Source: Phenylobacterium sp. (GTDB lineage: Bacteria; Pseudomonadota; Alphaproteobacteria; Caulobacterales; Caulobacteraceae). From it: a DNA stretch of 64,000 nucleotides. The stretch is from the NCBI GenBank assembly GCA_018001015.1, contig JAGNIV010000011.1, forward strand, positions 60,147-124,146, in the 5' to 3' direction. The number at the start of each line of letters is the position of its first letter. Position 1 is the first letter of the stretch. A program made the translations under genes and the position numbers. The notes under the pieces were generated by a model. It was not told the origin of the DNA and did no database searches. It saw nothing but the letters and a program-made list of their open reading frames with translations. This document shows, one piece after another, positions 1-64,000 of the stretch.

Positions 1-249
1 CGCCACCGGAGCGGCCTCGAAGAACAGGTCCATCAGCATGGACTTTCCGCGTCCCACCGGCCCCCAGAGATAGACGCCGCGCTGCGCCTCTGGCTTTCGG
101 AAGAAGGCGGTGAGGCCCGAGGGCTCAGCGCTCTGAAGGTCCCCCTCCAGCCGCAGCAGGGCCGCCAGGCCCGCAGCCTGCGCCGGGTCCGGACGGATCG
201 CGCCCGAGGCGAGGCGGGCGTCGTAGGCGGCTTGCAGGGAGGAGGCCAT
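1..249 (-). CDS. zapE: Cell division protein ZapE / AFG1-like ATPase (N-terminal part, runs off the left edge)
   Basis: Only the first 83 residues are inside the window. They read from an ATG at 249 and hold a Walker A P-loop (GPVGRGKS, residues 63-70) preceded by YLW and followed by MLMDLFF, which is the signature of the AFG1/ZapE ATPases. ZapE proteins are cytosolic ATPases that associate with the division ring; the mitochondrial relatives help turnover of respiratory subunits. The gene is transcribed leftward, divergent from the small ORF at 341. Function is taken from the family; the catalytic Walker B and later regions lie outside the window. Confidence 0.85.
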   Translation of the reverse strand, partial: MASSLQAAYDARLASGAIRPDPAQAAGLAALLRLEGDLQSAEPSGLTAFFRKPEAQRGVYLWGPVGRGKSMLMDLFFEAAPVA

Positions 250-340
250 CGCCTCCCGCCTAGCCCGCGCAGGCCGTGATCACAACAGGCGATGGGAGGA
301 ACGTGGTCAGTTGGTTTCGAGCAACCTACAGGAGCCCTTC

Positions 341-535
341 ATGGCGCAAGACCCGCGCAGCTTCTCCCCCGCCGGCCCGCCCCAGAGCCATATCGACGCC
401 GAGGACATCGCGCTGAATCCGGAAGCCGAGGGGCTGCAGGAAGGCATCGGTCACCGCGAGGGCTCGCTCGCCGAGCGCGAGCACGGCAAGAAGACCCGCG
501 CCCACGCCAAGGATATCATCAGCGGTCGGGCGTAG
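341..535 (+). CDS. Small hypothetical protein, 64 residues, hydrophilic
   Basis: I chose the ATG at 341 because AGGAG sits at 330-334, six bases upstream; an in-frame ATG at 311 has no such site. The product starts MAQDPRSFSP and is rich in Glu, His, Ala and Gly, with no membrane segment or recognisable motif. Its 3' end overlaps the convergent thioredoxin-like gene by 17 bases. I do not recognise a family. The good ribosome-binding site and the isolated position between two leftward genes support it being real, but it could be a chance ORF in GC-rich DNA. Confidence 0.55.
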   Translation: MAQDPRSFSPAGPPQSHIDAEDIALNPEAEGLQEGIGHREGSLAEREHGKKTRAHAKDIISGRA

Positions 536-1217
536 CGGCTCCGGCGCGTTTGGAAACCTCCGCCAATTCCTTGCGGACGAAGCGGTAGGTTTCACGCTTC
601 TCGCAGGCGCAGGCCCGCATCTCGCCCTTGGCGTTCCACCAGACCAGGGTGGGATAGCGGATGCCGGTCGGGTCGCTGACGGCCACTCCGTTGTCCTTCA
701 GCAGCGGCCTCAGGTCCTCGGTCATCTTGCGCCCGGCCTCGATCACCGCGCTGCGGGCGATGTCGCCGTCGGCGGGCGGAATACCGGGCGCGGTCCAGGC
801 GTCGGGAACCACGGACTCCCACGCTTCCATCAGGCGCCAGGCGCCGGGAGTCCCGTGGCGGATCCAAAGCTCGGCCACCGTGGTGCGTTCCACGGGGGTG
901 GACTTGGGCAGGCCGTTCTTGTCGCGGCGCGCGATCTCGATGACCCGGGTGTCGATCCCCTGGCTGTGCAGGGCGGGGAACTCCTCGGCCTTGAAGCGCA
1001 GGCAATCGGGGCAGGTCCGGAACGAGACCATGTAGAGGCGGCCCTTGGTCAGGCCGGGCGAAGCCCAGCCGGCGCTCTCCAGGATCTTGGTGATCTCGAC
1101 CTGATGCTTGGTGATGGTCTGGGGCCGCCAGCGCAGGTCATAGTTCCAGTAGGCCCAGGCTCCGGCGCCCGCCAGCGCCGCCACGAGGATCAGGATCGCC
1201 CAGGCTCGGTATTTCAT
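519..1217 (-). CDS. Membrane-anchored thioredoxin-fold protein with CPDC motif
   Basis: The protein of 232 residues begins with a positive charge and one hydrophobic segment (about residues 5-24), so it is probably anchored in the inner membrane or exported. A CPDC pair (Cys69, Cys72) follows a beta-strand-like stretch, LYMVSFRT, as in thioredoxin folds, and a later RYPTLVWW resembles the cis-proline loop region. This suggests a periplasmic thiol-disulfide or redox-sensing role. Two more cysteines (ACAC) lie near the C-terminus. It sits 24 bases downstream of mmsA on the same strand. Substrate and partner are unknown; the assignment to the fold is inferred from the motif. Confidence 0.6.
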   Translation of the reverse strand: MKYRAWAILILVAALAGAGAWAYWNYDLRWRPQTITKHQVEITKILESAGWASPGLTKGRLYMVSFRTCPDCLRFKAEEFPALHSQGIDTRVIEIARRDKNGLPKSTPVERTTVAELWIRHGTPGAWRLMEAWESVVPDAWTAPGIPPADGDIARSAVIEAGRKMTEDLRPLLKDNGVAVSDPTGIRYPTLVWWNAKGEMRACACEKRETYRFVRKELAEVSKRAGAATPDR

Positions 1218-1241
1218 GGCCTTCTCCCTGTTGGTCTCAAC

Positions 1242-2753
1242 TTAACGCATGGTGGGGATGACGAAGGCCGAATCCTCGGATGCGCCCTCAGGCCAACGCG
1301 CCGTCACCGTCTTGACCTTGGTATAGAACTTCACGCCCTCCATGCCGTGCTGGTTGGCGTCGCCAAAGGCGCTGCGTTTCCAGCCGCCGAAGGTGTGATA
1401 GGCCACCGGCACGGGGATCGGCACGTTGATCCCGACCATGCCGACATTGACGCGGGCGGCGAACTCTCGGGCCGCGCGGCCGTTGCGGGTGAAGATGGCC
1501 ACGCCATTGCCATACTGGTGAGCCGACGGCAGGGCGACGGCCTCCTCGAAGGTCTCGGCCCGGACGATCTGCAGCACCGGCCCGAAGATCTCCTCCTGGT
1601 AGGTGCGCATGGTGGGCTTCACCTGATCAAACAGGGTCGGGCCGATGAAAAAGCCCTTCTCGTAGCCCTGTAGCGAGAAGCCGCGTCCGTCGGCCACCAG
1701 CTCGGCGCCCTCGTCGACCCCCATCTGGATGTAGTCGGCCACCCGCTGGCGGTGGGCGGCGGTGACGACCGGGCCATACTGGGCCGAGGCGTCCGACGAG
1801 ATCCCGACCTTCAGGGTCTGCATCTCGGCCAGCACCTTCTCGCGCACCGCGTCCGCGGTCCTGGCGCCCACCGGCACGACCACGGGCAGGGCCATGCAGC
1901 GCTCTCCGGCCGAGCCGTAGGCGGCCCCGATGATGTCCTTCACCGCCTGATCCAGGTCGGCGTCAGGCAGGATGATCCCGTGGTTCTTGGCCCCGCCCAT
2001 GGCCTGGACCCGCTTCCCGTGCGCGGTCCCGGTCGAATAGACGTAAGAGGCGATGTCCGAGGAGCCGACGAAGCTGACGGCGGCGATGTCGGGATGGGTG
2101 AGGATGGCGTCGACGCTGACCTTGTCGCCATGGACGACGTTCAGCACGCCCTTCAGGTCCATGCCCAGCGCCGCGCCGGCCTCCATGAACAACTCCGCCA
2201 GCCGCACCGGCAGGGTCGGGTCCTTCTCCGACGGCTTGAGGATGAAGGTGTTGCCCACCGCGATGGCGATGCCGAACATCCACATCGGGATCATGCCCGG
2301 GAAGTTGAACGGGGTGATGCCGGCGGCCACCCCCAGCGGCTGGCGCATCGAATAGACGTCGATGCCCGGACCCGCGCCTTCGGTGTACTCGCCCTTCAGG
2401 GCGTGCGGGATGCCGCAGGCGAACTCGATGACTTCCAGTCCGCGCTGGATGTCGCCCTTCGAGTCAGCCACCACCTTGCCGTGCTCGGAGGAGAGCAGTT
2501 CGGCCAGCTCCTGCATCCGCGCCTCGACCAGGCGCTTGAACTCGAACATCACGCGGGCCCGCCGCTGCGGATTGGTCGCCGCCCACGGGCCCTGGGCGCG
2601 TATCGCCGCCTGCACCGCGGCGTCCAGCTCGGCCGGGGCGGCCAGGGCCACGCGGGCCTGGACCTCACCGGTATTGGGATTGAAGATCTCGCCGTAACGG
2701 CCGGAGGTCCCCGCGACGGACACGCCGTCGATGAAGTGTGTGATCTCGCGCAT
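1242..2753 (-). CDS. mmsA: Methylmalonate-semialdehyde dehydrogenase (CoA-acylating)
   Basis: This 503-residue aldehyde dehydrogenase converts methylmalonate semialdehyde (valine breakdown) or malonate semialdehyde (inositol breakdown) with CoA and NAD to propionyl-CoA or acetyl-CoA. The catalytic cysteine is Cys286 in GSAGERCMALPV. The general-base glutamate of ordinary aldehyde dehydrogenases is absent: the corresponding stretch reads AMGGAKNHG, as expected for the CoA-dependent MMSDH branch. TPFNFPGM and GNTFILKPSEKDP form the cofactor site. Length is normal for the family. Divergent from the acyltransferase at 2846, with 92 bases between them. Confidence 0.95.
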   Translation of the reverse strand: MREITHFIDGVSVAGTSGRYGEIFNPNTGEVQARVALAAPAELDAAVQAAIRAQGPWAATNPQRRARVMFEFKRLVEARMQELAELLSSEHGKVVADSKGDIQRGLEVIEFACGIPHALKGEYTEGAGPGIDVYSMRQPLGVAAGITPFNFPGMIPMWMFGIAIAVGNTFILKPSEKDPTLPVRLAELFMEAGAALGMDLKGVLNVVHGDKVSVDAILTHPDIAAVSFVGSSDIASYVYSTGTAHGKRVQAMGGAKNHGIILPDADLDQAVKDIIGAAYGSAGERCMALPVVVPVGARTADAVREKVLAEMQTLKVGISSDASAQYGPVVTAAHRQRVADYIQMGVDEGAELVADGRGFSLQGYEKGFFIGPTLFDQVKPTMRTYQEEIFGPVLQIVRAETFEEAVALPSAHQYGNGVAIFTRNGRAAREFAARVNVGMVGINVPIPVPVAYHTFGGWKRSAFGDANQHGMEGVKFYTKVKTVTARWPEGASEDSAFVIPTMR

Positions 2754-2845
2754 GCCCCAGGTTCTAGGACGGGATCGGCCCTGTGGGTAGGGGCGCGGGG
2801 CCAGGCTCTTGCACCCCGCCCACGGGCAGGGGCATCTTGGGGCCC

Positions 2846-3718
2846 ATGAGCAGTGTCGCCACCGAAGCCCTGCCGGCGCGGCGGGCCTATCACGACCACA
2901 TCGTCGACACCCTGATCGCCGAGCGCGCGCCCAAGCTCTCGGGCGGGGTCGCGTGGCCGCTGATCCGGCCCCTGCTCTACCGCCTGCTGGACTACCGCAA
3001 GGCGCGGACCATGGCCGACGACATCGCCCAGATGTCGGGCCGCCAGGCTCTGGAGCACGTCTCGGCCCTGCTGGACGTCAAGGTCAGCGTGCGCGGCCTC
3101 GAGCGGATTCCCACCCACGGACGGGTCGTGCTGATCTGCAACCACCCCACGGGCATCGCCGACGGGATCGCGGTCTACGACGCGGTCAAGGGTCTGCGTC
3201 CCGATCTCTGCTTCTACGCCAACGCCGACGCCCACCGGGTGTCGCCGGCCTTCAGCGAGGTGCTGATCCCCGTGGAATGGGTGGAGGCCAAGCGCACCCG
3301 AGAGCGCACCCGGCTGACCCTCAACCTCACCCGGGAAGCCATGGAGGCCGAGCGCGCCCTGGCGATCTTCCCGGCCGGGCGCCTGGCCCGCAAGGCTCCG
3401 GACGGGACCCTGATGGATCCCCCCTGGATGCCCAGCGCCTTTTCCATCGCCCGCAAGTACGAGGCGCCCATCGTGCCCATGCACCTGGCCGGGCCCTGGT
3501 CGACCCTGTTCCACTTCTTCAACGACTTCTCCGGCGAGCTGCGGGACATCACCCTGTTCCATGAGCTGCTGAACAAGCGGGGCCGGGCCTTCGACCTGAC
3601 CGTGGGCCTGCCGATCGCGCCCGCGCATCTGGACCCGGACGTCAACCTCGCGACCCTGGCGGTGAAGGACTACATCGCTCGCGTCCTACCCCACCACCCC
3701 GACCGGCCCTTCGCATGA
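2846..3718 (+). CDS. PlsC-like acyltransferase
   Basis: Start at the ATG at 2846 (MSSVATEALP); the reading frame stays open further upstream but that part runs through the short divergent promoter region. The 290-residue product has the acyltransferase block NHPTGIADG (residues 99-107), with the catalytic His100 and an Asp after five residues, one more than the usual HX4D spacing. A second block, FPAGRLARKAPDG, resembles the phosphate-binding FPEG motif. It probably transfers an acyl group to a glycerophosphate-like acceptor. It overlaps tsaE by four bases, so it may head that operon. Exact substrate unknown. Confidence 0.8.
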   Translation: MSSVATEALPARRAYHDHIVDTLIAERAPKLSGGVAWPLIRPLLYRLLDYRKARTMADDIAQMSGRQALEHVSALLDVKVSVRGLERIPTHGRVVLICNHPTGIADGIAVYDAVKGLRPDLCFYANADAHRVSPAFSEVLIPVEWVEAKRTRERTRLTLNLTREAMEAERALAIFPAGRLARKAPDGTLMDPPWMPSAFSIARKYEAPIVPMHLAGPWSTLFHFFNDFSGELRDITLFHELLNKRGRAFDLTVGLPIAPAHLDPDVNLATLAVKDYIARVLPHHPDRPFA

Positions 3719-4182
3719 TCCGGCAAGCGGCCGGCGAGATCGCCCTGGCGGACGAGGCCGCCACCTCATCCCTGGGCGCGGCCCTGGCCGGAGCGCTCCA
3801 GGTTGGCGAGGCCATCTGCCTGACCGGTGCGCTGGGGGCGGGGAAATCGACCCTGGCCCGCGCCCTGATCCGCGCCCTGACCACCCCTGCCGAGGACGTG
3901 CCCAGCCCCACCTTCACCCTGGTTCAGTTCTATGAGGGAGCGGGCCTCAAGGTGGCCCATTTCGACCTCTACCGCCTGACCAGCGCCGACGAGGCCTATG
4001 AGATCGGCCTGGATGAGGCCCTGGAGGACGGGGCGGCCTTGATCGAGTGGCCCGAACGGCTGGAAGGTCATCTGCCGCCAGACCGGCTTGATATAGAGAT
4101 CACCATCGACGGGGACGGGCGCCACGCGCTTCTGACCCCCAGCGGCGCCTGGGAAGGACGTGAGTTTGAGTTCCGATCGTGA
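3715..4182 (+). CDS. tsaE: tRNA threonylcarbamoyladenosine biosynthesis ATPase TsaE
   Basis: This 155-residue cytosolic ATPase works with TsaB and TsaD to make the t6A modification at position 37 of ANN-decoding tRNAs. The P-loop GALGAGKS is at residues 38-45, SPTFTLVQ follows, and FDLYRL plus EWPERL match the family. Length is typical. It overlaps the upstream acyltransferase by four bases and the downstream amgK by 23, so translation is likely coupled along the whole run. Confidence 0.95.
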   Translation: MIRQAAGEIALADEAATSSLGAALAGALQVGEAICLTGALGAGKSTLARALIRALTTPAEDVPSPTFTLVQFYEGAGLKVAHFDLYRLTSADEAYEIGLDEALEDGAALIEWPERLEGHLPPDRLDIEITIDGDGRHALLTPSGAWEGREFEFRS

Positions 4183-5257
4183 GGCCATCAAGTCCGCCTT
4201 CCTGGCCCGGCACGGCTGGGGCGAGGCCCGCCGGGCGCCGCTGAGCGGCGACGCTTCCACCCGGGCCTATGAGAGGCTGTATCCGGCGGCCGGCGCCAGC
4301 CTGATCTTCATGGACCAGCCGCCGAACGCCGAGACCGCGCCCTGTCATCCGGACGCCACGCCCGAGGACCGCGCCAAGGCCGGCTACAATGCGCTCGCCC
4401 GCCTCGCCGCCGGTCGGGTGGACGCCTTCGTCGCCGTGGCCGAGTGGCTGAAGGCCCAGGGCCTGTCTGCGCCGTCCATCCTGGCCCATGACGCGGCCCA
4501 GGGCCTGGCGGTTCTGGAAGATCTCGGCGACGACCTCTTCGCCGTGCTGATCGCCGGGGGCCTCGATGAGACCGCGCTCTACGACGCCGCTATCGAGGGG
4601 CTGGTAAAACTGCACAGCGTGGTCCCGCCGGCGGCCCTCACCGCGCCAGGCATCTCCTGGCCGCTGCTGGATTATGACGAGGTCGCCCTGAAGACCGCCG
4701 GCGACATCCTTCCCGAATGGTTGCCGAGGCTGAAACCCGAGCTCAGCTTCAGCGCGGCCGCCGTCGCCGACTGGGACAAGCTCTGGGCGCCGATCCGTGC
4801 GCGGGGGGCGGCGGGCGCCTCGGTCTTCTGCCACCGCGACTATCACGCCGAGAACCTGATCTGGCTGCCCGACCGCCAGGGCGCGGCCCGTGTCGGCCTG
4901 CTGGACTTCCAGGACGCCGTCCGGGCCCATCCGGCCTGGGACATGTCCATGCTGCTGCACGACGCCCGGCGCGATGTCTCCCCGCAGCGGGAGGCCTCGG
5001 CGCTGGCCTACTATTTCAAGCTGCGGCCCGAGCTGGACCAGGCGCAGTTCATGGCCGACTATCACGCCCTAGGCGCTCTCAACATTGTCCGCATCCTGGG
5101 GATATTCGCCCGGCTGGTGACCCGCGACGGCAAGCCCCGCTACGCCGCCTTCATGCCCCGGCTCTGGGGCTATCTGGACACCTGCCTGGCCGACCCGGAG
5201 ATGGCCGATCTGAAGACCTGGTTCGACGCCAACGTGCCGGCGGCCTCGCGCAGATGA
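4160..5257 (+). CDS. amgK: N-acetylmuramate/N-acetylglucosamine anomeric kinase AmgK
   Basis: The protein (365 residues, GTG start at 4160) is an aminoglycoside-phosphotransferase-fold kinase. The catalytic loop HRDYHAENLIWL and the metal-binding LLDFQDA are clear. In cell-wall recycling AmgK phosphorylates MurNAc and GlcNAc at C1, and MurU then makes UDP-MurNAc, bypassing de novo synthesis and giving fosfomycin tolerance. The partner murU follows directly with an ATGA overlap, which is the main support for AmgK rather than a generic phosphotransferase. It lies inside the translationally coupled tsaE-addA run. Confidence 0.85.
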   Translation: MSLSSDREAIKSAFLARHGWGEARRAPLSGDASTRAYERLYPAAGASLIFMDQPPNAETAPCHPDATPEDRAKAGYNALARLAAGRVDAFVAVAEWLKAQGLSAPSILAHDAAQGLAVLEDLGDDLFAVLIAGGLDETALYDAAIEGLVKLHSVVPPAALTAPGISWPLLDYDEVALKTAGDILPEWLPRLKPELSFSAAAVADWDKLWAPIRARGAAGASVFCHRDYHAENLIWLPDRQGAARVGLLDFQDAVRAHPAWDMSMLLHDARRDVSPQREASALAYYFKLRPELDQAQFMADYHALGALNIVRILGIFARLVTRDGKPRYAAFMPRLWGYLDTCLADPEMADLKTWFDANVPAASRR

Positions 5258-5967
5258 GCACGCCCATCAAGACCGCCATGGTCCTGGCCGCCGGGATCGG
5301 CAGCCGCATGCGGCCGCTGACCAATGACCGCCCCAAGGCTCTGGTGACGGTGAACGGCAAGGCCCTGATCGACCACGTCCTGGACCGCCTGCACGAGGCG
5401 GGAATCGAGACCGCCATCGTCAACGTCCACCACTTCGCTGACCAGATGGAGGCTCATCTGGCGGGCCGCGCCAACCCCAAGGTGCTGATCGTCGACGAAC
5501 GGGCCGGCCTGCTGGACTCCGGCGGCGGCATCAAGAACGCGCGCCATCTGCTGGGGGACGACCCGATCCTGGTGGCCAATATCGACTCTCTCTGGGTCGG
5601 GGGCGAGGTCCCACCCCTTGAGGCCATGAAGCGCGCCTGGGACCCGGACAAGATGGACATGCTGCTGCTGCTGGTGCCGCGCGATCAGGGTATCGGCCTA
5701 GAGGGTCCACGCGGCTTCCGCCAGGAGCCCGACGGGCGCATCATCCACATGGCCGATGACTCCAATCCGGCGCCGCTCGCCAATGTCGGATTCCAGATCA
5801 TGAAACCGCAACTGCTGGACGATCAGCCGCAGGGCGCCTTCTCCATCCTCCCTATCTGGTGGCGGCTGCAGGACGAGGGCCGCATCTTCGGGGTGGCCAT
5901 GGACGCCTTCTGGCTCCACGTCGGCGACCCCGCCGCCCGCGATGAGGCCGAAGCGAGGCTGACGTGA
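5254..5967 (+). CDS. murU: N-acetylmuramate alpha-1-phosphate uridylyltransferase MurU
   Basis: This 237-residue nucleotidyltransferase starts at the ATG at 5254, overlapping the amgK stop. The signature LAAGIGSRMRPLT followed by RPKAL is at residues 11-29, and VANIDSLW holds the metal-binding aspartate. It transfers UMP to MurNAc-1-phosphate to form UDP-MurNAc. General sugar-1-phosphate nucleotidyltransferases share these motifs; the pairing with amgK decides the call. The 3' end overlaps addB by four bases. Confidence 0.88.
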   Translation: MSTPIKTAMVLAAGIGSRMRPLTNDRPKALVTVNGKALIDHVLDRLHEAGIETAIVNVHHFADQMEAHLAGRANPKVLIVDERAGLLDSGGGIKNARHLLGDDPILVANIDSLWVGGEVPPLEAMKRAWDPDKMDMLLLLVPRDQGIGLEGPRGFRQEPDGRIIHMADDSNPAPLANVGFQIMKPQLLDDQPQGAFSILPIWWRLQDEGRIFGVAMDAFWLHVGDPAARDEAEARLT

Positions 5968-8900
5968 TCCCGCTGCTGGCCGGCGCGGGGCCGCGCTGGT
6001 TCAACATCCCGGCGCACCGCCCCTTCGTCCATGACCTGGCCCGGGGCCTGTTTGACGCCCTCGCGCCGCTGGGGCCGCAGGCCCTGTCCCAGGCCGTCGT
6101 CCTGACCCCCACCCGGCGTGGGGCGCGGGCGCTGGCCGACGCCTTTATCGCCGCCGCCGGGGGCCGCGCGGTGCTGCCGCCGCAGATCCGGCCGCTGGGC
6201 GATCTCGACGAGGGCGAGCCGCCCTTCGAGCCCGGCGAGCTGGCCATCAACCTGCCCGCCGCCATCGACCCCCTGCGGCGCCGATTCGAGCTGATCGCCC
6301 TGGTGAAGGGCCACGAGAAGCAGCTCGGTCGCGACCTCGACGCCTCAGCCGCCCTGGAACTGGCCGACGCGCTCGGGTCCTTCCTCGACAGCCTGCAGAT
6401 CGAGGAGGTCAGCGCCCGCCACGGCCTGGCCGACCTGGTCACCGCCGACCTGGCCGAGCACTGGCGGGTCAGCCGCGAGTTCCTGGAGACCGCGCTCACC
6501 GCCTGGCCCGCCCGCCTGCATGAGTTGGGCGTCGTCGATGTCAGCCAGCGCCGCGTGGCCCTGCTGCGGGCGCTCGCGGAATCCTGGGACCGCCGGCCGC
6601 CCGAGGGCGTCCTGATCGCCGCCGGCTCCACCGGCACCGCGCCCGCCACCGCCGACCTGCTCACCGTCATCGCCCGTGCGCCACAGGGCGCCGTCATCCT
6701 GCCGGGGCTCGACGAGAGCCTGGCGGAAAAGGCCTGGGCCCAGGTGGGGGAGCAGCACCCGCAGGGCGCCATGAAGCGGCTGCTGGAGCGGGCCGGGGTC
6801 GCTCGCCGCGACGTCCTGCTGTGGCCGGCCTCCGACACCCTGGACACCGCCGGCCGCTGGCGGCGCCGGGTGATCAACGAGGCCCTGCGCCCCGCCGAGG
6901 CCACGGCCGACTGGCTGACCGTCATCGAGACCCTGCGCGCCGAGGGGGGGAGCGACGGCGTCGACCCTATCGCCGAAGGGCTGAAGGGCCTCTCCGTGGT
7001 CACCGCCCGGGGCGAGGAGGAGGCGGCCACGGTCGCCGCCCTGCTGCTGCGCGAGGCCCTGGAGGTCCCCGGCCAGACCGCCGCCCTGGTGGCGCCCGAC
7101 CAGACCCTGGCCCGCCGGGTGGCCGCCAAACTGGCCCGCTGGGGCGTTGGCGCCGACTCCTCGGCGGGCTCGGCCCTGGCCGGCTGCCGCTGCGGGGGGC
7201 TGGCCGCCCTGGTGGCCAAGGCGGCGAACGATCCGCTCGATCCCGTCACCCTGCTGGCCATCGCCAAGCACCCCTTCGTGCGCTTGGGGCTAGGCCCCGA
7301 GGCCCTGGACCGCCGCCGCGCCGCCTTGGAGCTGCATGGCCTGAGAGGCCCCCGCAAGACCACCTGGCAGGCCCTGGAGGCGCACCTGCGTCGCAAGGCT
7401 TCCGACGCCCGCATCGAGCCCGGCGCGATTGAGGAAGCGCTCAGGTTCGCCGCCCAGCTGCGCGACGCGCTGACCCGCCTGCAGACGCCCTATGCCGACG
7501 ACACCGCGCGACCCGCCGAGGCCGCCCGCAGCTTGGCGCAGACCATGGAGGCGCTGGCGGCCGATGAGAGGGGCGACACCGGCGACCTCTGGGCCGGCCA
7601 CGGCGGCGAGGCGCTCGGCCGGCTGCTGTCGGGCCTGATGAGCGAGTCCGACGGTTCGCCCGCCGTCAGCCGCCGGGGGTTCGCGGACCTCCTCGCGCGG
7701 CTGATGTCTGGCGAGAGCATCCGCTCCGGCGGCGCCACCCATCCCCGCCTGAGAATCCTGGGCGCCATCGAGGCCCGCCTGACCCGCGCCGACCGGCTGA
7801 TCGTCGCCGGCCTGGAGGAAGGGGTCTGGCCGCAAGGCGCGCAGCTCGATCCCTTCCTGTCACGGCCCATGCGCGAGGCCCTGGGCCTGCCGCCCCCCGA
7901 GCGCCGCGTCGGCCTGGCCGCCCACGACTTCGCCCAGGCCGCCTGCGCGCCAGAAGTCATCCTGCTGCACGCCGAGCGCCGTGAGGGCGCGCCGGCCGTA
8001 AAGTCCCGCTGGCTCTGGCGCCTGGAGACCCTGGCGCGCGGCGCCGATAGCGACCTGCCGACCCGCCCGGATGTCCTCGACTGGGCCCGCGCCCTGGACG
8101 CCGCTGTCGACTACACCCCCGCCAAGCGCCCCGCCCCACGCCCGCCTGTCGCCGACCGCCCACGCGAGATGGCCGTCACCCGGGTCGAGGCCTTGACGCG
8201 GGACCCCTACGCCGTCTGGGCCCGCGACATCCTGCGGCTCTACCCCCTCGAACGCCCCGACGAGGCGGTGGAGGCCCGGGCTCGGGGAACCGCGATCCAC
8301 AAGGCCTTCGAACGCTTCGCGGAGGCCCATCCGGTGGTTGTGCCGCCCGACGCGGCCACGATTTTCGAGAAGATGTACGTCACCGCCCTGGAGGAGGCCG
8401 GCATGCCCCACGAGGCCCTGGCCCGCGAAAGCGCGCTCGCCCGTGAAGCCGCCCTCTGGGTCGCCGATCTCGAACGACGCCGGCGCGCCGACGGCCGCAC
8501 CATCCATGTGGAGCTTAAGGGCGAGCTGGAGATCAACGCGCCGGGCGGCCTCTTCAAGGTCAACGCCCGGGCCGACCGCATCGAGCTTTCGCCCGAGGGC
8601 TACGGTCACATCCTCGACTACAAGACCGGCAAGGCGCCGTCACAGAAGGTGGTCGACACCGGCTTCTCGCCGCAGCTCACCCTGACCGCGGCCATCCTGG
8701 CCTATGGCGGCTTCCCCACCCTGGGCCGCCCCATGCCCGGCGACCTGACCTATCTGGAGGTCACTGGCCGCAAGCCCGCCGGCCGCGAGGAGATCCGCGC
8801 CGCCGCCGGGGAGGAAAGCGAAGAGGCCGCCCGCGCCGCCCTCGATGGCCTCGGCAAGCTGGTGGCCCGTTTCGATGACCCGGCCCAGCCCTACCTGTCC

Positions 8901-8999
8901 CGTAGCGCCCCGCAGTTCGTGAAGACCCACATCAGCGACTACGACCACCTGGCCCGGGTGTTCGAGTGGTCCACCAGCGGCGACGAGGAGGGCGAATGA
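5964..8999 (+). CDS. addB: Double-strand break repair helicase-nuclease subunit AddB
   Basis: The 1011-residue protein is the partner of AddA in the RecBCD-like complex that resects DNA ends for recombination. The C-terminal RecB-type nuclease domain is visible: GTAIHKAFERF, then ARADRIE and the active-site ILDYKTGKAP at about residues 870-895. I see no Walker A P-loop near the N-terminus (the stretch reads VVLTPTRRGARAL) and no cysteine after about residue 665, so the four-cysteine iron-sulfur site known from Bacillus AddB seems missing. It overlaps murU and addA by four bases each. Confidence 0.92.
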   Translation: MIPLLAGAGPRWFNIPAHRPFVHDLARGLFDALAPLGPQALSQAVVLTPTRRGARALADAFIAAAGGRAVLPPQIRPLGDLDEGEPPFEPGELAINLPAAIDPLRRRFELIALVKGHEKQLGRDLDASAALELADALGSFLDSLQIEEVSARHGLADLVTADLAEHWRVSREFLETALTAWPARLHELGVVDVSQRRVALLRALAESWDRRPPEGVLIAAGSTGTAPATADLLTVIARAPQGAVILPGLDESLAEKAWAQVGEQHPQGAMKRLLERAGVARRDVLLWPASDTLDTAGRWRRRVINEALRPAEATADWLTVIETLRAEGGSDGVDPIAEGLKGLSVVTARGEEEAATVAALLLREALEVPGQTAALVAPDQTLARRVAAKLARWGVGADSSAGSALAGCRCGGLAALVAKAANDPLDPVTLLAIAKHPFVRLGLGPEALDRRRAALELHGLRGPRKTTWQALEAHLRRKASDARIEPGAIEEALRFAAQLRDALTRLQTPYADDTARPAEAARSLAQTMEALAADERGDTGDLWAGHGGEALGRLLSGLMSESDGSPAVSRRGFADLLARLMSGESIRSGGATHPRLRILGAIEARLTRADRLIVAGLEEGVWPQGAQLDPFLSRPMREALGLPPPERRVGLAAHDFAQAACAPEVILLHAERREGAPAVKSRWLWRLETLARGADSDLPTRPDVLDWARALDAAVDYTPAKRPAPRPPVADRPREMAVTRVEALTRDPYAVWARDILRLYPLERPDEAVEARARGTAIHKAFERFAEAHPVVVPPDAATIFEKMYVTALEEAGMPHEALARESALAREAALWVADLERRRRADGRTIHVELKGELEINAPGGLFKVNARADRIELSPEGYGHILDYKTGKAPSQKVVDTGFSPQLTLTAAILAYGGFPTLGRPMPGDLTYLEVTGRKPAGREEIRAAAGEESEEAARAALDGLGKLVARFDDPAQPYLSRSAPQFVKTHISDYDHLARVFEWSTSGDEEGE

Positions 9000-11900
9000 C
9001 GCTCATCCCCTTCCCAGCCCGCGAGACCGACCCGCAACGCGTCGCCGCCGACCCCGGGCTCTCGGCCTTCGTCACCGCCAACGCCGGGTCGGGCAAGACC
9101 AAGACCCTGATCGACCGGGTCGCACGCCTGCTGCTGGCCGGCGCCGAGCCCGCCACCATCCTCTGCGTCACCTACACCAAGGCCGCCGCCGCCGAGATGC
9201 AGCGCCGGCTGTTTGGCCTGCTGGGGGACTGGTCGGTGCGCGATGACGCCAGCCTCAGCGCGGCCCTGGCTGACCTGGAAGGCCGTCCCGTGGCCGACTA
9301 CGACCACATCCGCCTCTCCCAGGCCCGCGCCCTCTTCGCCCGCGCCCTGGAGACGCCCGGCGGCCTGAAGATCCAGACCATCCACGCCTTCTGCGAGAAG
9401 CTGCTGCGCCGCTTCCCCCTGGAGGCCGGCGTCTCCCCCGGCTTCCGGGTGATGGACGACGCCGCCAGCGCCGCCATCGCCGACGCCGCCCGCAAGGCCG
9501 TCGCGCGCCTGGCCCTGAAGGGCGAGGGCCGGGTCTCCGAGGCCTATGCCCGGTTCTCCGTGGCCCTGGACTTCCAGAGCTTCCAGTCGATGTTCGGCGC
9601 CTTCGAGAACGCGAGGGGGCGCCTGGCCGCCTATCTCGCCCGCACCGGCGGACTACTGGGCGCCGTGGCCGATGTCTGGAACGTCTGCGGCTTTCCCGAG
9701 CCCGTCGATCCGGAACGCGTCGAGCTGGACGCTGTCGCCGCACTCAACCTGCGCACCTGGCGAGAGGCCGCCGGGGTCCTGGCCTTGGGCGGTAAGGCCG
9801 ACGCCAAGAACGGCGCGGCCCTGCTGTCCCTGGCCTCCGGGCCGACCTTCCAGGGCGCGCTGGCCTGCCTGTTCACCGACAAGGGCGAGGGAACTCCGGC
9901 TGCCTGGGTCGCCAAGACCAGCGGCCTCAAGGCCCATGAACCGCTGCGCTCGGGCCTGCTGGCCGATCAGGAGGCCCTGGAGGAGGCCCGCGCCTATCGC
10001 CGCGCCGCCCAGGTGGCGGTGGACACCGAAGGCGCCCTCACCCTGGCCGCGGCCTATCTTGCCGCCTATCAGATCGAGAAGACCTCCCAAGGCGCGCTGG
10101 ACTTCTCCGACCTTATCGAGAAGACGCGGGACCTGGTGGCTGACAGCCCGGCGGCCGCCTGGGTGCTGTACAAGCTGGACGGCGGCATCGACCACATCCT
10201 GGTGGACGAGGCCCAGGACACCGCCCCCGACCAGTGGGCCATCGTCCGATCGCTGGCCGGCGAATTCTTCTCCGGGGCGGGCGTCCCCACCGCCACCCGC
10301 CTGGACCGCAACATGTTCGTGGTGGGCGACGAGAAGCAGTCGATCTACTCCTTCCAGGGCGCCCGGCCCGAGCTGCTGATGGAACAGTTCGAGTTCCATA
10401 GGGACCGCGCCACGGGGGCTGGTTTCCGCTTCGAGCAGGTGGACCTGCTGGATTCGTGGCGCTCGACGCCCCAGGTCCTAACCTTCGTCGATGCCGCCTT
10501 CTCTCCGCCCGAACTGACCTTGGCCGTCCTGCCCAGGGCGGTCGCCGAACCCATCACCCATAAGCCTCGCCGCGTCGATCATGCCGGCTGCGTCGACATC
10601 TGGCCCCTGGAGCGGGAGGAGAAGGGCGACGTCCGCGAGGCCTGGGACGCCCCCCTCGACCAGGAAACACAGGCCAGCGCCAACAAACGGCTGGCGGCCC
10701 GCATCGCCGGCGAGATCGCGGGCCTGCTGGCGCGCGGCGACGGCGTATTCGACAAGAGCATCGGGCCGAAAGGCGAATGGCGCCCCGCCACCCCTGGCGA
10801 CGTGCTGATCCTGGTCCGCCGCCGCAAGGCGCTGTTCGAGGAGATTCTGCGGGCCCTGAAGCACGCCGGCATTCCCGTGGCCGGGGCCGACCGCCTGGCG
10901 CTCTCCGAACACATCGTCTTCGACGACCTGGTCGCCGTCGCCCGCTTCGCGCGCTTTCCCGCCGACGACCTGACCCTGGCGGCCCTGCTGCGCAGCCCCT
11001 TCTGCGACCTGAGCGACGATAGCCTCTATGCCCTGGCCAAGGGCCGGAAGCTGACCCTCTGGCAGACGCTCACCGCCCGCGCGGAAGAACGTCCCGAGTG
11101 GACCGCCGCCCACGCCCTACTGACCCACCTGCTGGAGGAGGCGGGCGAGCGCCGGCCCTTCGAACTCTACGCTCGTCTGCTGGGGACCCGCGACGGTGAG
11201 GGCCGCTCGATGCGCCAGCGCCTGCTGGGCCGGCTCGGGAGCGAAGCCGAGGACGCTCTGGACGAATTCCTGGCCCAGGTCCTGGCCGCCGAGGGCCGGG
11301 GGATCGAGGACCTGGAGAGTCTGACCGCCGCCTTCGCCAGCCTGGACATCACCGTCAAGCGCGAGATGGAGGCCGGCCGCGACGAAGTCCGGGTCATGAC
11401 CGCCCACGGCGCCAAGGGCCTGGAGGCGCCCATCGTCTTCCTGCCCGAGACCACCCTCGCCCGAGGCGCCCGCGGCACGCCGCTGCTGGAGACGGCGGAC
11501 GGCGGCTTCCTCTGGTGCGCCTCGGCCAAGGGCGACTGTGAGGCCTCGGCCACCGCCCGTGAACGCCGCGCCGCCCGCGAGGAGGACGAGGCCTATCGCC
11601 TGCTCTACGTCGCCCTCACCCGGGCCCGCGACCGGCTGGTGTTGTGCGGCCGGGTCGCCGCCAACGCTCGCGAGGAGAACCTGAAGGGTTGGTGGGGCGC
11701 GCTCACCGCCGCCTTCGATCATGCCGAGGTCACGCCTCACAAGCGGCTTGTGTCGGAAGGCGAGCGCCAGTTCCTGCGCTTCGGCCCCGATCCCGTGGCC
11801 CTGGGCAAGACGGCCGCCACCGGGACCCTGAAGGCCTCCGCGCCAGCCTGGACTCAAGCCCAGGCGATCACCGAGCCCCACGCCCGCTACGCCTCCCCCT

Positions 11901-12484
11901 CGCAGCTGGGGGAAGACGCCGCCACACCGGCCGCCTCGCCCCTGGCCGCCGTCGCGGGCCTGGGCCGTTTCCGGCGCGGCGACCTGATCCACCGGCTTCT
12001 GCAGATCCTGCCCGACCTCACTGTTGCCGACCGCCCCGCCGCCGCCCTGCGGCTGCTGGCCCGGGAGCGCGATCTCACCGACGACCAGCGCGCCGAAATG
12101 ACCGCCGCAGCCTTGGGCGTGCTCAGTGATCCCCGCTTCGCCGAGGTGTTCGGCCCGGGCAGCCGCGCCGAGGTGGCCCTGGCCGGGACCGCCGCCCGAC
12201 TACCCGCGGGCCTCGCCATATCGGGGCGCCTCGACCGCCTCGTCGTGCTGGAGGACAGGGTTCTGGTGGCCGACTTCAAGACCAACCGGCCCTCACCGGA
12301 CGCCATCGAGGACGCCGACCCGGCCTATCTGCGGCAGATGGCGATCTATGCCGCCGTCCTGGCCGAGGTCTTCCCCGGGCGCGCCATCGAGGCGGCCCTG
12401 GTGTGGACCGATGGGCCCAAGCTGATGGCGATCCCAGAATTACTTATCGATCAAACCCTTGCCGAGCTTGGTCGCGCAGGTTGA
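8996..12484 (+). CDS. addA: Double-strand break repair helicase-nuclease subunit AddA
   Basis: The ATG at 8996 overlaps the addB stop (MTLIPFPARE). The 1162-residue product is a UvrD/Rep-type SF1 helicase with a C-terminal nuclease domain. Visible motifs are the P-loop ANAGSGKTKTL (about residues 28-37), VDEAQDTAPDQW, GDEKQSIYSFQGA, VMTAHGAKGLE, LLYVALTRARDRL and the nuclease site VADFKTNRP after GRLDRLVVLED. With AddB it unwinds and degrades broken ends in preparation for RecA loading. Length and motif order are normal. Confidence 0.96.
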   Translation: MTLIPFPARETDPQRVAADPGLSAFVTANAGSGKTKTLIDRVARLLLAGAEPATILCVTYTKAAAAEMQRRLFGLLGDWSVRDDASLSAALADLEGRPVADYDHIRLSQARALFARALETPGGLKIQTIHAFCEKLLRRFPLEAGVSPGFRVMDDAASAAIADAARKAVARLALKGEGRVSEAYARFSVALDFQSFQSMFGAFENARGRLAAYLARTGGLLGAVADVWNVCGFPEPVDPERVELDAVAALNLRTWREAAGVLALGGKADAKNGAALLSLASGPTFQGALACLFTDKGEGTPAAWVAKTSGLKAHEPLRSGLLADQEALEEARAYRRAAQVAVDTEGALTLAAAYLAAYQIEKTSQGALDFSDLIEKTRDLVADSPAAAWVLYKLDGGIDHILVDEAQDTAPDQWAIVRSLAGEFFSGAGVPTATRLDRNMFVVGDEKQSIYSFQGARPELLMEQFEFHRDRATGAGFRFEQVDLLDSWRSTPQVLTFVDAAFSPPELTLAVLPRAVAEPITHKPRRVDHAGCVDIWPLEREEKGDVREAWDAPLDQETQASANKRLAARIAGEIAGLLARGDGVFDKSIGPKGEWRPATPGDVLILVRRRKALFEEILRALKHAGIPVAGADRLALSEHIVFDDLVAVARFARFPADDLTLAALLRSPFCDLSDDSLYALAKGRKLTLWQTLTARAEERPEWTAAHALLTHLLEEAGERRPFELYARLLGTRDGEGRSMRQRLLGRLGSEAEDALDEFLAQVLAAEGRGIEDLESLTAAFASLDITVKREMEAGRDEVRVMTAHGAKGLEAPIVFLPETTLARGARGTPLLETADGGFLWCASAKGDCEASATARERRAAREEDEAYRLLYVALTRARDRLVLCGRVAANAREENLKGWWGALTAAFDHAEVTPHKRLVSEGERQFLRFGPDPVALGKTAATGTLKASAPAWTQAQAITEPHARYASPSQLGEDAATPAASPLAAVAGLGRFRRGDLIHRLLQILPDLTVADRPAAALRLLARERDLTDDQRAEMTAAALGVLSDPRFAEVFGPGSRAEVALAGTAARLPAGLAISGRLDRLVVLEDRVLVADFKTNRPSPDAIEDADPAYLRQMAIYAAVLAEVFPGRAIEAALVWTDGPKLMAIPELLIDQTLAELGRAG

Positions 12485-12565
12485 TACCAGGACAGGCGCC
12501 GCCTATGTGACGGATCGAACATCGCGGCTCATCCGTTGAGGCCGCAGCGTAACAAGGAGCTTTTG

Positions 12566-12889
12566 ATGAGCACCGTAGCGGTCACCGACGAGTCCTTCGA
12601 GAAGGACGTCCTGCAGTCCAGCAAGCCCGTGCTGGTCGACTTCTGGGCCGAATGGTGCGGCCCCTGTAAGCAGATCGCCCCGGCCCTGGAGCAGATCGCC
12701 GCCGAACTGGGCGAGCAGGTCACCGTGGCCAAGCTCAATATCGAGGAAAGCCCCACCACCCCCTCGCGCTACGGCGTGCGCGGCATTCCGACCATGATGC
12801 TCTTCAAGGACGGCCAGATGGCCTCCATGAAGGTGGGCGCCATGCCCAAGCAGAAGATCGTCGAGTGGCTGAACGAAGCCGGGATCTAG
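12566..12889 (+). CDS. trxA: Thioredoxin
   Basis: The 107-residue protein has the classical WCGPC active site (Cys31, Cys34), the FWAEW lead-in and the cis-proline loop RGIPTMMLF. It is the general cytosolic disulfide reductant. The start at 12566 has AAGGAG at 12554-12559, six bases upstream. It lies 81 bases after addA, so it may have its own promoter. Confidence 0.97.
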   Translation: MSTVAVTDESFEKDVLQSSKPVLVDFWAEWCGPCKQIAPALEQIAAELGEQVTVAKLNIEESPTTPSRYGVRGIPTMMLFKDGQMASMKVGAMPKQKIVEWLNEAGI

Positions 12890-12901
12890 AATAGGGCGGC
12901 C

Positions 12902-13177
12902 CTTCTCCCCTTGCGGGCGAAGGTGGCCGGTCGGAGACCGGTCGGATGAGGGGTCGCACTCGGTTTCCTCAGCCGTCATCCTCGGGCTTGGCCCGAGGAC
13001 CCATGATCTCCGTCCTTCCGCAGATCGCGCGTACGTCGCCGCTGCGGGCCAACAGCACCACGGTGTTTATGGGTCCTCGGGACAAGCCCGAGGATGACGG
13101 TGGTCATTTGGACAGGGCTATCAACCCCTCATCCCACCCTGCTCCGCAGGGCCACCTTCTCCCACAAGGGGAGAAGG
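12902..13177. repeat. Nested REPIN-like element: outer family A pair around an inner family B1 pair
   Basis: The outer arms are inverted copies: the left starts CTTCTCCCCTTGCGGGCGAA and continues with a GGCCGGTCGGAGACCGG hairpin and GATGAGGGG, and the right (13125-13177) runs CCCCTCATCC to AAGGGGAGAAG. Between them (12974-13100) lies a second pair of inverted arms, GTCATCCTCGGGCTTG at the left and CAAGCCCGAGGATGAC at the right, each itself a hairpin around CCTCGGG/CCCGAGG. The element fills the gap between the convergent trxA and the toroid protein gene. Confidence 0.85.
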
Positions 13178-13180
13178 GCC

Positions 13181-14041
13181 CTATAGCGCCCCATAGGCCT
13201 TCAGCGTCTTCAGCGCCGCCACGGTCATCACGCCGCGATACTCCAGCTGCGGCCCCGGCCCGACCGTCTCCCAGCTGATCGGCCAGCCGCCGTCGTCCGC
13301 CTGCCGCGCCTCCAGCGCCGCCAGGTGGTGGCCCAGCACCTCGGTTGAGAACAGGCGGTGACAGAAGCTGGCAGGGGTCGGCGCCCAGTCCAGCGGCTTC
13401 TTCACATAGCCCACGGCATCCGCGTCCAGTTCCACGAGACCTGGAATGCGCTGCGCCAGGACGCCGAGCGCGGCCTGCGCGCGCGATCGGTCGGTCGTGT
13501 GCTCAAGGAAGGCGATCATCGGCATCAGATCGTGAAACTGTTCGGTCTCGGAAGTCTCAACCACCGACCAGCAGAAGGCCTCACCCCTCCCCACCCACGG
13601 ATGATCAATCCCGTGCTTGCGCAACAGGCCGACGATGGCGGCGGTCGGGTTGATGTCGGCCGGCGGCTGTTCCCCCTCCACCTTCCACCAGACCGCGTGC
13701 GGCGAGGCGTTCACGCTGGGCAGGGCGAAGGGCAGGCCCCCCTCCGGCGTGGCGATGCTGGCCAGCCAGTCGCAGGCGCGGCCCGCCATCAGCGGATCGA
13801 AGGCGTCCACCTCGTCGAGAATCTCGAAGGCGATCTGCACGTCCACCGGCTGGCTGTGCGGGTCGCGCTTGTCCGGCTCCAGGGCCGAGCCGAACCCGCC
13901 GTCGCGGCCCTGATAGGCGGCCAGGGAGCGCACCACCGGCTCGGCCGAGGCCCCCTCGAAATGATGCTCGAACAGCCGGCGCTCCAGCAGCCGGCCATTG
14001 CGCAGCAGGAAGTCGCGAGCGCGGTCGAGTACGGACGTCAT
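13181..14041 (-). CDS. Alpha/alpha-toroid (prenyltransferase / squalene-cyclase repeat-like) protein
   Basis: This 286-residue protein has no signal peptide or membrane segment. It carries two QW-like motifs typical of terpene-cyclase and prenyltransferase toroids: QGRDGGFGSALEPD near residue 45 and ADDGGWPISWETVGPG near residue 257. TPEGGLPFALP near residue 98 is a third candidate repeat. The acidic DXDD or metal-binding residues of true cyclases are not obvious, so an enzyme activity cannot be assigned. The start is the ATG at 14041. It stands alone, transcribed toward the nested repeat element, with another palindromic element upstream. Confidence 0.6.
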   Translation of the reverse strand: MTSVLDRARDFLLRNGRLLERRLFEHHFEGASAEPVVRSLAAYQGRDGGFGSALEPDKRDPHSQPVDVQIAFEILDEVDAFDPLMAGRACDWLASIATPEGGLPFALPSVNASPHAVWWKVEGEQPPADINPTAAIVGLLRKHGIDHPWVGRGEAFCWSVVETSETEQFHDLMPMIAFLEHTTDRSRAQAALGVLAQRIPGLVELDADAVGYVKKPLDWAPTPASFCHRLFSTEVLGHHLAALEARQADDGGWPISWETVGPGPQLEYRGVMTVAALKTLKAYGAL

Positions 14042-14106
14042 GGGCTGGCCCTCAATACGAGAACAAACCTAGAACGATAGAGCTCCGCTGTGCAAGTCAA
14101 ACCACC

Positions 14107-14231
14107 GCTCATCCCGGCGAAGGCCGGGACCCAGATTCATCCGGAGCGGCAAGATCTGATCTCCCCGCCGTTGGGATCGGCGTGAGATCGGAGTGGGATT
14201 CACCTGGGTCCCGGCCTTCGCCGGGATGAGC
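14107..14231. repeat. REPIN-like element, family B2 (CTCATCCCGG type)
   Basis: Two inverted arms, GCTCATCCCGGCGAAGG at the left and CCTTCGCCGGGATGAGC at the right, enclose about 70 bases of less conserved sequence. Each arm is itself a hairpin (CCCGGC gaag GCCGGG). It occupies the gap between the toroid protein and folC. The same arms recur at 25431-25643 and 40610-40693. Confidence 0.85.
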
Positions 14232-14262
14232 GGATGAGGGCAGACGCAGGGGAGGAAAAGTC

Positions 14263-15579
14263 TTACGTCGGCCAGGTCTCGGGGCTGAGCGCCAGGACTT
14301 CGCCGGCGAAGTGCAGGCCGCCGCAGATGATCACGTGCGGGGGCGGCCCCTCCACCGCCAGGGCCATGGTGGTGGCCGTCGTCACGTCCGGCGCCGTCTC
14401 CGCCGTCAGCCCGGCCTGCGCCGCGGCCGCCGCCAGATCCTCGGGACTGAGCGCGGTGGTGGACTCAAAGGTCGTGGCGATCACCCGCGCGCCAAGCCGC
14501 TTCAGAGGCTCGAAGAAACCCACCGAGTCCTTGCGCGCATACTGGGCCACCACCAGGGTCACCGGCCGGCCGTCGCGGGCCAGGCGGTCCACGGTGTCGG
14601 CCAGGGCCCGGCCGCCGTGCGGATTGTGCGCGCCATCCAGCCAGAGGTCGGCGCCGCGGGCCACCGCGGCCTCGCCCAGGGGCCCGGCGGTCAGCCGCTG
14701 GAACCGCGCGGGCCACACCGCGCCCGCCACACCCTTGGCGAGCGCCGCTTCGTCGATACGCGGGTCGCCCCAGGTGAGCATCGCCATGACGGCGAGCGCC
14801 GCATTGCCCACCTGGTGCGGGCCGTAGAGCCCGGGCATCGGCAGGTCCAGCAGCCGGTCGGGCGTCTGGATCAGCATGCGGCCGTTCTCTTCCCAGGCGT
14901 CGATGTCGCGGCCCATGGCCAGCATCGGCGCGGCCAGGCTCTCGGCCTCCCGCTCGATGACCTCGAAGGCCTCCTCGATCTGGCGCGCGACGATCACGGG
15001 GCGGCCCTGCTTGATGATGCCGGCCTTCTCCCAGGCGATCTTGGTCAGCTCCGGGCCCAGCATCTCCAGATGGTCATAGTCGACGGGGGTGATGATGCAG
15101 ACCGCCGGTGCGTCGAAGACGTTGGTGCAGTCGAAGCGGCCCCCCAGCCCCACCTCGATGACGCAGAGGTCAGCGGGCGTCTGGGCGAAGGCCTTCAGGG
15201 TCATGGCCGACATGATCTCGTTGAAGCTGATCTCGCCGCCGTCATTCTCGGCGATGGAGGTGTCGATCAGCTCGCGCAGCTGCGCCTCGCCGATCAGCTC
15301 GCCGGCGATGCGGATACGCTCGGCGAACCGCACCAGGTGCGGCGAGGTCAGAACATGAACCTTCAGGCCCGCCGCCTCGGCGATGGCCCGCAGATAGGCG
15401 GTGGTGGAGCCCTTGCCGTTGGTGCCGGCCACGTGGATCACCGGCGGCAGCCTGTCCTGCGGCCGGCCCATGGCGTCGAGAAGGCGCAGGACCCGTCCGG
15501 TGGAGAGGTCGATCAGCGAGGGGAATTCATCGCGCAGGCGCGCGATCATCGCGTCGAAGGCGCGGATCTCGTCATACAT
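14263..15579 (-). CDS. folC: Bifunctional folylpolyglutamate synthase / dihydrofolate synthase
   Basis: This 438-residue Mur-ligase-family enzyme adds glutamate to dihydropteroate (making dihydrofolate) and then extends the polyglutamate tail of folates. The P-loop AGTNGKGSTT is at residues 51-60, VGLGGRFDCTNV marks the metal and glutamate region, and LDGAHNPHG is the conserved C-terminal block. It is the last gene of the trpF-trpB-trpA-accD-folC run on the minus strand, 103 bases after accD. Confidence 0.96.
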   Translation of the reverse strand: MYDEIRAFDAMIARLRDEFPSLIDLSTGRVLRLLDAMGRPQDRLPPVIHVAGTNGKGSTTAYLRAIAEAAGLKVHVLTSPHLVRFAERIRIAGELIGEAQLRELIDTSIAENDGGEISFNEIMSAMTLKAFAQTPADLCVIEVGLGGRFDCTNVFDAPAVCIITPVDYDHLEMLGPELTKIAWEKAGIIKQGRPVIVARQIEEAFEVIEREAESLAAPMLAMGRDIDAWEENGRMLIQTPDRLLDLPMPGLYGPHQVGNAALAVMAMLTWGDPRIDEAALAKGVAGAVWPARFQRLTAGPLGEAAVARGADLWLDGAHNPHGGRALADTVDRLARDGRPVTLVVAQYARKDSVGFFEPLKRLGARVIATTFESTTALSPEDLAAAAAQAGLTAETAPDVTTATTMALAVEGPPPHVIICGGLHFAGEVLALSPETWPT

Positions 15580-15603
15580 GGGGTCTGGCCTGGAGAGGGC
15601 GGG

Positions 15604-15650
15604 AGTGGGTTGAGGAAAAGTGGGTAGCGGTTTTCCGCTCGCAACCCACT
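15604..15650. repeat. Palindrome in the accD-folC gap
   Basis: AGTGGGTTG (15604-15612) is the exact reverse complement of CAACCCACT (15642-15650). A second hairpin, AGCGG TTTT CCGCT, lies inside. It resembles the GGAAAA...GGTTTTCC palindromes scattered in alphaproteobacterial chromosomes. There is no T-tract, so it is a repeat or RNA-processing structure rather than a clear terminator. Confidence 0.55.
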
Positions 15651-15682
15651 CAAGCTCAAAGAATCGTTCAGGCGGTGTGGGA

Positions 15683-16615
15683 TCAGGCGGCTTTTGAAGC
15701 TGAGCGTCCCATCATGAGGGTCTTGAGGAGCGAGCCCAGCACCGTGGTCATCTCGGTGCGCGTCACCACCCGGTCCACCATGCCGCGCTCCACCAGGAAC
15801 TCGGCGCGCTGGAAGCCCGGCGGCAGGGTCTCGCGAATCGACTGCTCGATCACCCGGCGACCGGCGAAGGCGATCATGGCGTTGGGTTCGGCCAGGTGGA
15901 TGTCGCCCAACATGGCGTAGGAGGCGGTCACCCCGCCACTGGTGGGGTCGGTCATCACCACGATGTAGGGCAGGCCGGCTTCCTTGACCTCGTTCACCGC
16001 CACCGTGGTGCGGGCCAGCTGCATCAGGGAGAGCGTCCCCTCCTGCATGCGGGCGCCGCCCGAGGCGGTGAAGATCACGAAGGGAACCTGACGGCGCACG
16101 GCTTCCTGGGCGGCCTTGATGAAGGCCTCTCCGGCGGCCATGCCCAGCGACCCGCCCATGAAGGCGAAGTCCTGCACCACCACCACGCAGTCCTGGCCCT
16201 TGATGGCGCCGAAGGCGATGACCATCGCGTCCTGCTCGCCGGTGGCCTTGCGGGCCGACTTCAGCCGATCGGGATAGGAGCGGTCGTCGGGGAATTTCAG
16301 TGGGTCCTCGGGCACGGTCGGCGAGCTGATGCGCTCATAGACGCCCTCGTCGAAGGTGTAGCCGAGGCGCTGCTTGGCGCCGATCCGCATGTGGTTGCCG
16401 GACGGGGTGACCCACAGGGCCGCCTCCAGGTCCGAGCGGTAGATCATCTCGCCGGTGTCGGGGCATTTGACCCAGAGATTCTCCGGCGTCTCGCGCTTGG
16501 CCACCAGATTGCGGACGCCCGGCGCGATCTTGGCCAGCCACCCCCCCCGCTCCCGAGGCGTCGGTGCGCTCGGGGGTTTCTGGGACTTGTCGTTCTTGTG
16601 CTCAGCCATCGCCAT
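15683..16615 (-). CDS. accD: Acetyl-CoA carboxylase carboxyltransferase subunit beta
   Basis: The 310-residue beta subunit forms the carboxyltransferase half of acetyl-CoA carboxylase with AccA and supplies malonyl-CoA for fatty acids. GGARMQEGTLSLMQ and PTSGGVTASYAMLGD are the conserved carboxyltransferase blocks. The N-terminal zinc ribbon is degenerate: in NLWVKCPDTGEMIYR and ALWVTPSGNHMR only Cys51 of the usual four cysteines remains. It follows trpA by five bases, so it is in the same operon. Confidence 0.95.
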   Translation of the reverse strand: MAMAEHKNDKSQKPPSAPTPRERGGWLAKIAPGVRNLVAKRETPENLWVKCPDTGEMIYRSDLEAALWVTPSGNHMRIGAKQRLGYTFDEGVYERISSPTVPEDPLKFPDDRSYPDRLKSARKATGEQDAMVIAFGAIKGQDCVVVVQDFAFMGGSLGMAAGEAFIKAAQEAVRRQVPFVIFTASGGARMQEGTLSLMQLARTTVAVNEVKEAGLPYIVVMTDPTSGGVTASYAMLGDIHLAEPNAMIAFAGRRVIEQSIRETLPPGFQRAEFLVERGMVDRVVTRTEMTTVLGSLLKTLMMGRSASKAA

Positions 16616-16620
16616 GTGAA

Positions 16621-17454
16621 CTACACCGTCGGGCTTGCGACTCGCGCCAAGCGCACAGCCTTAGCCAAGGATTCCACTTTGGAAAGAACCCGCGTGGTCA
16701 CGGTTTCGTTCATCGCCAGGCTCGCGGCGATTTCCTCGACCAGGGCCGAGCCCACCACCACGCCGTCTGCGACCCGCGCCACCGCTTCCGCACGTTCCGG
16801 CGTCTTGATGCCGAAGCCCACGCAGACCGGCAGGCCACCGGCCGCCCGAACCCGGGCCACATGCGGCGCCACGGTGGCGGCATCGGCCTCCTTCACCCCG
16901 GTCACGCCGGCGACGGAGACGTAGTAGGCGAAACCCGAGGTGCGCCGCGCGATCACCTTCAGGCGCGCGTCGTCGCTGGTGGGGGTCGAGAGCAGCAGCA
17001 GCGACAGGTTCTCGGCGTCCAGGGCGTCAGCCAGGGGATCGGCTTCTTCCGGCGGGATATCCACCACGATCAGGCCGTCGGCGCCGGCCGCCGCGGCGTT
17101 CTGGGCGAAGGCGGCAAAGCCGCGATTGATCAACGGATTGGCGTAGCCCATCAGGATGATCGGCGTCGTCTGGTCGCCCTTGCGGAACTCGGCGATCATG
17201 GCCAGCGTCTTCGACAGCGTCATGCCGCTGTCGAGTGCCCGCAGGGCGGCGCGCTGAATCGGCGGCCCCTCGGCCATGGGATCGGAGAACGGGAAGCCCA
17301 CCTCGATCAGGTCGGCGCCGGCCGCCGGCAGGCCCTTCAGGATCTCCAGGCCGCGATCATAGTCGGGGTCGCCGGCCATGATGTAGGCCACGAAGGCGGC
17401 GCGGTTCTCTGACCGGAGCGCGGCGAAACGGGCGTCGATACGAGCCTTGGTCAA
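16621..17454 (-). CDS. trpA: Tryptophan synthase alpha subunit
   Basis: The 277-residue TIM-barrel subunit cleaves indole-3-glycerol phosphate to indole and glyceraldehyde 3-phosphate and channels indole to TrpB. The catalytic glutamate is Glu51 in EVGFPFSDP. The second catalytic acid, Asp60 in the E. coli enzyme (ADGP), reads as Glu62 here (AEGP). FGIKTPERA is the phosphate-binding part. Its start overlaps the trpB stop by four bases. Confidence 0.95.
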
Positions 17455-18674
17455 ATCGCCATCCCCAGGTGAGCGGCGACGGTGGCCACGTCCTTGTCGC
17501 CTCGGCCCGACAAGTTCAGCACCACGATCCCGCCCTTGCCGACCTCACGCGCCACGTCGCCCAGGCGGGCGATGGCGTGCGCGCTCTCGATGGCCGGCAG
17601 GATGCCCTCGAGTTCGGCCAGCAGCTTGAAGGCCTCAAGGCTCTCCAGGTCGGTGGCGGTGAGGTAGGTCGCCCGGCCGACATCGTGCAGCCAGGAATGC
17701 TCGGGACCGATGCCGGGATAGTCCAGGCCGGCCGAGATCGAGTGGGCCTCGGTGATCTGGCCTTCGGAATCCTGCAGGAGGTAGGTCATGTTGCCGTGCA
17801 GGACGCCGGGCCGGCCGCCGTTGATGGCCGCGGCGTGACGTCCGGTCTCCATGCCCTCGCCGGCCGCCTCGACGCCGATCAGCTTTACGCCCTCGTCGTT
17901 GAGGAAGGGGTGGAACATGCCGATGGCGTTGGAGCCGCCGCCCACGCAGGCGACCACGGCGTCGGGCAGGCGCCCCTCGGCCTCCATCACCTGCGCCTTG
18001 GTCTCGAGGCCAATCACCGACTGGAAGTCGCGCACCATCGCCGGATAGGGGTGCATGCCCGCGGCGGTGCCGATCAGGTAATAGGTGTCGTGGACGTTGG
18101 TGACCCAGTCGCGCAGGGCCTCGTTCATGGCGTCCTTGAGGGTCGCCGAGCCGGAGGTCACAGCCTCCACCCGGGCGCCCAGCAGGTTCATGCGGAAGAC
18201 GTTGGGCTTCTGCCGCTCCACGTCCACTGCGCCCATATAGACCACGCAGGGCAGGCCGTACTTGGCGCAGACCGTGGCCGAGGCCACCCCATGCTGACCC
18301 GCGCCGGTCTCGGCGATGATCCGGGTCTTGCCCATGCGCCGCGCCAGCAGGATCTGGCCGATGCAGTTGTTGATCTTGTGGGAGCCGGTGTGGTTCAGCT
18401 CCTCCCGCTTCAGATAGATCTTGGCGCCGCCAAAATGATCGGTCAGCCGCTCGGCGAAATAGAGCGGGCTGGGCCGGCCGACATAGTGCGTCAAAAGCCC
18501 GGAAAGCTCCGCCTGGAAGGCCGGATCAGCCTTGGCGGCCGCATAGGCCGCGTCCAGCTCATGAACCAGCGGCATCAGGGTCTCGGGCACATACTGGCCG
18601 CCGAAGTCCCCGAACCGCCCTTTGGCGTCGGGATAGGCGGCATAGTCGTTGGGCTTGGCGCTGGGCGCGTTCAC
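17451..18674 (-). CDS. trpB: Tryptophan synthase beta subunit
   Basis: This 407-residue PLP enzyme joins indole and serine into tryptophan. The PLP lysine is Lys100 in HTGSHKINN and the phosphate-binding loop is [22 protein letters not shown] at the N-terminus is the usual signature. It lies between trpF (42 bases upstream) and trpA (four-base overlap). Confidence 0.97.
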
Positions 18675-18716
18675 GTCACTATCACTCGGCTCGGGATCGG
18701 GGCTCAGGCAATACGT

Positions 18717-19361
18717 TCAGGCGCGGCTTACGGCTTCAAGAAACGCCGTGATCAAGGCCGGGTCCTTTAGGCCGGGACCGCGCTCCACGCCAGAGGAAAC
18801 GTCCACCATGGGCGCGCCCGACAGCCTCACCGCATCGACGACGTTCCAAGGATCCAGGCCGCCGGCCAGGAACCATGGTTTTTGGAACCGGTGGCCCATC
18901 ATCAGGGTCCAGTCGAAGCGCGCGCCGTTGCCGCCGGGCAGCTCGGAGTCCTGCGGCGCCTTGGCGTCGAACATCAGGTGGTCGGTGGCCGCCTCGTAGG
19001 CCTTGGCCGCCGAGAGGTCGTGGGCGGTGGAGATCGACAGCGCCTTGATGATCCCGGCCCCGGTGCGCGCGGCGATAGCCCGCGCCCGCGCCGGGGTCTC
19101 CGCGCCGTGCAGCTGGAACAGGTCAGGCTTCAGGACGGCGTTCAGGCGGTCCACCAGCTCGTCGTCGGGGTCCACAGTCACCGCCACGATCTTCACGTGC
19201 TTGGCCCGCGCCTCCGCCGTCAGCCGCGCCGCGGCGTCAGGGGCGATGTTGCGGGGGCTCTTGGCGAAGAACATGAAGCCGATGTGGCTCACCCCACCGG
19301 CCACGGCGGCGCTCACCGTCTCGGGCGTGGAGAGGCCACAGATCTTGGTGGGCAGGGTCAT
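18717..19361 (-). CDS. trpF: Phosphoribosylanthranilate isomerase
   Basis: This 214-residue TIM-barrel enzyme converts N-(5-phosphoribosyl)anthranilate to the carboxyphenylamino-deoxyribulose phosphate, the step before indoleglycerol phosphate. KICGLSTPE carries the catalytic cysteine, FAKSPRNI and LFQLHG are conserved, and LAGGLDPWNV plus DVSSGVE bind phosphate. First gene of the trpFBA-accD-folC run; I saw no Trp-rich leader peptide in the 31 bases upstream. Confidence 0.95.
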   Translation of the reverse strand: MTLPTKICGLSTPETVSAAVAGGVSHIGFMFFAKSPRNIAPDAAARLTAEARAKHVKIVAVTVDPDDELVDRLNAVLKPDLFQLHGAETPARARAIAARTGAGIIKALSISTAHDLSAAKAYEAATDHLMFDAKAPQDSELPGGNGARFDWTLMMGHRFQKPWFLAGGLDPWNVVDAVRLSGAPMVDVSSGVERGPGLKDPALITAFLEAVSRA

Positions 19362-19392
19362 GCCGCCGATAAGGGCTATCGCGCCCTCGAAT

Positions 19393-19815
19393 TCAAGACT
19401 TGGCCTGGTTCTTCAGCAGGTCGCGGATCTCGATCAGCAGGGCTTCTTGCGGCGGCGGCGCGGGCTTTTCCGCCGGCGAGGCCTGCGCGTCGTGGCGGCG
19501 GATGGTGTTCACGCCCTTGACGATCAGGAACACCACCCAGGCCACGATCGTGAACTTGATCATGGTGTTGAGGAAGGCGCCGTACTGGATGGCCACCAGT
19601 TCGTTGGCCTTGGTCAGGGGATTGTCCGGCTTCAGCACCAGCTCCAGGTGCGAAAAGTCGACCCCGCTCAGCAGCAGGCCGATGGGCGGCATCACCACCT
19701 GGTCCACCAGGACCTTGACGATGTCGTTGAACGCCGCGCCGACAAGGACGCCGACGGCCAGGTCGATGACGTTGCCGCGGGCGATGAACTCGCGGAATTC
19801 ACTGAAGATGCTCAT
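19393..19815 (-). CDS. mscL: Large-conductance mechanosensitive channel
   Basis: The 140-residue protein has the MscL N-terminus with RGNVIDLAVGVLVGAAF forming the pore helix, a second transmembrane segment around FTIVAWVVFLIVKG, and a charged cytoplasmic C-terminal helix after a proline-rich linker. It forms a homopentameric inner-membrane valve that opens under hypo-osmotic shock. It sits between ihfB upstream and trpF downstream on the same strand with gaps of 8 and 31 bases. Confidence 0.97.
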   Translation of the reverse strand: MSIFSEFREFIARGNVIDLAVGVLVGAAFNDIVKVLVDQVVMPPIGLLLSGVDFSHLELVLKPDNPLTKANELVAIQYGAFLNTMIKFTIVAWVVFLIVKGVNTIRRHDAQASPAEKPAPPPQEALLIEIRDLLKNQAKS

Positions 19816-19823
19816 GGACGCGC

Positions 19824-20108
19824 CTATTCGTCGGCGTTGAGCCGCTCGCGCAGTTCCTTGCCGCTCTTGAAGAAGGGCACGTGCTTGGCGCGGACCTCGA
19901 CGGCCTCGCCGGTGCGCGGATTGCGGCCGGCCCGGGCGTCGCGCGAGCGGACGGACAGCGCGCCGAAGCCACGCAGTTCCACCCGGCCACCGTTCTCCAG
20001 GGCCTGGATCATGCGCTCAAGGATCACCCCCACCACGCGCTCGATATCGCGCTGGGTGAGGTGCGGGTTTTCCTCAGCGAGTTTGGCGATCAGCTCAGAC
20101 TTGATCAT
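19824..20108 (-). CDS. ihfB: Integration host factor beta subunit
   Basis: This 94-residue HU/IHF-family protein starts [11 protein letters not shown] and contains [11 protein letters not shown] and the DNA-contacting arm [12 protein letters not shown]. With IHF-alpha it bends DNA at specific sites for replication, recombination and transcription. Gene order rpsA-ihfB is common in proteobacteria. A terminator separates it from rpsA, so it probably has its own promoter in 20109-20328. Confidence 0.95.
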
Positions 20109-20328
20109 GCCTTCTTCCGGTCGTTCGGCTGCGGAACATGGTCGAGTCCCTGAGGATGTTCAAGGCAGGAAAAGGGTTTACGGCCCGGTGACGGTCATCT
20201 GCACCGAAAGCTTGGGCTGACCTGTCCCAAATCGGGGCCCTGACGGGGTGGCTGGCGTGACGAGGCTCGCTGTTGGACATCCGACGCGGAGGGGGAGGGA
20301 CGTCGGTCAACTCAGGATAGTGCGATTT

Positions 20329-20367
20329 TCGAAAAAGAAAACGGCGGACCGGTTTCCCGATCCGCCG
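20329..20367 (-). terminator. Rho-independent terminator after rpsA
   Basis: On the minus strand CGGCGGATCGG and CCGGTCCGCCG form an 11-base stem (one imperfect pair) around a short loop at 20342-20367. A run rich in T (complement of GAAAAAGAAAA) follows. It lies 31 bases after the rpsA stop. Confidence 0.8.
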
Positions 20368-20398
20368 CTCTCAGGTCTTTGCCGAAGGTCGTGAACGA

Positions 20399-22108
20399 TT
20401 AGTCGTTCTTGGCCTTCTCGCGCAGGGCGGCGCCGAGGATGTCGCCCAGCGAGGCGCCGGAGTCCGACGAGCCGAACTGCTCGATGGCTTCCTTTTCCTC
20501 GGCCATTTCCAGAGCCTTGATCGACAGCCCCACCCGACGGGCGGCCTTGTCGACGGTGGTGATCTGGGCGTCGACGCGGTCGCCGACGGCGAAGCGCTCG
20601 GGGCGCTGGTCGGCGCGGTCGCGGCTGAGGTCGGACTTGCGCACGAAGGCGGTCATCGGGGCCTCGTCCTCACCGAAGCGGACTTCGATGCCGCCGGTGG
20701 TGACTTCGGTCACGGTGACGGTGACGGTCTGGCCCTTGCGGAAGCCGTCGCCCACCATCGGATCGCCGGCCAGCTGCTTGATGCCGAGCGAGATGCGTTC
20801 CTTCTCGACGTCGACGTCCAGCACCCGGGCCTTGACCATTTCGCCCTTGTGATACTTGGCGATGGCTTCTTCGCCCGACGCCGTCCAGTCGAGGTCCGAG
20901 AGGTGGACCATGCCGTCGATGTCGTTTTCCAGGCCGATGAACAGGCCGAACTCGGTGGCGTTCTTGACCTCGCCTTCCACGGTCGAACCGACCGGGTGCG
21001 CCGCGACGAACGCGTCCCAAGGATTGTCCATGGCCTGCTTCAGGCCGAGCGAGACGCGACGCTTGGACGGATCGACGTCCAGGACCACGACCTCAACCTC
21101 TTGGCTGGTGGAGACGATCTTGCCCGGATGGACGTTCTTCTTGGTCCAGGACATTTCCGACACGTGAACCAGGCCCTCGACCCCGGCTTCCAGCTCCACG
21201 AAGGCGCCGTAGTCGGTGATGTTGGTGATCCGGCCGGTGAACTTCGCGCCGACCGGGTACTTGGCTTCGACGCCGTCCCAGGGGTCGGACTGCAGCTGCT
21301 TCATGCCGAGGCTGATGCGCTGGGTGTCGGGGTTGATCTTGACGATCTGCACCTTGACGGTGTCGCCCACGGCCAGGACCTGGCTGGGGTGATTGACGCG
21401 CTTCCAGCTCATGTCGGTGACGTGCAGCAGGCCGTCGATGCCGCCCAGGTCCACGAAGGCGCCGTAGTCGGTGATGTTCTTGACCACGCCTTCGCGGATC
21501 TCGCCCTCTTGCAGCTGGGAGACCAGCTCGGTGCGCTGTTCGGCGCGGGCTTCTTCCAGGATCGCGCGACGCGAGACGACGATGTTGCCGCGGGGGCGGT
21601 CCATCTTGAGGATGGCGAAGGGCTGTTCCTTGCCCATCAGCGGGCCGACGTCGCGCACGGGGCGGATGTCGACCTGCGAACCGGGCAGGAAGGCCGAGGC
21701 ACCGCCGAGGTCGACGGTGAAGCCGCCCTTCACGCGGCCGACGATGGAGCCCATCACCGGTTCGTTCTTCTCGTAGACGCCTTCCAGACGGGTCCAGGCC
21801 TCTTCGCGGCGGGCCTTGTCGCGGCTGATGACCGCTTCGCCCATGGCGTTCTCGACGCGCTCGAGGAAGACCTCGACGGTGGAACCGACCACGATGGGGG
21901 CGGGATCATCGCCTTCCTGGTTGAATTCCTTCAGGGACACGCGGCCCTCGGTCTTCAGACCCACGTCGATGATCGCGAAATCCTTCTCGATCCCGACCAC
22001 GATCCCCTTGACCACCACGCCTTCCATGAAGTCGCGGCCGCCCATGGACTCGTCCAGCAGGGCGGAGAAGTCGTCGCGGGAGGGGGACAGGCTCATATCG
22101 TCAGCCAT
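20399..22108 (-). CDS. rpsA: 30S ribosomal protein S1
   Basis: The 569-residue protein is built of six S1 RNA-binding repeats, recognisable by repeated blocks such as DYGAFVDLGGIDGLLHVTDM, DYGAFVELEAGVEGLVHVSE and EFGLFIGLENDIDGMVHLSD. It binds mRNA and brings it to the 30S subunit. It lies downstream of cmk with 177 bases between, and ends at a clear terminator. An alternative start 15 bases downstream (MSLSPSRDD) is possible. Confidence 0.97.
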   Translation of the reverse strand: MADDMSLSPSRDDFSALLDESMGGRDFMEGVVVKGIVVGIEKDFAIIDVGLKTEGRVSLKEFNQEGDDPAPIVVGSTVEVFLERVENAMGEAVISRDKARREEAWTRLEGVYEKNEPVMGSIVGRVKGGFTVDLGGASAFLPGSQVDIRPVRDVGPLMGKEQPFAILKMDRPRGNIVVSRRAILEEARAEQRTELVSQLQEGEIREGVVKNITDYGAFVDLGGIDGLLHVTDMSWKRVNHPSQVLAVGDTVKVQIVKINPDTQRISLGMKQLQSDPWDGVEAKYPVGAKFTGRITNITDYGAFVELEAGVEGLVHVSEMSWTKKNVHPGKIVSTSQEVEVVVLDVDPSKRRVSLGLKQAMDNPWDAFVAAHPVGSTVEGEVKNATEFGLFIGLENDIDGMVHLSDLDWTASGEEAIAKYHKGEMVKARVLDVDVEKERISLGIKQLAGDPMVGDGFRKGQTVTVTVTEVTTGGIEVRFGEDEAPMTAFVRKSDLSRDRADQRPERFAVGDRVDAQITTVDKAARRVGLSIKALEMAEEKEAIEQFGSSDSGASLGDILGAALREKAKND

Positions 22109-22285
22109 AATATTCTTTCGTCTTTCAGATGACGCCGTCCGTGAAACGGATCTGGTCCGACACGCAAATCGCGTTCGGAGTCCCGGCGTCGGGTTAAGGG
22201 TTGCAAACCGAAGGCGTCGGGGCGGACCCCAGCGCGGTGAATTTCGCCCGCAGCCATCGAGGGAAAGGAACGTTTGGATTGCCCG

Positions 22286-22936
22286 TCAGGAAGTTTCCCA
22301 CCGGGCTCGCGCCGCCTCGACCGTGCGGCGGGCCGCATCGGTGGCCTGCTCTATAGTCATTTCAGTGGTATCCAGCAAGACGGCGTCGGCGGCGGCCACC
22401 ATGGGGCTGTCGGCCCGGCCCCCGTCGCGTTCGTCGCGCTTGCGGATGTCGGCCAGGATCTCGGCCAGCTCGACCTGCTCACCCTGCCCCCTCAGCTGCT
22501 TCCAGCGCCGCTGCGCCCGGACCTCCGGCGTGGCGGTGACATAGAGCTTTGCCGGCGCCTCCGGGCAGATGACGGTGCCCATGTCACGCCCGTCCAGCAC
22601 CGCGCCTTCCGGCGTGTGCGCGAAGGCCAGCTGCAGCTCGCGCAGGGCCAGGCGCACGGCCGAATGCACCGCCACCCGGCTGGCGCACTCGCCCGCGCCC
22701 CGCGTGCGGAACGCCGGATCGTCCAGCATGGCGGCCGTCAGTCTCAGGGCCACGGCCCCGGCGTCCTGCTCGCTGTCCAGGTCCTTGCCGGCCCGCTGGG
22801 TGAGAACCCCCACCGCCCGATAGAGTAGCCCCGAATCCAGCACCGGCACGTCGTAGAGCGCCCCCAGCCGGTGAGCGATGGTCCCCTTGCCCGAGGCCGC
22901 CGGCCCATCGACGGTGATGATGAAGGGAGGTTTCAA
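22286..22936 (-). CDS. cmk: Cytidylate kinase
   Basis: This 216-residue NMP kinase phosphorylates CMP and dCMP. The P-loop is GPAASGKGT near residue 11, LDGRDMGTVICP is the substrate region, and AQRRWKQL and RDERDGGRADSPM fit the lid. The start appears to be a TTG at 22936; no better start precedes the P-loop. cmk-rpsA linkage is conserved in many bacteria. Confidence 0.93.
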   Translation of the reverse strand: MKPPFIITVDGPAASGKGTIAHRLGALYDVPVLDSGLLYRAVGVLTQRAGKDLDSEQDAGAVALRLTAAMLDDPAFRTRGAGECASRVAVHSAVRLALRELQLAFAHTPEGAVLDGRDMGTVICPEAPAKLYVTATPEVRAQRRWKQLRGQGEQVELAEILADIRKRDERDGGRADSPMVAAADAVLLDTTEMTIEQATDAARRTVEAARARWETS

Positions 22937-22958
22937 AGCGCGGTCCAGTTCTGCGTCC

Positions 22959-23207
22959 CTTCTCCCCTTACGGGAGAAGGTGGCCGGTCGGAGACCGGTC
23001 GGATGAGGGGTCGCGCTGACTCTACAGAATAATTCCCGTCATCCCGGACGGCCGCCAGGCCGATCCGGGACCCAGGGGCCATGCGCACCGCCCCTGGGTC
23101 CCGGCTCTCCGCTTCGCTACGGCCGGGATGACGGCGTGGGTTTGTTTGAGAAGCCTCTCGCCCCCTCATCCGCCCCTGCTCCGCAGGGGCGCCCGCAAGG
23201 GGAGAAG
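22959..23207. repeat. Nested REPIN-like element: outer family A pair around a GTCATCCCGG-type pair
   Basis: The outer left arm (22959-23010) starts CTTCTCCCCTTACGGGAGAA and repeats the GGTCGGAGACCGG hairpin and GATGAGGGG seen at 12902. The right arm (23162-23207) runs CCCCTCATCC to AAGGGGAGAAG. Inside, 23036-23135, a second inverted pair starts CCGTCATCCCGG and ends CCGGGATGACGG. The layout is the same as at 12902-13177 but with a different inner family. It lies between aroA and cmk. Confidence 0.8.
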
Positions 23208-23230
23208 AGTTTCGCGGTGCGGCGATCTTC

Positions 23231-24553
23231 TCACGCCAGGTCCCCGCCCAGGCCGCGCATCATCTCTACGAAGCCCGGGAAACTGGTGGCGATCATGCCC
23301 GGCTCGTCGACACGGACCGCGTCGTCCGAGGCCAGGCCCATCACCAGGTGCGACATGGCGATCCGATGGTCGCCCCGGGTGACCACGCTGGCCCCGCCGG
23401 CCGCCGGATGGTTGCCCCGTGCGGCCCCCACCACGATCAGGCCCTCGGGCTCCTCCTCGACCCCGATGCCGCAGGCCGCCAGCCCCGCCGCCATCAGGGC
23501 GATGCGATCGCTCTCCTTGACCCGCATCTCGCCGATGCCGCGCATGTGGGTGGGGCCGTCGGCGAAGGCCGCGGCCACCGCCAGGATCGGGTACTCGTCG
23601 ATCATCGAGGGCGCGCGCTCAGGCGGCACGTCCACACCGCGCATCGCCGAGTGGCGCGCCGTGACGTCCCCCACCTGCTCGCCGCCTTCGTCGCGCAGGT
23701 TGGCGATGGTCAGGTCGGCGCCCATCTCCCGCAGCGTCGTGAACAGGCCGGTGCGCAGCACATTGAGCAGCACGCCTTCCACCGTCACCTCCGAGCCCGG
23801 CGTGATCAGGGCCGCCACCAGGGGGAAGGCCGCCGAGGAGGGATCCCCCGGCACGACGATCTTCGTACCCGTCAGGGTCTGCCCCCCCGGCAGGTCGATG
23901 TGGCGCTCGCCGTCGCGGTCCTCCACGTGGACCACCGCGCCGAAGGCCCGCAGCATCCGCTCGGTGTGATCCCGCGTCGCCTCCGGCTCGATGACACCGG
24001 CCCCGCCTTGTGCGTGCAGCCCGGCCAGCAACACGGCGGACTTCACCTGGGCCGAGGGCTCGGGCAGCCGGTAGTCGATGCGCGTCAGGCCCCCGCCCTG
24101 CAGGGTCAGGGGCAGCCGCCCGCCGGTGCGGCAGGCGAAGCTCGCCCCCATCGCCGTCAGCGGCTTCATCACCCGGTTCATCGGCCGACCGCGCAGGGAG
24201 GCGTCGCCGGTGAAGGTGGCGCTGATGGGGAACCCGGCCGCCGCCCCCATGATCAGCCGCACCCCGGTGCCGGCGTTGCCGCAGTCGATCACGTCGTCGG
24301 GCTCGGAAAACCCGCCCCGACCCTCCACGCGCCAGGCGCCTGCCCCCAGGTGGGTCACGGTCGCGCCGAACGCCCGCATGGCCTGGGCAGTGCGCAGCAC
24401 ATCGTCGCCTTCGAGTAGACCCTCGATCTCTGTCGTTCCGGTCGCCAGCGCCCCGAAGATGAGCGCGCGATGGGAAATCGACTTGTCGCCCGGGGCGCGC
24501 ACGCGGCCCCGCAGCGGGCCGCCGCGTTTCGCGGTCAGTCCTGCCGACGTCAT
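23231..24553 (-). CDS. aroA: 3-phosphoshikimate 1-carboxyvinyltransferase (EPSP synthase)
   Basis: I start at the ATG at 24553 ([11 protein letters not shown]), 440 residues, because the family begins close to the PEP/shikimate-binding block [13 protein letters not shown]; the frame stays open 31 codons further up without support. [11 protein letters not shown] and the SDRIALMA region are conserved. The enzyme makes EPSP for aromatic amino acids, so it functionally complements the nearby trp genes. Transcribed toward cmk, with a nested repeat element between. Confidence 0.95.
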
Positions 24554-24670
24554 GGGAATGCCAAGCCTCCTTAAGGCTCTGCTGTTGTCACGAGGGGGTT
24601 TGCTTTTGACAGCGGCGCTGGCCCGTGGCAAGGGACCCGGCTTCATTCGAACCCCTTAGAGGCTTAGCCC

Positions 24671-25147
24671 TTGGCCAATCCCGAACTGGGCGCAAAGCAG
24701 ATCTGTCCGAACTGCCAAGCGAAGTTCTACGACCTCACCCGTCGTCCCGCCCGTTGCCCGAAATGCGCCACCGAGTTCGACCCCGACGAGGCTGTCCGCA
24801 GCCGCCGGAGCCGTTCGCGCGTCGCCCCCACCGACCATGAGGTCGAGGAGGAGGGCGAAGCCCAGGTGCGCGGCAAGTCGGAGGCCGACGACGACGAGGA
24901 AGAAGAAGAGGTCGTCACCCCGGAACTCGACGAAGTGGTCGACGCCCCGATCATCCCCGGCGACGACGATGACGACGACGCCGAACCGGGCGCCACGCCC
25001 GAGGACGAGCTCGCCGGCTTCTCCGAGGACGAGGAAGACCTCGAGGAGGACACCGACGACGTGCCCTTCCTGGAAGATGAGGAAGACGACTTCGACGACA
25101 CCGAAATCGAGGGTCTGCCCGGGGAGGGCGACGTCGAGGACCGCTGA
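24671..25147 (+). CDS. FYDLN-acid domain protein (TIGR02300-type)
   Basis: The start is a TTG at 24671 with AGAGG eight bases upstream. Residues 11-35 hold a small zinc ribbon, CPNCQAKFYDL...CPKC, which matches the FYDLN signature of an alphaproteobacterial family of unknown function. The rest is extremely acidic, with runs such as DDDEEEEE and DDDDDD, and ends EGDVEDR. The low-complexity tail suggests a disordered, possibly metal- or protein-binding region. It is divergent from aroA and precedes tRNA-Ala, as I recall for related genomes. Function unknown. Confidence 0.85.
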   Translation: MANPELGAKQICPNCQAKFYDLTRRPARCPKCATEFDPDEAVRSRRSRSRVAPTDHEVEEEGEAQVRGKSEADDDEEEEEVVTPELDEVVDAPIIPGDDDDDDAEPGATPEDELAGFSEDEEDLEEDTDDVPFLEDEEDDFDDTEIEGLPGEGDVEDR

Positions 25148-25162
25148 TTTTCTCTGCGACAA

Positions 25163-25192
25163 CCCGCCTGCAAATTTCCTGTGCAGGCGGGC
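25163..25192 (+). terminator. Probable terminator hairpin after the FYDLN-acid gene
   Basis: CCCGCCTGCA (25163-25172) pairs perfectly with TGCAGGCGGG (25182-25191) around a nine-base loop, 15 bases after the stop codon. Only a weak T-containing stretch (CTTGAT) follows, so termination may be partial. Confidence 0.55.
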
Positions 25193-25275
25193 TTGATCGC
25201 AGCGAACTGTCAGACTAGGTTCCGCGCCTCTTCGGGGAAGGCCTTTCAGCCGCCTCCGGAGAAACCCGAGACCTC

Positions 25276-25351
<76 letters not shown>

Positions 25352-25354
25352 TAA

Positions 25355-25390
25355 CGGCCGCTTCCCACCGGAAGCGGCCGTTTCCATTTG
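25355..25390 (+). terminator. Rho-independent terminator after tRNA-Ala
   Basis: CGGCCGCTTCC and GGAAGCGGCCG form a strong perfect stem with a short loop, followed by TTTCCATTT. It starts four bases after the tRNA 3' end. Confidence 0.85.
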
Positions 25391-25430
25391 GGGGTGTCGG
25401 TCAGGGCGCACGGCATCGCCGCCCCACGCC

Positions 25431-25643
25431 GCTCATCCCGGCGAAGGCCGGGACCCAGATTCATCTCAGGCTTTCGATCAGGACCCCGTTTGTGTGGTTC
25501 GTGAGGTTCGTGGTTCCAATTCTTCCGGCCGTGACGCCACAGAGGCCCATCAGATTGACCACGAACCTCACGAACCTCACGAACGGTGGATCATCCCCGA
25601 CGTGAGGAGGTGAATCTGGATCCCGGCCTTCGCCGGGACGAGC
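25431..25643. repeat. REPIN-like family B2 element with a different inverted repeat nested inside
   Basis: The outer arms are GCTCATCCCGGCGAAGG at 25431 and CCTTCGCCGGGACGAGC ending at 25643 (one mismatch). Inside, GGTTCGTGAGGTTCGTGGT (25496-25514) is the exact reverse complement of 25558-25576. That inner arm is itself a near tandem repeat of GGTTCGTG. This element fills most of the 363-base gap between tRNA-Ala and the oxidase at 25715; no gene was seen in the gap. Confidence 0.85.
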
Positions 25644-25714
25644 GGGAGGGGTGATATCTGTCGCTCCAAGCCCAGCCCTTCTGATGCTATTCTCCACCAT
25701 CGAGAGGAGCCAGC

Positions 25715-26299
25715 ATGTCCATGTACCATCAGGGTCAACGCGACCTGCAGGACGCCTTCAGCAGCCGCGCCCTGGCCGACCGGCTGGACGAGACCCTGCG
25801 CCACGACCAATTCACGGAGCGGGACGCGGCCTTCATCGGCGAGCAGAGCTTCTTCTTCCTGGCGACGGCTGACGATCAGGGGCGCCCCGACTGCTCCTTC
25901 AAGGGTGGGTCTGCCGGTTTCGCGCGGGTCATCGCGCCGGATACGCTGATCTTCCCCGACTATGACGGCAACGGCATGTTCCGCAGCCTGGGCAACCTGA
26001 CCGCCAATCCCAATGTCGGCCTGCTGTTCCTGTCGGTGGGCGAGCGGCCCCAGCGCCTGCGGGTCAACGGGACCGCCGAAGTCGTGGCCGATGACCCACT
26101 GCTGGCCCAAATCCCCGGCGCCCAGCTCCTGGTGCGGGTGACGCCCCGCGACATCTTCCCCAACTGCCCGCGCTACATCCCGACCCTGACGGTCACCGCC
26201 CCCTCGGTCCACGCCCCGGAGGCCGACAAGCCGATGGTCGAGGCCGACTGGAAGACTTTCCCCATGTTCGCGGACGTGGTCCCGCCGCGACGAGTCTAG
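25715..26299 (+). CDS. Pyridoxamine 5'-phosphate oxidase-fold (split-barrel flavin) protein
   Basis: The 194-residue protein has the split-barrel pattern seen in PNPOx-like proteins: FFFLATADDQGRPDCSFKGG (residues about 46-65), FPDYDGNGMFRSLGNL and NPNVGLLFL. Members bind FMN, F420 or haem; this subgroup is usually called pyridoxamine 5'-phosphate oxidase family without a proven substrate. The ATG at 25715 has GAGAGGAG just upstream. It ends convergently with rpiB, overlapping by four bases. True vitamin B6 oxidase activity is unlikely to be deducible from this. Confidence 0.8.
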   Translation: MSMYHQGQRDLQDAFSSRALADRLDETLRHDQFTERDAAFIGEQSFFFLATADDQGRPDCSFKGGSAGFARVIAPDTLIFPDYDGNGMFRSLGNLTANPNVGLLFLSVGERPQRLRVNGTAEVVADDPLLAQIPGAQLLVRVTPRDIFPNCPRYIPTLTVTAPSVHAPEADKPMVEADWKTFPMFADVVPPRRV

Positions 26300-26754
26300 A
26301 CGTCGCCCTCCAGCGCCATGATCATCTCCACCCGCGGCGCGTGCCGGCCGCCGTCGAACGGGGCGGCGAGGAACGCGTCGACGATGTCGAGCGCCAGGCC
26401 CTCCCCCACCACGCGCGCGCCGATCGCCAGCATGTTGGCGTCGTTGTGCTGGCGGATCATGCGGGCCGAGAAGGTCTCGGCGCAGACCCCGCAGCGCACG
26501 CCCCTGACCTTGTTGGCCGCCATCATGATCCCCTGGCCGGTGCCGCACAGGATGATCCCGAACCGGCAGTCCCCCGAGGCGACCCGCCGCGCCGCCGCCG
26601 CGCCGTGCTCGGGATAGGGCGTGCTTTCGGGCGTCGTCGGTCCGATATCCACCACCTCCCAGCCCTGGTCGGCGATGTGGGCGGCGATGGCCTGTCGCAG
26701 CGCGATGGCGGAGTGGTCGCTGGACAAGACGACGCGGCGGTTGCTGGCGGTCAT
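26296..26754 (-). CDS. rpiB: Ribose 5-phosphate isomerase B
   Basis: This 152-residue RpiB/LacAB-family enzyme interconverts ribose 5-phosphate and ribulose 5-phosphate. Visible are the N-terminal SSDHSAIALR, the catalytic Cys70 in ILCGTGQGIMMAANK, and the R-H-N-D-A-N block (IRQHNDANML) that binds the phosphate. Length is typical. Divergent from the hsp20 gene; the region between holds a heat-shock promoter directed the other way. Confidence 0.94.
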   Translation of the reverse strand: MTASNRRVVLSSDHSAIALRQAIAAHIADQGWEVVDIGPTTPESTPYPEHGAAAARRVASGDCRFGIILCGTGQGIMMAANKVRGVRCGVCAETFSARMIRQHNDANMLAIGARVVGEGLALDIVDAFLAAPFDGGRHAPRVEMIMALEGDV

Positions 26755-26837
26755 GGATGGGTCCCAATGCGATCTGCGGCCCGACCGACGTGGATCAGGC
26801 GCTCGGGCTTCCTACAGGGCCCTCCACGGCCCCGCCA

Positions 26838-26866
26838 TTGAAAGCCCAGCCTCCCCGCCCCATCTA
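26838..26866 (+). promoter_or_regulatory. Sigma-32 (RpoH)-type heat-shock promoter of hsp20
   Basis: TTGAAA at 26838-26843 and CCCCATCTA at 26858-26866, 14 bases apart, match the RpoH consensus (CTTGAAA and CCCCATNT). Transcription would begin about 60 bases before the hsp20 start codon. The sites are read directly; use by RpoH is inferred. Confidence 0.8.
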
Positions 26867-26934
26867 GGAGTCATCCGGCCGCCGCGCCGATTTCGGGCGG
26901 TCGCCGGAGAGTCGCTTAATTTGCGAGGACTCTG

Positions 26935-27354
26935 ATGAACCGGCCGATCGTTTTTGACTCACCCTTCCTGCTCGGCTTCGAGCACACGCGCAGCCTCATC
27001 GAGCGCGCCGCCAAGGCGGCCGCCGAGAGCTATCCGCCGTACAATGTGGAAGAGCGGCCGGGCGGCGGCCTGCGGATCACGCTCGCCGTGGCCGGATTCA
27101 CCCCCGACACCCTGCAGGTGACCATGGAGGACCGCCAGCTGGTGATCGCCGGCCGCCGGGACGACGCCGGCAAGGCCGAGGACGCCTATCTGCACCGGGG
27201 CATCGCCGCCCGCGGCTTCATCCGCAGCTTCGTGCTGGCCGATGGGATGGAGGTGGAGGGCGCGCTGTTGGAGCACGGCCTGCTGCATATCGATCTCGAC
27301 CGCCCCGAGCCCGACAAGCTCATCAAGCGGATACCCATCCAGACGGCCGGCTGA
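26935..27354 (+). CDS. Hsp20 / alpha-crystallin family small heat-shock protein
   Basis: The 139-residue protein has an alpha-crystallin domain (about residues 35-130) with LRITLAVAGFTPDTLQVTMEDRQL-type strands, shown here by ITLAVAGFTPD, QLVIAGR and RGFIRSFVLAD. Small heat-shock proteins hold unfolding clients as oligomers in the cytosol. GAGGA lies six bases before the ATG, and an RpoH-type promoter is upstream. The downstream DUF1150 gene is probably cotranscribed. Confidence 0.93.
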   Translation: MNRPIVFDSPFLLGFEHTRSLIERAAKAAAESYPPYNVEERPGGGLRITLAVAGFTPDTLQVTMEDRQLVIAGRRDDAGKAEDAYLHRGIAARGFIRSFVLADGMEVEGALLEHGLLHIDLDRPEPDKLIKRIPIQTAG

Positions 27355-27399
27355 ACCTAGCGGCTCTTGTACGCGTTGCCTTTTCAAGGAGGTGGTCTG

Positions 27400-27654
27400 A
27401 TGACACCCAATCTTACAGCTGAAGCCTTCGCCGCCCTCGGCGGTCCCGATCTCGTCTATGTGCGCCCGATCAAGGCCGCCGAAATCATCGCCTCGACCCC
27501 GGCCGCCCAGATCGAGGGCTTCAAGCTCGATCCGGACCAGACCCTCTACGCGGTTCACCGCGCCGATGGCGAACGCCTGGCGGTGATGACCGACAAGGAC
27601 AGCGCCGTCGCCGCCGCCCTGGCCCACGAACTGGCCCCGGTGTCCGTGCACTAA
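27400..27654 (+). CDS. DUF1150 family protein
   Basis: The ATG at 27400 has AAGGAGGT at 27386-27393. The 84-residue product (MTPNLTAEAFAALGG) has the features of DUF1150, a small alphaproteobacterial family commonly found next to hsp20. It contains YVRPIKAAE and LYAVHRADGERLAVM. No motif indicates an enzyme. The 45-base gap to hsp20 and lack of a terminator suggest it is part of the heat-shock transcript. Confidence 0.82.
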   Translation: MTPNLTAEAFAALGGPDLVYVRPIKAAEIIASTPAAQIEGFKLDPDQTLYAVHRADGERLAVMTDKDSAVAAALAHELAPVSVH

Positions 27655-27712
27655 AGCCGAACTCCCTCCCCTTCATGGGGAGGGTGGATGGCACGAAGCT
27701 TCTCCCCGAAAC

Positions 27713-27839
27713 CGTCATCCTCGGGCTTGTCCCGAGGATCCATAGACTCCGCGCCGGCCCGACGCGCAGAGCCGCGCCGCCGCACCCTTTCCTCAGCCTC
27801 TGAGATCATGGATCCTCGGGACAAGCCCGAGGATGACGA
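27713..27839. repeat. REPIN-like family B1 element, left flank of the GIY-YIG gene
   Basis: Two hairpins in inverted orientation bound the element: CGTCATCCTCGGGCTTGTCC at the left and GGACAAGCCCGAGGATGACG at the right, forming a perfect inverted repeat of about 31 bases. About 65 bases lie between. The right end is 12 bases from the ATG of the GIY-YIG gene. The near-identical copy at 28206-28333 is in the same orientation. Confidence 0.9.
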
Positions 27840-27851
27840 AGGGGGTGAGGA

Positions 27852-28247
27852 ATGAGCGCGAGAAATGCGGTCTACATCATGGCCAGCGGCAAGCACGGCA
27901 CGCTCTATGTCGGCGTCACCAGCGACCTCATCGTCCGCGTCAGTCAGCATCGCGAAGGGACAAAGGCTGGCTTCACCTCGCGCTACGACGTGAAGCATCT
28001 GGTCTGGTTCGAGCGCCACGAGGGGATTGTCGACGCCATCCAGCGGGAAAAGTCCCTGAAGCGCTACAATCGCGCCTGGAAGATCAATCTCATTGAACGA
28101 GACAATCCCAATTGGGACGATCTCTACGAGGGTCTGTTTGCCGCCCCGCCCGGCCCGCTTTCCCATCTCAATCCGGGCGTGACCCAGGCCGAACAACCCT
28201 CACTTCGTCATCCTCGGGCTTGTCCCGAGGATCCATACACTCCGTGA
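27852..28247 (+). CDS. GIY-YIG superfamily nuclease, flanked by REPIN-like palindromes
   Basis: The 131-residue protein has a single GIY-YIG domain (residues 5-95) of the UPF0213/YhbQ-like type. Key positions are Tyr8 (VYI), Tyr19 (LYVG), Arg29, His33, Glu66 (QREKSLK) and Asn73, followed by RAWKINLIERDNP and a conserved W-DLY. All catalytic positions look intact. The last 13 residues are translated from the right-hand palindromic element, where the stop codon lies, so the natural C-terminus was probably replaced. The gene is bracketed by two copies of the same element, which suggests it travels or works with these palindromes. Its cellular role is unknown. Confidence 0.85.
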   Translation: MSARNAVYIMASGKHGTLYVGVTSDLIVRVSQHREGTKAGFTSRYDVKHLVWFERHEGIVDAIQREKSLKRYNRAWKINLIERDNPNWDDLYEGLFAAPPGPLSHLNPGVTQAEQPSLRHPRACPEDPYTP

Positions 28248-28333
28248 ATCCGCAAAGGTTCACGCCCGCGCCGCCACACCCTCTCCTGAACCTCTGAGAT
28301 CATGGATCCTCGGGACAAGCCCGAGGATGACGA
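28206..28333. repeat. REPIN-like family B1 element, right flank of the GIY-YIG gene
   Basis: The left hairpin starts CGTCATCCTCGGGCTTGTCC inside the 3' end of the GIY-YIG gene, and the right hairpin GGACAAGCCCGAGGATGACG ends 29 bases before the ptsN stop. The interior shares stretches such as CGCCGCCACACCCT and CCTCTGAGATCATGGATCC with the left copy. Direct orientation relative to the copy at 27713. Confidence 0.9.
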
Positions 28334-28361
28334 TGGAGGATCGAAAGGGCGGTCGCCTGTT

Positions 28362-28826
28362 CTAGGCCGCGCTGGAACGCGCTTCCTGCACCAGCAGGGC
28401 GTGGATGGCGTCGGGCGTGCGGGCCTGGCGCAGTTGTTCCCGCAGATCGGCCTGCCGCAGAAGGCGCGACACCCGGGCCAGGGTCCGCAGGTGTTCGGTC
28501 GAGGCGTTGGGCGGGGCGAACAGGGCGAAGATCAGGTCCACGGGCTGGTCATCGACCGACTCGAAAGCCACCGGGTGGTCCAGGCGCACGAACACCGCGC
28601 GCATCCGCTGCAGGCCCTCCAGGCGGGCATGGGGCACGGCGACGCCGTAGCCGACGCCCGTGGAGCTGGCGGCTTCCCGTTCGGCCAGGGCGTCGAGGAT
28701 CGAGCCCGCGTCGAGGTCGAACTGCCGCGCGGCGATCTCGGAGACCACGGCCAGGACCTGGCGCTTGTCGAGGGCGCTGACACGCGGCGCGATGGCCGCG
28801 CGTTCCAGAATCTCACCGATCAACAT
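28362..28826 (-). CDS. ptsN: PTS nitrogen regulatory IIA protein (EIIA-Ntr)
   Basis: This 154-residue EIIA domain accepts phosphate on His66 in GVAVPHARLEG, with the usual pocket residues in FALFAPPNAS and HLRTLARVSRLL. EIIA-Ntr does not import sugar; it regulates nitrogen, potassium and (p)ppGpp responses by its phosphorylation state. It follows hpf on the minus strand (78-base gap), as in the conserved rpoN-hpf-ptsN cluster. Confidence 0.93.
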   Translation of the reverse strand: MLIGEILERAAIAPRVSALDKRQVLAVVSEIAARQFDLDAGSILDALAEREAASSTGVGYGVAVPHARLEGLQRMRAVFVRLDHPVAFESVDDQPVDLIFALFAPPNASTEHLRTLARVSRLLRQADLREQLRQARTPDAIHALLVQEARSSAA

Positions 28827-28904
28827 CGTGTCGTGACGCCCAAATCAAAACAAAGCCGGCCCGTGCAAAGCCAGTTCGCACGGACCGTGCCGGAAATTCG
28901 CGGC

Positions 28905-29555
28905 CTAGGCCGAGGTTCCGTTCGCTCCGTTCCCGTTCAGCGATTTCGTGCGTTCGGGGTCGATCCAGCCGATATTTCCGTCAGGTCGGCGATACACCAC
29001 GGACAAACCACCGTGAGCGGCGTTCCTAAAGACGATTGTTTGGGATTCCGTCAAGTCCAGCTCCATGACGGCCATGGAAACGGTCATCGTCTTGATGTCC
29101 TTTTCCGTTTCCGCGATGACCATGGCCGAGGGCAGGGCGTGGGCGTCGTGCGACGTTTCGCCGTCGGCGCCGAAGTCCCAGGCATCCTCAGCCTCATCAT
29201 CGTCAGGCGACTGGATGACGAAATAGGAGGCGGTTTCGGCGGCGCGCGCGGCGGCCTGCGGTGAGTGGCTTTTTAATCGTCGCTTGTAGCGGCGCACCCG
29301 CGTCTCGATCTTGGCCAGCGCCGCATCGAAGGCGCCGTGGGCGTCGGCGCCCAGACCGTGACTTTGCAGCGCCTGGCCCGTGGCCAGCTTCAACGCGCAG
29401 TCGACTCTGAAGGAATGGCCCTCTCGGCTGACGACCACGTCCGCGGCGCCGCCACGGTCGAAGTACTTGCCGATAGAACCGGTGATTTCGTGGGTGACCC
29501 GCTCACGCAGGGCCTCTCCAACGGCGACATGCTTGCCGGATACTAGGACTTGCAT
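28905..29555 (-). CDS. hpf: Ribosome hibernation promoting factor, long form
   Basis: The start is the ATG at 29555 (MQVLVSGKHVAVGEALRERV); the frame stays open upstream without support. Residues 1-100 form the ribosome-binding HPF/RaiA domain and the last 55 or so (SMAVMELDLTESQTIVFRNA, then RRPDGNIGWIDPE) the dimerisation domain that makes 100S ribosomes. At 216 residues this is the long type. It precedes ptsN as in other alphaproteobacteria, but rpoN is 3.2 kb away here. Confidence 0.93.
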   Translation of the reverse strand: MQVLVSGKHVAVGEALRERVTHEITGSIGKYFDRGGAADVVVSREGHSFRVDCALKLATGQALQSHGLGADAHGAFDAALAKIETRVRRYKRRLKSHSPQAAARAAETASYFVIQSPDDDEAEDAWDFGADGETSHDAHALPSAMVIAETEKDIKTMTVSMAVMELDLTESQTIVFRNAAHGGLSVVYRRPDGNIGWIDPERTKSLNGNGANGTSA

Positions 29556-29586
29556 GATCCAACAACACGCCGCTCCGGCAATGGTG

Positions 29587-30213
29587 TCAAGCGCCTCCGA
29601 ACCAACCCACGAGATGGTGTACCGCGGCCACCACGACACCGGCGCTGAGGAACAGCACCGCCCCGGATGTTGCGGCCAGGCCGTAGCCCACCAGGACCAG
29701 CAGCCCATCCCTCTGCACCATCGAAAACGCCAGCACGGCGATGGTCAGGGCGGGCAGCAGATTGCCCAGCGGGATGGGCAGGATCAGCACGAAGGACAAC
29801 AGGGTGCAGACCAGGCCGATCAGCCGGTCACCCACCGGCCCGAACATGAACACCAGGCGTGGCCGCGACACCTGCTCGATGCGCTCCAGCCAGGGCAGCA
29901 GCTTGCTGAACGCCCGGGCGAGCTCGGCCCGGCTCATCTGGCGGTCGTCGATGAACCTCGGCAGCCACAGGGTCTGGAAGCCGACCAGCATCTGCGGCGA
30001 AATCAGCAACAGGGGCGCGCCCAGGATCGTGCTGGAGCCGGGCGGCAGCGGCAGCAGGTTGGGAATGGCCAACACGAACATCAGGGCGGCGAAGGCGCGG
30101 CGCCCGAAGGTGTCGATGATCTCACCCAGGGTCACCTTCTCGGCGGCTTGGTCGCCGAGGGCGCGAATGTGGGCCGAGAGACTCAGGTGTTGCGGAAACT
30201 CTCGGTCGGGCAT
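29587..30213 (-). CDS. ExoD-family membrane protein
   Basis: The 208-residue protein has several hydrophobic segments (ALMFVLAIPNLLPLPPGSS near residue 45, LICTLL-type segments near residue 135, and two at the C-terminus) and the ExoD-like motif LPLPPGSSTILGAPLL. ExoD affects exopolysaccharide production and alkali tolerance in rhizobia, but its biochemical role is unknown. It lies 31 bases upstream of hpf on the same strand and is divergent from the asd leader. Confidence 0.8.
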   Translation of the reverse strand: MPDREFPQHLSLSAHIRALGDQAAEKVTLGEIIDTFGRRAFAALMFVLAIPNLLPLPPGSSTILGAPLLLISPQMLVGFQTLWLPRFIDDRQMSRAELARAFSKLLPWLERIEQVSRPRLVFMFGPVGDRLIGLVCTLLSFVLILPIPLGNLLPALTIAVLAFSMVQRDGLLVLVGYGLAATSGAVLFLSAGVVVAAVHHLVGWFGGA

Positions 30214-30312
30214 GCGGTCTCATATCGCCGGGCGCGGCGTCAGCACAACGCGCGACGGCGGATTTTGTCGCCCGCTTTACAGCGACGCTGGTTTTCAGCT
30301 AGGAGGCCCATC

Positions 30313-30393
30313 ATGCGGATCGCCGTCACTAAACGCGCCATTAAAACCACCGGGCTCTTGGGGCCTGGGGGTTCGCGCGTGCACGCCGCGTAG
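30313..30393 (+). CDS. Putative leader peptide upstream of asd
   Basis: A 26-codon ORF starts at an ATG with a strong AGGAGG (30301-30306) six bases upstream. Codons 6-13 read Thr-Lys-Arg-Ala-Ile-Lys-Thr-Thr, so products of the aspartate pathway (Thr, Lys, Ile) are concentrated where a ribosome would stall. Both lysine codons are AAA and the peptide also uses ACT and ATT, which are rare choices in this GC-rich DNA. Hairpins follow directly. This has the form of a transcription or translation attenuation leader for asd. Confidence 0.6.
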   Translation: MRIAVTKRAIKTTGLLGPGGSRVHAA

Positions 30394-30477
30394 CAACCCC
30401 CAGCACCCCGCCGGAAGGTCGGGTGCTGAACGTCTCGCAGACGCGCAAGACAGCCCGCCCTCCGGTCCCAACCGGAG
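30365..30477 (+). promoter_or_regulatory. Candidate attenuator of asd: two exclusive hairpins and an RBS-hiding hairpin
   Basis: Hairpin 1 pairs CTGGGGGTT (30365-30373) with AACCCCCAG (30395-30403). Hairpin 2 pairs CAGCACCC (30401-30408) with GGGTGCTG (30421-30428). They share bases 30401-30403, so they compete. A third stem, CTCCGGT (30460-30466) with ACCGGAG (30471-30477), contains the GGAG ribosome-binding site of asd. No T-tract follows hairpin 2, so control may be translational or Rho-dependent. Confidence 0.55.
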
Positions 30478-30484
30478 AACCACC

Positions 30485-31531
30485 ATGTCTGTCCAAGCTG
30501 AACTCGAACTTCCCGCCCGCCAGCGCCTGCGCAACGTCGCCATTGTCGGAGCCACCGGCGCGGTGGGCGCCGAGCTGATCGGCTGCCTGGAGCGCCGCGA
30601 CTTCCCCGTGGCGCGGCTGAAGCTGCTGGCCTCGGCCCGTTCAGCCGGCAGGACCCTGATGTTCAAGGGTCAGCCCCTGGTGGTGGAGACCCTCGCCGCT
30701 GACAGCTTCGACGGTGTCGATATCGCCCTGTTCTCGGCCGGCGCCGCCATCAGCCGCCAGTTCGCCCCCATCGCCGCGGCCGCCGGCTGCGTCGTGGTGG
30801 ACAATTCCTCGGCCTTCCGGATGGATCCGGCCACGCCCCTGGTGGTGCCGGAGGTCAATGGCGGCCTGCTGGACGGCCGGCCGATGATCGTCGCCAACCC
30901 CAACTGCGTGGCGGCCATCGCGGTGATGGCGCTGGCTCCCCTGCACGCCCACAACCCCATCGTCCGGGTGATCGGCGCCACCTACCAGTCGGCCTCGGGC
31001 GCCGGCGCGGCGGCCATGGAGGAACTGGAGCTCTCCACCGCCGCCTATCTGGCGGGCGAGGCCTTTGAACCCAAGGTCCTGCCGCACCCCTACGCCTTCA
31101 ACGTCTTCAGCCACAACACCGCCATCGACCCCGCCACCGGCTACAACAGCGAGGAGACCAAGGTGATGGACGAGATCCGCAAGCTGTTGGCCGCGCCCGA
31201 CATGCGGGTCTCCTTCACCTGCGTCCGCGTGCCGGTGCTGCGCGCCCACTCCATGGCGCTGACGGTGGAGTTCGCTCGGCCGATGTTGGCCACCGCGGCC
31301 ACGTGCTGGCTGGCGCAGGCGCCGGGCGTTCGTCTTGTGAACGACAGCGAAAACAACCACTTCCCCATGCCCAGCGAGGCGTCCGGCGAGGACGATGTGC
31401 TCGTCGGTCGGCTGCGCGCCGACGCCTCGGACCCCACCGGCCGCTCCCTGACCCTATTCCTGGCCGGCGATCAGCTCCTCAAGGGCGCGGCCTTGAACGC
31501 CGTGCAGATCGCCGAACAATATGCCGTCTGA
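30485..31531 (+). CDS. asd: Aspartate-semialdehyde dehydrogenase
   Basis: This 348-residue NADP-dependent enzyme makes aspartate semialdehyde, the branch point to lysine/diaminopimelate, threonine, methionine and isoleucine. The nucleotide-binding motif is IVGATGAVGAEL near residue 20 and the catalytic cysteine is Cys141 in ANPNCVAAI. RVPVLRAHS carries substrate-binding residues. The start at 30485 has GGAG seven bases upstream, inside a hairpin. A leader peptide precedes it. Confidence 0.95.
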   Translation: MSVQAELELPARQRLRNVAIVGATGAVGAELIGCLERRDFPVARLKLLASARSAGRTLMFKGQPLVVETLAADSFDGVDIALFSAGAAISRQFAPIAAAAGCVVVDNSSAFRMDPATPLVVPEVNGGLLDGRPMIVANPNCVAAIAVMALAPLHAHNPIVRVIGATYQSASGAGAAAMEELELSTAAYLAGEAFEPKVLPHPYAFNVFSHNTAIDPATGYNSEETKVMDEIRKLLAAPDMRVSFTCVRVPVLRAHSMALTVEFARPMLATAATCWLAQAPGVRLVNDSENNHFPMPSEASGEDDVLVGRLRADASDPTGRSLTLFLAGDQLLKGAALNAVQIAEQYAV

Positions 31532-31550
31532 TCCCTCCGCGGAGACCGAC

Positions 31551-31997
31551 ATGCTGGAGATCATCCCCATCCCCCAGGCGCCCCAGCACCGGGGCGCCTG
31601 GCAAGCCCTGTTCCAGGGCTATGGCGACTTCTACAAGCGCCCCATGACGGTCCAGACCTTCGACACCGTCTGGGCCTGGCTGAACGATCCGGCCCACGAG
31701 GTGGAGGGGGTGCTGGCGGTGCTGGACGGCCGGCCGGTGGGCCTGGCCCACTTCCGCCGCATGCCCCGGCCGCTCTACGGCGCGGAGGTCGGCTTCCTGG
31801 ACGACCTGTTCGTCGACCCCGCCTGCCGGGGCCACAAGGTCGGCGAACGGCTGATCGGCCATGTGGCCGACGTCGCCCGAAACCGAGGCTGGGCCACGGT
31901 TCGCTGGCTCACCGCCGACGACAACTACCGTGCCCGGACCCTCTATGACCGGGTCGGCGCCAAGTCGCACTTCAACCTCTATGAACTGGTCCCCTGA
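31551..31997 (+). CDS. GNAT-family N-acetyltransferase
   Basis: I chose the ATG at 31551 (MLEIIPIPQ) because GGAG lies at 31541-31544; an upstream ATG at 31521 overlaps asd without a better site. The 148-residue product has the GNAT pattern: VLAVLDGRPVGLAHF, then FLDDLFVDPACRGHKVGERLI with the acetyl-CoA loop, and ADDNYRARTLYDRVGA at the C-terminus. Substrate unknown. Its stop overlaps the start of the GST gene by one base. Confidence 0.88.
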   Translation: MLEIIPIPQAPQHRGAWQALFQGYGDFYKRPMTVQTFDTVWAWLNDPAHEVEGVLAVLDGRPVGLAHFRRMPRPLYGAEVGFLDDLFVDPACRGHKVGERLIGHVADVARNRGWATVRWLTADDNYRARTLYDRVGAKSHFNLYELVP

Positions 31998-32626
31998 TGT
32001 ACGAACTTCACTATTCGCCGGGCACGGCCAGCCTGCTGCCGCACATGATGCTGCGGGAACTGGGCGTCCCCTTCGCGCTGAAGCTGGTGGACCGGGAGGC
32101 GGGCGAACAGGCCGGCGCCGACTACCTCAAGCTCAACCCCCATGGCCGCATCCCGGTGCTGGTGGAGGCTGGAAAGCCCCTGTACGAGACCGCCGCCATC
32201 GCCCTGCATCTGGCCGACCGCCACCCGGGCCTGGCCCCGGCGGTGGGCGCGCCCGAGCGAGCCGACTACTACAAATGGATGGTCCACCTGGCCAACACCA
32301 CCCAGGCCGAGTTCCGGTCCTGGTTCTACCCCCATGAGTACGTGACCCACCCCAGCCATCTGGACTCGGCCAAGGCCGCGGCGGGCAGGCGGATGATGGC
32401 CAATTTCGAGATCATCGCCGGCCAGCTTGAGGGCCGCGACTGGCTGCTGGCCTCAGGGTTCTCCGCGGCCGACCTCTACCTGCTGATGATGGTCCGCTGG
32501 GGCCGCACCCTGCCCCGTCCGGCGCGGGATCTCCCGGTGCTGGCGGCGCATGCGGCCCGAGTGCTGGCCCGGCCGGCCGTGCGTGAGACTTTCGAGCTGG
32601 AAGGCCTTTCGGCGCCCTACGTCTAG
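31997..32626 (+). CDS. Glutathione S-transferase family protein
   Basis: The 209-residue protein has an N-terminal thioredoxin-like GST domain (YSPGTASLLPHMMLRELGV, with NPHGRIPVLV and ETAAIALHLAD) and an alpha-helical C-terminal domain. The SPGT start resembles beta-class bacterial GSTs. It may conjugate or reduce electrophiles using glutathione. Translationally coupled to the GNAT gene; overlaps the 3' end of rpoN by four bases. Confidence 0.88.
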   Translation: MYELHYSPGTASLLPHMMLRELGVPFALKLVDREAGEQAGADYLKLNPHGRIPVLVEAGKPLYETAAIALHLADRHPGLAPAVGAPERADYYKWMVHLANTTQAEFRSWFYPHEYVTHPSHLDSAKAAAGRRMMANFEIIAGQLEGRDWLLASGFSAADLYLLMMVRWGRTLPRPARDLPVLAAHAARVLARPAVRETFELEGLSAPYV

Positions 32627-34113
32627 GCGTGCTTCAGGACCCGGCGGCGTTCCACCGAGGACGGGATGCGCATGGCCTCCCGATACTTGGCCACGGTGCG
32701 CCGGGCGATATCGACGCCGGTCTCCTTGAGAATCTCGACGATCCGGTCGTCGGAGTGCACCTCGGCCTCGGCCCGTTCGGTGTCGATCAGCTGCTTGATC
32801 TTGTGGCGCACGCTCTCGGAGGAGTGGGCCTCGCCGCCGTCGGAATTGGCGATGCCGGAGGTGAAGAAGAACTTCAACTCGAACATGCCGCGCGGGGTGG
32901 CGATGTACTTGTTGGAGGTCACCCGGCTGACGGTGGACTCGTGCATGCCGATGGCGTCGGCGACGGTCTTCAGGTTCAGCGGCCGCAGGTGCTCGACGCC
33001 ATAGGCCAGGAAGCCGTCCTGCTGGCGCACGATCTCACTGGCGACCTTGAGGATGGTCTTGGCCCGCTGGTCGAGGCTCTTGACCAGCCAGTTGGCGCTG
33101 GCCATGCAGTCGGCCACGAACACCTTCTCCTGGTCGGTCCGCGCCCCGGCCGAGACCCGGGCGTGGTAGCGCTGGTCCACCAGCAGGCGCGGCAGGGTGT
33201 CGGAATTTAGCTCCACGTGCCACAGGCCGCCCAGGCCCTCGCGCACATAGACATCGGGCGCCACCGGCTGGCTGGGTTCGCCGCCAAAGGCCGCGCCGGG
33301 CCGCGGCGTCAGGCCCCGCAGCTCGGAGATCATGTCCTTCAGGTCTTCATCGTCCACCCCGCAGGCCTTGCGCAGGGCCGTGAGGTCGCGCCTGGCCAGC
33401 AGGTCCAGATTGTCCAGCAGGGCCATCATGGCCGGATCGCAGCGGTCGCGCTCCTTGAGCTGCAGCATCAGACACTCGCGCACGTCGCGCGCGAAGACGC
33501 CGATCGGCTCGAACCGCTGCAGCATGCGCAGCACGTCCTCCAGGAAGGTCAGGTCGCAGCCCAGCCGCCCGGCGGTCTCGGCCATGTCGACCCGCAGATA
33601 GCCGCCCTCGTCGACGCCATCGACCAGGACGGTGGCCGCCGCATACTCGATGCCGCTGAAGCCCGCGACCATCAGCTGATCGTAGAGGTGTTCAGCGAGC
33701 GTCTTCTCGCGGGTCAGGCGCTGTTCAAAGTCGTCGGCGTCCTCGAAGGAGCCGCCCTTGCCGGCGCGCGACCAGTCCACCGCGCCACCCGCCTCACCGG
33801 CGCCCTCTGCGTCCCCAGTGTTGCGCTCCCCCGGCGAGGCCTCGGCCTCGTGGGTGACGTCCATGTGCGCCTCGGCGGCGCCCTCGGGAATACTGTCGGC
33901 GGCGAAGTCCTCGGCGTCGCGAGGGCCGGCCTCGACGTCGGGTTCGGAGTCGCGTTCGTCGCGCTGGAGCAGCGGGTTCCGCTCCAACTCGCCCTCGACA
34001 TAGGTCTCCAGCTCCATGTTGGAGAGCTGCAACAGCTTGATGGCCTGCTGCAGCTGGGGGGTGATCACCAACCCCTGGCCTTGCCGCATCTCTAAACGCG
34101 CGCCGAGCGCCAA
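32623..34113 (-). CDS. rpoN: RNA polymerase sigma-54 factor
   Basis: This 496-residue protein has the glutamine-rich activator-contact region at the N-terminus (QGQGLVITPQLQQAIKLLQ), an acidic middle stretch, the core-binding domain, and the C-terminal RpoN box ARRTVAKYREAM. It directs transcription from -24/-12 promoters with AAA+ activators, controlling nitrogen and, in stalked bacteria, flagellar and polar genes. It follows lptB by 130 bases, which hold a double GGTTAACC palindrome. Confidence 0.96.
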   Translation of the reverse strand: MALGARLEMRQGQGLVITPQLQQAIKLLQLSNMELETYVEGELERNPLLQRDERDSEPDVEAGPRDAEDFAADSIPEGAAEAHMDVTHEAEASPGERNTGDAEGAGEAGGAVDWSRAGKGGSFEDADDFEQRLTREKTLAEHLYDQLMVAGFSGIEYAAATVLVDGVDEGGYLRVDMAETAGRLGCDLTFLEDVLRMLQRFEPIGVFARDVRECLMLQLKERDRCDPAMMALLDNLDLLARRDLTALRKACGVDDEDLKDMISELRGLTPRPGAAFGGEPSQPVAPDVYVREGLGGLWHVELNSDTLPRLLVDQRYHARVSAGARTDQEKVFVADCMASANWLVKSLDQRAKTILKVASEIVRQQDGFLAYGVEHLRPLNLKTVADAIGMHESTVSRVTSNKYIATPRGMFELKFFFTSGIANSDGGEAHSSESVRHKIKQLIDTERAEAEVHSDDRIVEILKETGVDIARRTVAKYREAMRIPSSVERRRVLKHA

Positions 34114-34170
34114 AATCGCCTCCTGGCCTGTTTCTTGCTGGACAGGCTAGGCGTGCAATCACGAGCGATT

Positions 34171-34203
34171 GGTTAACCGGGCCGCGACCTTTTGGTTAAC
34201 CAT
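34171..34203. promoter_or_regulatory. Paired GGTTAACC palindromes upstream of rpoN
   Basis: GGTTAACC occurs at 34171-34178 and 34194-34201, 23 bases centre to centre, inside repeated TTGGTTAACC. The second reads TTAACCAT (34196-34203), a match to the CtrA recognition motif known in Caulobacter. It lies about 60-90 bases upstream of the rpoN start codon. Binding is inferred only. Confidence 0.4.
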
Positions 34204-34243
34204 GTTTTTTCTCCCCTATTCTTGGGGATAACGGTCGGCGCGA

Positions 34244-35002
34244 TCAGCCGAAGCGTTCGCCCAGATAGACGCGGCGAACCTCGGGGTCATCGACGATCTC
34301 GGCCGGCGTTCCCTCGAACAGCACCTCGCCCGCATGGATGATCGCGGCGCGGTCGATGATGTCCAGGGTCTCGCGGACATTGTGGTCGGTGATCAGGATG
34401 CCGATGCCGCGGCTCTTGAGGAAGGCGATCACCTCGCGGATGTCGGAGATGGCCAGGGGGTCGATCCCGGCGAAAGGCTCGTCCAGCAGCATGAAGGAGG
34501 GTTCGCTGGCGAGCGCCCGGGCGATCTCCACCCGGCGGCGTTCCCCGCCCGACAGCGAGATGGCCGGCGCCTGGCGCAGGTGCTCGATGTGCAGGTCGGT
34601 GAGCAACTGGGTGACGGTGGCGCGGGCCTCGGACATGTCCTTGGCGCGCAGTTCCACCACCGCCATGACGTTCTCTTCCACGGTCATGCCGCGGAAGATG
34701 GAGGTTTCCTGCGGCAGGTAGCCGACGCCCATCCGGGCGCGTTGATACATGGGCTGAGCGGTGATGTTCTCCCCGTCCAGATAGATCGCGCCATAGTCGG
34801 CCGGGATCAGGCCGGTGATCATGTAGAAACAGGTGGTCTTGCCGGCGCCATTGGGGCCCAGCAGGCCCACGACCTCGCCACGGCGCAGACTGAGGGTGAC
34901 GCCCTTCACAACGGGGCGGCCCCGGAAGGACTTGCCGATATTGTCGACCACCAACCCTTCGCCGGCCAAGCCGGGGAGAGCTTCGAAATTCTCGGGTTTC
35001 AC
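34244..35002 (-). CDS. lptB: LPS export system ATP-binding protein LptB
   Basis: The 252-residue ABC ATPase has Walker A GPNGAGKTT, signature LSGGERRR and Walker B FMLLDEPFAGID. With LptFG it powers extraction of lipopolysaccharide from the inner membrane. The start is a GTG at 35002, one base after the lptA stop. Gene order lptC-lptA-lptB-rpoN is the standard arrangement. Confidence 0.96.
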   Translation of the reverse strand: MKPENFEALPGLAGEGLVVDNIGKSFRGRPVVKGVTLSLRRGEVVGLLGPNGAGKTTCFYMITGLIPADYGAIYLDGENITAQPMYQRARMGVGYLPQETSIFRGMTVEENVMAVVELRAKDMSEARATVTQLLTDLHIEHLRQAPAISLSGGERRRVEIARALASEPSFMLLDEPFAGIDPLAISDIREVIAFLKSRGIGILITDHNVRETLDIIDRAAIIHAGEVLFEGTPAEIVDDPEVRRVYLGERFG

Positions 35003-35003
35003 C

Positions 35004-35588
35004 CTAGGGCCGCGCGGCAGGCTGTCCCGCCTGCTGCTTGGGATAGAGGACGGTGCGCACGCGGCCGGGCTTGTTGCGCCCCTTCACGCCGCTCTGCATC
35101 TGGGTGTCGCCGGTGGCGACCTTGATCACCAGCTTGGAGCCGCGCAACACGTTCTGGGCCTGGGCGGCCACCACGTCGCCGGTGATGGTGATGGTGTCAG
35201 CCGCCGCGTCATAGACCGCCGCGTCCCCGCGCACCCGCTGCTGTGGGGTCACGTAGTAGACCGAGCCGCTGGCCTCCATGCGGTCGAGCTGGTTGCCGCA
35301 GGCGGCGCCCGCCTGGCCGGTCCCGCCCGGCTTGGCCGAGGGATTGGGCTTGTAATAGATCTTCAGGACGTCCGCCCGCAGCCGAACCGTATCCTGCAGG
35401 GCCTCGGCGCCGCCGGAATAGGTCGCCAAGCACCGGGCGTTGATGACCTCCAACTCGTCGGCGGTGATATCCACCGGGGCGTCGGAGTTCTGCGCCAGTT
35501 GCGCCGCCGCCGGACCAGCCGCGATCAACCCGCAGGCGAATGCGCCCACCGCCCACTGCTTCATATTCGCTAGCCTGATCATGCCCAT
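35004..35588 (-). CDS. lptA: LPS transport periplasmic protein LptA
   Basis: The protein of about 194 residues has a signal peptide (MKQWAVGAFACGLIAAGPAAA, cleaved near AQ-LAQ; an internal ATG at that MKQ is the likelier start) and an OstA-like beta-jellyroll with DITADELEVI and SGSVYYVTPQQRVRGDAAVY. It bridges the periplasm and carries LPS from LptC to LptD. Two cysteines (Cys in ARCLATY and GAACGNQ) are present. Sits between lptC and lptB. Confidence 0.88.
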   Translation of the reverse strand: MGMIRLANMKQWAVGAFACGLIAAGPAAAQLAQNSDAPVDITADELEVINARCLATYSGGAEALQDTVRLRADVLKIYYKPNPSAKPGGTGQAGAACGNQLDRMEASGSVYYVTPQQRVRGDAAVYDAAADTITITGDVVAAQAQNVLRGSKLVIKVATGDTQMQSGVKGRNKPGRVRTVLYPKQQAGQPAARP

Positions 35589-35600
35589 GCCGTCCGAAGC

Positions 35601-36221
35601 TTAGTGTGAATCGACGCGTGTGTGTACGCCGCCCTTGAACACCATGCGTTCGCCCTTGTCGTACACGCCATAGGACTTCGCGATGATTTCGCCAAGCGCG
35701 CCTGCTCCCTTGATCTCGCCCGCGCCTTCGAGTTCTCCGGTCGCGGTGTTGAAGATGGAGGTGGCGGTGGCGAAATTCACGTCCCCACCATTCAGTTTCA
35801 CGCCACCCTCCAGATTCAGCACCCGCTTGTCCTCCCGATAGACCCCTGCCTTGGCTGAGATGCGGGTGGGTCGCGGCCCTTCTTCGTCGAGGATCAGCAT
35901 CGGGGTGTCGAGCATGACGCGCTGGTAGTCCTTGGGATCGCGGACCGCGACCTTGGCGGTCAGAACAAAGGCGCGGCCCTTGTCGTCCCGGCCGAGAAAG
36001 CGGGGATTGACCAACTGGATCGGGGCGTCGGCGTCCTGGGGCTTGTCCTTGGCGCCGGCGAGCGTGCTCTGGATGACAAAGCCCACCATGACCAGCAGGA
36101 TCACGCCGATCGCCGCCGGCAGCAGCACCCGCAACCGCCGCACCAGGCGCGAGCGCCGCCGCCAGCGCTCGAAGTCGGCGCTGTAGGGGGTGTGGCTCTG
36201 ATCGGCGAAGGCGGTGGTCAC
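35601..36221 (-). CDS. lptC: LPS export system protein LptC
   Basis: The likely start is a GTG at 36221 just after the RNase D stop, with GAGGG overlapping that stop; an ATG at 36272 would lengthen it by 17 residues. One transmembrane helix (VLLPAAIGVILLVMVGFVI) follows a basic N-terminus, and a periplasmic LptC/OstA-like domain comes after. LptC receives LPS from LptBFG and passes it to LptA. Sequence is divergent, so position in the lpt cluster is an important support. Confidence 0.85.
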   Translation of the reverse strand: MTTAFADQSHTPYSADFERWRRRSRLVRRLRVLLPAAIGVILLVMVGFVIQSTLAGAKDKPQDADAPIQLVNPRFLGRDDKGRAFVLTAKVAVRDPKDYQRVMLDTPMLILDEEGPRPTRISAKAGVYREDKRVLNLEGGVKLNGGDVNFATATSIFNTATGELEGAGEIKGAGALGEIIAKSYGVYDKGERMVFKGGVHTRVDSH

Positions 36222-36228
36222 CCGACCC

Positions 36229-36846
36229 TCACATGTGGGCGAAGATATCGACCTCTTCCCAGCCGGCCACATCGAGCAGGGCGCGGTGAGGCAGGAAGTC
36301 GAAGCAGGCGCGCGCCAGGTGGTCGCGGCCCTCGCGCACGAGCATGGCGTCCAGCCGGTCGCGCAGGGCGTGCAGGTGCAGGACGTCGGAGGCGGCGTAA
36401 GCGATCTGTTCGTCGCTGAGCTTGGCGGCGCCCCAGTCGGAACTCTGCTGAGCCTTGGACATGTCGATGCCGGCCAGTTCCTTGGACACGTCCTTCAGGC
36501 CGTGCCGGTCGGTATAGGTCCGCGCCAACTTCGAGGCGATCTTGGTGCAGTAGACCGGGGCCGTGACGACGCCGAGGTGCAGATAAAACATGGCGATGTC
36601 GAAGCGGCCGAAGTGGAAGATCTTCGTAACCGCCGGATCCGTCATCAGGTCCTTGAGGTTCGGCGCGTCGTAGGTGGCCCGGTCCAGCTGAACCAGGTGA
36701 GCGTCGCCCTTGCCGTCGGAAATCTGCACCACGCAGAGCGGGTCGCGGCCGAGCCGCAGGCCCATGGTCTCGGAATCCACCGCGACCGAGGTCGCGCCGG
36801 CGAAGACGCCCTTGGGTAAATCGCCGATGTGCAGATGATTCGCCAA
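36229..36846 (-). CDS. Ribonuclease D-like 3'-5' exonuclease (single domain)
   Basis: I use the TTG at 36846 (MANHLHIGDLPKG), with GAGG upstream; a second TTG at 36867 is also possible. The 205-residue product carries the DEDD exonuclease motifs: AVDSETMGL, then FHFGRFDIAMF, and YAASDVLHLHALRDRL. The HRDC domains of E. coli RNase D are absent, as in many alphaproteobacterial homologues. It likely trims tRNA or other RNA 3' ends. Head of the lptCAB-rpoN run. Confidence 0.88.
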   Translation of the reverse strand: MANHLHIGDLPKGVFAGATSVAVDSETMGLRLGRDPLCVVQISDGKGDAHLVQLDRATYDAPNLKDLMTDPAVTKIFHFGRFDIAMFYLHLGVVTAPVYCTKIASKLARTYTDRHGLKDVSKELAGIDMSKAQQSSDWGAAKLSDEQIAYAASDVLHLHALRDRLDAMLVREGRDHLARACFDFLPHRALLDVAGWEEVDIFAHM

Positions 36847-36899
36847 GGTCGCCTCGCTCCGGCGCAAACTACGGTCCTTCTCCCTTATAGGGAGAAGGA

Positions 36900-36986
<87 letters not shown>

Positions 36987-37139
36987 CCGATCCACCGGAT
37001 CGCGCGAGGGGGGTTCTCTAGGGCGCCGCCCTGGCCCGGTCAACGCCCCCGCTGCACCTTCTTTCGAGTCGCATTGCGGCGCGGAGGCTGTTCGTCTATC
37101 CGGAGCGCTTCAAGAGCCACCTAAAACCGAGCGAAACCC

Positions 37140-38114
37140 ATGCAGGATCTGGTCACCGTCTTCGGCGGTTCGGGCTTCGTCGGCGCCCAGGTTGTCCGCG
37201 CGCTGGCCAAGCAGGGCTGGCGGGTGCGGGTCGCAGTGCGCCAACCGCATCTGGCCTACAAGATGCGGCTGCTGGGCGATGTCGGTCAGATCGAGGTGGT
37301 GCAGGCCAATATCCGCAACGAGGCCTCCATCCGCCGCGCCGTCGAGGGCGCTCATGCGGTGGTCAATGCGGTTGGCGTGCTTTACGAGACCGGCCGCCAG
37401 AAATTCCAGAGCGTGCACGCCATGGGCGCGCGCAACATCGCCGCGGTGGCCAAGGGCGCGGGCGTCTCACGCCTGGTGCATATCTCCGCAATCGGCGCGG
37501 ACGCCGGCTCTGACTCGAAGTACGCGCGCACCAAGGCCATGGGCGAGGACGCCGTGCGCGACGCCTTCCCCGGCGCGGTGATCGTCCGCCCGTCGGTGGT
37601 CTTCGGTCCCGATGACCACTTCTTCAACAAGTTCGCCGAAATGGCGGTGATCAGCCCCGCCTTGCCGCTGATCGGCGGCAGCCACACCCGACTGCAGCCG
37701 GTGTTCGTGGGCGACGTCGCCAAGGCGGTCGCCGCCTGCGTCACCAATCCGGACGCCGCGGGCCAAACCTATGAACTGGGCGGCCCACGCGCCTATTCGT
37801 TCCGCGAACTGATGGAGCTGGTGGTGGCCGAGACCGGCCGCAAGCGGTTCCTGGTTCCCCTCCCCAATGCGATCGCCTCGGCCATCGGCGTGGCGTGCTC
37901 GATCTTCGCGCTCACCCCATGGACCCCGCCGATCACCGAGGACCAGGTCGAACTGCTGAAGACCGACAACGTGGTCTCGGGCGGCTATCCCGGCCTTGAG
38001 GCGCTCGGCGTCGCGCCGACCGCCGTGGAAGGCATCTTGCCGGCCTACCTCTACCGCTTCCGCAAGGGCGGGCAGTACGCCGACGAAGTCGAACGTCTTA
38101 CAGCCGTCGCCTAG
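37140..38114 (+). CDS. Complex I NDUFA9-subunit-like NAD(P)-binding protein
   Basis: This 324-residue atypical short-chain dehydrogenase starts with the dinucleotide motif VFGGSGFVGAQVVRAL and continues with HISAIGAD and YARTKAMGE (Y-K pair) and IVRPSVVFGPDDHFFN. This pattern is typical of the NDUFA9-like branch conserved in alphaproteobacteria and mitochondria. It may assist assembly or stability of respiratory complex I, or act on another NAD(P)-linked substrate. Stands alone between tRNA-Leu and the convergent uppP. Confidence 0.85.
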   Translation: MQDLVTVFGGSGFVGAQVVRALAKQGWRVRVAVRQPHLAYKMRLLGDVGQIEVVQANIRNEASIRRAVEGAHAVVNAVGVLYETGRQKFQSVHAMGARNIAAVAKGAGVSRLVHISAIGADAGSDSKYARTKAMGEDAVRDAFPGAVIVRPSVVFGPDDHFFNKFAEMAVISPALPLIGGSHTRLQPVFVGDVAKAVAACVTNPDAAGQTYELGGPRAYSFRELMELVVAETGRKRFLVPLPNAIASAIGVACSIFALTPWTPPITEDQVELLKTDNVVSGGYPGLEALGVAPTAVEGILPAYLYRFRKGGQYADEVERLTAVA

Positions 38115-38123
38115 CAGCAGCCC

Positions 38124-38930
38124 CTACTGGCTGGCCATCGCCATCCAGATCAGACCACCGGCCCCCACCACGATCCGCCACCAGGCGAAGGGCGCGAAGC
38201 CGTGGCGGCCGACGAAGTCCACCAGGGCGCGGACCACGATGAAGCCGACGATGAAGCTGACCGCGAAGCCCAGGGCGATGATCCCGGCCTGGTCCATGCT
38301 GAGCGCGTCCTTGTTCTTGTAGAGATCGACGGCGAAGGCGCCGGCCATGGTGGGGATGGCCAGGAAGAAGGAGAACTCGGCGGCGGCCTTCTTCTCCACC
38401 CGCATCAGCATCGAACCGACGATGGTGGCGCCTGAGCGGGAGACGCCGGGGATGAGGGCGAGCGTCTGGAAGAGGCCCACCACCAGCGACGTCTTCCAGG
38501 TCAGTTTCATGGCGTCGTCCTCGCGGGGCGCCGGGGCCCAGCGGTCGATGGCCAGCAGCAGCACGCCGCCGATGATCAGCGACCAGCAGATCAGGCGCGG
38601 GCTCTCGAACAGCACCTCCTTGATGACGTCATGCAGAGCCAGGCCGAGAGCCGCGCCGGGGATGAAGGCGATCAGGACGGAGAGCGCGAACCAGCGGGCC
38701 TCGGCGCTGGTGGGCAGGCCGATGAGCACCTTCCACAGCCTGCCGAAATAGAGCGCCACCACCGCCAGGATCGCGCCCAGCTGGATCAGCACCGCGAAGG
38801 TGTCCCAGAAGCCATTGGGCAGGCCCAGCAGGGATTTGGTGAGCAGCAGGTGGCCGGTGGAGGAGACCGGGATGAACTCGGTCACCCCCTCGACAATGCC
38901 CAGGATGATGGCGGCGATCCAGTCGGACAT
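38124..38930 (-). CDS. uppP: Undecaprenyl-diphosphate phosphatase
   Basis: The true start is the ATG at 38930 (MSDWIAAIILGIVEGV), giving 268 residues. The BacA/UppP signatures EGVTEFIPVSSTGHLLL and LIPGVSRSGATI are intact and about eight transmembrane segments are visible. It recycles the lipid carrier used for peptidoglycan and other envelope polymers and gives low bacitracin tolerance. Divergent from gltD with 222 bases between. Confidence 0.95.
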   Translation of the reverse strand: MSDWIAAIILGIVEGVTEFIPVSSTGHLLLTKSLLGLPNGFWDTFAVLIQLGAILAVVALYFGRLWKVLIGLPTSAEARWFALSVLIAFIPGAALGLALHDVIKEVLFESPRLICWSLIIGGVLLLAIDRWAPAPREDDAMKLTWKTSLVVGLFQTLALIPGVSRSGATIVGSMLMRVEKKAAAEFSFFLAIPTMAGAFAVDLYKNKDALSMDQAGIIALGFAVSFIVGFIVVRALVDFVGRHGFAPFAWWRIVVGAGGLIWMAMASQ

Positions 38931-39152
38931 GCGGGCAACTTTCGGCACGGGATGAAGAGGACCCCAAGGGGCCGGATCAGGGTAAATTTGAGGTTCATCC
39001 CATTTATGGACGACTTTGGCCTGAAGCCTAGGTCGCCCGGTCGGCGGCGGAGGCAGTCTGGAGCAATATCGTCTTTCTTTTGGACTATCATATTCCGAGC
39101 TGTTGAAAAGGCGCGTAAAAGCCCTTCGCCCACGATGGGCGGAGGACCGGCC

Positions 39153-40589
39153 ATGGCCGAGCGGATGTTGAAGTTCACAACGGTGGAGCGGACCACGCCG
39201 GCCAAGCGGGCGGCGGCGGCGCGGGCGGGGGATTTCCACGAGATCTACGCCGACTTCATCGACGCCAAGGCCAGTGAGCAGGCCTCCCGCTGCTCTCAGT
39301 GCGGGATCCCGTTCTGTCAGACCCATTGCCCGCTGCACAACAACATCCCCGACTGGCTGCGGATGACGGCCGAGGGGCGGCTGGAGGAAGCCTACCAGCT
39401 TTCCCAGGCCACCAATTCCATGCCGGAGATCTGCGGCCGCATCTGTCCGCAGGACCGCCTGTGCGAGGGCTCTTGCACCATCGAGCAGTCGGGGCACGGC
39501 ACCGTCACCATCGGGGCGGTGGAACGCTACCTGACCGACAAGGCCTGGGAAGAGGCTTGGGTCCAACCCCTCATCCCAGGCCGCGGCCAGGGCAAGTCGG
39601 TGGGGATCATCGGGGCGGGGCCGGCGGGACTGGCGGCCGCCGAGCGCCTGCGGGAGATGGGCTACGCCGTCACCGTCTATGACCGACACGACCGGGCCGG
39701 CGGCCTGCTGATCTACGGCATCCCCAGCTTCAAGCTTGAGAAGGACGTGGTGATGCGGCGCACTCAGCGGCTGGCCGAGGGCGGGGTCGAGTTCAGGCTG
39801 AACTTCGACGTCGGCGTGGACGCCACCCTTGATGAGCTGCGCGACCGGCATCACAGCGTGCTGATCGCCACCGGGGTCTATGCCGACCGCGACCTGGTGG
39901 TCCCCGGCGCCGGGTCGGCGGGGGTCACCGCGGCGCTGGACTACCTGATCGCCTCGAACCGGGCGGGCCTGGGGGACGAGGTTCCGGAATTCGCCTCGGG
40001 CGCCCTGCACGCAAAGGGCCGCGACGTCGTCGTGGTGGGCGGCGGGGACACGGCCATGGACTGCGTCCGGACCGCCGTGCGCCAGGGCGCGAAGTCGGTG
40101 AGCTGCCTCTACCGCCGCGACCGCGCCAACATGCCGGGCTCGGCGCGAGAGGTCGCCCACGCCGAGGAAGAGGGCGTGGTGTTTGAATGGCTGGCCGCGC
40201 CCCGCGCCGTGCTGGGCGAGGCCGATAGGGCCACGGGGGTGCGGGCCGCCCGCATGCGGCTGGGGGCGCCCGACGCCACAGGCCGGGCCGCGCCCGAGGA
40301 GATCGAGGGCGCCGACTTCGAGGCGCCGGCCGACCTGGTGATCAAGGCGCTCGGCTTTGATCCCGAGGACCTGCCGCGGGATTTCGACGCCCCGGACCTG
40401 GCGGTCAGCCGCTGGGGCACGGTGAAGGCTGATTTCCGCACCATGATGACCAGCATTCCCGGGGTGTTCGCGGCCGGCGACATCGCGCGCGGCGCCTCCC
40501 TGGTGGTCTGGGCGATCAAGGACGGCCGCGACGCCGCCGACGCCATCCACCGCTATCTGACGGAGCCCGCGCGCGTCGCGGCGGAGTGA
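39153..40589 (+). CDS. gltD: Glutamate synthase (NADPH) small subunit
   Basis: The ATG at 39153 (MAERMLKFTTVER) has GGAGG at 39141-39145; 478 residues. The N-terminal cysteine sets CSQCGIPFCQTHCPLHNN and CGRICPQDRLCEGSC hold the 4Fe-4S clusters, GAGPAGLAAAERL binds FAD and VVGGGDTAMDC binds NADPH. It passes electrons from NADPH to GltB for making glutamate from glutamine and 2-oxoglutarate. The stop overlaps the GTG start of gltB. Confidence 0.96.
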   Translation: MAERMLKFTTVERTTPAKRAAAARAGDFHEIYADFIDAKASEQASRCSQCGIPFCQTHCPLHNNIPDWLRMTAEGRLEEAYQLSQATNSMPEICGRICPQDRLCEGSCTIEQSGHGTVTIGAVERYLTDKAWEEAWVQPLIPGRGQGKSVGIIGAGPAGLAAAERLREMGYAVTVYDRHDRAGGLLIYGIPSFKLEKDVVMRRTQRLAEGGVEFRLNFDVGVDATLDELRDRHHSVLIATGVYADRDLVVPGAGSAGVTAALDYLIASNRAGLGDEVPEFASGALHAKGRDVVVVGGGDTAMDCVRTAVRQGAKSVSCLYRRDRANMPGSAREVAHAEEEGVVFEWLAAPRAVLGEADRATGVRAARMRLGAPDATGRAAPEEIEGADFEAPADLVIKALGFDPEDLPRDFDAPDLAVSRWGTVKADFRTMMTSIPGVFAAGDIARGASLVVWAIKDGRDAADAIHRYLTEPARVAAE

Positions 40590-43500
40590 AGATGATGAGC
40601 CAATATCCCGCTCATCCCGGCGAAGGCCGGGACCCAGGTGAAACCCCCCAGGCGCCCCAGATGTATCTGGGTCCCGGCCTTCGCCGGGATGAGGTGTGGG
40701 GGGATGAGGATACGCAACGCTACCTCGCCAACCGCGCCAAGCTCATCGACGGCCACGCCTATGAGGCTGACTCCGAGCGCGACGCCTGCGGCGTGGGCCT
40801 GGTCTGCGCCCTGGACGGCCAGCCGCGCCGGGAGGTGGTGGAGCTGGCGATCCGGGCGCTGAAGAGTGTCTGGCACCGGGGCGCTATCGACGCCGACGGC
40901 AAGACCGGCGACGGGGCCGGCGTGCTCGTCTCCGTCCCGCAGGACTTCTTCGCCGACCAGGTGAAGCGCACCGGGCACAAGCTGCGGCCCGGCCCCATCG
41001 CCGTGGGCCAGGTCTTCCTGCCGCGCAACGATCTCAACGCCCAGGAGGCGGCCCGCACCATCGTCGAGGCCGAGGCCCTGCGGTTCGGCTTCTATATCTA
41101 TGGCTGGCGGCAGGTCCCGGTGGACACCCGAGTCATCGGCGAGAAGGCCAACGCCACGCGCCCCGAGATCGAGCAGATCATGCTGGCGGGGCCCGCCGGC
41201 CTGGAGGGCGAGGCCCTGGAGCGCGCCCTGTTCCTATGCCGCAAGCGCATCGAGAAGCGCGTGCTGGCCGCCGGCATCCAGCACTTCTACCTGTGCTCGC
41301 TGTCGGCCCGGTCGCTGATCTACAAGGGCATGTTCCTGGCCGAGCATATCGACGCCTTCTATCCCGACCTGACCGACGAACGGTTCACCGCCGCCGTGGC
41401 GATCTTCCACCAGCGCTATTCCACCAACACCTTCCCGGAATGGCGGCTTGCCCAGCCGTTCCGGATGCTGGCCCACAACGGCGAGATCAACACCCGGAAG
41501 GGCAACCTGAACTGGATGAAGAGCCACGAAATCCGAATGGCCGCCGACGCCTTCGGCGACTTCGGGGACGACGTGAAGCCGGTGATCCAGGACGCCAGCG
41601 GCTCGGATTCCATGGCGCTGGACAACACCTTCGAGGTCCTGGTCCGGGCCGGCCGCGACGCCCCCATGGCCAAGGCCCTGCTGATCCCCGAGGCCTGGGC
41701 GCACAAGAGCGACGAGCAGATCAGTCCGGCGCACAAGGCGCTCTACGCCTATTGCAACGCGGTGATGGAGCCCTGGGACGGGCCTGCCGCCATCTGCGCC
41801 ACCGACGGCCGCTGGGTGGTGGCCGGCAAGGACCGCAACGGCCTGCGGCCCCTGCGGGTCACCTATACCGACAACGGCTTGCTGATCATGGGTTCGGAGG
41901 CCGGGATGTGCCGGGTCGACGAGGCCCGGATCGTCAAGAAGGCCCACATCCAGCCCGGCCGGATGGTGGCCGTCGATCTGCTCGAAGGCCGCCTCTACGA
42001 GGAGGACGAGATCATCGACCGCCTGGCCGCCCAGCACCCCTATGACCAGTGGCTGGGCAACATGGTGGACCTGGAGGCGCAGATCGCGCCCGGGCCCGAG
42101 CCGCGCGCCTACGCCAGGGAGGAGCTGATCCGGCGCCAGGCCGCCGCCGGCATGAGCCTGGAGGACCTGGAACTGCTGCTGGCCCCGATGATCGAGGACG
42201 GCAAGGAGGCGGTGGGCTCGATGGGGGACGACGCGCCCCTGGCGGTGCTGAGCGACCAGTACCGGCCGCTCTCCCACTTCTTCCGGCAGAACTTCAGCCA
42301 GGTGACCAACCCGCCGATCGATAGCTTGCGCGAAACCGGTGTCATGAGCCTGAAGACCCGGTTCAAGAACCTCGGCAACATCCTGGCCCAGGACGAGGCC
42401 CAGACCGACGTCTTCGTGCTGGAAAGCCCGGTGCTGACCACCGGCATGTACCAGCGGATCATGGGCATCATCGGCGAGACCTCGGCGGCCACCGTGGACT
42501 GCACCATGCCGATACCGGCCGATGAGGCGCGGCCCGGCGACGCCCTGCGGGCCAATCTCGACCGCATCCGGGCCGAGGCCGAGGACGCCGCCCTGCGCGG
42601 CTGCGCCACCATCGTGCTGACCGACGAGGCCTCGGGTCCGGGCCGGGTCGGCCTGCCGATGATCCTGGCCACGGGCGGGGTCCACTCCTGGCTGGTGGCC
42701 AAGGGCCTGCGCTCCTACGTCTCGATCATCGTGCGCTCGGCCGAGTGCCTGGACACCCACTATTTCGCGGTGCTGGTGGGGGTGGGGGCGACGGCGGTGA
42801 ACGCCTACCTGGCCCAGGAAAGCTTCCAGGACCGGCTGGAGCGCGGCCTGACACTCCATGACGTCTGCGCCAACTTCAAGCACGCCATCGAGGGTGGCCT
42901 CCTGAAGATCATCGCCAAGATGGGGATCGCGGTGATCTCCTCCTATCGCGGCGGCTACAACTTCGAGGCCGTGGGTCTGTCCCGCGCCCTGGTGGCGGAG
43001 TTCTTCCCGGGCATGCCCTCGCGCATCTCCGGCATCGGCCTGGCGGGCCTGGAGACCAAGGCCGTGGAGGCGCACCGCCGCGCCTGGGATCCCGGGGCCG
43101 TCAGCCTGCCGGTGGGGGGACTCTACAAGGCCCGCGCCAGCGGCGAGAGCCACGCCTTCGAGGCGCGCATGATCCACACCCTGCAGCGCGCCTGCGACAC
43201 CGGCGACTACGCCTTCTATCAGCGGTTCTCAGCGGGGATGCGCAGCCAGCCCACGATCCAGCTGCGCGACCTGCTGGACTGGCGCTCGACCCAGCGCCCG
43301 GTGGCCCTGGACGAGGTGGAGAGCGTCAATGAGATCCGCAAGCGCTTCCTGACGCCCGGCATGAGCCTGGGGGCGCTGAGCCCCGAGGCCCACGGGGTGC
43401 TGAACATCGCCATGAACCGGATCGGGGCCAAGAGCGTCTCGGGCGAGGGTGGCGAGGATAGCGCGCGCTACAAGCCGCTGCCGAACGGCGACAATCCGAA

Positions 43501-45223
43501 CTCGGCGGTCAAGCAGATCGCCTCGGGGCGGTTTGGAGTGACGGCGGAATATCTCAACGAATGCCGCGAGATCGAGATCAAGGTCAGCCAGGGCGCCAAG
43601 CCCGGCGAGGGCGGGCAGCTGCCCGGCTTCAAGGTCACCGAGCTGATCGCGAGGCTGCGCCACGCGACGCCCGGCGTGATGCTGATCTCGCCGCCGCCGC
43701 ACCACGACATCTATTCCATCGAGGACCTGGCCCAGCTCATCTATGATCTCAAGCAGATCAACCCCACGGCGCGGGTCTGCGTGAAGCTGGTGGCCATGAC
43801 CGGCATCGGGGCGATCGCGGCGGGCGTGTCCAAGGCCAAGGCCGACGTGATCCTGATTTCGGGGAATGTCGGCGGCACCGGGGCCTCGCCCCAGACCTCC
43901 ATCAAGTACGCCGGCGGGCCCTGGGAGATGGGGCTCTCCGAAGCCAACCAGGTCCTGACCCTGAACAACCTGCGCCACTCGGTGCGGCTGCGGGCCGACG
44001 GTGGCATGCGGACCGGCCGCGACATCGTCATCGCCGCCATGTTGGGCGCGGAAGAATTCGGGATCGGCACCACGAGCCTGATCGCCATGGGCTGCATCAT
44101 GGTGCGCCAGTGCCATTCCAACACCTGCCCGGTGGGGGTCTGCACCCAGGACGAGGCCCTGCGCGAGAAGTTCAGCGGCAGCCCGGAGAAGGTGATCAAC
44201 CTGTTCACCTTCATCGCCGAGGAGGTGCGCGAAATCCTGGCGTCGCTGGGCTTCCGCTCGATCCAGGAGATCGTCGGGCGCACCGACCTGCTGGCCCAGG
44301 TTTCCCGAGGCGGCGAGCACCTGGACGACCTCGACCTGAACCCCCTGCTGGTGATGGCCGATCCGGGCTCCAACCCGCGCCATTGCGTGGTGGAGGGCCG
44401 CAACGAGGTGCCCGACACCCTGGACGCCCAGATCGTCCGCGACGCCGCCCCCCTGCTGGAGCGCGGCGAGAAGATGCAGCTGACCTACACGGTGCGGAAC
44501 ACCGCGCGCGCCATCGGCTCGCGCACCTCCTCGCACATCGTGCGCAGGTTCGGGATGACCGGCCTGGCGGCCGGGCACCTGACCGTGCAGCTGAAAGGTT
44601 CGGCGGGTCAGAGCCTGGGGGCCTTCGCGGTCCAGGGCCTGCGCATCGAGCTGACCGGCGAGGCCAACGACTATGTCGGCAAGGGCCTGTCGGGGGCGAC
44701 CATCATCCTGCGCCCCTCGCCCCACCTGGCGGCGCCGGAGACCAACGCCATCCTGGGCAATACCGTGCTCTATGGGGCGACCTCGGGCCGGCTGTTCGCG
44801 GCGGGCGTGGCGGGGGAACGGTTCGGGGTGAGGAACTCCGGGGCTGTGACGGTGGTCGAAGGCTGCGGCGCCAACGGGCTGGAATACATGACCGGCGGGC
44901 GGGCGGTGATCCTGGGGCCGGTGGGCTTCAACTTCGCCGCCGGCATGACCGGGGGCATGGCCTTTGTGCTCGACCTCCACGACCGCTTCCTGACCCACCT
45001 GAACACCGACAGCGTGGTGGTGCAGCGGATCGGGACGCGGGCCTGGGAGGCGGAACTGAAGGGCCTGGTGGAGGAACATGCGCGGGAAACCGGCTCGGCC
45101 TTCGCCGCCGGCATCCTGCGCGACTGGGACCGGCACCTCGGGAAGTTCTGGCAGGTCGTTCCGAAGGAGATGGTGCATCGCCTGGACCAGCCGCTGGCCG
45201 AGGAAGAGGCCCACCGGGCTTAA
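40586..45223 (+). CDS. gltB: Glutamate synthase (NADPH) large subunit, with a palindromic element in its propeptide
   Basis: The protein of 1545 residues begins with an N-terminal amidotransferase whose catalytic cysteine is Cys68 (ERDACGVGL); in the family the peptide before it is removed. Then come the FMN-binding synthase barrel, the 3Fe-4S site (CHSNTCPVGVC) and the C-terminal beta-helix with repeated G-rich turns. Residues 9-36 (AHPGEGRDPG to LRRDE) are translated from a REPIN-like element, so the propeptide is about 25 residues longer than usual. The GTG at 40586 overlaps the gltD stop; ATGs at 40592 and 40595 are alternatives. Confidence 0.94.
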   Translation: MKMMSQYPAHPGEGRDPGETPQAPQMYLGPGLRRDEVWGDEDTQRYLANRAKLIDGHAYEADSERDACGVGLVCALDGQPRREVVELAIRALKSVWHRGAIDADGKTGDGAGVLVSVPQDFFADQVKRTGHKLRPGPIAVGQVFLPRNDLNAQEAARTIVEAEALRFGFYIYGWRQVPVDTRVIGEKANATRPEIEQIMLAGPAGLEGEALERALFLCRKRIEKRVLAAGIQHFYLCSLSARSLIYKGMFLAEHIDAFYPDLTDERFTAAVAIFHQRYSTNTFPEWRLAQPFRMLAHNGEINTRKGNLNWMKSHEIRMAADAFGDFGDDVKPVIQDASGSDSMALDNTFEVLVRAGRDAPMAKALLIPEAWAHKSDEQISPAHKALYAYCNAVMEPWDGPAAICATDGRWVVAGKDRNGLRPLRVTYTDNGLLIMGSEAGMCRVDEARIVKKAHIQPGRMVAVDLLEGRLYEEDEIIDRLAAQHPYDQWLGNMVDLEAQIAPGPEPRAYAREELIRRQAAAGMSLEDLELLLAPMIEDGKEAVGSMGDDAPLAVLSDQYRPLSHFFRQNFSQVTNPPIDSLRETGVMSLKTRFKNLGNILAQDEAQTDVFVLESPVLTTGMYQRIMGIIGETSAATVDCTMPIPADEARPGDALRANLDRIRAEAEDAALRGCATIVLTDEASGPGRVGLPMILATGGVHSWLVAKGLRSYVSIIVRSAECLDTHYFAVLVGVGATAVNAYLAQESFQDRLERGLTLHDVCANFKHAIEGGLLKIIAKMGIAVISSYRGGYNFEAVGLSRALVAEFFPGMPSRISGIGLAGLETKAVEAHRRAWDPGAVSLPVGGLYKARASGESHAFEARMIHTLQRACDTGDYAFYQRFSAGMRSQPTIQLRDLLDWRSTQRPVALDEVESVNEIRKRFLTPGMSLGALSPEAHGVLNIAMNRIGAKSVSGEGGEDSARYKPLPNGDNPNSAVKQIASGRFGVTAEYLNECREIEIKVSQGAKPGEGGQLPGFKVTELIARLRHATPGVMLISPPPHHDIYSIEDLAQLIYDLKQINPTARVCVKLVAMTGIGAIAAGVSKAKADVILISGNVGGTGASPQTSIKYAGGPWEMGLSEANQVLTLNNLRHSVRLRADGGMRTGRDIVIAAMLGAEEFGIGTTSLIAMGCIMVRQCHSNTCPVGVCTQDEALREKFSGSPEKVINLFTFIAEEVREILASLGFRSIQEIVGRTDLLAQVSRGGEHLDDLDLNPLLVMADPGSNPRHCVVEGRNEVPDTLDAQIVRDAAPLLERGEKMQLTYTVRNTARAIGSRTSSHIVRRFGMTGLAAGHLTVQLKGSAGQSLGAFAVQGLRIELTGEANDYVGKGLSGATIILRPSPHLAAPETNAILGNTVLYGATSGRLFAAGVAGERFGVRNSGAVTVVEGCGANGLEYMTGGRAVILGPVGFNFAAGMTGGMAFVLDLHDRFLTHLNTDSVVVQRIGTRAWEAELKGLVEEHARETGSAFAAGILRDWDRHLGKFWQVVPKEMVHRLDQPLAEEEAHRA
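40610..40693. repeat. REPIN-like family B2 element inside gltB
   Basis: The arms, CTCATCCCGGCGAAGGCC starting at 40611 and GGCCTTCGCCGGGATGAG ending at 40693, form a perfect 27-base inverted repeat around 29 bases. The whole element is read through in the gltB frame without a stop codon. Confidence 0.92.
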
Positions 45224-45225
45224 CA

Positions 45226-45387
45226 GCTTCCCCCACGCATGTGGGGGAAGTGTCTCAAGGCTCGCGGAGCGAGGCGCGTGACGATGGGGGTAAGAATCTC
45301 AAACCCCCTGCCTGTCAGCTACGCACCCCCATCGACCCTCCAGCCAAGAGGCTGTCGGGCCACTTCCCCCACATGCGTGGGGGAAGC
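45226..45387. repeat. Palindromic element, family D (CTTCCCCCAC type), copy 1
   Basis: CTTCCCCCAC-gcat-GTGGGGGAAG at 45227-45250 is a perfect hairpin, and CTTCCCCCA...TGGGGGAAG at 45363-45386 closes the element. Between them GCGTGACGATGGGGG and CCTCCAGCCAAGAGGCTGTC are shared with the copy at 53024. It fills the gap between the convergent gltB and the HTH-citrate synthase gene. Confidence 0.85.
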
Positions 45388-45392
45388 CGAAC

Positions 45393-46559
45393 TCACGCCA
45401 CCTCCACCCCCACATAGCGCGCGCGGGGCCGGATCAGGGCGCCGGTCTGGCCCTGTTCGATGGCGTGGGCGATCCAGCCGGCGCAGCGGGCGGTGGCGAA
45501 GAGGGCGAAGGGGGCGTCTTTCGGTAGCTTGAGCGCGTCAGACATGGCCACCAGGGCGAAGTCGATGTTGGGTTGCAGGCCGGTGATCTCTTCGGCGGCG
45601 GCCCGCAGGCCCGCCATCTCCGGGGTCAGCTTGAACCGCTCCAGCAGGGCGGCGGCGCGGGGGTCGTGGTCGGGATAGAGCTGGTGGCCGAAGCCCGGCA
45701 GCAGCCGGTCCTCGGCCAGGCGGGCGGCGATGACCGCACGCGCGCCGCGGCTCGCCGCCTCGGCGGCGAAGGCCCGGATCGCCGCCGGCGCCCCGCCGTG
45801 GCGCGGGCCTGACAGGGTCGCGAGGCCCGCCAGGGCCGCAGCCGAGAGCGACGCGCCGGTCGAGGCCGCCACCCGGGCGGCGAAGGCCGAGGGGTTGAGC
45901 TCGTGGTCGGCCAGCAGCACCAGCACGCGGCGCACCAGATCGGCGCCCGGACCGCCAGGGCCCAGGCCCCAGGCGAGGGCCAGCCGGTTGTGGATCGCGC
46001 CTCCGCCCACCTCGCCGGCGATGGCGTCGGTGAGCACGTCCAGCAGGGTGGCCGCCTCGACGGCGAGCGCCAGGGGGTGACGGCCCAACGCCGGGGCGTC
46101 CACGCCGGCCCGGGCGGCCAGGGCCAGGAAGGCGCGCGCGGTCATGTCGTCACCCTCCGGCGGCCTGGGCCGGTCGGTGCGCTTCAGCGCCGCCCCGTGG
46201 CCGCCGCGCAGCAGGCGGGCGACGGATTCCAGGGTTTCGGTCTCGGCCAGCTCGACGGCGTCGCGGCCGCGATAGAACAGCCGGCCCTGGGAAATTGTGG
46301 TGATCGCCGAGACCAGCACCGGCTCGCCCCAGGCGATGGCGCCGGCCGCCACCTCCGAGGCCTTGCGGCTGCGGGTCTTGCGCTGGACCAGGGCTGTGAT
46401 GTCGGCGGCCCGGTAGAGGCTGCGGCGCGGATCGCCGGGATCGATGCGGGTCTGGACCCGGCCGCGGCTGACATAGGCGTAGAGGGTCTGGGGCCGCACG
46501 CCGAGCCGTTCGCGGGCCTCGTCGGCGCCGATCCAGTCGCTGACCCTGGTCTGAGGCAT
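45393..46559 (-). CDS. Citrate synthase-family protein with N-terminal helix-turn-helix
   Basis: The first 60 or so residues (WIGADEARERLGVRPQTLYA, then YVSRGRVQTR and LYRAADITAL) look like a MerR/excisionase-type DNA-binding helix-turn-helix. The remaining 320 form a citrate synthase fold with the active-site histidines in SGPRHGGAP and PGFGHQLYPDHDPRA and the aspartate in NIDFALVAM. The conserved arginine after the second histidine is Gln and the FYSG block is altered. It may be a regulator that senses acyl-CoA or oxaloacetate, or a fused enzyme. Divergent from the second citrate synthase gene, 89 bases apart. Confidence 0.82.
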   Translation of the reverse strand: MPQTRVSDWIGADEARERLGVRPQTLYAYVSRGRVQTRIDPGDPRRSLYRAADITALVQRKTRSRKASEVAAGAIAWGEPVLVSAITTISQGRLFYRGRDAVELAETETLESVARLLRGGHGAALKRTDRPRPPEGDDMTARAFLALAARAGVDAPALGRHPLALAVEAATLLDVLTDAIAGEVGGGAIHNRLALAWGLGPGGPGADLVRRVLVLLADHELNPSAFAARVAASTGASLSAAALAGLATLSGPRHGGAPAAIRAFAAEAASRGARAVIAARLAEDRLLPGFGHQLYPDHDPRAAALLERFKLTPEMAGLRAAAEEITGLQPNIDFALVAMSDALKLPKDAPFALFATARCAGWIAHAIEQGQTGALIRPRARYVGVEVA

Positions 46560-46560
46560 C

Positions 46561-46648
46561 TTATGTTGATTATGTTGATCAAGATTGACCCATGCAGCTT
46601 GGCGGCAAATATCGCGCTTAGCAAGTTTGGAAAAGAGGAGGTCCTGCC
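46561..46648. promoter_or_regulatory. Divergent promoter region of the two citrate synthase genes with possible operator
   Basis: TTATGTTGA is repeated in tandem at 46561-46578 and runs into the palindrome TTGATCAA (46575-46582). The stretch is AT-rich in otherwise GC-rich DNA. It is a candidate binding site for the HTH-citrate synthase; this is inference from position and symmetry. Confidence 0.4.
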
Positions 46649-47719
46649 ATGACGGACGGACTGGAAGATGTCGTCGCCGCCCACACCGTGATGTCCGACG
46701 TGGACGGGGCGGCGGGCCGCTTGATCATCCGCGGCCGGTCGCTGGACGACCTGGCCGGGCGCGCCACCTTCGAGGAGGTCGCCCGGCTGTTGTGGGACGG
46801 GTTCTTCGACCACCTGCCCGCCGACCTGGCCGGACCCCTGGCGGCGGCGCGGGCCGAGGTGTTCGCCGAAATCAGCGCCATGGACACCGGTATCCTGGCG
46901 CTGTCGCCCATCGAGGCCATGCGGGCGCTCACCGCCCGGCTGGCGGACGGTGACGACCTGACCGTCGCCCTGCGCCTGCTGGCCGCCCCGGCGGTGTTCA
47001 CCGCCGCCGTGGTGCGGGGCCAGGCGGGCGAGGCGCCGATCGCGCCCGACACCTCGCTCTCCCACGCCGCCGACATCCTGAGGATGCTGGGCAAGGCGCC
47101 CAACCAGGCCGAGGCCGAGGCCCTGGACACCTATCTGGTGACGGTGAGCGATCATGGGCTGAACGCCTCGACCTTCGCCGCCCGGGTGGTGGCCTCCACG
47201 CGGGCGGGACTGGGTTCGGCGGTGCTGGCCGGGATCAGCGCCCTGAAGGGCCCGCTGCACGGCGGGGCGCCGGGGCCGATCATCGACATGCTGGACGGCA
47301 TCGGCGAGGCGGACAACGCCCGGCCCTGGATCGAGGCGGCCCTGGCGCGCGGCGACCGGCTGATGGGCTTTGGCCACCGGATCTACAAGGTGCGCGACCC
47401 TCGCGCCGACGCCCTGAAGGCCGCGATCCGGCGGATGGGCACGCGGGCCGGGCGGCTGGAGTTCGCCGAGGCCGTGGAGCGGGCGGTGCTGGAGATTCTC
47501 AAGGCCCACAAGCCGGGCCGCAGCCTGGACACCAATGTGGAGTTCTACACCGCCCTCTTGCTGGAGGCCCTGGCCTTCCCGCCCGCCGCCTTCACCTGCG
47601 TGTTCGCCATGGGGCGCACGGCCGGCTGGATCGCCCATGCCCGCGAGCAGCTGGCCGGCGGCCGCCTGATCCGGCCGCAGTCGGTCTATGTGGGGCCGAC
47701 GCCCCGTGTGGCCGCCTGA
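46649..47719 (+). CDS. Citrate synthase / 2-methylcitrate synthase homologue
   Basis: The 356-residue protein is a short citrate synthase-fold enzyme condensing an acyl-CoA with oxaloacetate. Catalytic histidines lie in KGPLHGGAPGP and MGFGHRIYKVRDPRA; the third residue, usually Asp in NVDFY, reads NVEFYTA here. The length and FGHRIYK fit the CitA/methylcitrate group rather than the hexameric TCA enzyme. GGAGG-like AAGAGGAGG lies just upstream of the ATG. Divergent from the HTH-containing homologue, so the two probably work together. Confidence 0.85.
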   Translation: MTDGLEDVVAAHTVMSDVDGAAGRLIIRGRSLDDLAGRATFEEVARLLWDGFFDHLPADLAGPLAAARAEVFAEISAMDTGILALSPIEAMRALTARLADGDDLTVALRLLAAPAVFTAAVVRGQAGEAPIAPDTSLSHAADILRMLGKAPNQAEAEALDTYLVTVSDHGLNASTFAARVVASTRAGLGSAVLAGISALKGPLHGGAPGPIIDMLDGIGEADNARPWIEAALARGDRLMGFGHRIYKVRDPRADALKAAIRRMGTRAGRLEFAEAVERAVLEILKAHKPGRSLDTNVEFYTALLLEALAFPPAAFTCVFAMGRTAGWIAHAREQLAGGRLIRPQSVYVGPTPRVAA

Positions 47720-47774
47720 TGTTTGAGAGTCGTTAGCGCTGGGGCGGAGGGCGAGCGCGCATTAGACAGGCGTC

Positions 47775-48707
47775 ATGCAATCCGTCCCTGGCCTCGACCC
47801 CAAGACCGCCGCCGCCCTGACGCGGAGGATCACCCTGCTGTCGGTGGCCACGGCCGGCGTGCTGGTGGCGATCAAGGGCGGGGTCTGGCTGGTCTCCGGC
47901 TCGGTGGCCTTGCTGGCCTCTGCGGCGGACTCAGGGCTGGACCTGATCGCCAGCCTGGCGACCTTCTACGCCGTCCGCTACGCCCAGGCGCCGCCGGACG
48001 CCGAGCACCGGTTCGGACACGGCAAGGCCGAGGCCTTCGCGAGCCTGACCCAGGCGGGCCTGGTCTTCGCCTCGGCCGCCCTGATCGGCCAGGAGGCGAT
48101 CGTCCACATCCTGCATCCCAGCCCGGTCAAGAACGAAGGCTGGGCGGTGGCGGTGATGGCGGTCTCCACCGTGCTGACCGGCCTGCTGATCCTGGCCCAG
48201 GGCCGGGTGCTGAAGCAGACCAACTCAGTGGCGGTGTCCGGCGACCGGGCCCACTATATGACCGACGTGGCCTCCAACCTGATCGCGCTGGCCGGCATCG
48301 GCGCGGCGGCCTGGCTGGGCTTCAACAGTCTCGACGCCGTCGCCGGGCTGATCGTCGCGGCCCTGCTCCTGTGGGCCGCCATCGGGGTGTTCCGCGAGGC
48401 CTCGGGCCAACTGATGGACCATGAGCTGCCGGACGCCGACCGCGCGCGCATCGTCGAGCTGGTGGGCCGCGATCCCCGCCTCAGCGATGTCCACCAGCTG
48501 CGCACGCGGGCCTCGGGGCCTTTTATCCATATGCAGATGCATGTGGACATCGATCCGGCCCTGACCCTGGAGGCCGCCCATCGCCTGATCGTCGAGGCCG
48601 AGACCCGCATCCTGGCGGAGTTTCCCCACGCCGACATCCTGATCCATGCCGACCCGCGCGGCCGCGCCGAGCCGCACGGCGGGGCGTTCGCGGAACAGGC
48701 GCAGTAA
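47775..48707 (+). CDS. Cation diffusion facilitator (FieF-like) divalent metal transporter
   Basis: The 310-residue protein has six predicted membrane segments. Metal-site motifs are SAADSGLDLIAS in the second helix and DRAHYMTDVASN (HXXXD) in the fifth. The C-terminal cytosolic domain ends with HADILIHADP, as in FieF/YiiP. It probably exports zinc, iron or another divalent cation in exchange for protons; the metal is not determined by the sequence alone. Confidence 0.92.
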   Translation: MQSVPGLDPKTAAALTRRITLLSVATAGVLVAIKGGVWLVSGSVALLASAADSGLDLIASLATFYAVRYAQAPPDAEHRFGHGKAEAFASLTQAGLVFASAALIGQEAIVHILHPSPVKNEGWAVAVMAVSTVLTGLLILAQGRVLKQTNSVAVSGDRAHYMTDVASNLIALAGIGAAAWLGFNSLDAVAGLIVAALLLWAAIGVFREASGQLMDHELPDADRARIVELVGRDPRLSDVHQLRTRASGPFIHMQMHVDIDPALTLEAAHRLIVEAETRILAEFPHADILIHADPRGRAEPHGGAFAEQAQ

Positions 48708-48749
48708 ACGCGCCCTTAACGCGACCTGTGGTAGGCCGCTCAGGTTCCC

Positions 48750-49424
48750 ATGACCCCCGACCGCACCCTGCACCACTTTCCCCTCGACCCCGCCTCGCGC
48801 CAGGTGCGTCTGGCGCTGGGGGAAAAGCGCCTGGCCTTCACCGAGCACACGGTGCGCTACTGGGAGCGGCCCAAGGAGCTGGTGAGCCTGAACGCCTCGG
48901 GCCTGACCCCCGTGCTGACCGAAGGGTCCCTGGTGCTCTGCGAGAGCCGGGCGATCCTGGACCATCTGGAAGAGACCTATCCCGAACCCGCCCTGCTGGG
49001 CCGCGAGCCGGCCGAGCGGGCCGAGGCGCGGCGGCTGCTGCAATGGTTCGACCGCAAGTTCGACTACGAGGTCGGCGGCTTTCTCCTGCACGAGAAGATG
49101 GAGAAGCGGCTGCTGGGGCTCGGCGCCCCGGACCTGGCCAGCCTGCGGCAGGGCCGCGAGGCGCTGCGCGGCCACATGCTCTACATCGACTCGCTGCTGG
49201 CCGACCGCGACTGGCTGGCCGGGACGCGGCTGTCCCTGGCGGACTTCGCGGCGGCGGCGCACCTGTCGGTGATCGACTATTTCGGCGACGTGCCCTGGTC
49301 GGACTTCCAGGCCGTGAAGACCTGGTACATGAAGCTGAAATCGAGGCCGGCCTTCCGGCCGCTGCTGGCCGACCGCTGGCCCGGCCTCTCGCCGGCGCCG
49401 CATTATGACGACCTCGACTTCTGA
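48750..49424 (+). CDS. Glutathione S-transferase family protein
   Basis: The 224-residue protein has the GST N-terminal domain ([44 protein letters not shown]) and an alpha-helical C-terminal domain with [21 protein letters not shown]. Its 3' end overlaps queG by 20 bases. In Caulobacterales I recall a GST gene preceding queG, but a functional link is unproven. Confidence 0.88.
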
Positions 49425-50511
49425 GCTGATCCGCGAGAAGGCCGCCGCGCTGGGCTTCGACGCCTGCCGCTTCGCGCGCGTCGGCGAGGCCTGGGCGGCG
49501 GGCGGGCGGCTGCACGAATTCATCGACCACGGCCGCCACGGCGAGATGGCCTGGATGGCCGACACCGCCGAGCGCCGGGCCCATCCCAACGCCATGTGGA
49601 GCGGAGCCCGCAGCGCCATCATGCTCGGGGTCAATTACGGCCCGGACGCCGATCCCCTGGCGGCGCTGGCCCACGGAGACCGGGGCGTGATCTCGGTCTA
49701 TGCCCAGGGCGACGACTATCACCAGCTGATCAAGGGGCGGCTCAAGCAGCTGGCCTCGTGGCTGGCGAGCAAGTTCGGCGGCGAGCTGAAGGTGTTCGTC
49801 GACACCGCGCCGCTGATGGAAAAGCCGCTGGCGGCCCGCGCCGGTCTCGGCTGGCAGGGCAAGCACACCAACCTGGTGAGCCGCGAATTCGGATCCTGGC
49901 TGTTCCTGGGATCCATCCTGACGGAGCTGGACCTCGCCCCCGATGCGCCGGAGGAGGAGCACTGCGGGTCCTGCCAGGCCTGCCTGGACATCTGCCCGAC
50001 GGGGGCCTTCCCGGCGCCGTTCCAACTGGATGCGCGGCGCTGCATCTCCTACCTGACCATCGAGCTGAAGGGGCCCATTCCGCAAGAGTTCCGGCAGGCC
50101 TTGGGGAATCGCATCTATGGCTGCGACGACTGCCTGGCGGTCTGCCCCTGGAACAAGTTCGCGGCCACGGCGCGGGAGCAGAGGCTGCACGCCCGCGACG
50201 CTCTGAAGGCCCCGGGCCTGGCCGAACTGGCGCAGTTGGATGACCCGAGCTTCCGGGCGCTGTTCTCCAAGAGCCCGGTCAAGCGGATCGGACGGGCGCG
50301 GTTCCTGCGTAACGTGCTGTACGCCCTGGGGAACTCCGGGGACGCCGGGGTGGCGCCCGTGGCTGAGGGGCTACTGGCCGACCCCTCGCCCCTGGTCCGC
50401 GGGGCGGCGGTCTGGGCGCTCTCGCGACTGCTGAGCGGTGAGGCGTTCGCGGGCCTGCGGGCGACGCAGACCGAGACCGATCCGGACGTGCTGGCGGAGT
50501 GGACCGCCTAA
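49405..50511 (+). CDS. queG: Epoxyqueuosine reductase QueG
   Basis: This 368-residue cobalamin and iron-sulfur enzyme makes the last step of queuosine synthesis in tRNA. Two 4Fe-4S motifs are intact, [15 protein letters not shown] and [14 protein letters not shown], with [14 protein letters not shown] before them. The C-terminus ([18 protein letters not shown]) is a HEAT-like repeat that contacts tRNA. The catalytic region MIMLGVNY-like segment is present as [10 protein letters not shown]. Overlaps GST genes at both ends. Confidence 0.94.
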
Positions 50512-51158
50512 GGCGTCTGCCAACTCGGCGCTTCGGCGCCGCCCTGGGCGGCCTTCGCCTTTTGGAACCCCTCACGAGCCTGCAGCCGGGCCCAGTAGTC
50601 GGCGACGTCGGGGGCGAAGCGCTCGTGCAGGCCGAGGGTCTGCGCCAGCAGCAGGGCGTAGCCCACCGAGATGTCGGCGGCGGTGAAGCGGCCGGCGCAA
50701 TACCAGCCGCCGCCTTCGGCCAGGCGGGGCGAGAGGCCCTTCAGGCGGGCGCTGAACCAGCGGCCATAGTCGTCGGCCACCTGGGGGTTGCGGCGTTCCT
50801 TGGGTTCCAGGCGCGTGTAGCGGAGCACGAGCGTCTGGGGAAAGGTGAGCGTCGCCTCGCCGAAGTGCAGGCCGTTCAGCCAGGCGCCGTAGGCCGGATC
50901 GCCGGGCTCCACCGAGAGCGGGGTCGGGCCGTCGCGGGTGGCGAGGTACTGGGCGATGGCCGCGCTCTCGGTCATCCGGGTCGACCCGTCCACCAGCAGC
51001 GGGATGGTGCCCAGCGGGTTCTCCGCCAGATATTCCGGCGCCAGCACCCGGGGCGGGAATGGCAGCAGCTTCAGTTCATAGGCCAGGCCCAGCTCCTCCA
51101 GCGCCCAGAGGGCGCGGAAGGAGCGGGCGTCGGCGCAGTGATAGAGGGTCAGCGCCAC
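50508..51158 (-). CDS. Glutathione S-transferase family protein
   Basis: The 216-residue protein shows the GST fold: [43 protein letters not shown] and a helical C-terminal domain with [15 protein letters not shown]. It overlaps the queG 3' end by four bases and follows the crotonase gene by seven bases, so it is probably cotranscribed with it and with the longer GST upstream. Confidence 0.88.
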
Positions 51159-51165
51159 CTGCGGA

Positions 51166-51984
51166 TCAGTCCGCGTATACCGCGGCGCGCTTCTGCATGT
51201 TGGACATCACCGCCTCCACCTGGTTGGGCGAGCCGATCAGGGCGCCCTGCTCCTGGCTCTCGGCCAGCAGGATGGCGTGCTGGTCGGCGTCGTGGGCCAT
51301 GTCGAGCAGACGCTTGGAGCCCCGGATCGCGTGCGGGTTCTTGCGGGCGATCTCGGCGGCGAGCGCCAGGGCCTCGGCGCGCGGATCGGCGCAGACGCGG
51401 GTGGCGAAGCCGAGGGCCAGGGCCTCCTCGCCGTTGAAGATGCGGCCGGTATAGGTCAGCTCACGGGCCACGTCGTCGCGCACCAGGCGCTTCATCAGCA
51501 CGATGCCGCCCATGTCGGGGACCAGGCCCCACTTGATCTCCATCACCGCCATGCGGGTGTCGGGGGTGACGAAGCGCAGGTCGGCGCCCAGGGCCAGCTG
51601 GAAGCCGCCGCCAAAGGCCACGCCGTGGATGGCCGCGATCACCGGCACGGTCTGCTCGCGCCAGACCATCACCGCGTGCTGGGCGCGGTTGGAGCCGCCC
51701 GGCGTACGGTTGGGGGTCAGCAGGGCCTCGCCGGTGGAGGACCGGCCGCCCGAGCGCTCGCCTGAGGCCATCTTGCCGAAATTGCCCATGTCGAGCCCGG
51801 CGCAGAAGGCCTTGCCCTCCCCCGACAGCACGATGGCGCGGACGCCCGGCCGGGTCTTCAGGGCCTCGCCGGTGTCGATCAGGGCCTGAAACATGTGGTC
51901 GTCGAGGGCGTTCATCTTGTCGGCGCGGACCAGGCGCACGTCGGCGACGCCGTCCTTCAGATCTACCTGGATACGGTCTTCCAT
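51166..51984 (-). CDS. Crotonase / enoyl-CoA hydratase family protein
   Basis: The 272-residue protein has the crotonase oxyanion-hole blocks GEGKAFCAGLDMGNF (near residue 55) and IHGVAFGGGFQLALGADLRF (near residue 110), then KWGLVPDMGG. One or two catalytic glutamates of true hydratases are not clearly in place (the second block carries MGGIVLMKRL), so it may be an isomerase or hydrolase. The neighbours are two GST-type genes on the same strand. Confidence 0.87.
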   Translation of the reverse strand: MEDRIQVDLKDGVADVRLVRADKMNALDDHMFQALIDTGEALKTRPGVRAIVLSGEGKAFCAGLDMGNFGKMASGERSGGRSSTGEALLTPNRTPGGSNRAQHAVMVWREQTVPVIAAIHGVAFGGGFQLALGADLRFVTPDTRMAVMEIKWGLVPDMGGIVLMKRLVRDDVARELTYTGRIFNGEEALALGFATRVCADPRAEALALAAEIARKNPHAIRGSKRLLDMAHDADQHAILLAESQEQGALIGSPNQVEAVMSNMQKRAAVYAD

Positions 51985-51996
51985 CGTCGAGCTCCT

Positions 51997-52914
51997 TCAA
52001 AGCGGCCGGGCGCGCACGGCGACGTAGCCGGCGCGGGGGAAATGGATGTGCAGGGCGCCCAGATCGGCGGAATCCCGGCGGATCACCAGCCGGTCGGCCG
52101 TGGCGGCCACCAGGGTCCCGGCGATGGGATCGCGGCCATAATCGTCCGCCATCACCGTCACATGGGTTCCGGGGGCGAGGCCGGTCGGATCGGCGGGATC
52201 GTGGGCGGGCGGCAGCCCCGGCTGGGTGTCGCGGGAGATCTCCAGGGCCACGCGGCCGGCCATCTCGGTACGGACACCCTCGCCCATCGCGCCCATGGCC
52301 GCGACCCATTCGGGCAGGCGGGTGAGACCGGCCATCAGGCTCTCGGCGACCTGGGGCGTGGCGCGGCTGAGCCAGATGATGTTCATGAAGGCCGCCACGT
52401 CGGCGAGGCCGGGCTTGGCGCCAGAGAGATAGGGGGCGCTCGCCAGACCCTGGTCGACCCAGGCGGCATGGGCCCGCCACTGCGGCCGCATGACCCCGGC
52501 CGCGGCCTTCATGGCCTTGATGTCGAAGGGGCGGCCCGACAGCTTCTCGCGGTCGTCGAGGAAGGCCTGGGGCACGGCGTCGCCGATCTCGCCGAAAATC
52601 ACCGGCACCGTGGCCTGGAAGAACAAACGGTCGGCCCAGAAGTTCACCGCCCAGTCGAGGCCGGTGACGGCGGGCGGATTGGGGGCGCGGCGCTCGATCT
52701 CGGCCAGGATCACCTGGGTGTCGCAATAGACATCGGCCCCGATCTGCATCACCGGGGCGCGGCGATAGCCGCCGGTCAGCGGGGTCAGGTCCGGCTTGGG
52801 CATGATGTTCGGCGTGATCACCGACGACCAGGCCAGCCCCTTCAGCCCCAGGAAACAGCGCACCTTCTGGGAGAAGGGCGAGGCCTCATAGTGGTGCAGG
52901 ATGATCCCGGTCAT
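51997..52914 (-). CDS. Glutathione S-transferase family protein with C-terminal extension
   Basis: The first 220 or so residues are a GST (HHYEASPFSQKVRCFLGLKGL, with CDTQVILAEIERR). They are followed by about 80 residues that start near PPAHDPADPTGLAPGTHVTV and continue as beta-strand-like, ending IHFPRAGYVAVRARPL. The extra domain is unusual for a GST and I do not recognise it; it could bind a ligand or partner. First of three minus-strand genes (GST-crotonase-GST). Confidence 0.8.
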   Translation of the reverse strand: MTGIILHHYEASPFSQKVRCFLGLKGLAWSSVITPNIMPKPDLTPLTGGYRRAPVMQIGADVYCDTQVILAEIERRAPNPPAVTGLDWAVNFWADRLFFQATVPVIFGEIGDAVPQAFLDDREKLSGRPFDIKAMKAAAGVMRPQWRAHAAWVDQGLASAPYLSGAKPGLADVAAFMNIIWLSRATPQVAESLMAGLTRLPEWVAAMGAMGEGVRTEMAGRVALEISRDTQPGLPPAHDPADPTGLAPGTHVTVMADDYGRDPIAGTLVAATADRLVIRRDSADLGALHIHFPRAGYVAVRARPL

Positions 52915-53023
52915 GACGTCTCCCTGGCAGGTTCTGTGGCCCGCGCGAGGCTTACGCTGTCACGGATTTGACCGCCGCGAAACTCTGACGCCGCGTCAGG
53001 ACGGCGTCGGCGATGACACCTCC

Positions 53024-53187
53024 AGCTTCCCTTATGCAGGTGCGGGAAGTGTCACAGGGCTTGGCGCAGCTAAGACGCGTGACGATGGGGGTGAGGGTCT
53101 AGAAGGCAGGGGGCGGCAGGCTCGCACCCCCGTCGACCCTCCAGCCAAGAGGCTGTCGGGCCACTTTCCCCATGAATGGGGGAAGCT
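53024..53187. repeat. Palindromic element, family D, copy 2
   Basis: The ends are degenerate hairpins (CTTCCCTTATGCAGGTGCGG at 53025 and CCCCATGAATGGGGGAAG near 53186), while the interior GCGTGACGATGGGGGTGAGG and CCTCCAGCCAAGAGGCTGTC match copy 1 at 45226 closely. It lies between the extended GST and the hydroxybutyrate dehydrogenase-type gene. Confidence 0.8.
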
Positions 53188-53191
53188 GCCA

Positions 53192-53977
53192 TCAGGCCGC
53201 GGTCCAGCCGCCGTCCACCGAGAGGTTGGCGCCGGTCATCTGCTTGGCGGCGGGCGAGCAGAGGAAGACGGCGATCGCGGCGACTTCCTCCGGGGTGACG
53301 AACTGCTTGGTGGGCTGGGCGGCCAGCAGCACGTCGTTGATCACCTGCTCCCGGCTCAGGCCGCGCGAGGCCATGGTGGCGGGGATCTGGTTTTCCACCA
53401 GCGGGGTCCAGACATAGCCTGGGCTGATGCAGTTGACGGTGACGCCGTGGGTGGCGACCTCCAGGGCGACGGTCTTGGTGAGGCCCACGACCCCGTGCTT
53501 GGCGGCCACATAGGCGGCCTTGAAGGGCGAGGCCACCAGGGAGTGGGCCGAGGCCGTGGAGATGATCCGGCCCCAGCCGCGCGCCTTCATGCCGGGCACG
53601 ACGGCGCGGATGGCGTGGAAGGCGGCGGTCAGGTTGATGGCGATGATCTTGTCCCACGTCTCCACCGGGAAGTCCTCGATGGGGGAGACGAACTGGATGC
53701 CGGCGTTGTTGACCAGGACATCGACGGCGCCGAATTCCTTCTCCGCCGTGGCGATCATGGCGGCGATCTCGTCGCCCCGGGTCATGTCGGCCGGGGAATG
53801 GAGGCAGCGGACGCCGAACTCGGCCTCGATGGCGGCCCGCGCCGCCTCGATATCCTCAGGCTTGCCGAAGCCGTTGATCATGATGTCAGCGCCTTGCGCG
53901 GCGAAGGCGCGCGCGATGGCCAGGCCGATGCCGCTGGTGGAGCCGGTGACGACGGCGGACTTGGACTTCAGGATCAT
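53192..53977 (-). CDS. 3-hydroxybutyrate dehydrogenase-type short-chain dehydrogenase
   Basis: The ATG at 53977 (MILKSKSAVV) has GGAGG upstream; 261 residues. The Rossmann motif is TGSTSGIGLAIA, NNAG is at about residue 90, and the catalytic Ser143, Tyr156 and Lys160 (YVAAK) are present. PGYVWTPLVENQI and the total pattern match bacterial D-3-hydroxybutyrate dehydrogenases, which oxidise hydroxybutyrate from PHB breakdown to acetoacetate. Substrate is inferred. Confidence 0.88.
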   Translation of the reverse strand: MILKSKSAVVTGSTSGIGLAIARAFAAQGADIMINGFGKPEDIEAARAAIEAEFGVRCLHSPADMTRGDEIAAMIATAEKEFGAVDVLVNNAGIQFVSPIEDFPVETWDKIIAINLTAAFHAIRAVVPGMKARGWGRIISTASAHSLVASPFKAAYVAAKHGVVGLTKTVALEVATHGVTVNCISPGYVWTPLVENQIPATMASRGLSREQVINDVLLAAQPTKQFVTPEEVAAIAVFLCSPAAKQMTGANLSVDGGWTAA

Positions 53978-54115
53978 GGCGCGGCCTCCGGGCGAACCGA
54001 ACTTGGTTGGCCCCAAGGCTCATATTGCGGCGCACAATGACCGCAAGACAAGACGGGATCGGCGCCTAGAGCGCGCCAGGGTTAAGTGGAGGCCGGCTAA
54101 CCCGTCCGGCGCGCT

Positions 54116-55552
54116 CTACCCCTTTGAATTGGAGCCCTTGTCGTCCACGACCGGAATGGCGGGTTCGCCCGACAGGCTCTCCAGGATCGGGGCCTCGGCG
54201 AACTGGGCGTCGCGATGGTCGAGGTCCCGGCGGATCTGGGCATGCTTTTCGGCATCCAGGCGCCAGCCGACGACGCAGGCGCCCCCCAGCATGACGAAGA
54301 CGATAGGGCCGGCGATATAGGCCCATTCCAGGCTGCGGATGGCGGCCGGCGTGTTCACCGCCCCCTCCGCGGCGTTGTAGCCGAGCTTGCCCAGCAGCGG
54401 GAAGGTGACGCCGATGGAGAAGGCCGAGGCGATCTTGGCGGCCAGGCTGTTGAGGGCGTAGATCAGGCTGATGCGCTCCTGGCCCTGTTCCAGGCGAACC
54501 TCGTCGCCGACATCGGCCAGCATGGCGCGGATCATCAGGTCAAAGCCGGCGGCCATGAAGCCGCACCAGAACATCACCGGCAGGGCGGCCAGGACGCTGC
54601 CCTTGGGGATCACCAGCACCAGGCACAGCCCCAGCGAATAGGCCGTGGTGGTGACCATCAAGGTGCGGTGCTTGGAGAGTTTCTGGGCCAGGCGCGCGGT
54701 CAGGGGCGCGCCGAGGATGCCGGCCACCACATAGACCAGCAGCAGGATCGAGGCCTGGGTGCCGGTGTAGCCGCGGCTGTCGGTGAAGAAGAAGACGTAG
54801 AGGGCGCTCATCCAGCCGGGGCCCAGGGTCAGGGCCATCTGGGCCAGGAACAGGCGCAGCAGGTCGGGCTTCACCAGCAGCGAGATGTAGTCGCGCAGCC
54901 GGAAGTGCGGCATGCCGGTCTCGGGCGCGATGCGCTCGGGCGTGCGGAACACCATCCAGACCATGGAGAGCGGGATCAGCCAGAAGATGAACCAGCCCAT
55001 GTCCGGCACGGTCTGGGCCGTGGTGCGGTTCAACGCATTGGCGCCGATGGGGATCAGCAGCACCACCACCGCCCCGATGACCCCCAGGGCCGCCACCACG
55101 CCGAACAGGCGGGAACGCTCGTCATAGGTGGTGGAGAGATTGGCGCCCCAAGCCGAATGGCCCAGGCCCAGGATCGAGGTGCCGAGATAGAAGACCAGCA
55201 GCCAGCCGATCAGATACAGCGATCCGATCCCGTGGGGCGCCTGAAACAGCGCGTAGGTGGCCAGCATCAGCACCGGGGCGCCGATGATCATCCAGAACCG
55301 ATAGCGGCCGATCCGGGTGCGGGTGCGGTCCATGATCAGGCCCAGCACCGGGTCGACGCCGATATCCAGCAGCCGGACGATGGCCCAGGCGCCGCCCACC
55401 ACCGCGAGGCTGACCCCCAGGTGGCTGGCGAAATAGGGCGGCAGGTAGACGGCGACCGCCACGGCCAGCGCGCCGAGCGGCAGGTTGGAAAGCGAAAAGC
55501 CGAGGATGGTGGGCAGGCCGAGCCTGCTGGAGCCTGACGCGCCCTGGTTCAC
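54116..55552 (-). CDS. GPH-type sugar:cation symporter (MFS transporter)
   Basis: The 478-residue membrane protein has about twelve hydrophobic segments and the GPH/MelB signature regions: DIGVDPVLGLIMDRTRTRIGR after the second helix and HSAWGANLSTTYDERSRLF. The start is a GTG at 55552 (MNQGASGSSR). Members import glycosides, pentosides or hexuronides with Na+ or H+; the substrate cannot be read from the sequence. Alone on its strand between the SDR and the globin. Confidence 0.85.
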   Translation of the reverse strand: MNQGASGSSRLGLPTILGFSLSNLPLGALAVAVAVYLPPYFASHLGVSLAVVGGAWAIVRLLDIGVDPVLGLIMDRTRTRIGRYRFWMIIGAPVLMLATYALFQAPHGIGSLYLIGWLLVFYLGTSILGLGHSAWGANLSTTYDERSRLFGVVAALGVIGAVVVLLIPIGANALNRTTAQTVPDMGWFIFWLIPLSMVWMVFRTPERIAPETGMPHFRLRDYISLLVKPDLLRLFLAQMALTLGPGWMSALYVFFFTDSRGYTGTQASILLLVYVVAGILGAPLTARLAQKLSKHRTLMVTTTAYSLGLCLVLVIPKGSVLAALPVMFWCGFMAAGFDLMIRAMLADVGDEVRLEQGQERISLIYALNSLAAKIASAFSIGVTFPLLGKLGYNAAEGAVNTPAAIRSLEWAYIAGPIVFVMLGGACVVGWRLDAEKHAQIRRDLDHRDAQFAEAPILESLSGEPAIPVVDDKGSNSKG

Positions 55553-55668
55553 TTAAGCCTGCTCCCGACCCGCGCCGTCCAACTGTGGCGCTTCGCGCGC
55601 GCACAGGACGCGCTTTCCCAAGGGGAGGGCAAGGGGACGCGCGATGAATGACAACAAATACATCGGCG

Positions 55669-56094
55669 CTAGACGACGACGCCCACCGTCTCAGCCTGGT
55701 TGGGGTGGGTGACATAGTAGTCGAGGTCGGCCAGCAGCTTGGTCCAGGCTCGGTCCATGGCCGGCGTCCAGTCCGCGCCGACCACCTCCTTCAGGGTGGC
55801 GGCCACCGTGCTGAAGAAGATCGCGAAGATGTCCGGCGGCACGTCATAGCCGGCGTGGTTGACCACCTCGGTCTGGATCAGGGTCGAGGCGTACAGCCGC
55901 TCGCCGACGAAATCGAGGATGGCGGAGAACACCTTGGCCAGCATCTCGCCGCGGATCGCCCCGTTCTTGTCGCTCGCGAACAGGGCCTCCATCGACGGAT
56001 GCTCGGCGAACAGGCGGGCATAGACCAGCGGGGTCAGGTCCTCGCATCGCTCGGCGGCCAGTTCCAGGCTCTGCTCGATCAGGTTCGCGTTCAT
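55669..56094 (-). CDS. Globin-family protein
   Basis: I start at the ATG at 56094 (MNANLIEQSLEL) because GGAGG lies five bases upstream; an ATG 19 codons further up has none. The 141-residue product has a globin fold with the probable proximal haem ligand His80 in EVVNHAGYDVP, and phenylalanine-rich helices including IFFSTVAATLKEVVG. It could bind O2 or NO. Divergent from the OYE-family gene. It is a single-domain globin; no reductase domain follows. Confidence 0.83.
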   Translation of the reverse strand: MNANLIEQSLELAAERCEDLTPLVYARLFAEHPSMEALFASDKNGAIRGEMLAKVFSAILDFVGERLYASTLIQTEVVNHAGYDVPPDIFAIFFSTVAATLKEVVGADWTPAMDRAWTKLLADLDYYVTHPNQAETVGVVV

Positions 56095-56219
56095 AGGGTC
56101 CTCCCGCGTGAGGTTCGGATCATCGCGCGGGTTCAGCTTATCGGCAATCACTTAGCGCAGCGGGGACTTGCGCCGAGCGCGTCTCCCGCTTCAACTGCGC
56201 CCACCTCGCACCAGACCGG

Positions 56220-57326
56220 ATGACCGCCTTGCCCGCTGACCTGCTCTCGCCCCTGACCTTCGCCCATGGCCCGGCCATGAAGAACCGCCTGATGCTGGCG
56301 CCGCTCACCAACCTGCAGAGCCACGTGGACGGGACCATGTCGCAGGACGAGTTTCACTGGCTGACCCTGCGGGCCCAGGGCGGGTTTGGCCTGACCATGA
56401 CCTGCGCCGCCCACGTGCAGGCGGTCGGCCAGGGCTTCCCCGGCCAGATGGGTATCTGGTCGGACAACCATGTCGAGGGCCTGACCCGGCTGGCGGGCGC
56501 CATCAAGGCGGCGGGCAGCGTCGCGGTGGTGCAGCTGCACCATGCGGGCTACCGGTCTGCGAAGGACCTGATCGGGACCCAGCCGGTGGGGCCGTCCGAC
56601 GATGAGGCCTCCGGCTCGCGGGGGCTGTCCACCGCCGAGGTCGAGCAGGTGGTGGAGGACTTCATCGTCGCCGCCGTGCGCGCCAAGACGGCGGGCTTTG
56701 ACGGGGTCGAGGTCCACGGCGCCCACTCCTACATCCTGTGCCAGTTCCTCAGCGCGGGCCTGAACCGGCGCACCGACCGATACGGCGGCTCGGCGGAGAA
56801 CCGGGGCCGGATCATCGTGGAGATTCTGCGTGGGGTGCGCGATCGCTGCGGCCCGGACTTCCTGCTGGGGCTGCGGCTGTCGCCGGAGCGGTTCGACCTG
56901 GACCTTCGCGAGATCGCCGACTTCGCCCAGGCGGTGATGAGCGCCAAGCTGATCGACTTCCTCGACATGTCCCTGTGGGACGCCTTCAAGGAACCGGCGG
57001 ACGAGGCCTACAAGGGCGCCACCCTGATGAGCTATTTCACCGAGCTGGACCGGGGCGCGGTGCGCCTGGGCGTCGCCGGCAAGATCATGAGCGCCGCCGA
57101 CGCGCGCGCCATGCTGGAGGCCGGCGCCGACTTCGTCCTGCTGGGCCGCGCCGCCATCCTGCACCACGACTGGCCCCACCAGGTGGAGGCCGATCCTGAT
57201 TTCGCCCCCATCAGCCTGCCGGTGACCCGAGAGCACCTGCGCCAGGAGGGCCTGGGCCCGGCCTTCGTCGACTACATGGCGACCTGGAAGGGGTTCGTGA
57301 CCGAGCCCGAGGCGGTGGAGGCGTAA
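56220..57326 (+). CDS. Old Yellow Enzyme-family NADH:flavin oxidoreductase
   Basis: The 368-residue FMN-binding TIM barrel shows the OYE blocks KNRLMLAPLTN at the N-terminus, FDGVEVHGAHSYILCQFLS, and NRRTDRYGGSAENRGRI. It reduces activated alkenes using NAD(P)H; physiological substrate unknown. GAGFVLLGRAA-like ADFVLLGRAAI is the phosphate-binding end. Neighbours are the globin gene (divergent) and the convergent amidohydrolase. Confidence 0.9.
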   Translation: MTALPADLLSPLTFAHGPAMKNRLMLAPLTNLQSHVDGTMSQDEFHWLTLRAQGGFGLTMTCAAHVQAVGQGFPGQMGIWSDNHVEGLTRLAGAIKAAGSVAVVQLHHAGYRSAKDLIGTQPVGPSDDEASGSRGLSTAEVEQVVEDFIVAAVRAKTAGFDGVEVHGAHSYILCQFLSAGLNRRTDRYGGSAENRGRIIVEILRGVRDRCGPDFLLGLRLSPERFDLDLREIADFAQAVMSAKLIDFLDMSLWDAFKEPADEAYKGATLMSYFTELDRGAVRLGVAGKIMSAADARAMLEAGADFVLLGRAAILHHDWPHQVEADPDFAPISLPVTREHLRQEGLGPAFVDYMATWKGFVTEPEAVEA

Positions 57327-57336
57327 CTCCGCGCGT

Positions 57337-58650
57337 CTAGGGCGCCACGGCCTTGCCGTCCGCCTTGTAAACGGTCCCGCCCTTCATCACGAAGCCGACC
57401 TTCTCCAGGGTGGTGACGTCGGCCAGGGGGTCGCCGGCGACGGCGATGATGTCGGCGTAGCGGCCGGCCTGGATGGAGCCGATGTTCCTGGCGTCGCCGA
57501 TCAGCTCGGCGGCGCCGGCCGTGGCGGCGGTGATGGCGTCGGCGGGGCTCATGCCGGCCTTGACCATCAGGGCGAACTCCTGGGCGTTCTCGCCGTGGGC
57601 GGACATGCCGAAGGTGTCGGTGCCGAACGCGATCTTCACCCCGGCGGCATAGGCGTCGTGCAGGTTCCTGACCATCACCGGCACCACCATCAGGGCCTTT
57701 TCGGCGGTGGAGGGGTTGAGCTGTTCGGGATGGCTCCTGGCGCGCTCATAGACCTTGGCGCCCACCAGCATCGTGGGGACGAACCAGGTCCCGTGCGCCT
57801 TCATGATCCGGTAGCTCTCGGCGTCGGCGAAGGAGCCGTGCTCGATGGAGTCGACCCCCAGCGCCGCGGCCTTGTCGATGGCCAGCTTGCCGTGCGCGTG
57901 GGCGGCGACCTTCATGCCGAGCGCGTGGGCGGTGTCGATCACCGCCTTGATCTCGTCGTCGGCCATCAGCTGGTGATTGGGGTCGTCGCCGATCGACATG
58001 ACCCCGCCCGAGGGCATGATCTTGATCAGGTCGGCGCCCTGGCGGTGCAGGGTGCGGACGGCCCGGCGCGCGGACTCCGGACTGTCCACCAGGTTGTCCT
58101 TCCAGTGGGGGTGATCCAGGTCGGGATCCAGACCGTTGGCGGCGTCGCCGTGACCGCCCGTGGGACCGATGGCGCCGCCGGAGCTCCAGATCCGCGGGCC
58201 GGGGATGGCGCCGGAACTGACCGCCTTCTTGAGCGCCACCACGACCCCGGTCTCGCCGCCGACATCGCGGACCGAGGTGAAGCCGGCCAGCAGGGTGGCC
58301 CGCGCATATCCCACCGACTCGATGGTCACGTCATAGGGGGTGATGGTCACCGCATTGCGGATCGGGTCGCCCTTGTGAAAGCCGGCGGTGATGTGGTCGT
58401 GGGTGTCGATGAGGCCGGGCAGGACCGTCCCGGACTTCAGGTCGATGACCTCGGCGCCGGGAGGCGTGACGTAGCCGGGCTGCACCCCGGTGATGCGGTC
58501 ATCCTTGATCAGGATGGACACCTCGGTGCGCGGGGCCTTGGAGACCCCGTCGATCAGCCGCCCGGCATGGATGACGACGTCCTTGGCCAGGGCCGGTGAA
58601 CCGACCACCAGGGCCGCAACCGCCACACTCGCCAGCCAATCGATACGCAT
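57337..58650 (-). CDS. Secreted amidohydrolase-family metalloenzyme
   Basis: The 437-residue protein has a signal peptide (residues 1-22, LASVAVAALVVGSPALA) and an amidohydrolase TIM barrel. The metal-binding HXH is in LIDTHDHITAG, the bridging or second-site histidines in KVAAHAHGKLA and IEHGSFAD, and the final aspartate in AFGTDTFG. Members of this group in Caulobacter include Xaa-Pro and Xaa-Arg dipeptidases, so a peptidase or cyclic-amide hydrolase is plausible. Exported activity is inferred from the leader. Confidence 0.88.
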   Translation of the reverse strand: MRIDWLASVAVAALVVGSPALAKDVVIHAGRLIDGVSKAPRTEVSILIKDDRITGVQPGYVTPPGAEVIDLKSGTVLPGLIDTHDHITAGFHKGDPIRNAVTITPYDVTIESVGYARATLLAGFTSVRDVGGETGVVVALKKAVSSGAIPGPRIWSSGGAIGPTGGHGDAANGLDPDLDHPHWKDNLVDSPESARRAVRTLHRQGADLIKIMPSGGVMSIGDDPNHQLMADDEIKAVIDTAHALGMKVAAHAHGKLAIDKAAALGVDSIEHGSFADAESYRIMKAHGTWFVPTMLVGAKVYERARSHPEQLNPSTAEKALMVVPVMVRNLHDAYAAGVKIAFGTDTFGMSAHGENAQEFALMVKAGMSPADAITAATAGAAELIGDARNIGSIQAGRYADIIAVAGDPLADVTTLEKVGFVMKGGTVYKADGKAVAP

Positions 58651-58703
58651 GAGAACCCCCGCAAAAGCTTTGCGGTGACGCTAACCAGCACGCCGCGCCG
58701 ACG

Positions 58704-59285
58704 CTAGTCCGCGCGCGCGCGCCAGCGGCCCCAGCCCCACTTGCCCAGATGGAAGACCGCCACCACCCCCACCAGCACCACGGCGGCCACGGTCAGGCGG
58801 TGCTCCATGCCCTTGAAGCGGCCGAAGGTGGCCTCGATGGTCTCGCCGAACCAGTAGCCGACGGCGGTGAACACAATGGCCCAGAGCGCGGCCGAGGCGA
58901 CGTTCAGCAGGGTGAAGGCCAGGGTCGAGACCTTCGACACCCCGATGGCGATGGGGCTGACCATCCGCAGGCCGAACAGGTAGCGGAAGGCGAAGATGTA
59001 GCTGATCGGGAACCGCTCGATGAACTGCAGGGCCTTGGCGAAGGCCGGGGTCTGGGCGGCGCGGATCACGTACCGGGCGGTGCGGAACCGGCGGCCGGCC
59101 AGGAACAGGCCGTGGTCGATCAGCGCCGAGCCCATCGCGGCGGCGGCAAGGGTGAGCCACAGGGGTATCAGGCCCTGGTGGGCCAGGAAGCCGCCGGCGA
59201 TCACCGCGGCCTGGCCCTCGAAGGCCGCGCCGAGGAAGACGGCGATGGGGCCGTAGGTGACGAGGGCGTTGTGCAGGTCGCCCAT
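58704..59285 (-). CDS. DedA-family membrane protein
   Basis: The ATG at 59285 (MGDLHNALVTYGPIAVF) gives 193 residues with four or five hydrophobic segments. The DedA motif is seen in FLGAAFEGQAAVIAGGFLAHQG and FRYLFGLRMVSPIAIGVSKV. Recent work on DedA proteins shows undecaprenyl-phosphate or phospholipid flipping in some members. It follows tesB by 17 bases on the minus strand. Confidence 0.88.
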   Translation of the reverse strand: MGDLHNALVTYGPIAVFLGAAFEGQAAVIAGGFLAHQGLIPLWLTLAAAAMGSALIDHGLFLAGRRFRTARYVIRAAQTPAFAKALQFIERFPISYIFAFRYLFGLRMVSPIAIGVSKVSTLAFTLLNVASAALWAIVFTAVGYWFGETIEATFGRFKGMEHRLTVAAVVLVGVVAVFHLGKWGWGRWRARAD

Positions 59286-59302
59286 GGCGGGGTCTCTCGG
59301 AG

Positions 59303-60139
59303 CTAGCGGAAGCGGATCAGGGCTTCCTGGGTGGCGGACGCCACCAACGCGCCATCCGGCCCATAGATCGATCCGCGATTGAATCCGCGGCCGCCCGAGG
59401 CCGACGGGCTGTCCTGCACATAGAGGTGCCATTGGGAGAAGTCGCTGGCCTTGTGGAACCACAGCGAGTGGTCGAGGCTGGCCACCTGCAGGCGCCCGGA
59501 GTCCCAGTTCACCGCGTGGGGCCGCAGGGAGACATCCAGCAGGGTCATGTCGGTGCCGTAGGCGAGCGCGCACTGGTTGAGGATCACGTCGTCGCCCAGC
59601 GACACCCGGGCGCGGAACCAGCACATGTCCAGGGGGGGCAGGGCCAGGGTCTGACCATGCTCCTGCGGGTCGCAAGGGCGGACCTCGACGGGCCAGATGC
59701 GACGGCTGGCGGGATCCAGGCCCGCCTTGGCGCGCAGCTCCTCCTCGTTGAGCAGGCTGTCGGGGGCCGGGGCGGCGGGCATGTCGAACTGGTGCTCGAA
59801 TCCCGCCTCCGGAGTCTGGAAGGAGGCCGCCAGGTTGAAGATCTGCTTGCCGTTCTGCAGGGCCACGACCCGGCGCACGGCGAAGGTGCCGCCGTCGCGC
59901 ACCCGCTCCACCTGGAACAGGATCGGGGTCTTCGGATCGCCCGGCCGCATGAAGTAGCCGTGCATGGAGTGGCAGAGCCGGCCGTCGTCGATGGTGCGGT
60001 AGGCCGCCGCCATGGCCTGGGCCACCACCTGGCCGCCATAGATGCGGCTGCCGGCGCCGGCCGGAGTCTGGGCGCGGAACATGTCCAGCTCGATCGGCTC
60101 GAGCTCCAGGATACTGACCAGTTCGCTGACGGCGGTCAT
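59303..60139 (-). CDS. tesB: Acyl-CoA thioesterase II
   Basis: The ATG at 60139 gives 278 residues with the double-hotdog pattern of TesB: RIYGGQVVAQAMAAAYRT near residue 32, HSMHGYFMRPGDPKTPI near residue 57, and SLDHSLWFHK near residue 221. The catalytic Asp/Thr/Gln residues lie in the last block regions. It hydrolyses medium- and long-chain acyl-CoAs. Its start overlaps the rfbC stop by four bases. Confidence 0.93.
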   Translation of the reverse strand: MTAVSELVSILELEPIELDMFRAQTPAGAGSRIYGGQVVAQAMAAAYRTIDDGRLCHSMHGYFMRPGDPKTPILFQVERVRDGGTFAVRRVVALQNGKQIFNLAASFQTPEAGFEHQFDMPAAPAPDSLLNEEELRAKAGLDPASRRIWPVEVRPCDPQEHGQTLALPPLDMCWFRARVSLGDDVILNQCALAYGTDMTLLDVSLRPHAVNWDSGRLQVASLDHSLWFHKASDFSQWHLYVQDSPSASGGRGFNRGSIYGPDGALVASATQEALIRFR

Positions 60140-60693
60140 CCGAAGCTCACCGGGGCGAGGTCCTTCAGGGGCCGCGCGGCCTTGTCCTTGTCGGAGACCA
60201 CCGATCCTGCGAAGGCCGGCCAGTCGATGGCCAGGTCCGGGTCGTTCCACAACACCGCGCCCTCGTTCTCGGGGGCGTAGAGGCCGTCGACCTTGTAGGC
60301 CAGCTCGGTGTCGGCCTCGAGGGTGCAGTAGCCGTGGGCGAAGCCGCGCGGCACGAATAGCTGCTCGCCGCCGGCGGCCGTCAGGGTGGCGGAGACCCAC
60401 TGGCCGTAGGTGGCCGAGCCCGCGCGGATATCCACCGCCACGTCGAGGATGGCGCCGCGCAGGACGCGCAGCAGCTTGGCCTGGGGGTGGGGGGCGGTCT
60501 GGAAATGCAGGCCGCGCACGGTGCCGGCCTCGCCGCTGAAGGCGTGGTTATCCTGCACGAAGTCGATATCGAGCCCCGCGTCCTGGAAGGCGCGCCGGCT
60601 CCAGGTCTCCATGAACCAGCCCCGCGCATCGCCATGGCGCTTGGGCGTGATAAGCAGGACGTCGGGCAGGGCGAGGGGCGTAATCGTCGTCAT
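60136..60693 (-). CDS. rfbC: dTDP-4-dehydrorhamnose 3,5-epimerase
   Basis: The 185-residue cupin enzyme has FVQDNHAFS, the catalytic histidine in VRGLHFQTAPHPQAKLL and the C-terminal LFVPRGFAHGYCTL. It makes dTDP-4-keto-L-rhamnose for polysaccharides. The other rml genes are not in the window, so the pathway partners are elsewhere. The ATG (60693) faces a possible ATG of the glycosyltransferase on the other strand through a shared CATG. Confidence 0.93.
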   Translation of the reverse strand: MTTITPLALPDVLLITPKRHGDARGWFMETWSRRAFQDAGLDIDFVQDNHAFSGEAGTVRGLHFQTAPHPQAKLLRVLRGAILDVAVDIRAGSATYGQWVSATLTAAGGEQLFVPRGFAHGYCTLEADTELAYKVDGLYAPENEGAVLWNDPDLAIDWPAFAGSVVSDKDKAARPLKDLAPVSFG

Positions 60694-60724
60694 GGCGCCT
60701 CAGTTGGACGGAGTGACGCTTGCG

Positions 60725-61738
60725 ATGGCGTGGGTTGGCGCGAAAGACAAGTCTTTGACGCCTGCCGTCAGTATTGTGGTGGTCGCCTATCAGAGCGGCC
60801 GCCACCTGGAAACCTGCCTCGCGGCCCTGGCCACCCAGGGGTTTACCGACCACGAGATCATCCTGCTGGACAACGCGTCGGCCGACGGCGCGCCACAGGC
60901 CGCGGCGGCCGCCCACCCGTTGGTGCGGTTCGTGGAGGCGGGCGAGAACCTCGGCTTCGCGGCGGGGGTCAATCGCGCCGCCCGGCTCGCCAGGGGCCGG
61001 TGGATGGCCCTGATCAATCCCGACGCCTTCGCCGATCCCGACTGGCTGGCGACCCTGATGGCGGCGACCCAGACCTGGCCGGCGGTGAAGTGTTTCTCGT
61101 CACGCCAGCTGATGGCCGACGATCCCAGCCGCCTGGACGGGCTGGGAGACGTGATGAGCGGCGCCGGCTTCCCCTTCCGAGGCGGCTACACGGGCCGCGA
61201 TCCGGGACCGGTGGCGCCTGGCGAGGTGTTCTCGGCCTGCGGCGGGGCCATGCTGGTGGACCGGGACTTCTTCCTGAAGCTGGGGGGCTTTGACGAGCGG
61301 CTGTTCTGCTACTGCGAGGACGTCGATTTCGGCTACCGCATGCGGCTGATCGGCGAGCCGACCATCGTGGTCCCCGCCGCCGTGGTCCGCCATGTCGGGT
61401 CAACCGCCTCGGGCGGGCCCAGATCGACCTTCGCTGTGTTCCACGGCACCCGCAACCGGCTGTGGGTCTATGTGAAGAACACGCCGCCGCTCCTGCTGGG
61501 GCTGACCCTGCCGCTGCACCTCCTCACCACCGCCCTGCTGTTCCTGCGCCACGCCGACCGTCACGAGTTCAAGGCGCCCTGGCGGGGACTGATGGCGGGG
61601 CTGAGCGGGCTGAGCGTGGCCCTGGCGGCACGGCGCGAGGCCCAGGCGACGCGGACGGTGGGGTCGTGGGCGATCGCGCGCGCCATGACCTGGAACCCGC
61701 TGGACCTGCTCCTGCGCCGGGTGGTGATCAAGCGATAG
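60725..61738 (+). CDS. Family 2 glycosyltransferase
   Basis: I use the ATG at 60725 (MAWVGAKDKSL), giving 337 residues; an in-frame ATG at 60692 and a GTG at 60713 are also possible. The GT-A fold shows VSIVVVAYQSGRHLETCL, DNASADG, ENLGFAAGVNRA, the NPDAFAD metal motif and CEDVDFGYRMRL. A hydrophobic stretch near residue 245 (LLLGLTLPLHLLTTALLF) could associate with the membrane. It may add rhamnose or another sugar, given rfbC next door, but this is inference. Confidence 0.87.
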   Translation: MAWVGAKDKSLTPAVSIVVVAYQSGRHLETCLAALATQGFTDHEIILLDNASADGAPQAAAAAHPLVRFVEAGENLGFAAGVNRAARLARGRWMALINPDAFADPDWLATLMAATQTWPAVKCFSSRQLMADDPSRLDGLGDVMSGAGFPFRGGYTGRDPGPVAPGEVFSACGGAMLVDRDFFLKLGGFDERLFCYCEDVDFGYRMRLIGEPTIVVPAAVVRHVGSTASGGPRSTFAVFHGTRNRLWVYVKNTPPLLLGLTLPLHLLTTALLFLRHADRHEFKAPWRGLMAGLSGLSVALAARREAQATRTVGSWAIARAMTWNPLDLLLRRVVIKR

Positions 61739-61742
61739 GGGT

Positions 61743-62912
61743 CTATTCCCCCGCCGCCGCCCAATCCACCAGCCGCGCCATGAAGGCGCCGCCGCGCTCC
61801 ATCTGGACGGCCTCGACATATTCGTTGGGCTGGTGGGCCTGGTCGATGGAGCCGGGCCCGCAGATGACGGTGGAGAAGCCCGCCTGCTGGAACTGGCCGG
61901 CCTCGGTGGCGAAGGCCACGACGCGGGGCGGGCCGTTGTCGCCGGTCAGCCGCCGCGCGAAGACCTCCGCCGCGCCATCGGGCTCCGGCGCCAGCGGCGG
62001 GGTGGCCGAGCGGCGCTCCACCTTGACGCCGGCCTCCGGGAAGCGGGCCTTCAGGGAGGCGTCAAGGTCCGCGCACTGGGCCAGGAACGGGGCCAGCAGG
62101 GCGTCGGGATCGAGGCCGGCGGCGTAACGCAGGTCGAACTGGAAACAGCATTCCCGGGCCAGGATGTTGCCCGCCGTGCCGCCGTTCACCAGGCCGATGG
62201 TCATGGTCGCGTGCTTCGGCGTGAACAGCGAGGCGGGATCGGCCTCACGCTCCAGCCGGGCGGCCAGGTCGCGCACCGCCGCCAGCAGCGGCACGGCCTC
62301 CATGATCGCCGAGACGCCGAGCTGGGTCTGGCTGGAATGGGCCTCGTGGCCGTTGACCGTCACCAGGTGGTTGATGATCCCCTTGTGGCCGCGCACCGCC
62401 TCCATGTTGGTGGGTTCGCCCACCACCACCAGGGCCGGGGTCGGCAGTTCGGCCCCGATCAACCGGATCAGGTCGGGCGCGCCCAGACAGCCGATCTCCT
62501 CGTCATAGGAGAAGGCCAGGTGGACGGGCTTCCTGGGGTTGGCGGCCACCAGGTCGGGTACGGCGGCGAGCGCCAGGGCCAGGAACCCCTTCATGTCGCA
62601 GGTCCCGCGCCCATAGATGCGCCCGTCATCCTTCGGCGTCAGTTTGAAGGGGTCGGTGACCCAGGGCTGGCCATCCACCGGCACCACGTCGGTATGGCCC
62701 GACAGCACCACGCCGCCGGGGATCATCGGCCCCACCGTGGCCAGCAGATTGGATTTCGACCCGTCGTGGTTGGGCGCCCGGCGATGGGCGACGCCGTGGC
62801 CATCCAGATAGGCCTCCACCCATTCGATGAGGGCGAGGTTGGAGAGCCGCGAGGTGGTGTCGAAGGCCACCAGGGTCGCAAGGATGTCGAGGGCGCGGGC
62901 GGTGAGGGTCAT
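61743..62912 (-). CDS. argE: Acetylornithine deacetylase
   Basis: The ATG at 62912 (MTLTARALDILATLVAF) gives 389 residues. The M20 metal ligands are in SGHTDVVPVDG (His73, Asp75), GRGTCDMKGF and FSYDEEIGCLGA, with the domain-swap histidine in VNGHEAHSS. It removes the acetyl group from N-acetylornithine for arginine synthesis. Related M20 deacylases share these motifs; the GRGTCDMKGF block favours ArgE. Confidence 0.88.
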   Translation of the reverse strand: MTLTARALDILATLVAFDTTSRLSNLALIEWVEAYLDGHGVAHRRAPNHDGSKSNLLATVGPMIPGGVVLSGHTDVVPVDGQPWVTDPFKLTPKDDGRIYGRGTCDMKGFLALALAAVPDLVAANPRKPVHLAFSYDEEIGCLGAPDLIRLIGAELPTPALVVVGEPTNMEAVRGHKGIINHLVTVNGHEAHSSQTQLGVSAIMEAVPLLAAVRDLAARLEREADPASLFTPKHATMTIGLVNGGTAGNILARECCFQFDLRYAAGLDPDALLAPFLAQCADLDASLKARFPEAGVKVERRSATPPLAPEPDGAAEVFARRLTGDNGPPRVVAFATEAGQFQQAGFSTVICGPGSIDQAHQPNEYVEAVQMERGGAFMARLVDWAAAGE

Positions 62913-63016
62913 GCCCCACCCTAGCCCTGGGCGGCGGCGGGCTCCAGCCGCCAGCCCGCGCAACTGAGCGTGACGGCGCTTGACGGCGGCGCGGTGATCA
63001 AGCCTTAGGCAAGGCC

Positions 63017-63859
63017 ATGATCCTGACCCTCGCCTGCCCCGACCGCCCCGGCATCGTCGCCCGTGTCTCGGCCTTCCTGTTCGAGCGGGGCTGCAACATC
63101 CTCGACGCCCAGCAGTTCGACGACGAGGAGACCGGGCGATTCTTCATGCGGGTGGTGTTCGACGCGGGGAAGGCCAGCGCCGACGCCTTGCGCGAAGCCT
63201 TCGCCCCCCACGCCGCCGCCTTCGCCATGGACTGGACCCTGCGCGACGCCAAGGTGAAGAAGCGGGTGATGATCCTGGCCTCGCAGCAGGACCACTGCCT
63301 GGCCGACCTGCTCTATCGCTGGCGGCGCGGCGAACTGCCGATGACGCTGTCGGCCGTGGTCTCCAACCACGCCGCCGACACCTATGCCCACCTGGACCTG
63401 TCGGGCGTGCCCTTCCACCACCTGCCGGTCGCCCGCGACACCAAGATGGAGCAGGAGGCGGCGCTGTGGAAACTGATCCAGGAGACCGACACCGAGCTGG
63501 TGGTGCTCGCCCGCTACATGCAGGTGCTGTCCGACGGCCTGGCCGCCAAGCTGGAGGGGCGCTGCATCAACATCCACCACTCCTTCCTGCCGGGCTTCAA
63601 GGGCGCGCGGCCCTATCACCAGGCCCACCAGCGCGGGGTGAAGGTGATCGGGGCGACGGCTCACTACGTCACCGCCGACCTCGATGAAGGGCCGATCATC
63701 GAGCAGGACGTGGAGCGCATCAGCCACCGCGACACCCCCAAGGACCTGATCCGCAAGGGCCGCGACATCGAGCGCCGGGTCCTGGCCCGCGCGGTGCGCT
63801 GGCGGCTGGAGGACCGGGTGCTGCTGAACGGGAGCAAGACGGTGGTGTTCACCGACTAG
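63017..63859 (+). CDS. purU: Formyltetrahydrofolate deformylase
   Basis: The 280-residue protein has an N-terminal ACT domain ([20 protein letters not shown]) and a C-terminal formyltransferase-fold domain with the N-H-D catalytic set in [18 protein letters not shown] and [14 protein letters not shown]. It hydrolyses 10-formyl-THF to formate and THF, balancing one-carbon pools with folC and purine synthesis. Divergent from argE. Confidence 0.95.
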
Positions 63860-63889
63860 GAGCGAAGCGACGAGACGGAGCAACCATGT

Positions 63890-64000
63890 TCAGGCTGCGG
63901 GTTGTCGGATCCAGGGCTGTTGTCTGCTGAGGACGAGGTTCGCGGCCTCGATGAGCTTTCTCATGACGGCGACGATGGCGATCTTTGCGGGTTTGCCTCG
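63890..64000 (-). mobile_element. IS110-family transposase, C-terminal end (partial)
   Basis: The last 36 codons of a minus-strand ORF run off the right edge. They read RGKPAKIAIVAVMRKLIEAA then NLVLSRQQPW and end at a TGA at 63890-63892. The GKPAKIAIVAVMRKL block is typical of the transposase C-terminus (Transposase_20) of IS110/IS1111 elements. The end lies about 30 bases after the purU stop. Only the end is visible, so completeness cannot be judged. Confidence 0.75.

Follow-up and report, generated by a model that had tools for sequence, protein, structure and literature searches.

The locus and its palindromic elements

The window, by which we mean the whole 64,000-nucleotide stretch of DNA analysed here, contains a gene for a predicted GIY-YIG nuclease with a REPIN-like element on either side (Table 1). 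The gap that holds it is convergent because the flanking DUF1150 and PtsN-like genes lie on the plus and minus strands respectively. The two elements are 126 and 127 bp long and are direct repeats of one another at an offset of 493-494 bp; the ATG of the nuclease gene is 13 nt downstream of the left element, after position 27838, and the last 13 codons plus stop are encoded by the right one. An earlier note on this DNA had described a 131-residue GIY-YIG gene between two palindrome pairs with perfect inverted ends of about 31 bases, a start codon about 12 bases from the left element, a final 13 residues and stop within the right element, and a convergent gap between DUF1150 and ptsN, and the coordinates agree with all of this, the arms being fully complementary over 31 nt in both elements.

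Table 1. Features of the GIY-YIG locus and related elements in the window
Feature	Position	Strand	Remarks
Left REPIN-like element	27713..27838	+	Pair of CGTC-tagged REPs in head-to-head orientation; perfect ends of 31 nt around a 64-nt spacer
REP unit in left element	27713..27743	+	Outward CGTC tag, stem ATCCTCGGG, loop CTTGT, tail CCAT; from fold of the 31-mer
Inverted REP copy in left element	27808..27838	-	Tag faces the gene
GIY-YIG nuclease gene	27852..28247	+	131 aa; predicted domain at residues 1-96
Right REPIN-like element	28206..28332	+	Direct repeat of left element
Third REPIN-like element, same family	12974..13099	+	Sequence match and fold
DUF1150 gene, left neighbour	27400..27654	+	PF06620
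PTS EIIA-2 / PtsN-like gene, right neighbour	28362..28826	-	TIGR01419, 134.3 bits, just under the cut-off of 138.7

When folded alone the 31-mer leaves four bases (CGTC) unpaired ahead of a 9-bp stem, a CTTGT loop and a CCAT tail, so that each arm is itself a hairpin and each of the window elements is a head-to-head REP dimer. Both the left and right elements fold far better than shuffled sequences (z = -10.5 and -9.9). Palindromes elsewhere in the window, also reported in the earlier note, include the third dimer, and a REP 20-mer, with as many as 3 mismatches allowed, matches seven times in the window (0.01 expected) and 16 times in the 4.0-Mb source genome, with none there for a reversed control. 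The REPs at all three window sites form head-to-head dimers, and the source genome as a whole contains six dimers and two single REPs. These are REPINs in the sense of two inverted REPs with a spacer that are dispersed in the genome, although classical REPINs are present in far more copies. The third dimer is nested within a second element with different inverted arms (window 12898-13180; 57 nt, 84%, of the CCTTCTCCCC type). At another position in the source genome (L221, contig C53) two same-strand REPs are 805 bp apart and have at least ~45 bp of neighbouring sequence in common, as if a stretch plus its REP had undergone duplication.

The window palindromes fit the CGTC-tagged REPs of Di Nocera et al. 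2013 (PMC3733652), whose main text describes a superfamily with an unpaired CGTC (or TGTC/CCTC) tag, a stem of 8-9 bp starting AT, a loop of 4-5 nt and a CCA tail, mostly arranged as head-to-head dimers; it is known from five phyla and includes dRS3 of Neisseria and RPE-4 and RPE-6 of Rickettsia. The window copy has the unpaired tag, a 9-bp stem, the 5-nt loop, the CCA tail and the dimeric arrangement. Longer loops occur at other loci, and in other genomes the proportion of REP units in dimers ranges from 0 of 23 (G008) up to 30 of 38 (G132). Common to the loci is an end code that reads [C/T]GTCA at one terminus and CCA at the opposite one; stems and loops vary between loci and are often identical on both sides of one gene.

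The only Pfam match of the nuclease is PF01541 (47 bits, cut-off 22.6), and the Pfam search finds no Y1/HUH transposase domain in the protein. There is no NCBIfam match, and the likeness to Slx1 and UPF0213 proteins is limited to fold matches; I-TevI is among the structural matches. In 36 subfamily sequences G21, R29, H33 and E66 are invariant and Y8, Y19 and N85 nearly so, a set whose catalytic role we take from I-TevI and UvrC work. The earlier note had described the catalytic residues as intact, and the domain together with its conserved residues predicts a GIY-YIG nuclease. Values of dN/dS between 0.02 and 0.16 in 13 gene pairs, some with members in common, point to purifying selection on the gene. 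At four other loci (L052, L064, L094 and L017) the open reading frame extends into the right hairpin as it does in the window, with tails such as APDPRVKPEDDG, and there the hairpin is predicted to encode the C-terminus of the nuclease.

Association of gene and palindromes across genomes

Loci were drawn from three sources: one bacterial family, probably Caulobacteraceae, in which 87 of 149 genomes have the gene (30 loci plus the next 60 places by rank); the phylum, with the gene in 71 of 299 genomes at E <= 1e-20 (30 loci); and a named genome collection (the best 80 loci). The resulting 200 loci comprise 193 distinct genes, 182 of them with 300-bp flanks, and a gene was scored as sharing its flanks if an exact repeat of at least 15 nt was common to both. 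By this rule 132 of the 182 share (60/85 in the family, 21/26 in the phylum and 51/71 in the named collection), or 111 if inverted repeats alone are counted. Displacing both windows outwards abolishes the sharing (0/175 at 500 bp and 0/170 at 1000 bp), and among random pairs of different loci 625 of 20,000 share an inverted repeat. Control ORFs at the same loci share in 7 of 393 cases, all seven of them starting or ending no more than about 600 bp from the nuclease gene, and those away from the element do not share at all (0/121); neither do 20 long GIY-YIG ORFs (630-710 aa) that we took as UvrC. The link between gene and palindromes is therefore general.

Where one genome has at least two loci, 35 of 47 loci share a repeat between their own flanks as against 6 of 70 cross-locus pairs, so that each gene in a genome tends to have its own hairpin pair. 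Hairpin type, assigned in three classes to 90 of the 193 genes, follows a protein tree that is weakly resolved and to which near copies contribute, with 23 changes compared to a shuffled mean of 41 (0/200 shuffles as low); for the family set alone (38 rows) there are 8 changes, where 300 shuffles average 15.2 and never fall below 10. A Pfam-only sample of the order, in which 27 of 29 new loci were scored and two known repeats omitted, has a shared repeat at 11 of 18 subfamily genes (at least 60 bits with the A1 profile) and at 3 of 9 other GIY-YIG genes. Three order-level genes outside the subfamily (L253, L266 and L273; A1 profile scores of 27-51 bits) have other repeats on their flanks, CTCATCCTGAGG at L266 for example, and the link may therefore be wider than the subfamily.

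No shared flank repeat was found at 50 of the 182 loci; 25 of these, inspected by eye with only the first perfect hairpin per flank listed, have a tagged hairpin in one or both flanks. Orthologues in fixed positions lacking palindromes had been named in the earlier note as evidence against a partnership. Three syntenic, fixed-position loci (L009, L011 and L038) go part of the way, having no matched hairpin pair, yet each has one tagged hairpin upstream.

Compared with a typical insertion sequence the gene is rare in plasmid records (32 of 72,556; one query, E <= 1e-12) and absent from phage records (0 of 50,697; one query, E <= 1e-8). Of 12 loci taken from the 32 plasmid-collection records, several of which are chromosome-sized (e.g. 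2.2 Mb for L207 of Neisseria gonorrhoeae and 4.9 Mb for L217 of Aeromonas caviae), eight share flanks by the 15-nt rule: Neisseria gonorrhoeae, Rhizobium sp. CIAT894, Sphingobium, Sinorhizobium (two), Shinella, the cyanobacterium Planktothrix and Novosphingobium. The Aeromonas (14 nt) and Spirosoma (Bacteroidota, 11 nt) loci have tagged hairpins on both sides as judged by eye only, and those of Rhizobium tumorigenes and Photobacterium have nothing common to both flanks.

Palindrome numbers also track the gene. The pattern GTCAN{3,8}GGRCTTGTYCC matches 712 times in the 149 family genomes (the reverse pattern, 48 times), with 663 matches in the 87 gene-bearing genomes and 49 in the other 62. Among the 31 genomes with at least five palindromes 29 have the gene (Fisher 2e-6), and permutation within genera gives p ~0.005 for the palindrome sum and ~0.014 for the count; palindromes thus concentrate in gene-bearing genomes. 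Independence of palindrome number from the gene, a further outcome that the earlier note considered adverse, does not hold overall but is seen locally, in that G088 (18 palindromes) and G111 (6) have no subfamily gene by searches that included a profile. The G088 palindromes are mostly single REPs with mixed stems and look like a decaying population. Fewer than five palindromes of the searched type are present in 58 of the 87 gene-bearing genomes. In six of nine hand-chosen genomes the commonest stems include one that adjoins a gene; in G003, G043 and G083 the common stem is not beside the subfamily genes examined.

The sister species G132 is 91% identical to the source genome over 7.2 kb and has an extra gene (L037) next to one of the 11 dimers in which its two stem types are mixed; one of these dimers has a variant stem. 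The source genome has one such mixed dimer, at C76, and its four subfamily genes are not close to L037 (49-72% identical). Upstream of the element G132 carries ~8 kb extra (L223 2866-11016) relative to window ~25350-25720, and is otherwise collinear.

Mobility of the hairpin-gene-hairpin unit

The simplest unit consists of a hairpin, the gene and an inverted hairpin, and the double-REPIN layout of the window is a compound form. Compact units of this type, 357-459 bp in length, account for 15 of the 21 units measured, and the remaining six are 561-668 bp. As in insertion sequences, there are terminal inverted repeats around a gene in a unit that can be multicopy, features that are not present at every locus.

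Genome G017 contains two copies of a 418-bp unit that are 90.6% identical over 436 bp in unrelated flanks, with similarity ending 3 and ~14 bp past the tags; the second copy looks frameshifted. Five pieces of a unit are present in G012 (complete on C39, with others on C14, C24, C17 and C18), and these are 96.8-98.8% identical to the C39 unit except for one C14 stretch at 92.1%. Because the C24, C17 and C18 pieces end at contig ends, halves may belong together, and four is the safe copy number. In the C14 copy ~93 bp of the gene are missing from between two AACAAG words, and in C39, C24 and C14 the 3' similarity runs ~38 bp beyond the hairpin before giving way to three different contexts.

Orthologous sites with and without the unit are also found. 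The L042 unit is absent from the corresponding site in G097, G127 and G078, and matches spanning the empty junction occur in at least 16 genomes. No target-site duplication is visible at L042, the one clean filled/empty pair; families of transposable elements that make no target duplication exist. At the L064 site three species carry the element (G078, G131 and G087) and three others lack it (G122, G140 and G103). At one Caulobacter site there is a full unit in L056, both ends with the gene gone in G086, a different gene-less pair in G146 and a single hairpin in G064. The simpler reading of the direction is from gene-bearing unit to REPIN. These copies, empty orthologous sites and gene-deleted derivatives show that the whole hairpin-gene-hairpin unit moves.

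Proposed mechanism and alternatives

We think it probable that this is a very small mobile element, analogous to the RAYT/REPIN system and built around an unrelated enzyme, in which the hairpins are cut by the element's own nuclease. Such an element family would have a stand-alone GIY-YIG nuclease as its sole gene and CGTC-tagged hairpins in inverted orientation as its ends. The nuclease would recognise its own element's hairpins in DNA that is single-stranded or has formed a cruciform, much as Slx1-like GIY-YIG enzymes act on branched DNA, and would then cut adjacent to them. The unit so cut would be released or copied and would land in intergenic gaps without leaving a visible duplication of the target, and gene-less REP dimers (REPINs) and single REPs would be internal-deletion derivatives moved in trans. 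The known GIY-YIG enzymes are hydrolases, so joining would need host repair or a ligase; we know of no strand-transfer activity in this enzyme class. A RAYT-like partnership of gene and palindromes, as the earlier note had envisaged, is supported both by the statistics and by the presence, absence and copy number of whole units, and the further proposal that the enzyme moves, copies or cuts the palindromes is one that we infer, as we do its action on folded DNA and the joining chemistry.

A homing-type spread has a small chance of being the correct account. Here the nuclease would be a free-standing homing endonuclease with REPs as landing sites, cutting resident REPs or REP-flanked DNA so that host double-strand-break repair between REPs copies the gene in. 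The GIY-YIG fold and the structural match to I-TevI are in keeping with this, as are compound loci such as that of the window, where the gene lies between whole REPINs, and the orthologous Caulobacter sites, where the full element is replaced in some genomes by a different REPIN or by just one hairpin. It fits poorly, however, with the complete hairpins at both ends of the compact units, with relatives that have no REP at the site of the L042 unit, and with the finding that the loci of one genome mostly have their own stems.

Rather improbable, to our minds, is that the nuclease serves the host by trimming or clearing REP hairpins or by cutting REP transcripts, with regulation keeping the gene beside REPs that some other activity moves. 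Strong purifying selection, orthologues in fixed positions, and the low plasmid presence and lack of phage matches (one query) would all suit a host gene, but the multiplication of whole gene-containing units in G012 and G017 and the patchy occurrence of the gene in 87 of the 149 genomes of one family argue against it. We consider it very unlikely that the gene is a passenger, riding along as RAYTs or other transposases move the palindromes in trans: Y1 transposase matches do occur in the source genome (one), in G132 (one) and in G043 (three), but nine of 12 REP-bearing genomes examined have none and the stretches fetched around the five Y1 loci of the other three contain none of the CGTC hairpin forms searched for, which makes RAYTs unlikely movers, and a passenger would not readily explain why hairpin type tracks the protein tree. 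Coincidental occupation of REP-rich intergenic gaps, for which the preference of REPs for such gaps (main text of PMC3733652) might speak, is extremely unlikely, since in the sets examined it is contradicted by the controls with displaced windows, other ORFs, uvrC-like genes and cross-locus pairs of the same genome.

If it is the nuclease that moves the palindromes, a second, unrelated enzyme class has evolved the REP/REPIN arrangement, GIY-YIG nucleases gain a role as the sole enzyme of a bacterial transposable element, and there is an explanation for many small multicopy genes whose sole annotation is "GIY-YIG nuclease family protein". The RAYT/REPIN systems (REPtrons, with GTAG REPs) resemble the present one in architecture, with REPs on either side of a small enzyme gene and with REP dimers dispersed in the genome; they differ in that the enzyme here is GIY-YIG rather than Y1/HUH, the tag is CGTC rather than GTAG, and whole units can be multicopy. 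Free-standing homing endonucleases of the I-TevI type likewise consist of a single mobile GIY-YIG nuclease gene, whereas here there are hairpin ends, gene-less derivatives and insertion into unrelated sites. The structure-specific nuclease Slx1 and the UPF0213 proteins are also among the closest known systems.

The window elements have the same tag, stem, loop, CCA tail and dimer habit as the CGTC-tagged REPs of PMC3733652. That paper reports no transposase for those REPs, which have stood in print since 2013 as REPs without an enzyme, whereas here a dedicated nuclease gene lies between them. Because the gene moves together with matched hairpins it may be the partner that the CGTC REPs, a common class of dispersed bacterial repeats, have long lacked; if the nuclease does move them, the missing-enzyme question gets a directly testable answer. 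Among the papers listed by searches of one literature library there is no earlier link between GIY-YIG genes and such palindromes, and the word GIY is absent from the main texts of PMC3733652, PMC12306157, PMC6006769, PMC5082802 and PMC5896051. We are evenly divided on the broader proposal that the CGTC REP superfamily as a whole (here the alphaproteobacterial REPs, dRS3, RPE-4/RPE-6, and look-alikes in a cyanobacterium and a Bacteroidota record) is mobilised by stand-alone GIY-YIG nucleases dedicated to that task, which would make these enzymes a transposase class that reached the REP/REPIN way of life independently of RAYTs. As a separate observation, at four Rhodopseudomonas loci (L144, L150, L178 and L179) the repeats adjoining GIY-YIG genes contain GAGATTCCGG, which is part of Br-REP1 of Bradyrhizobium as given in the published text.
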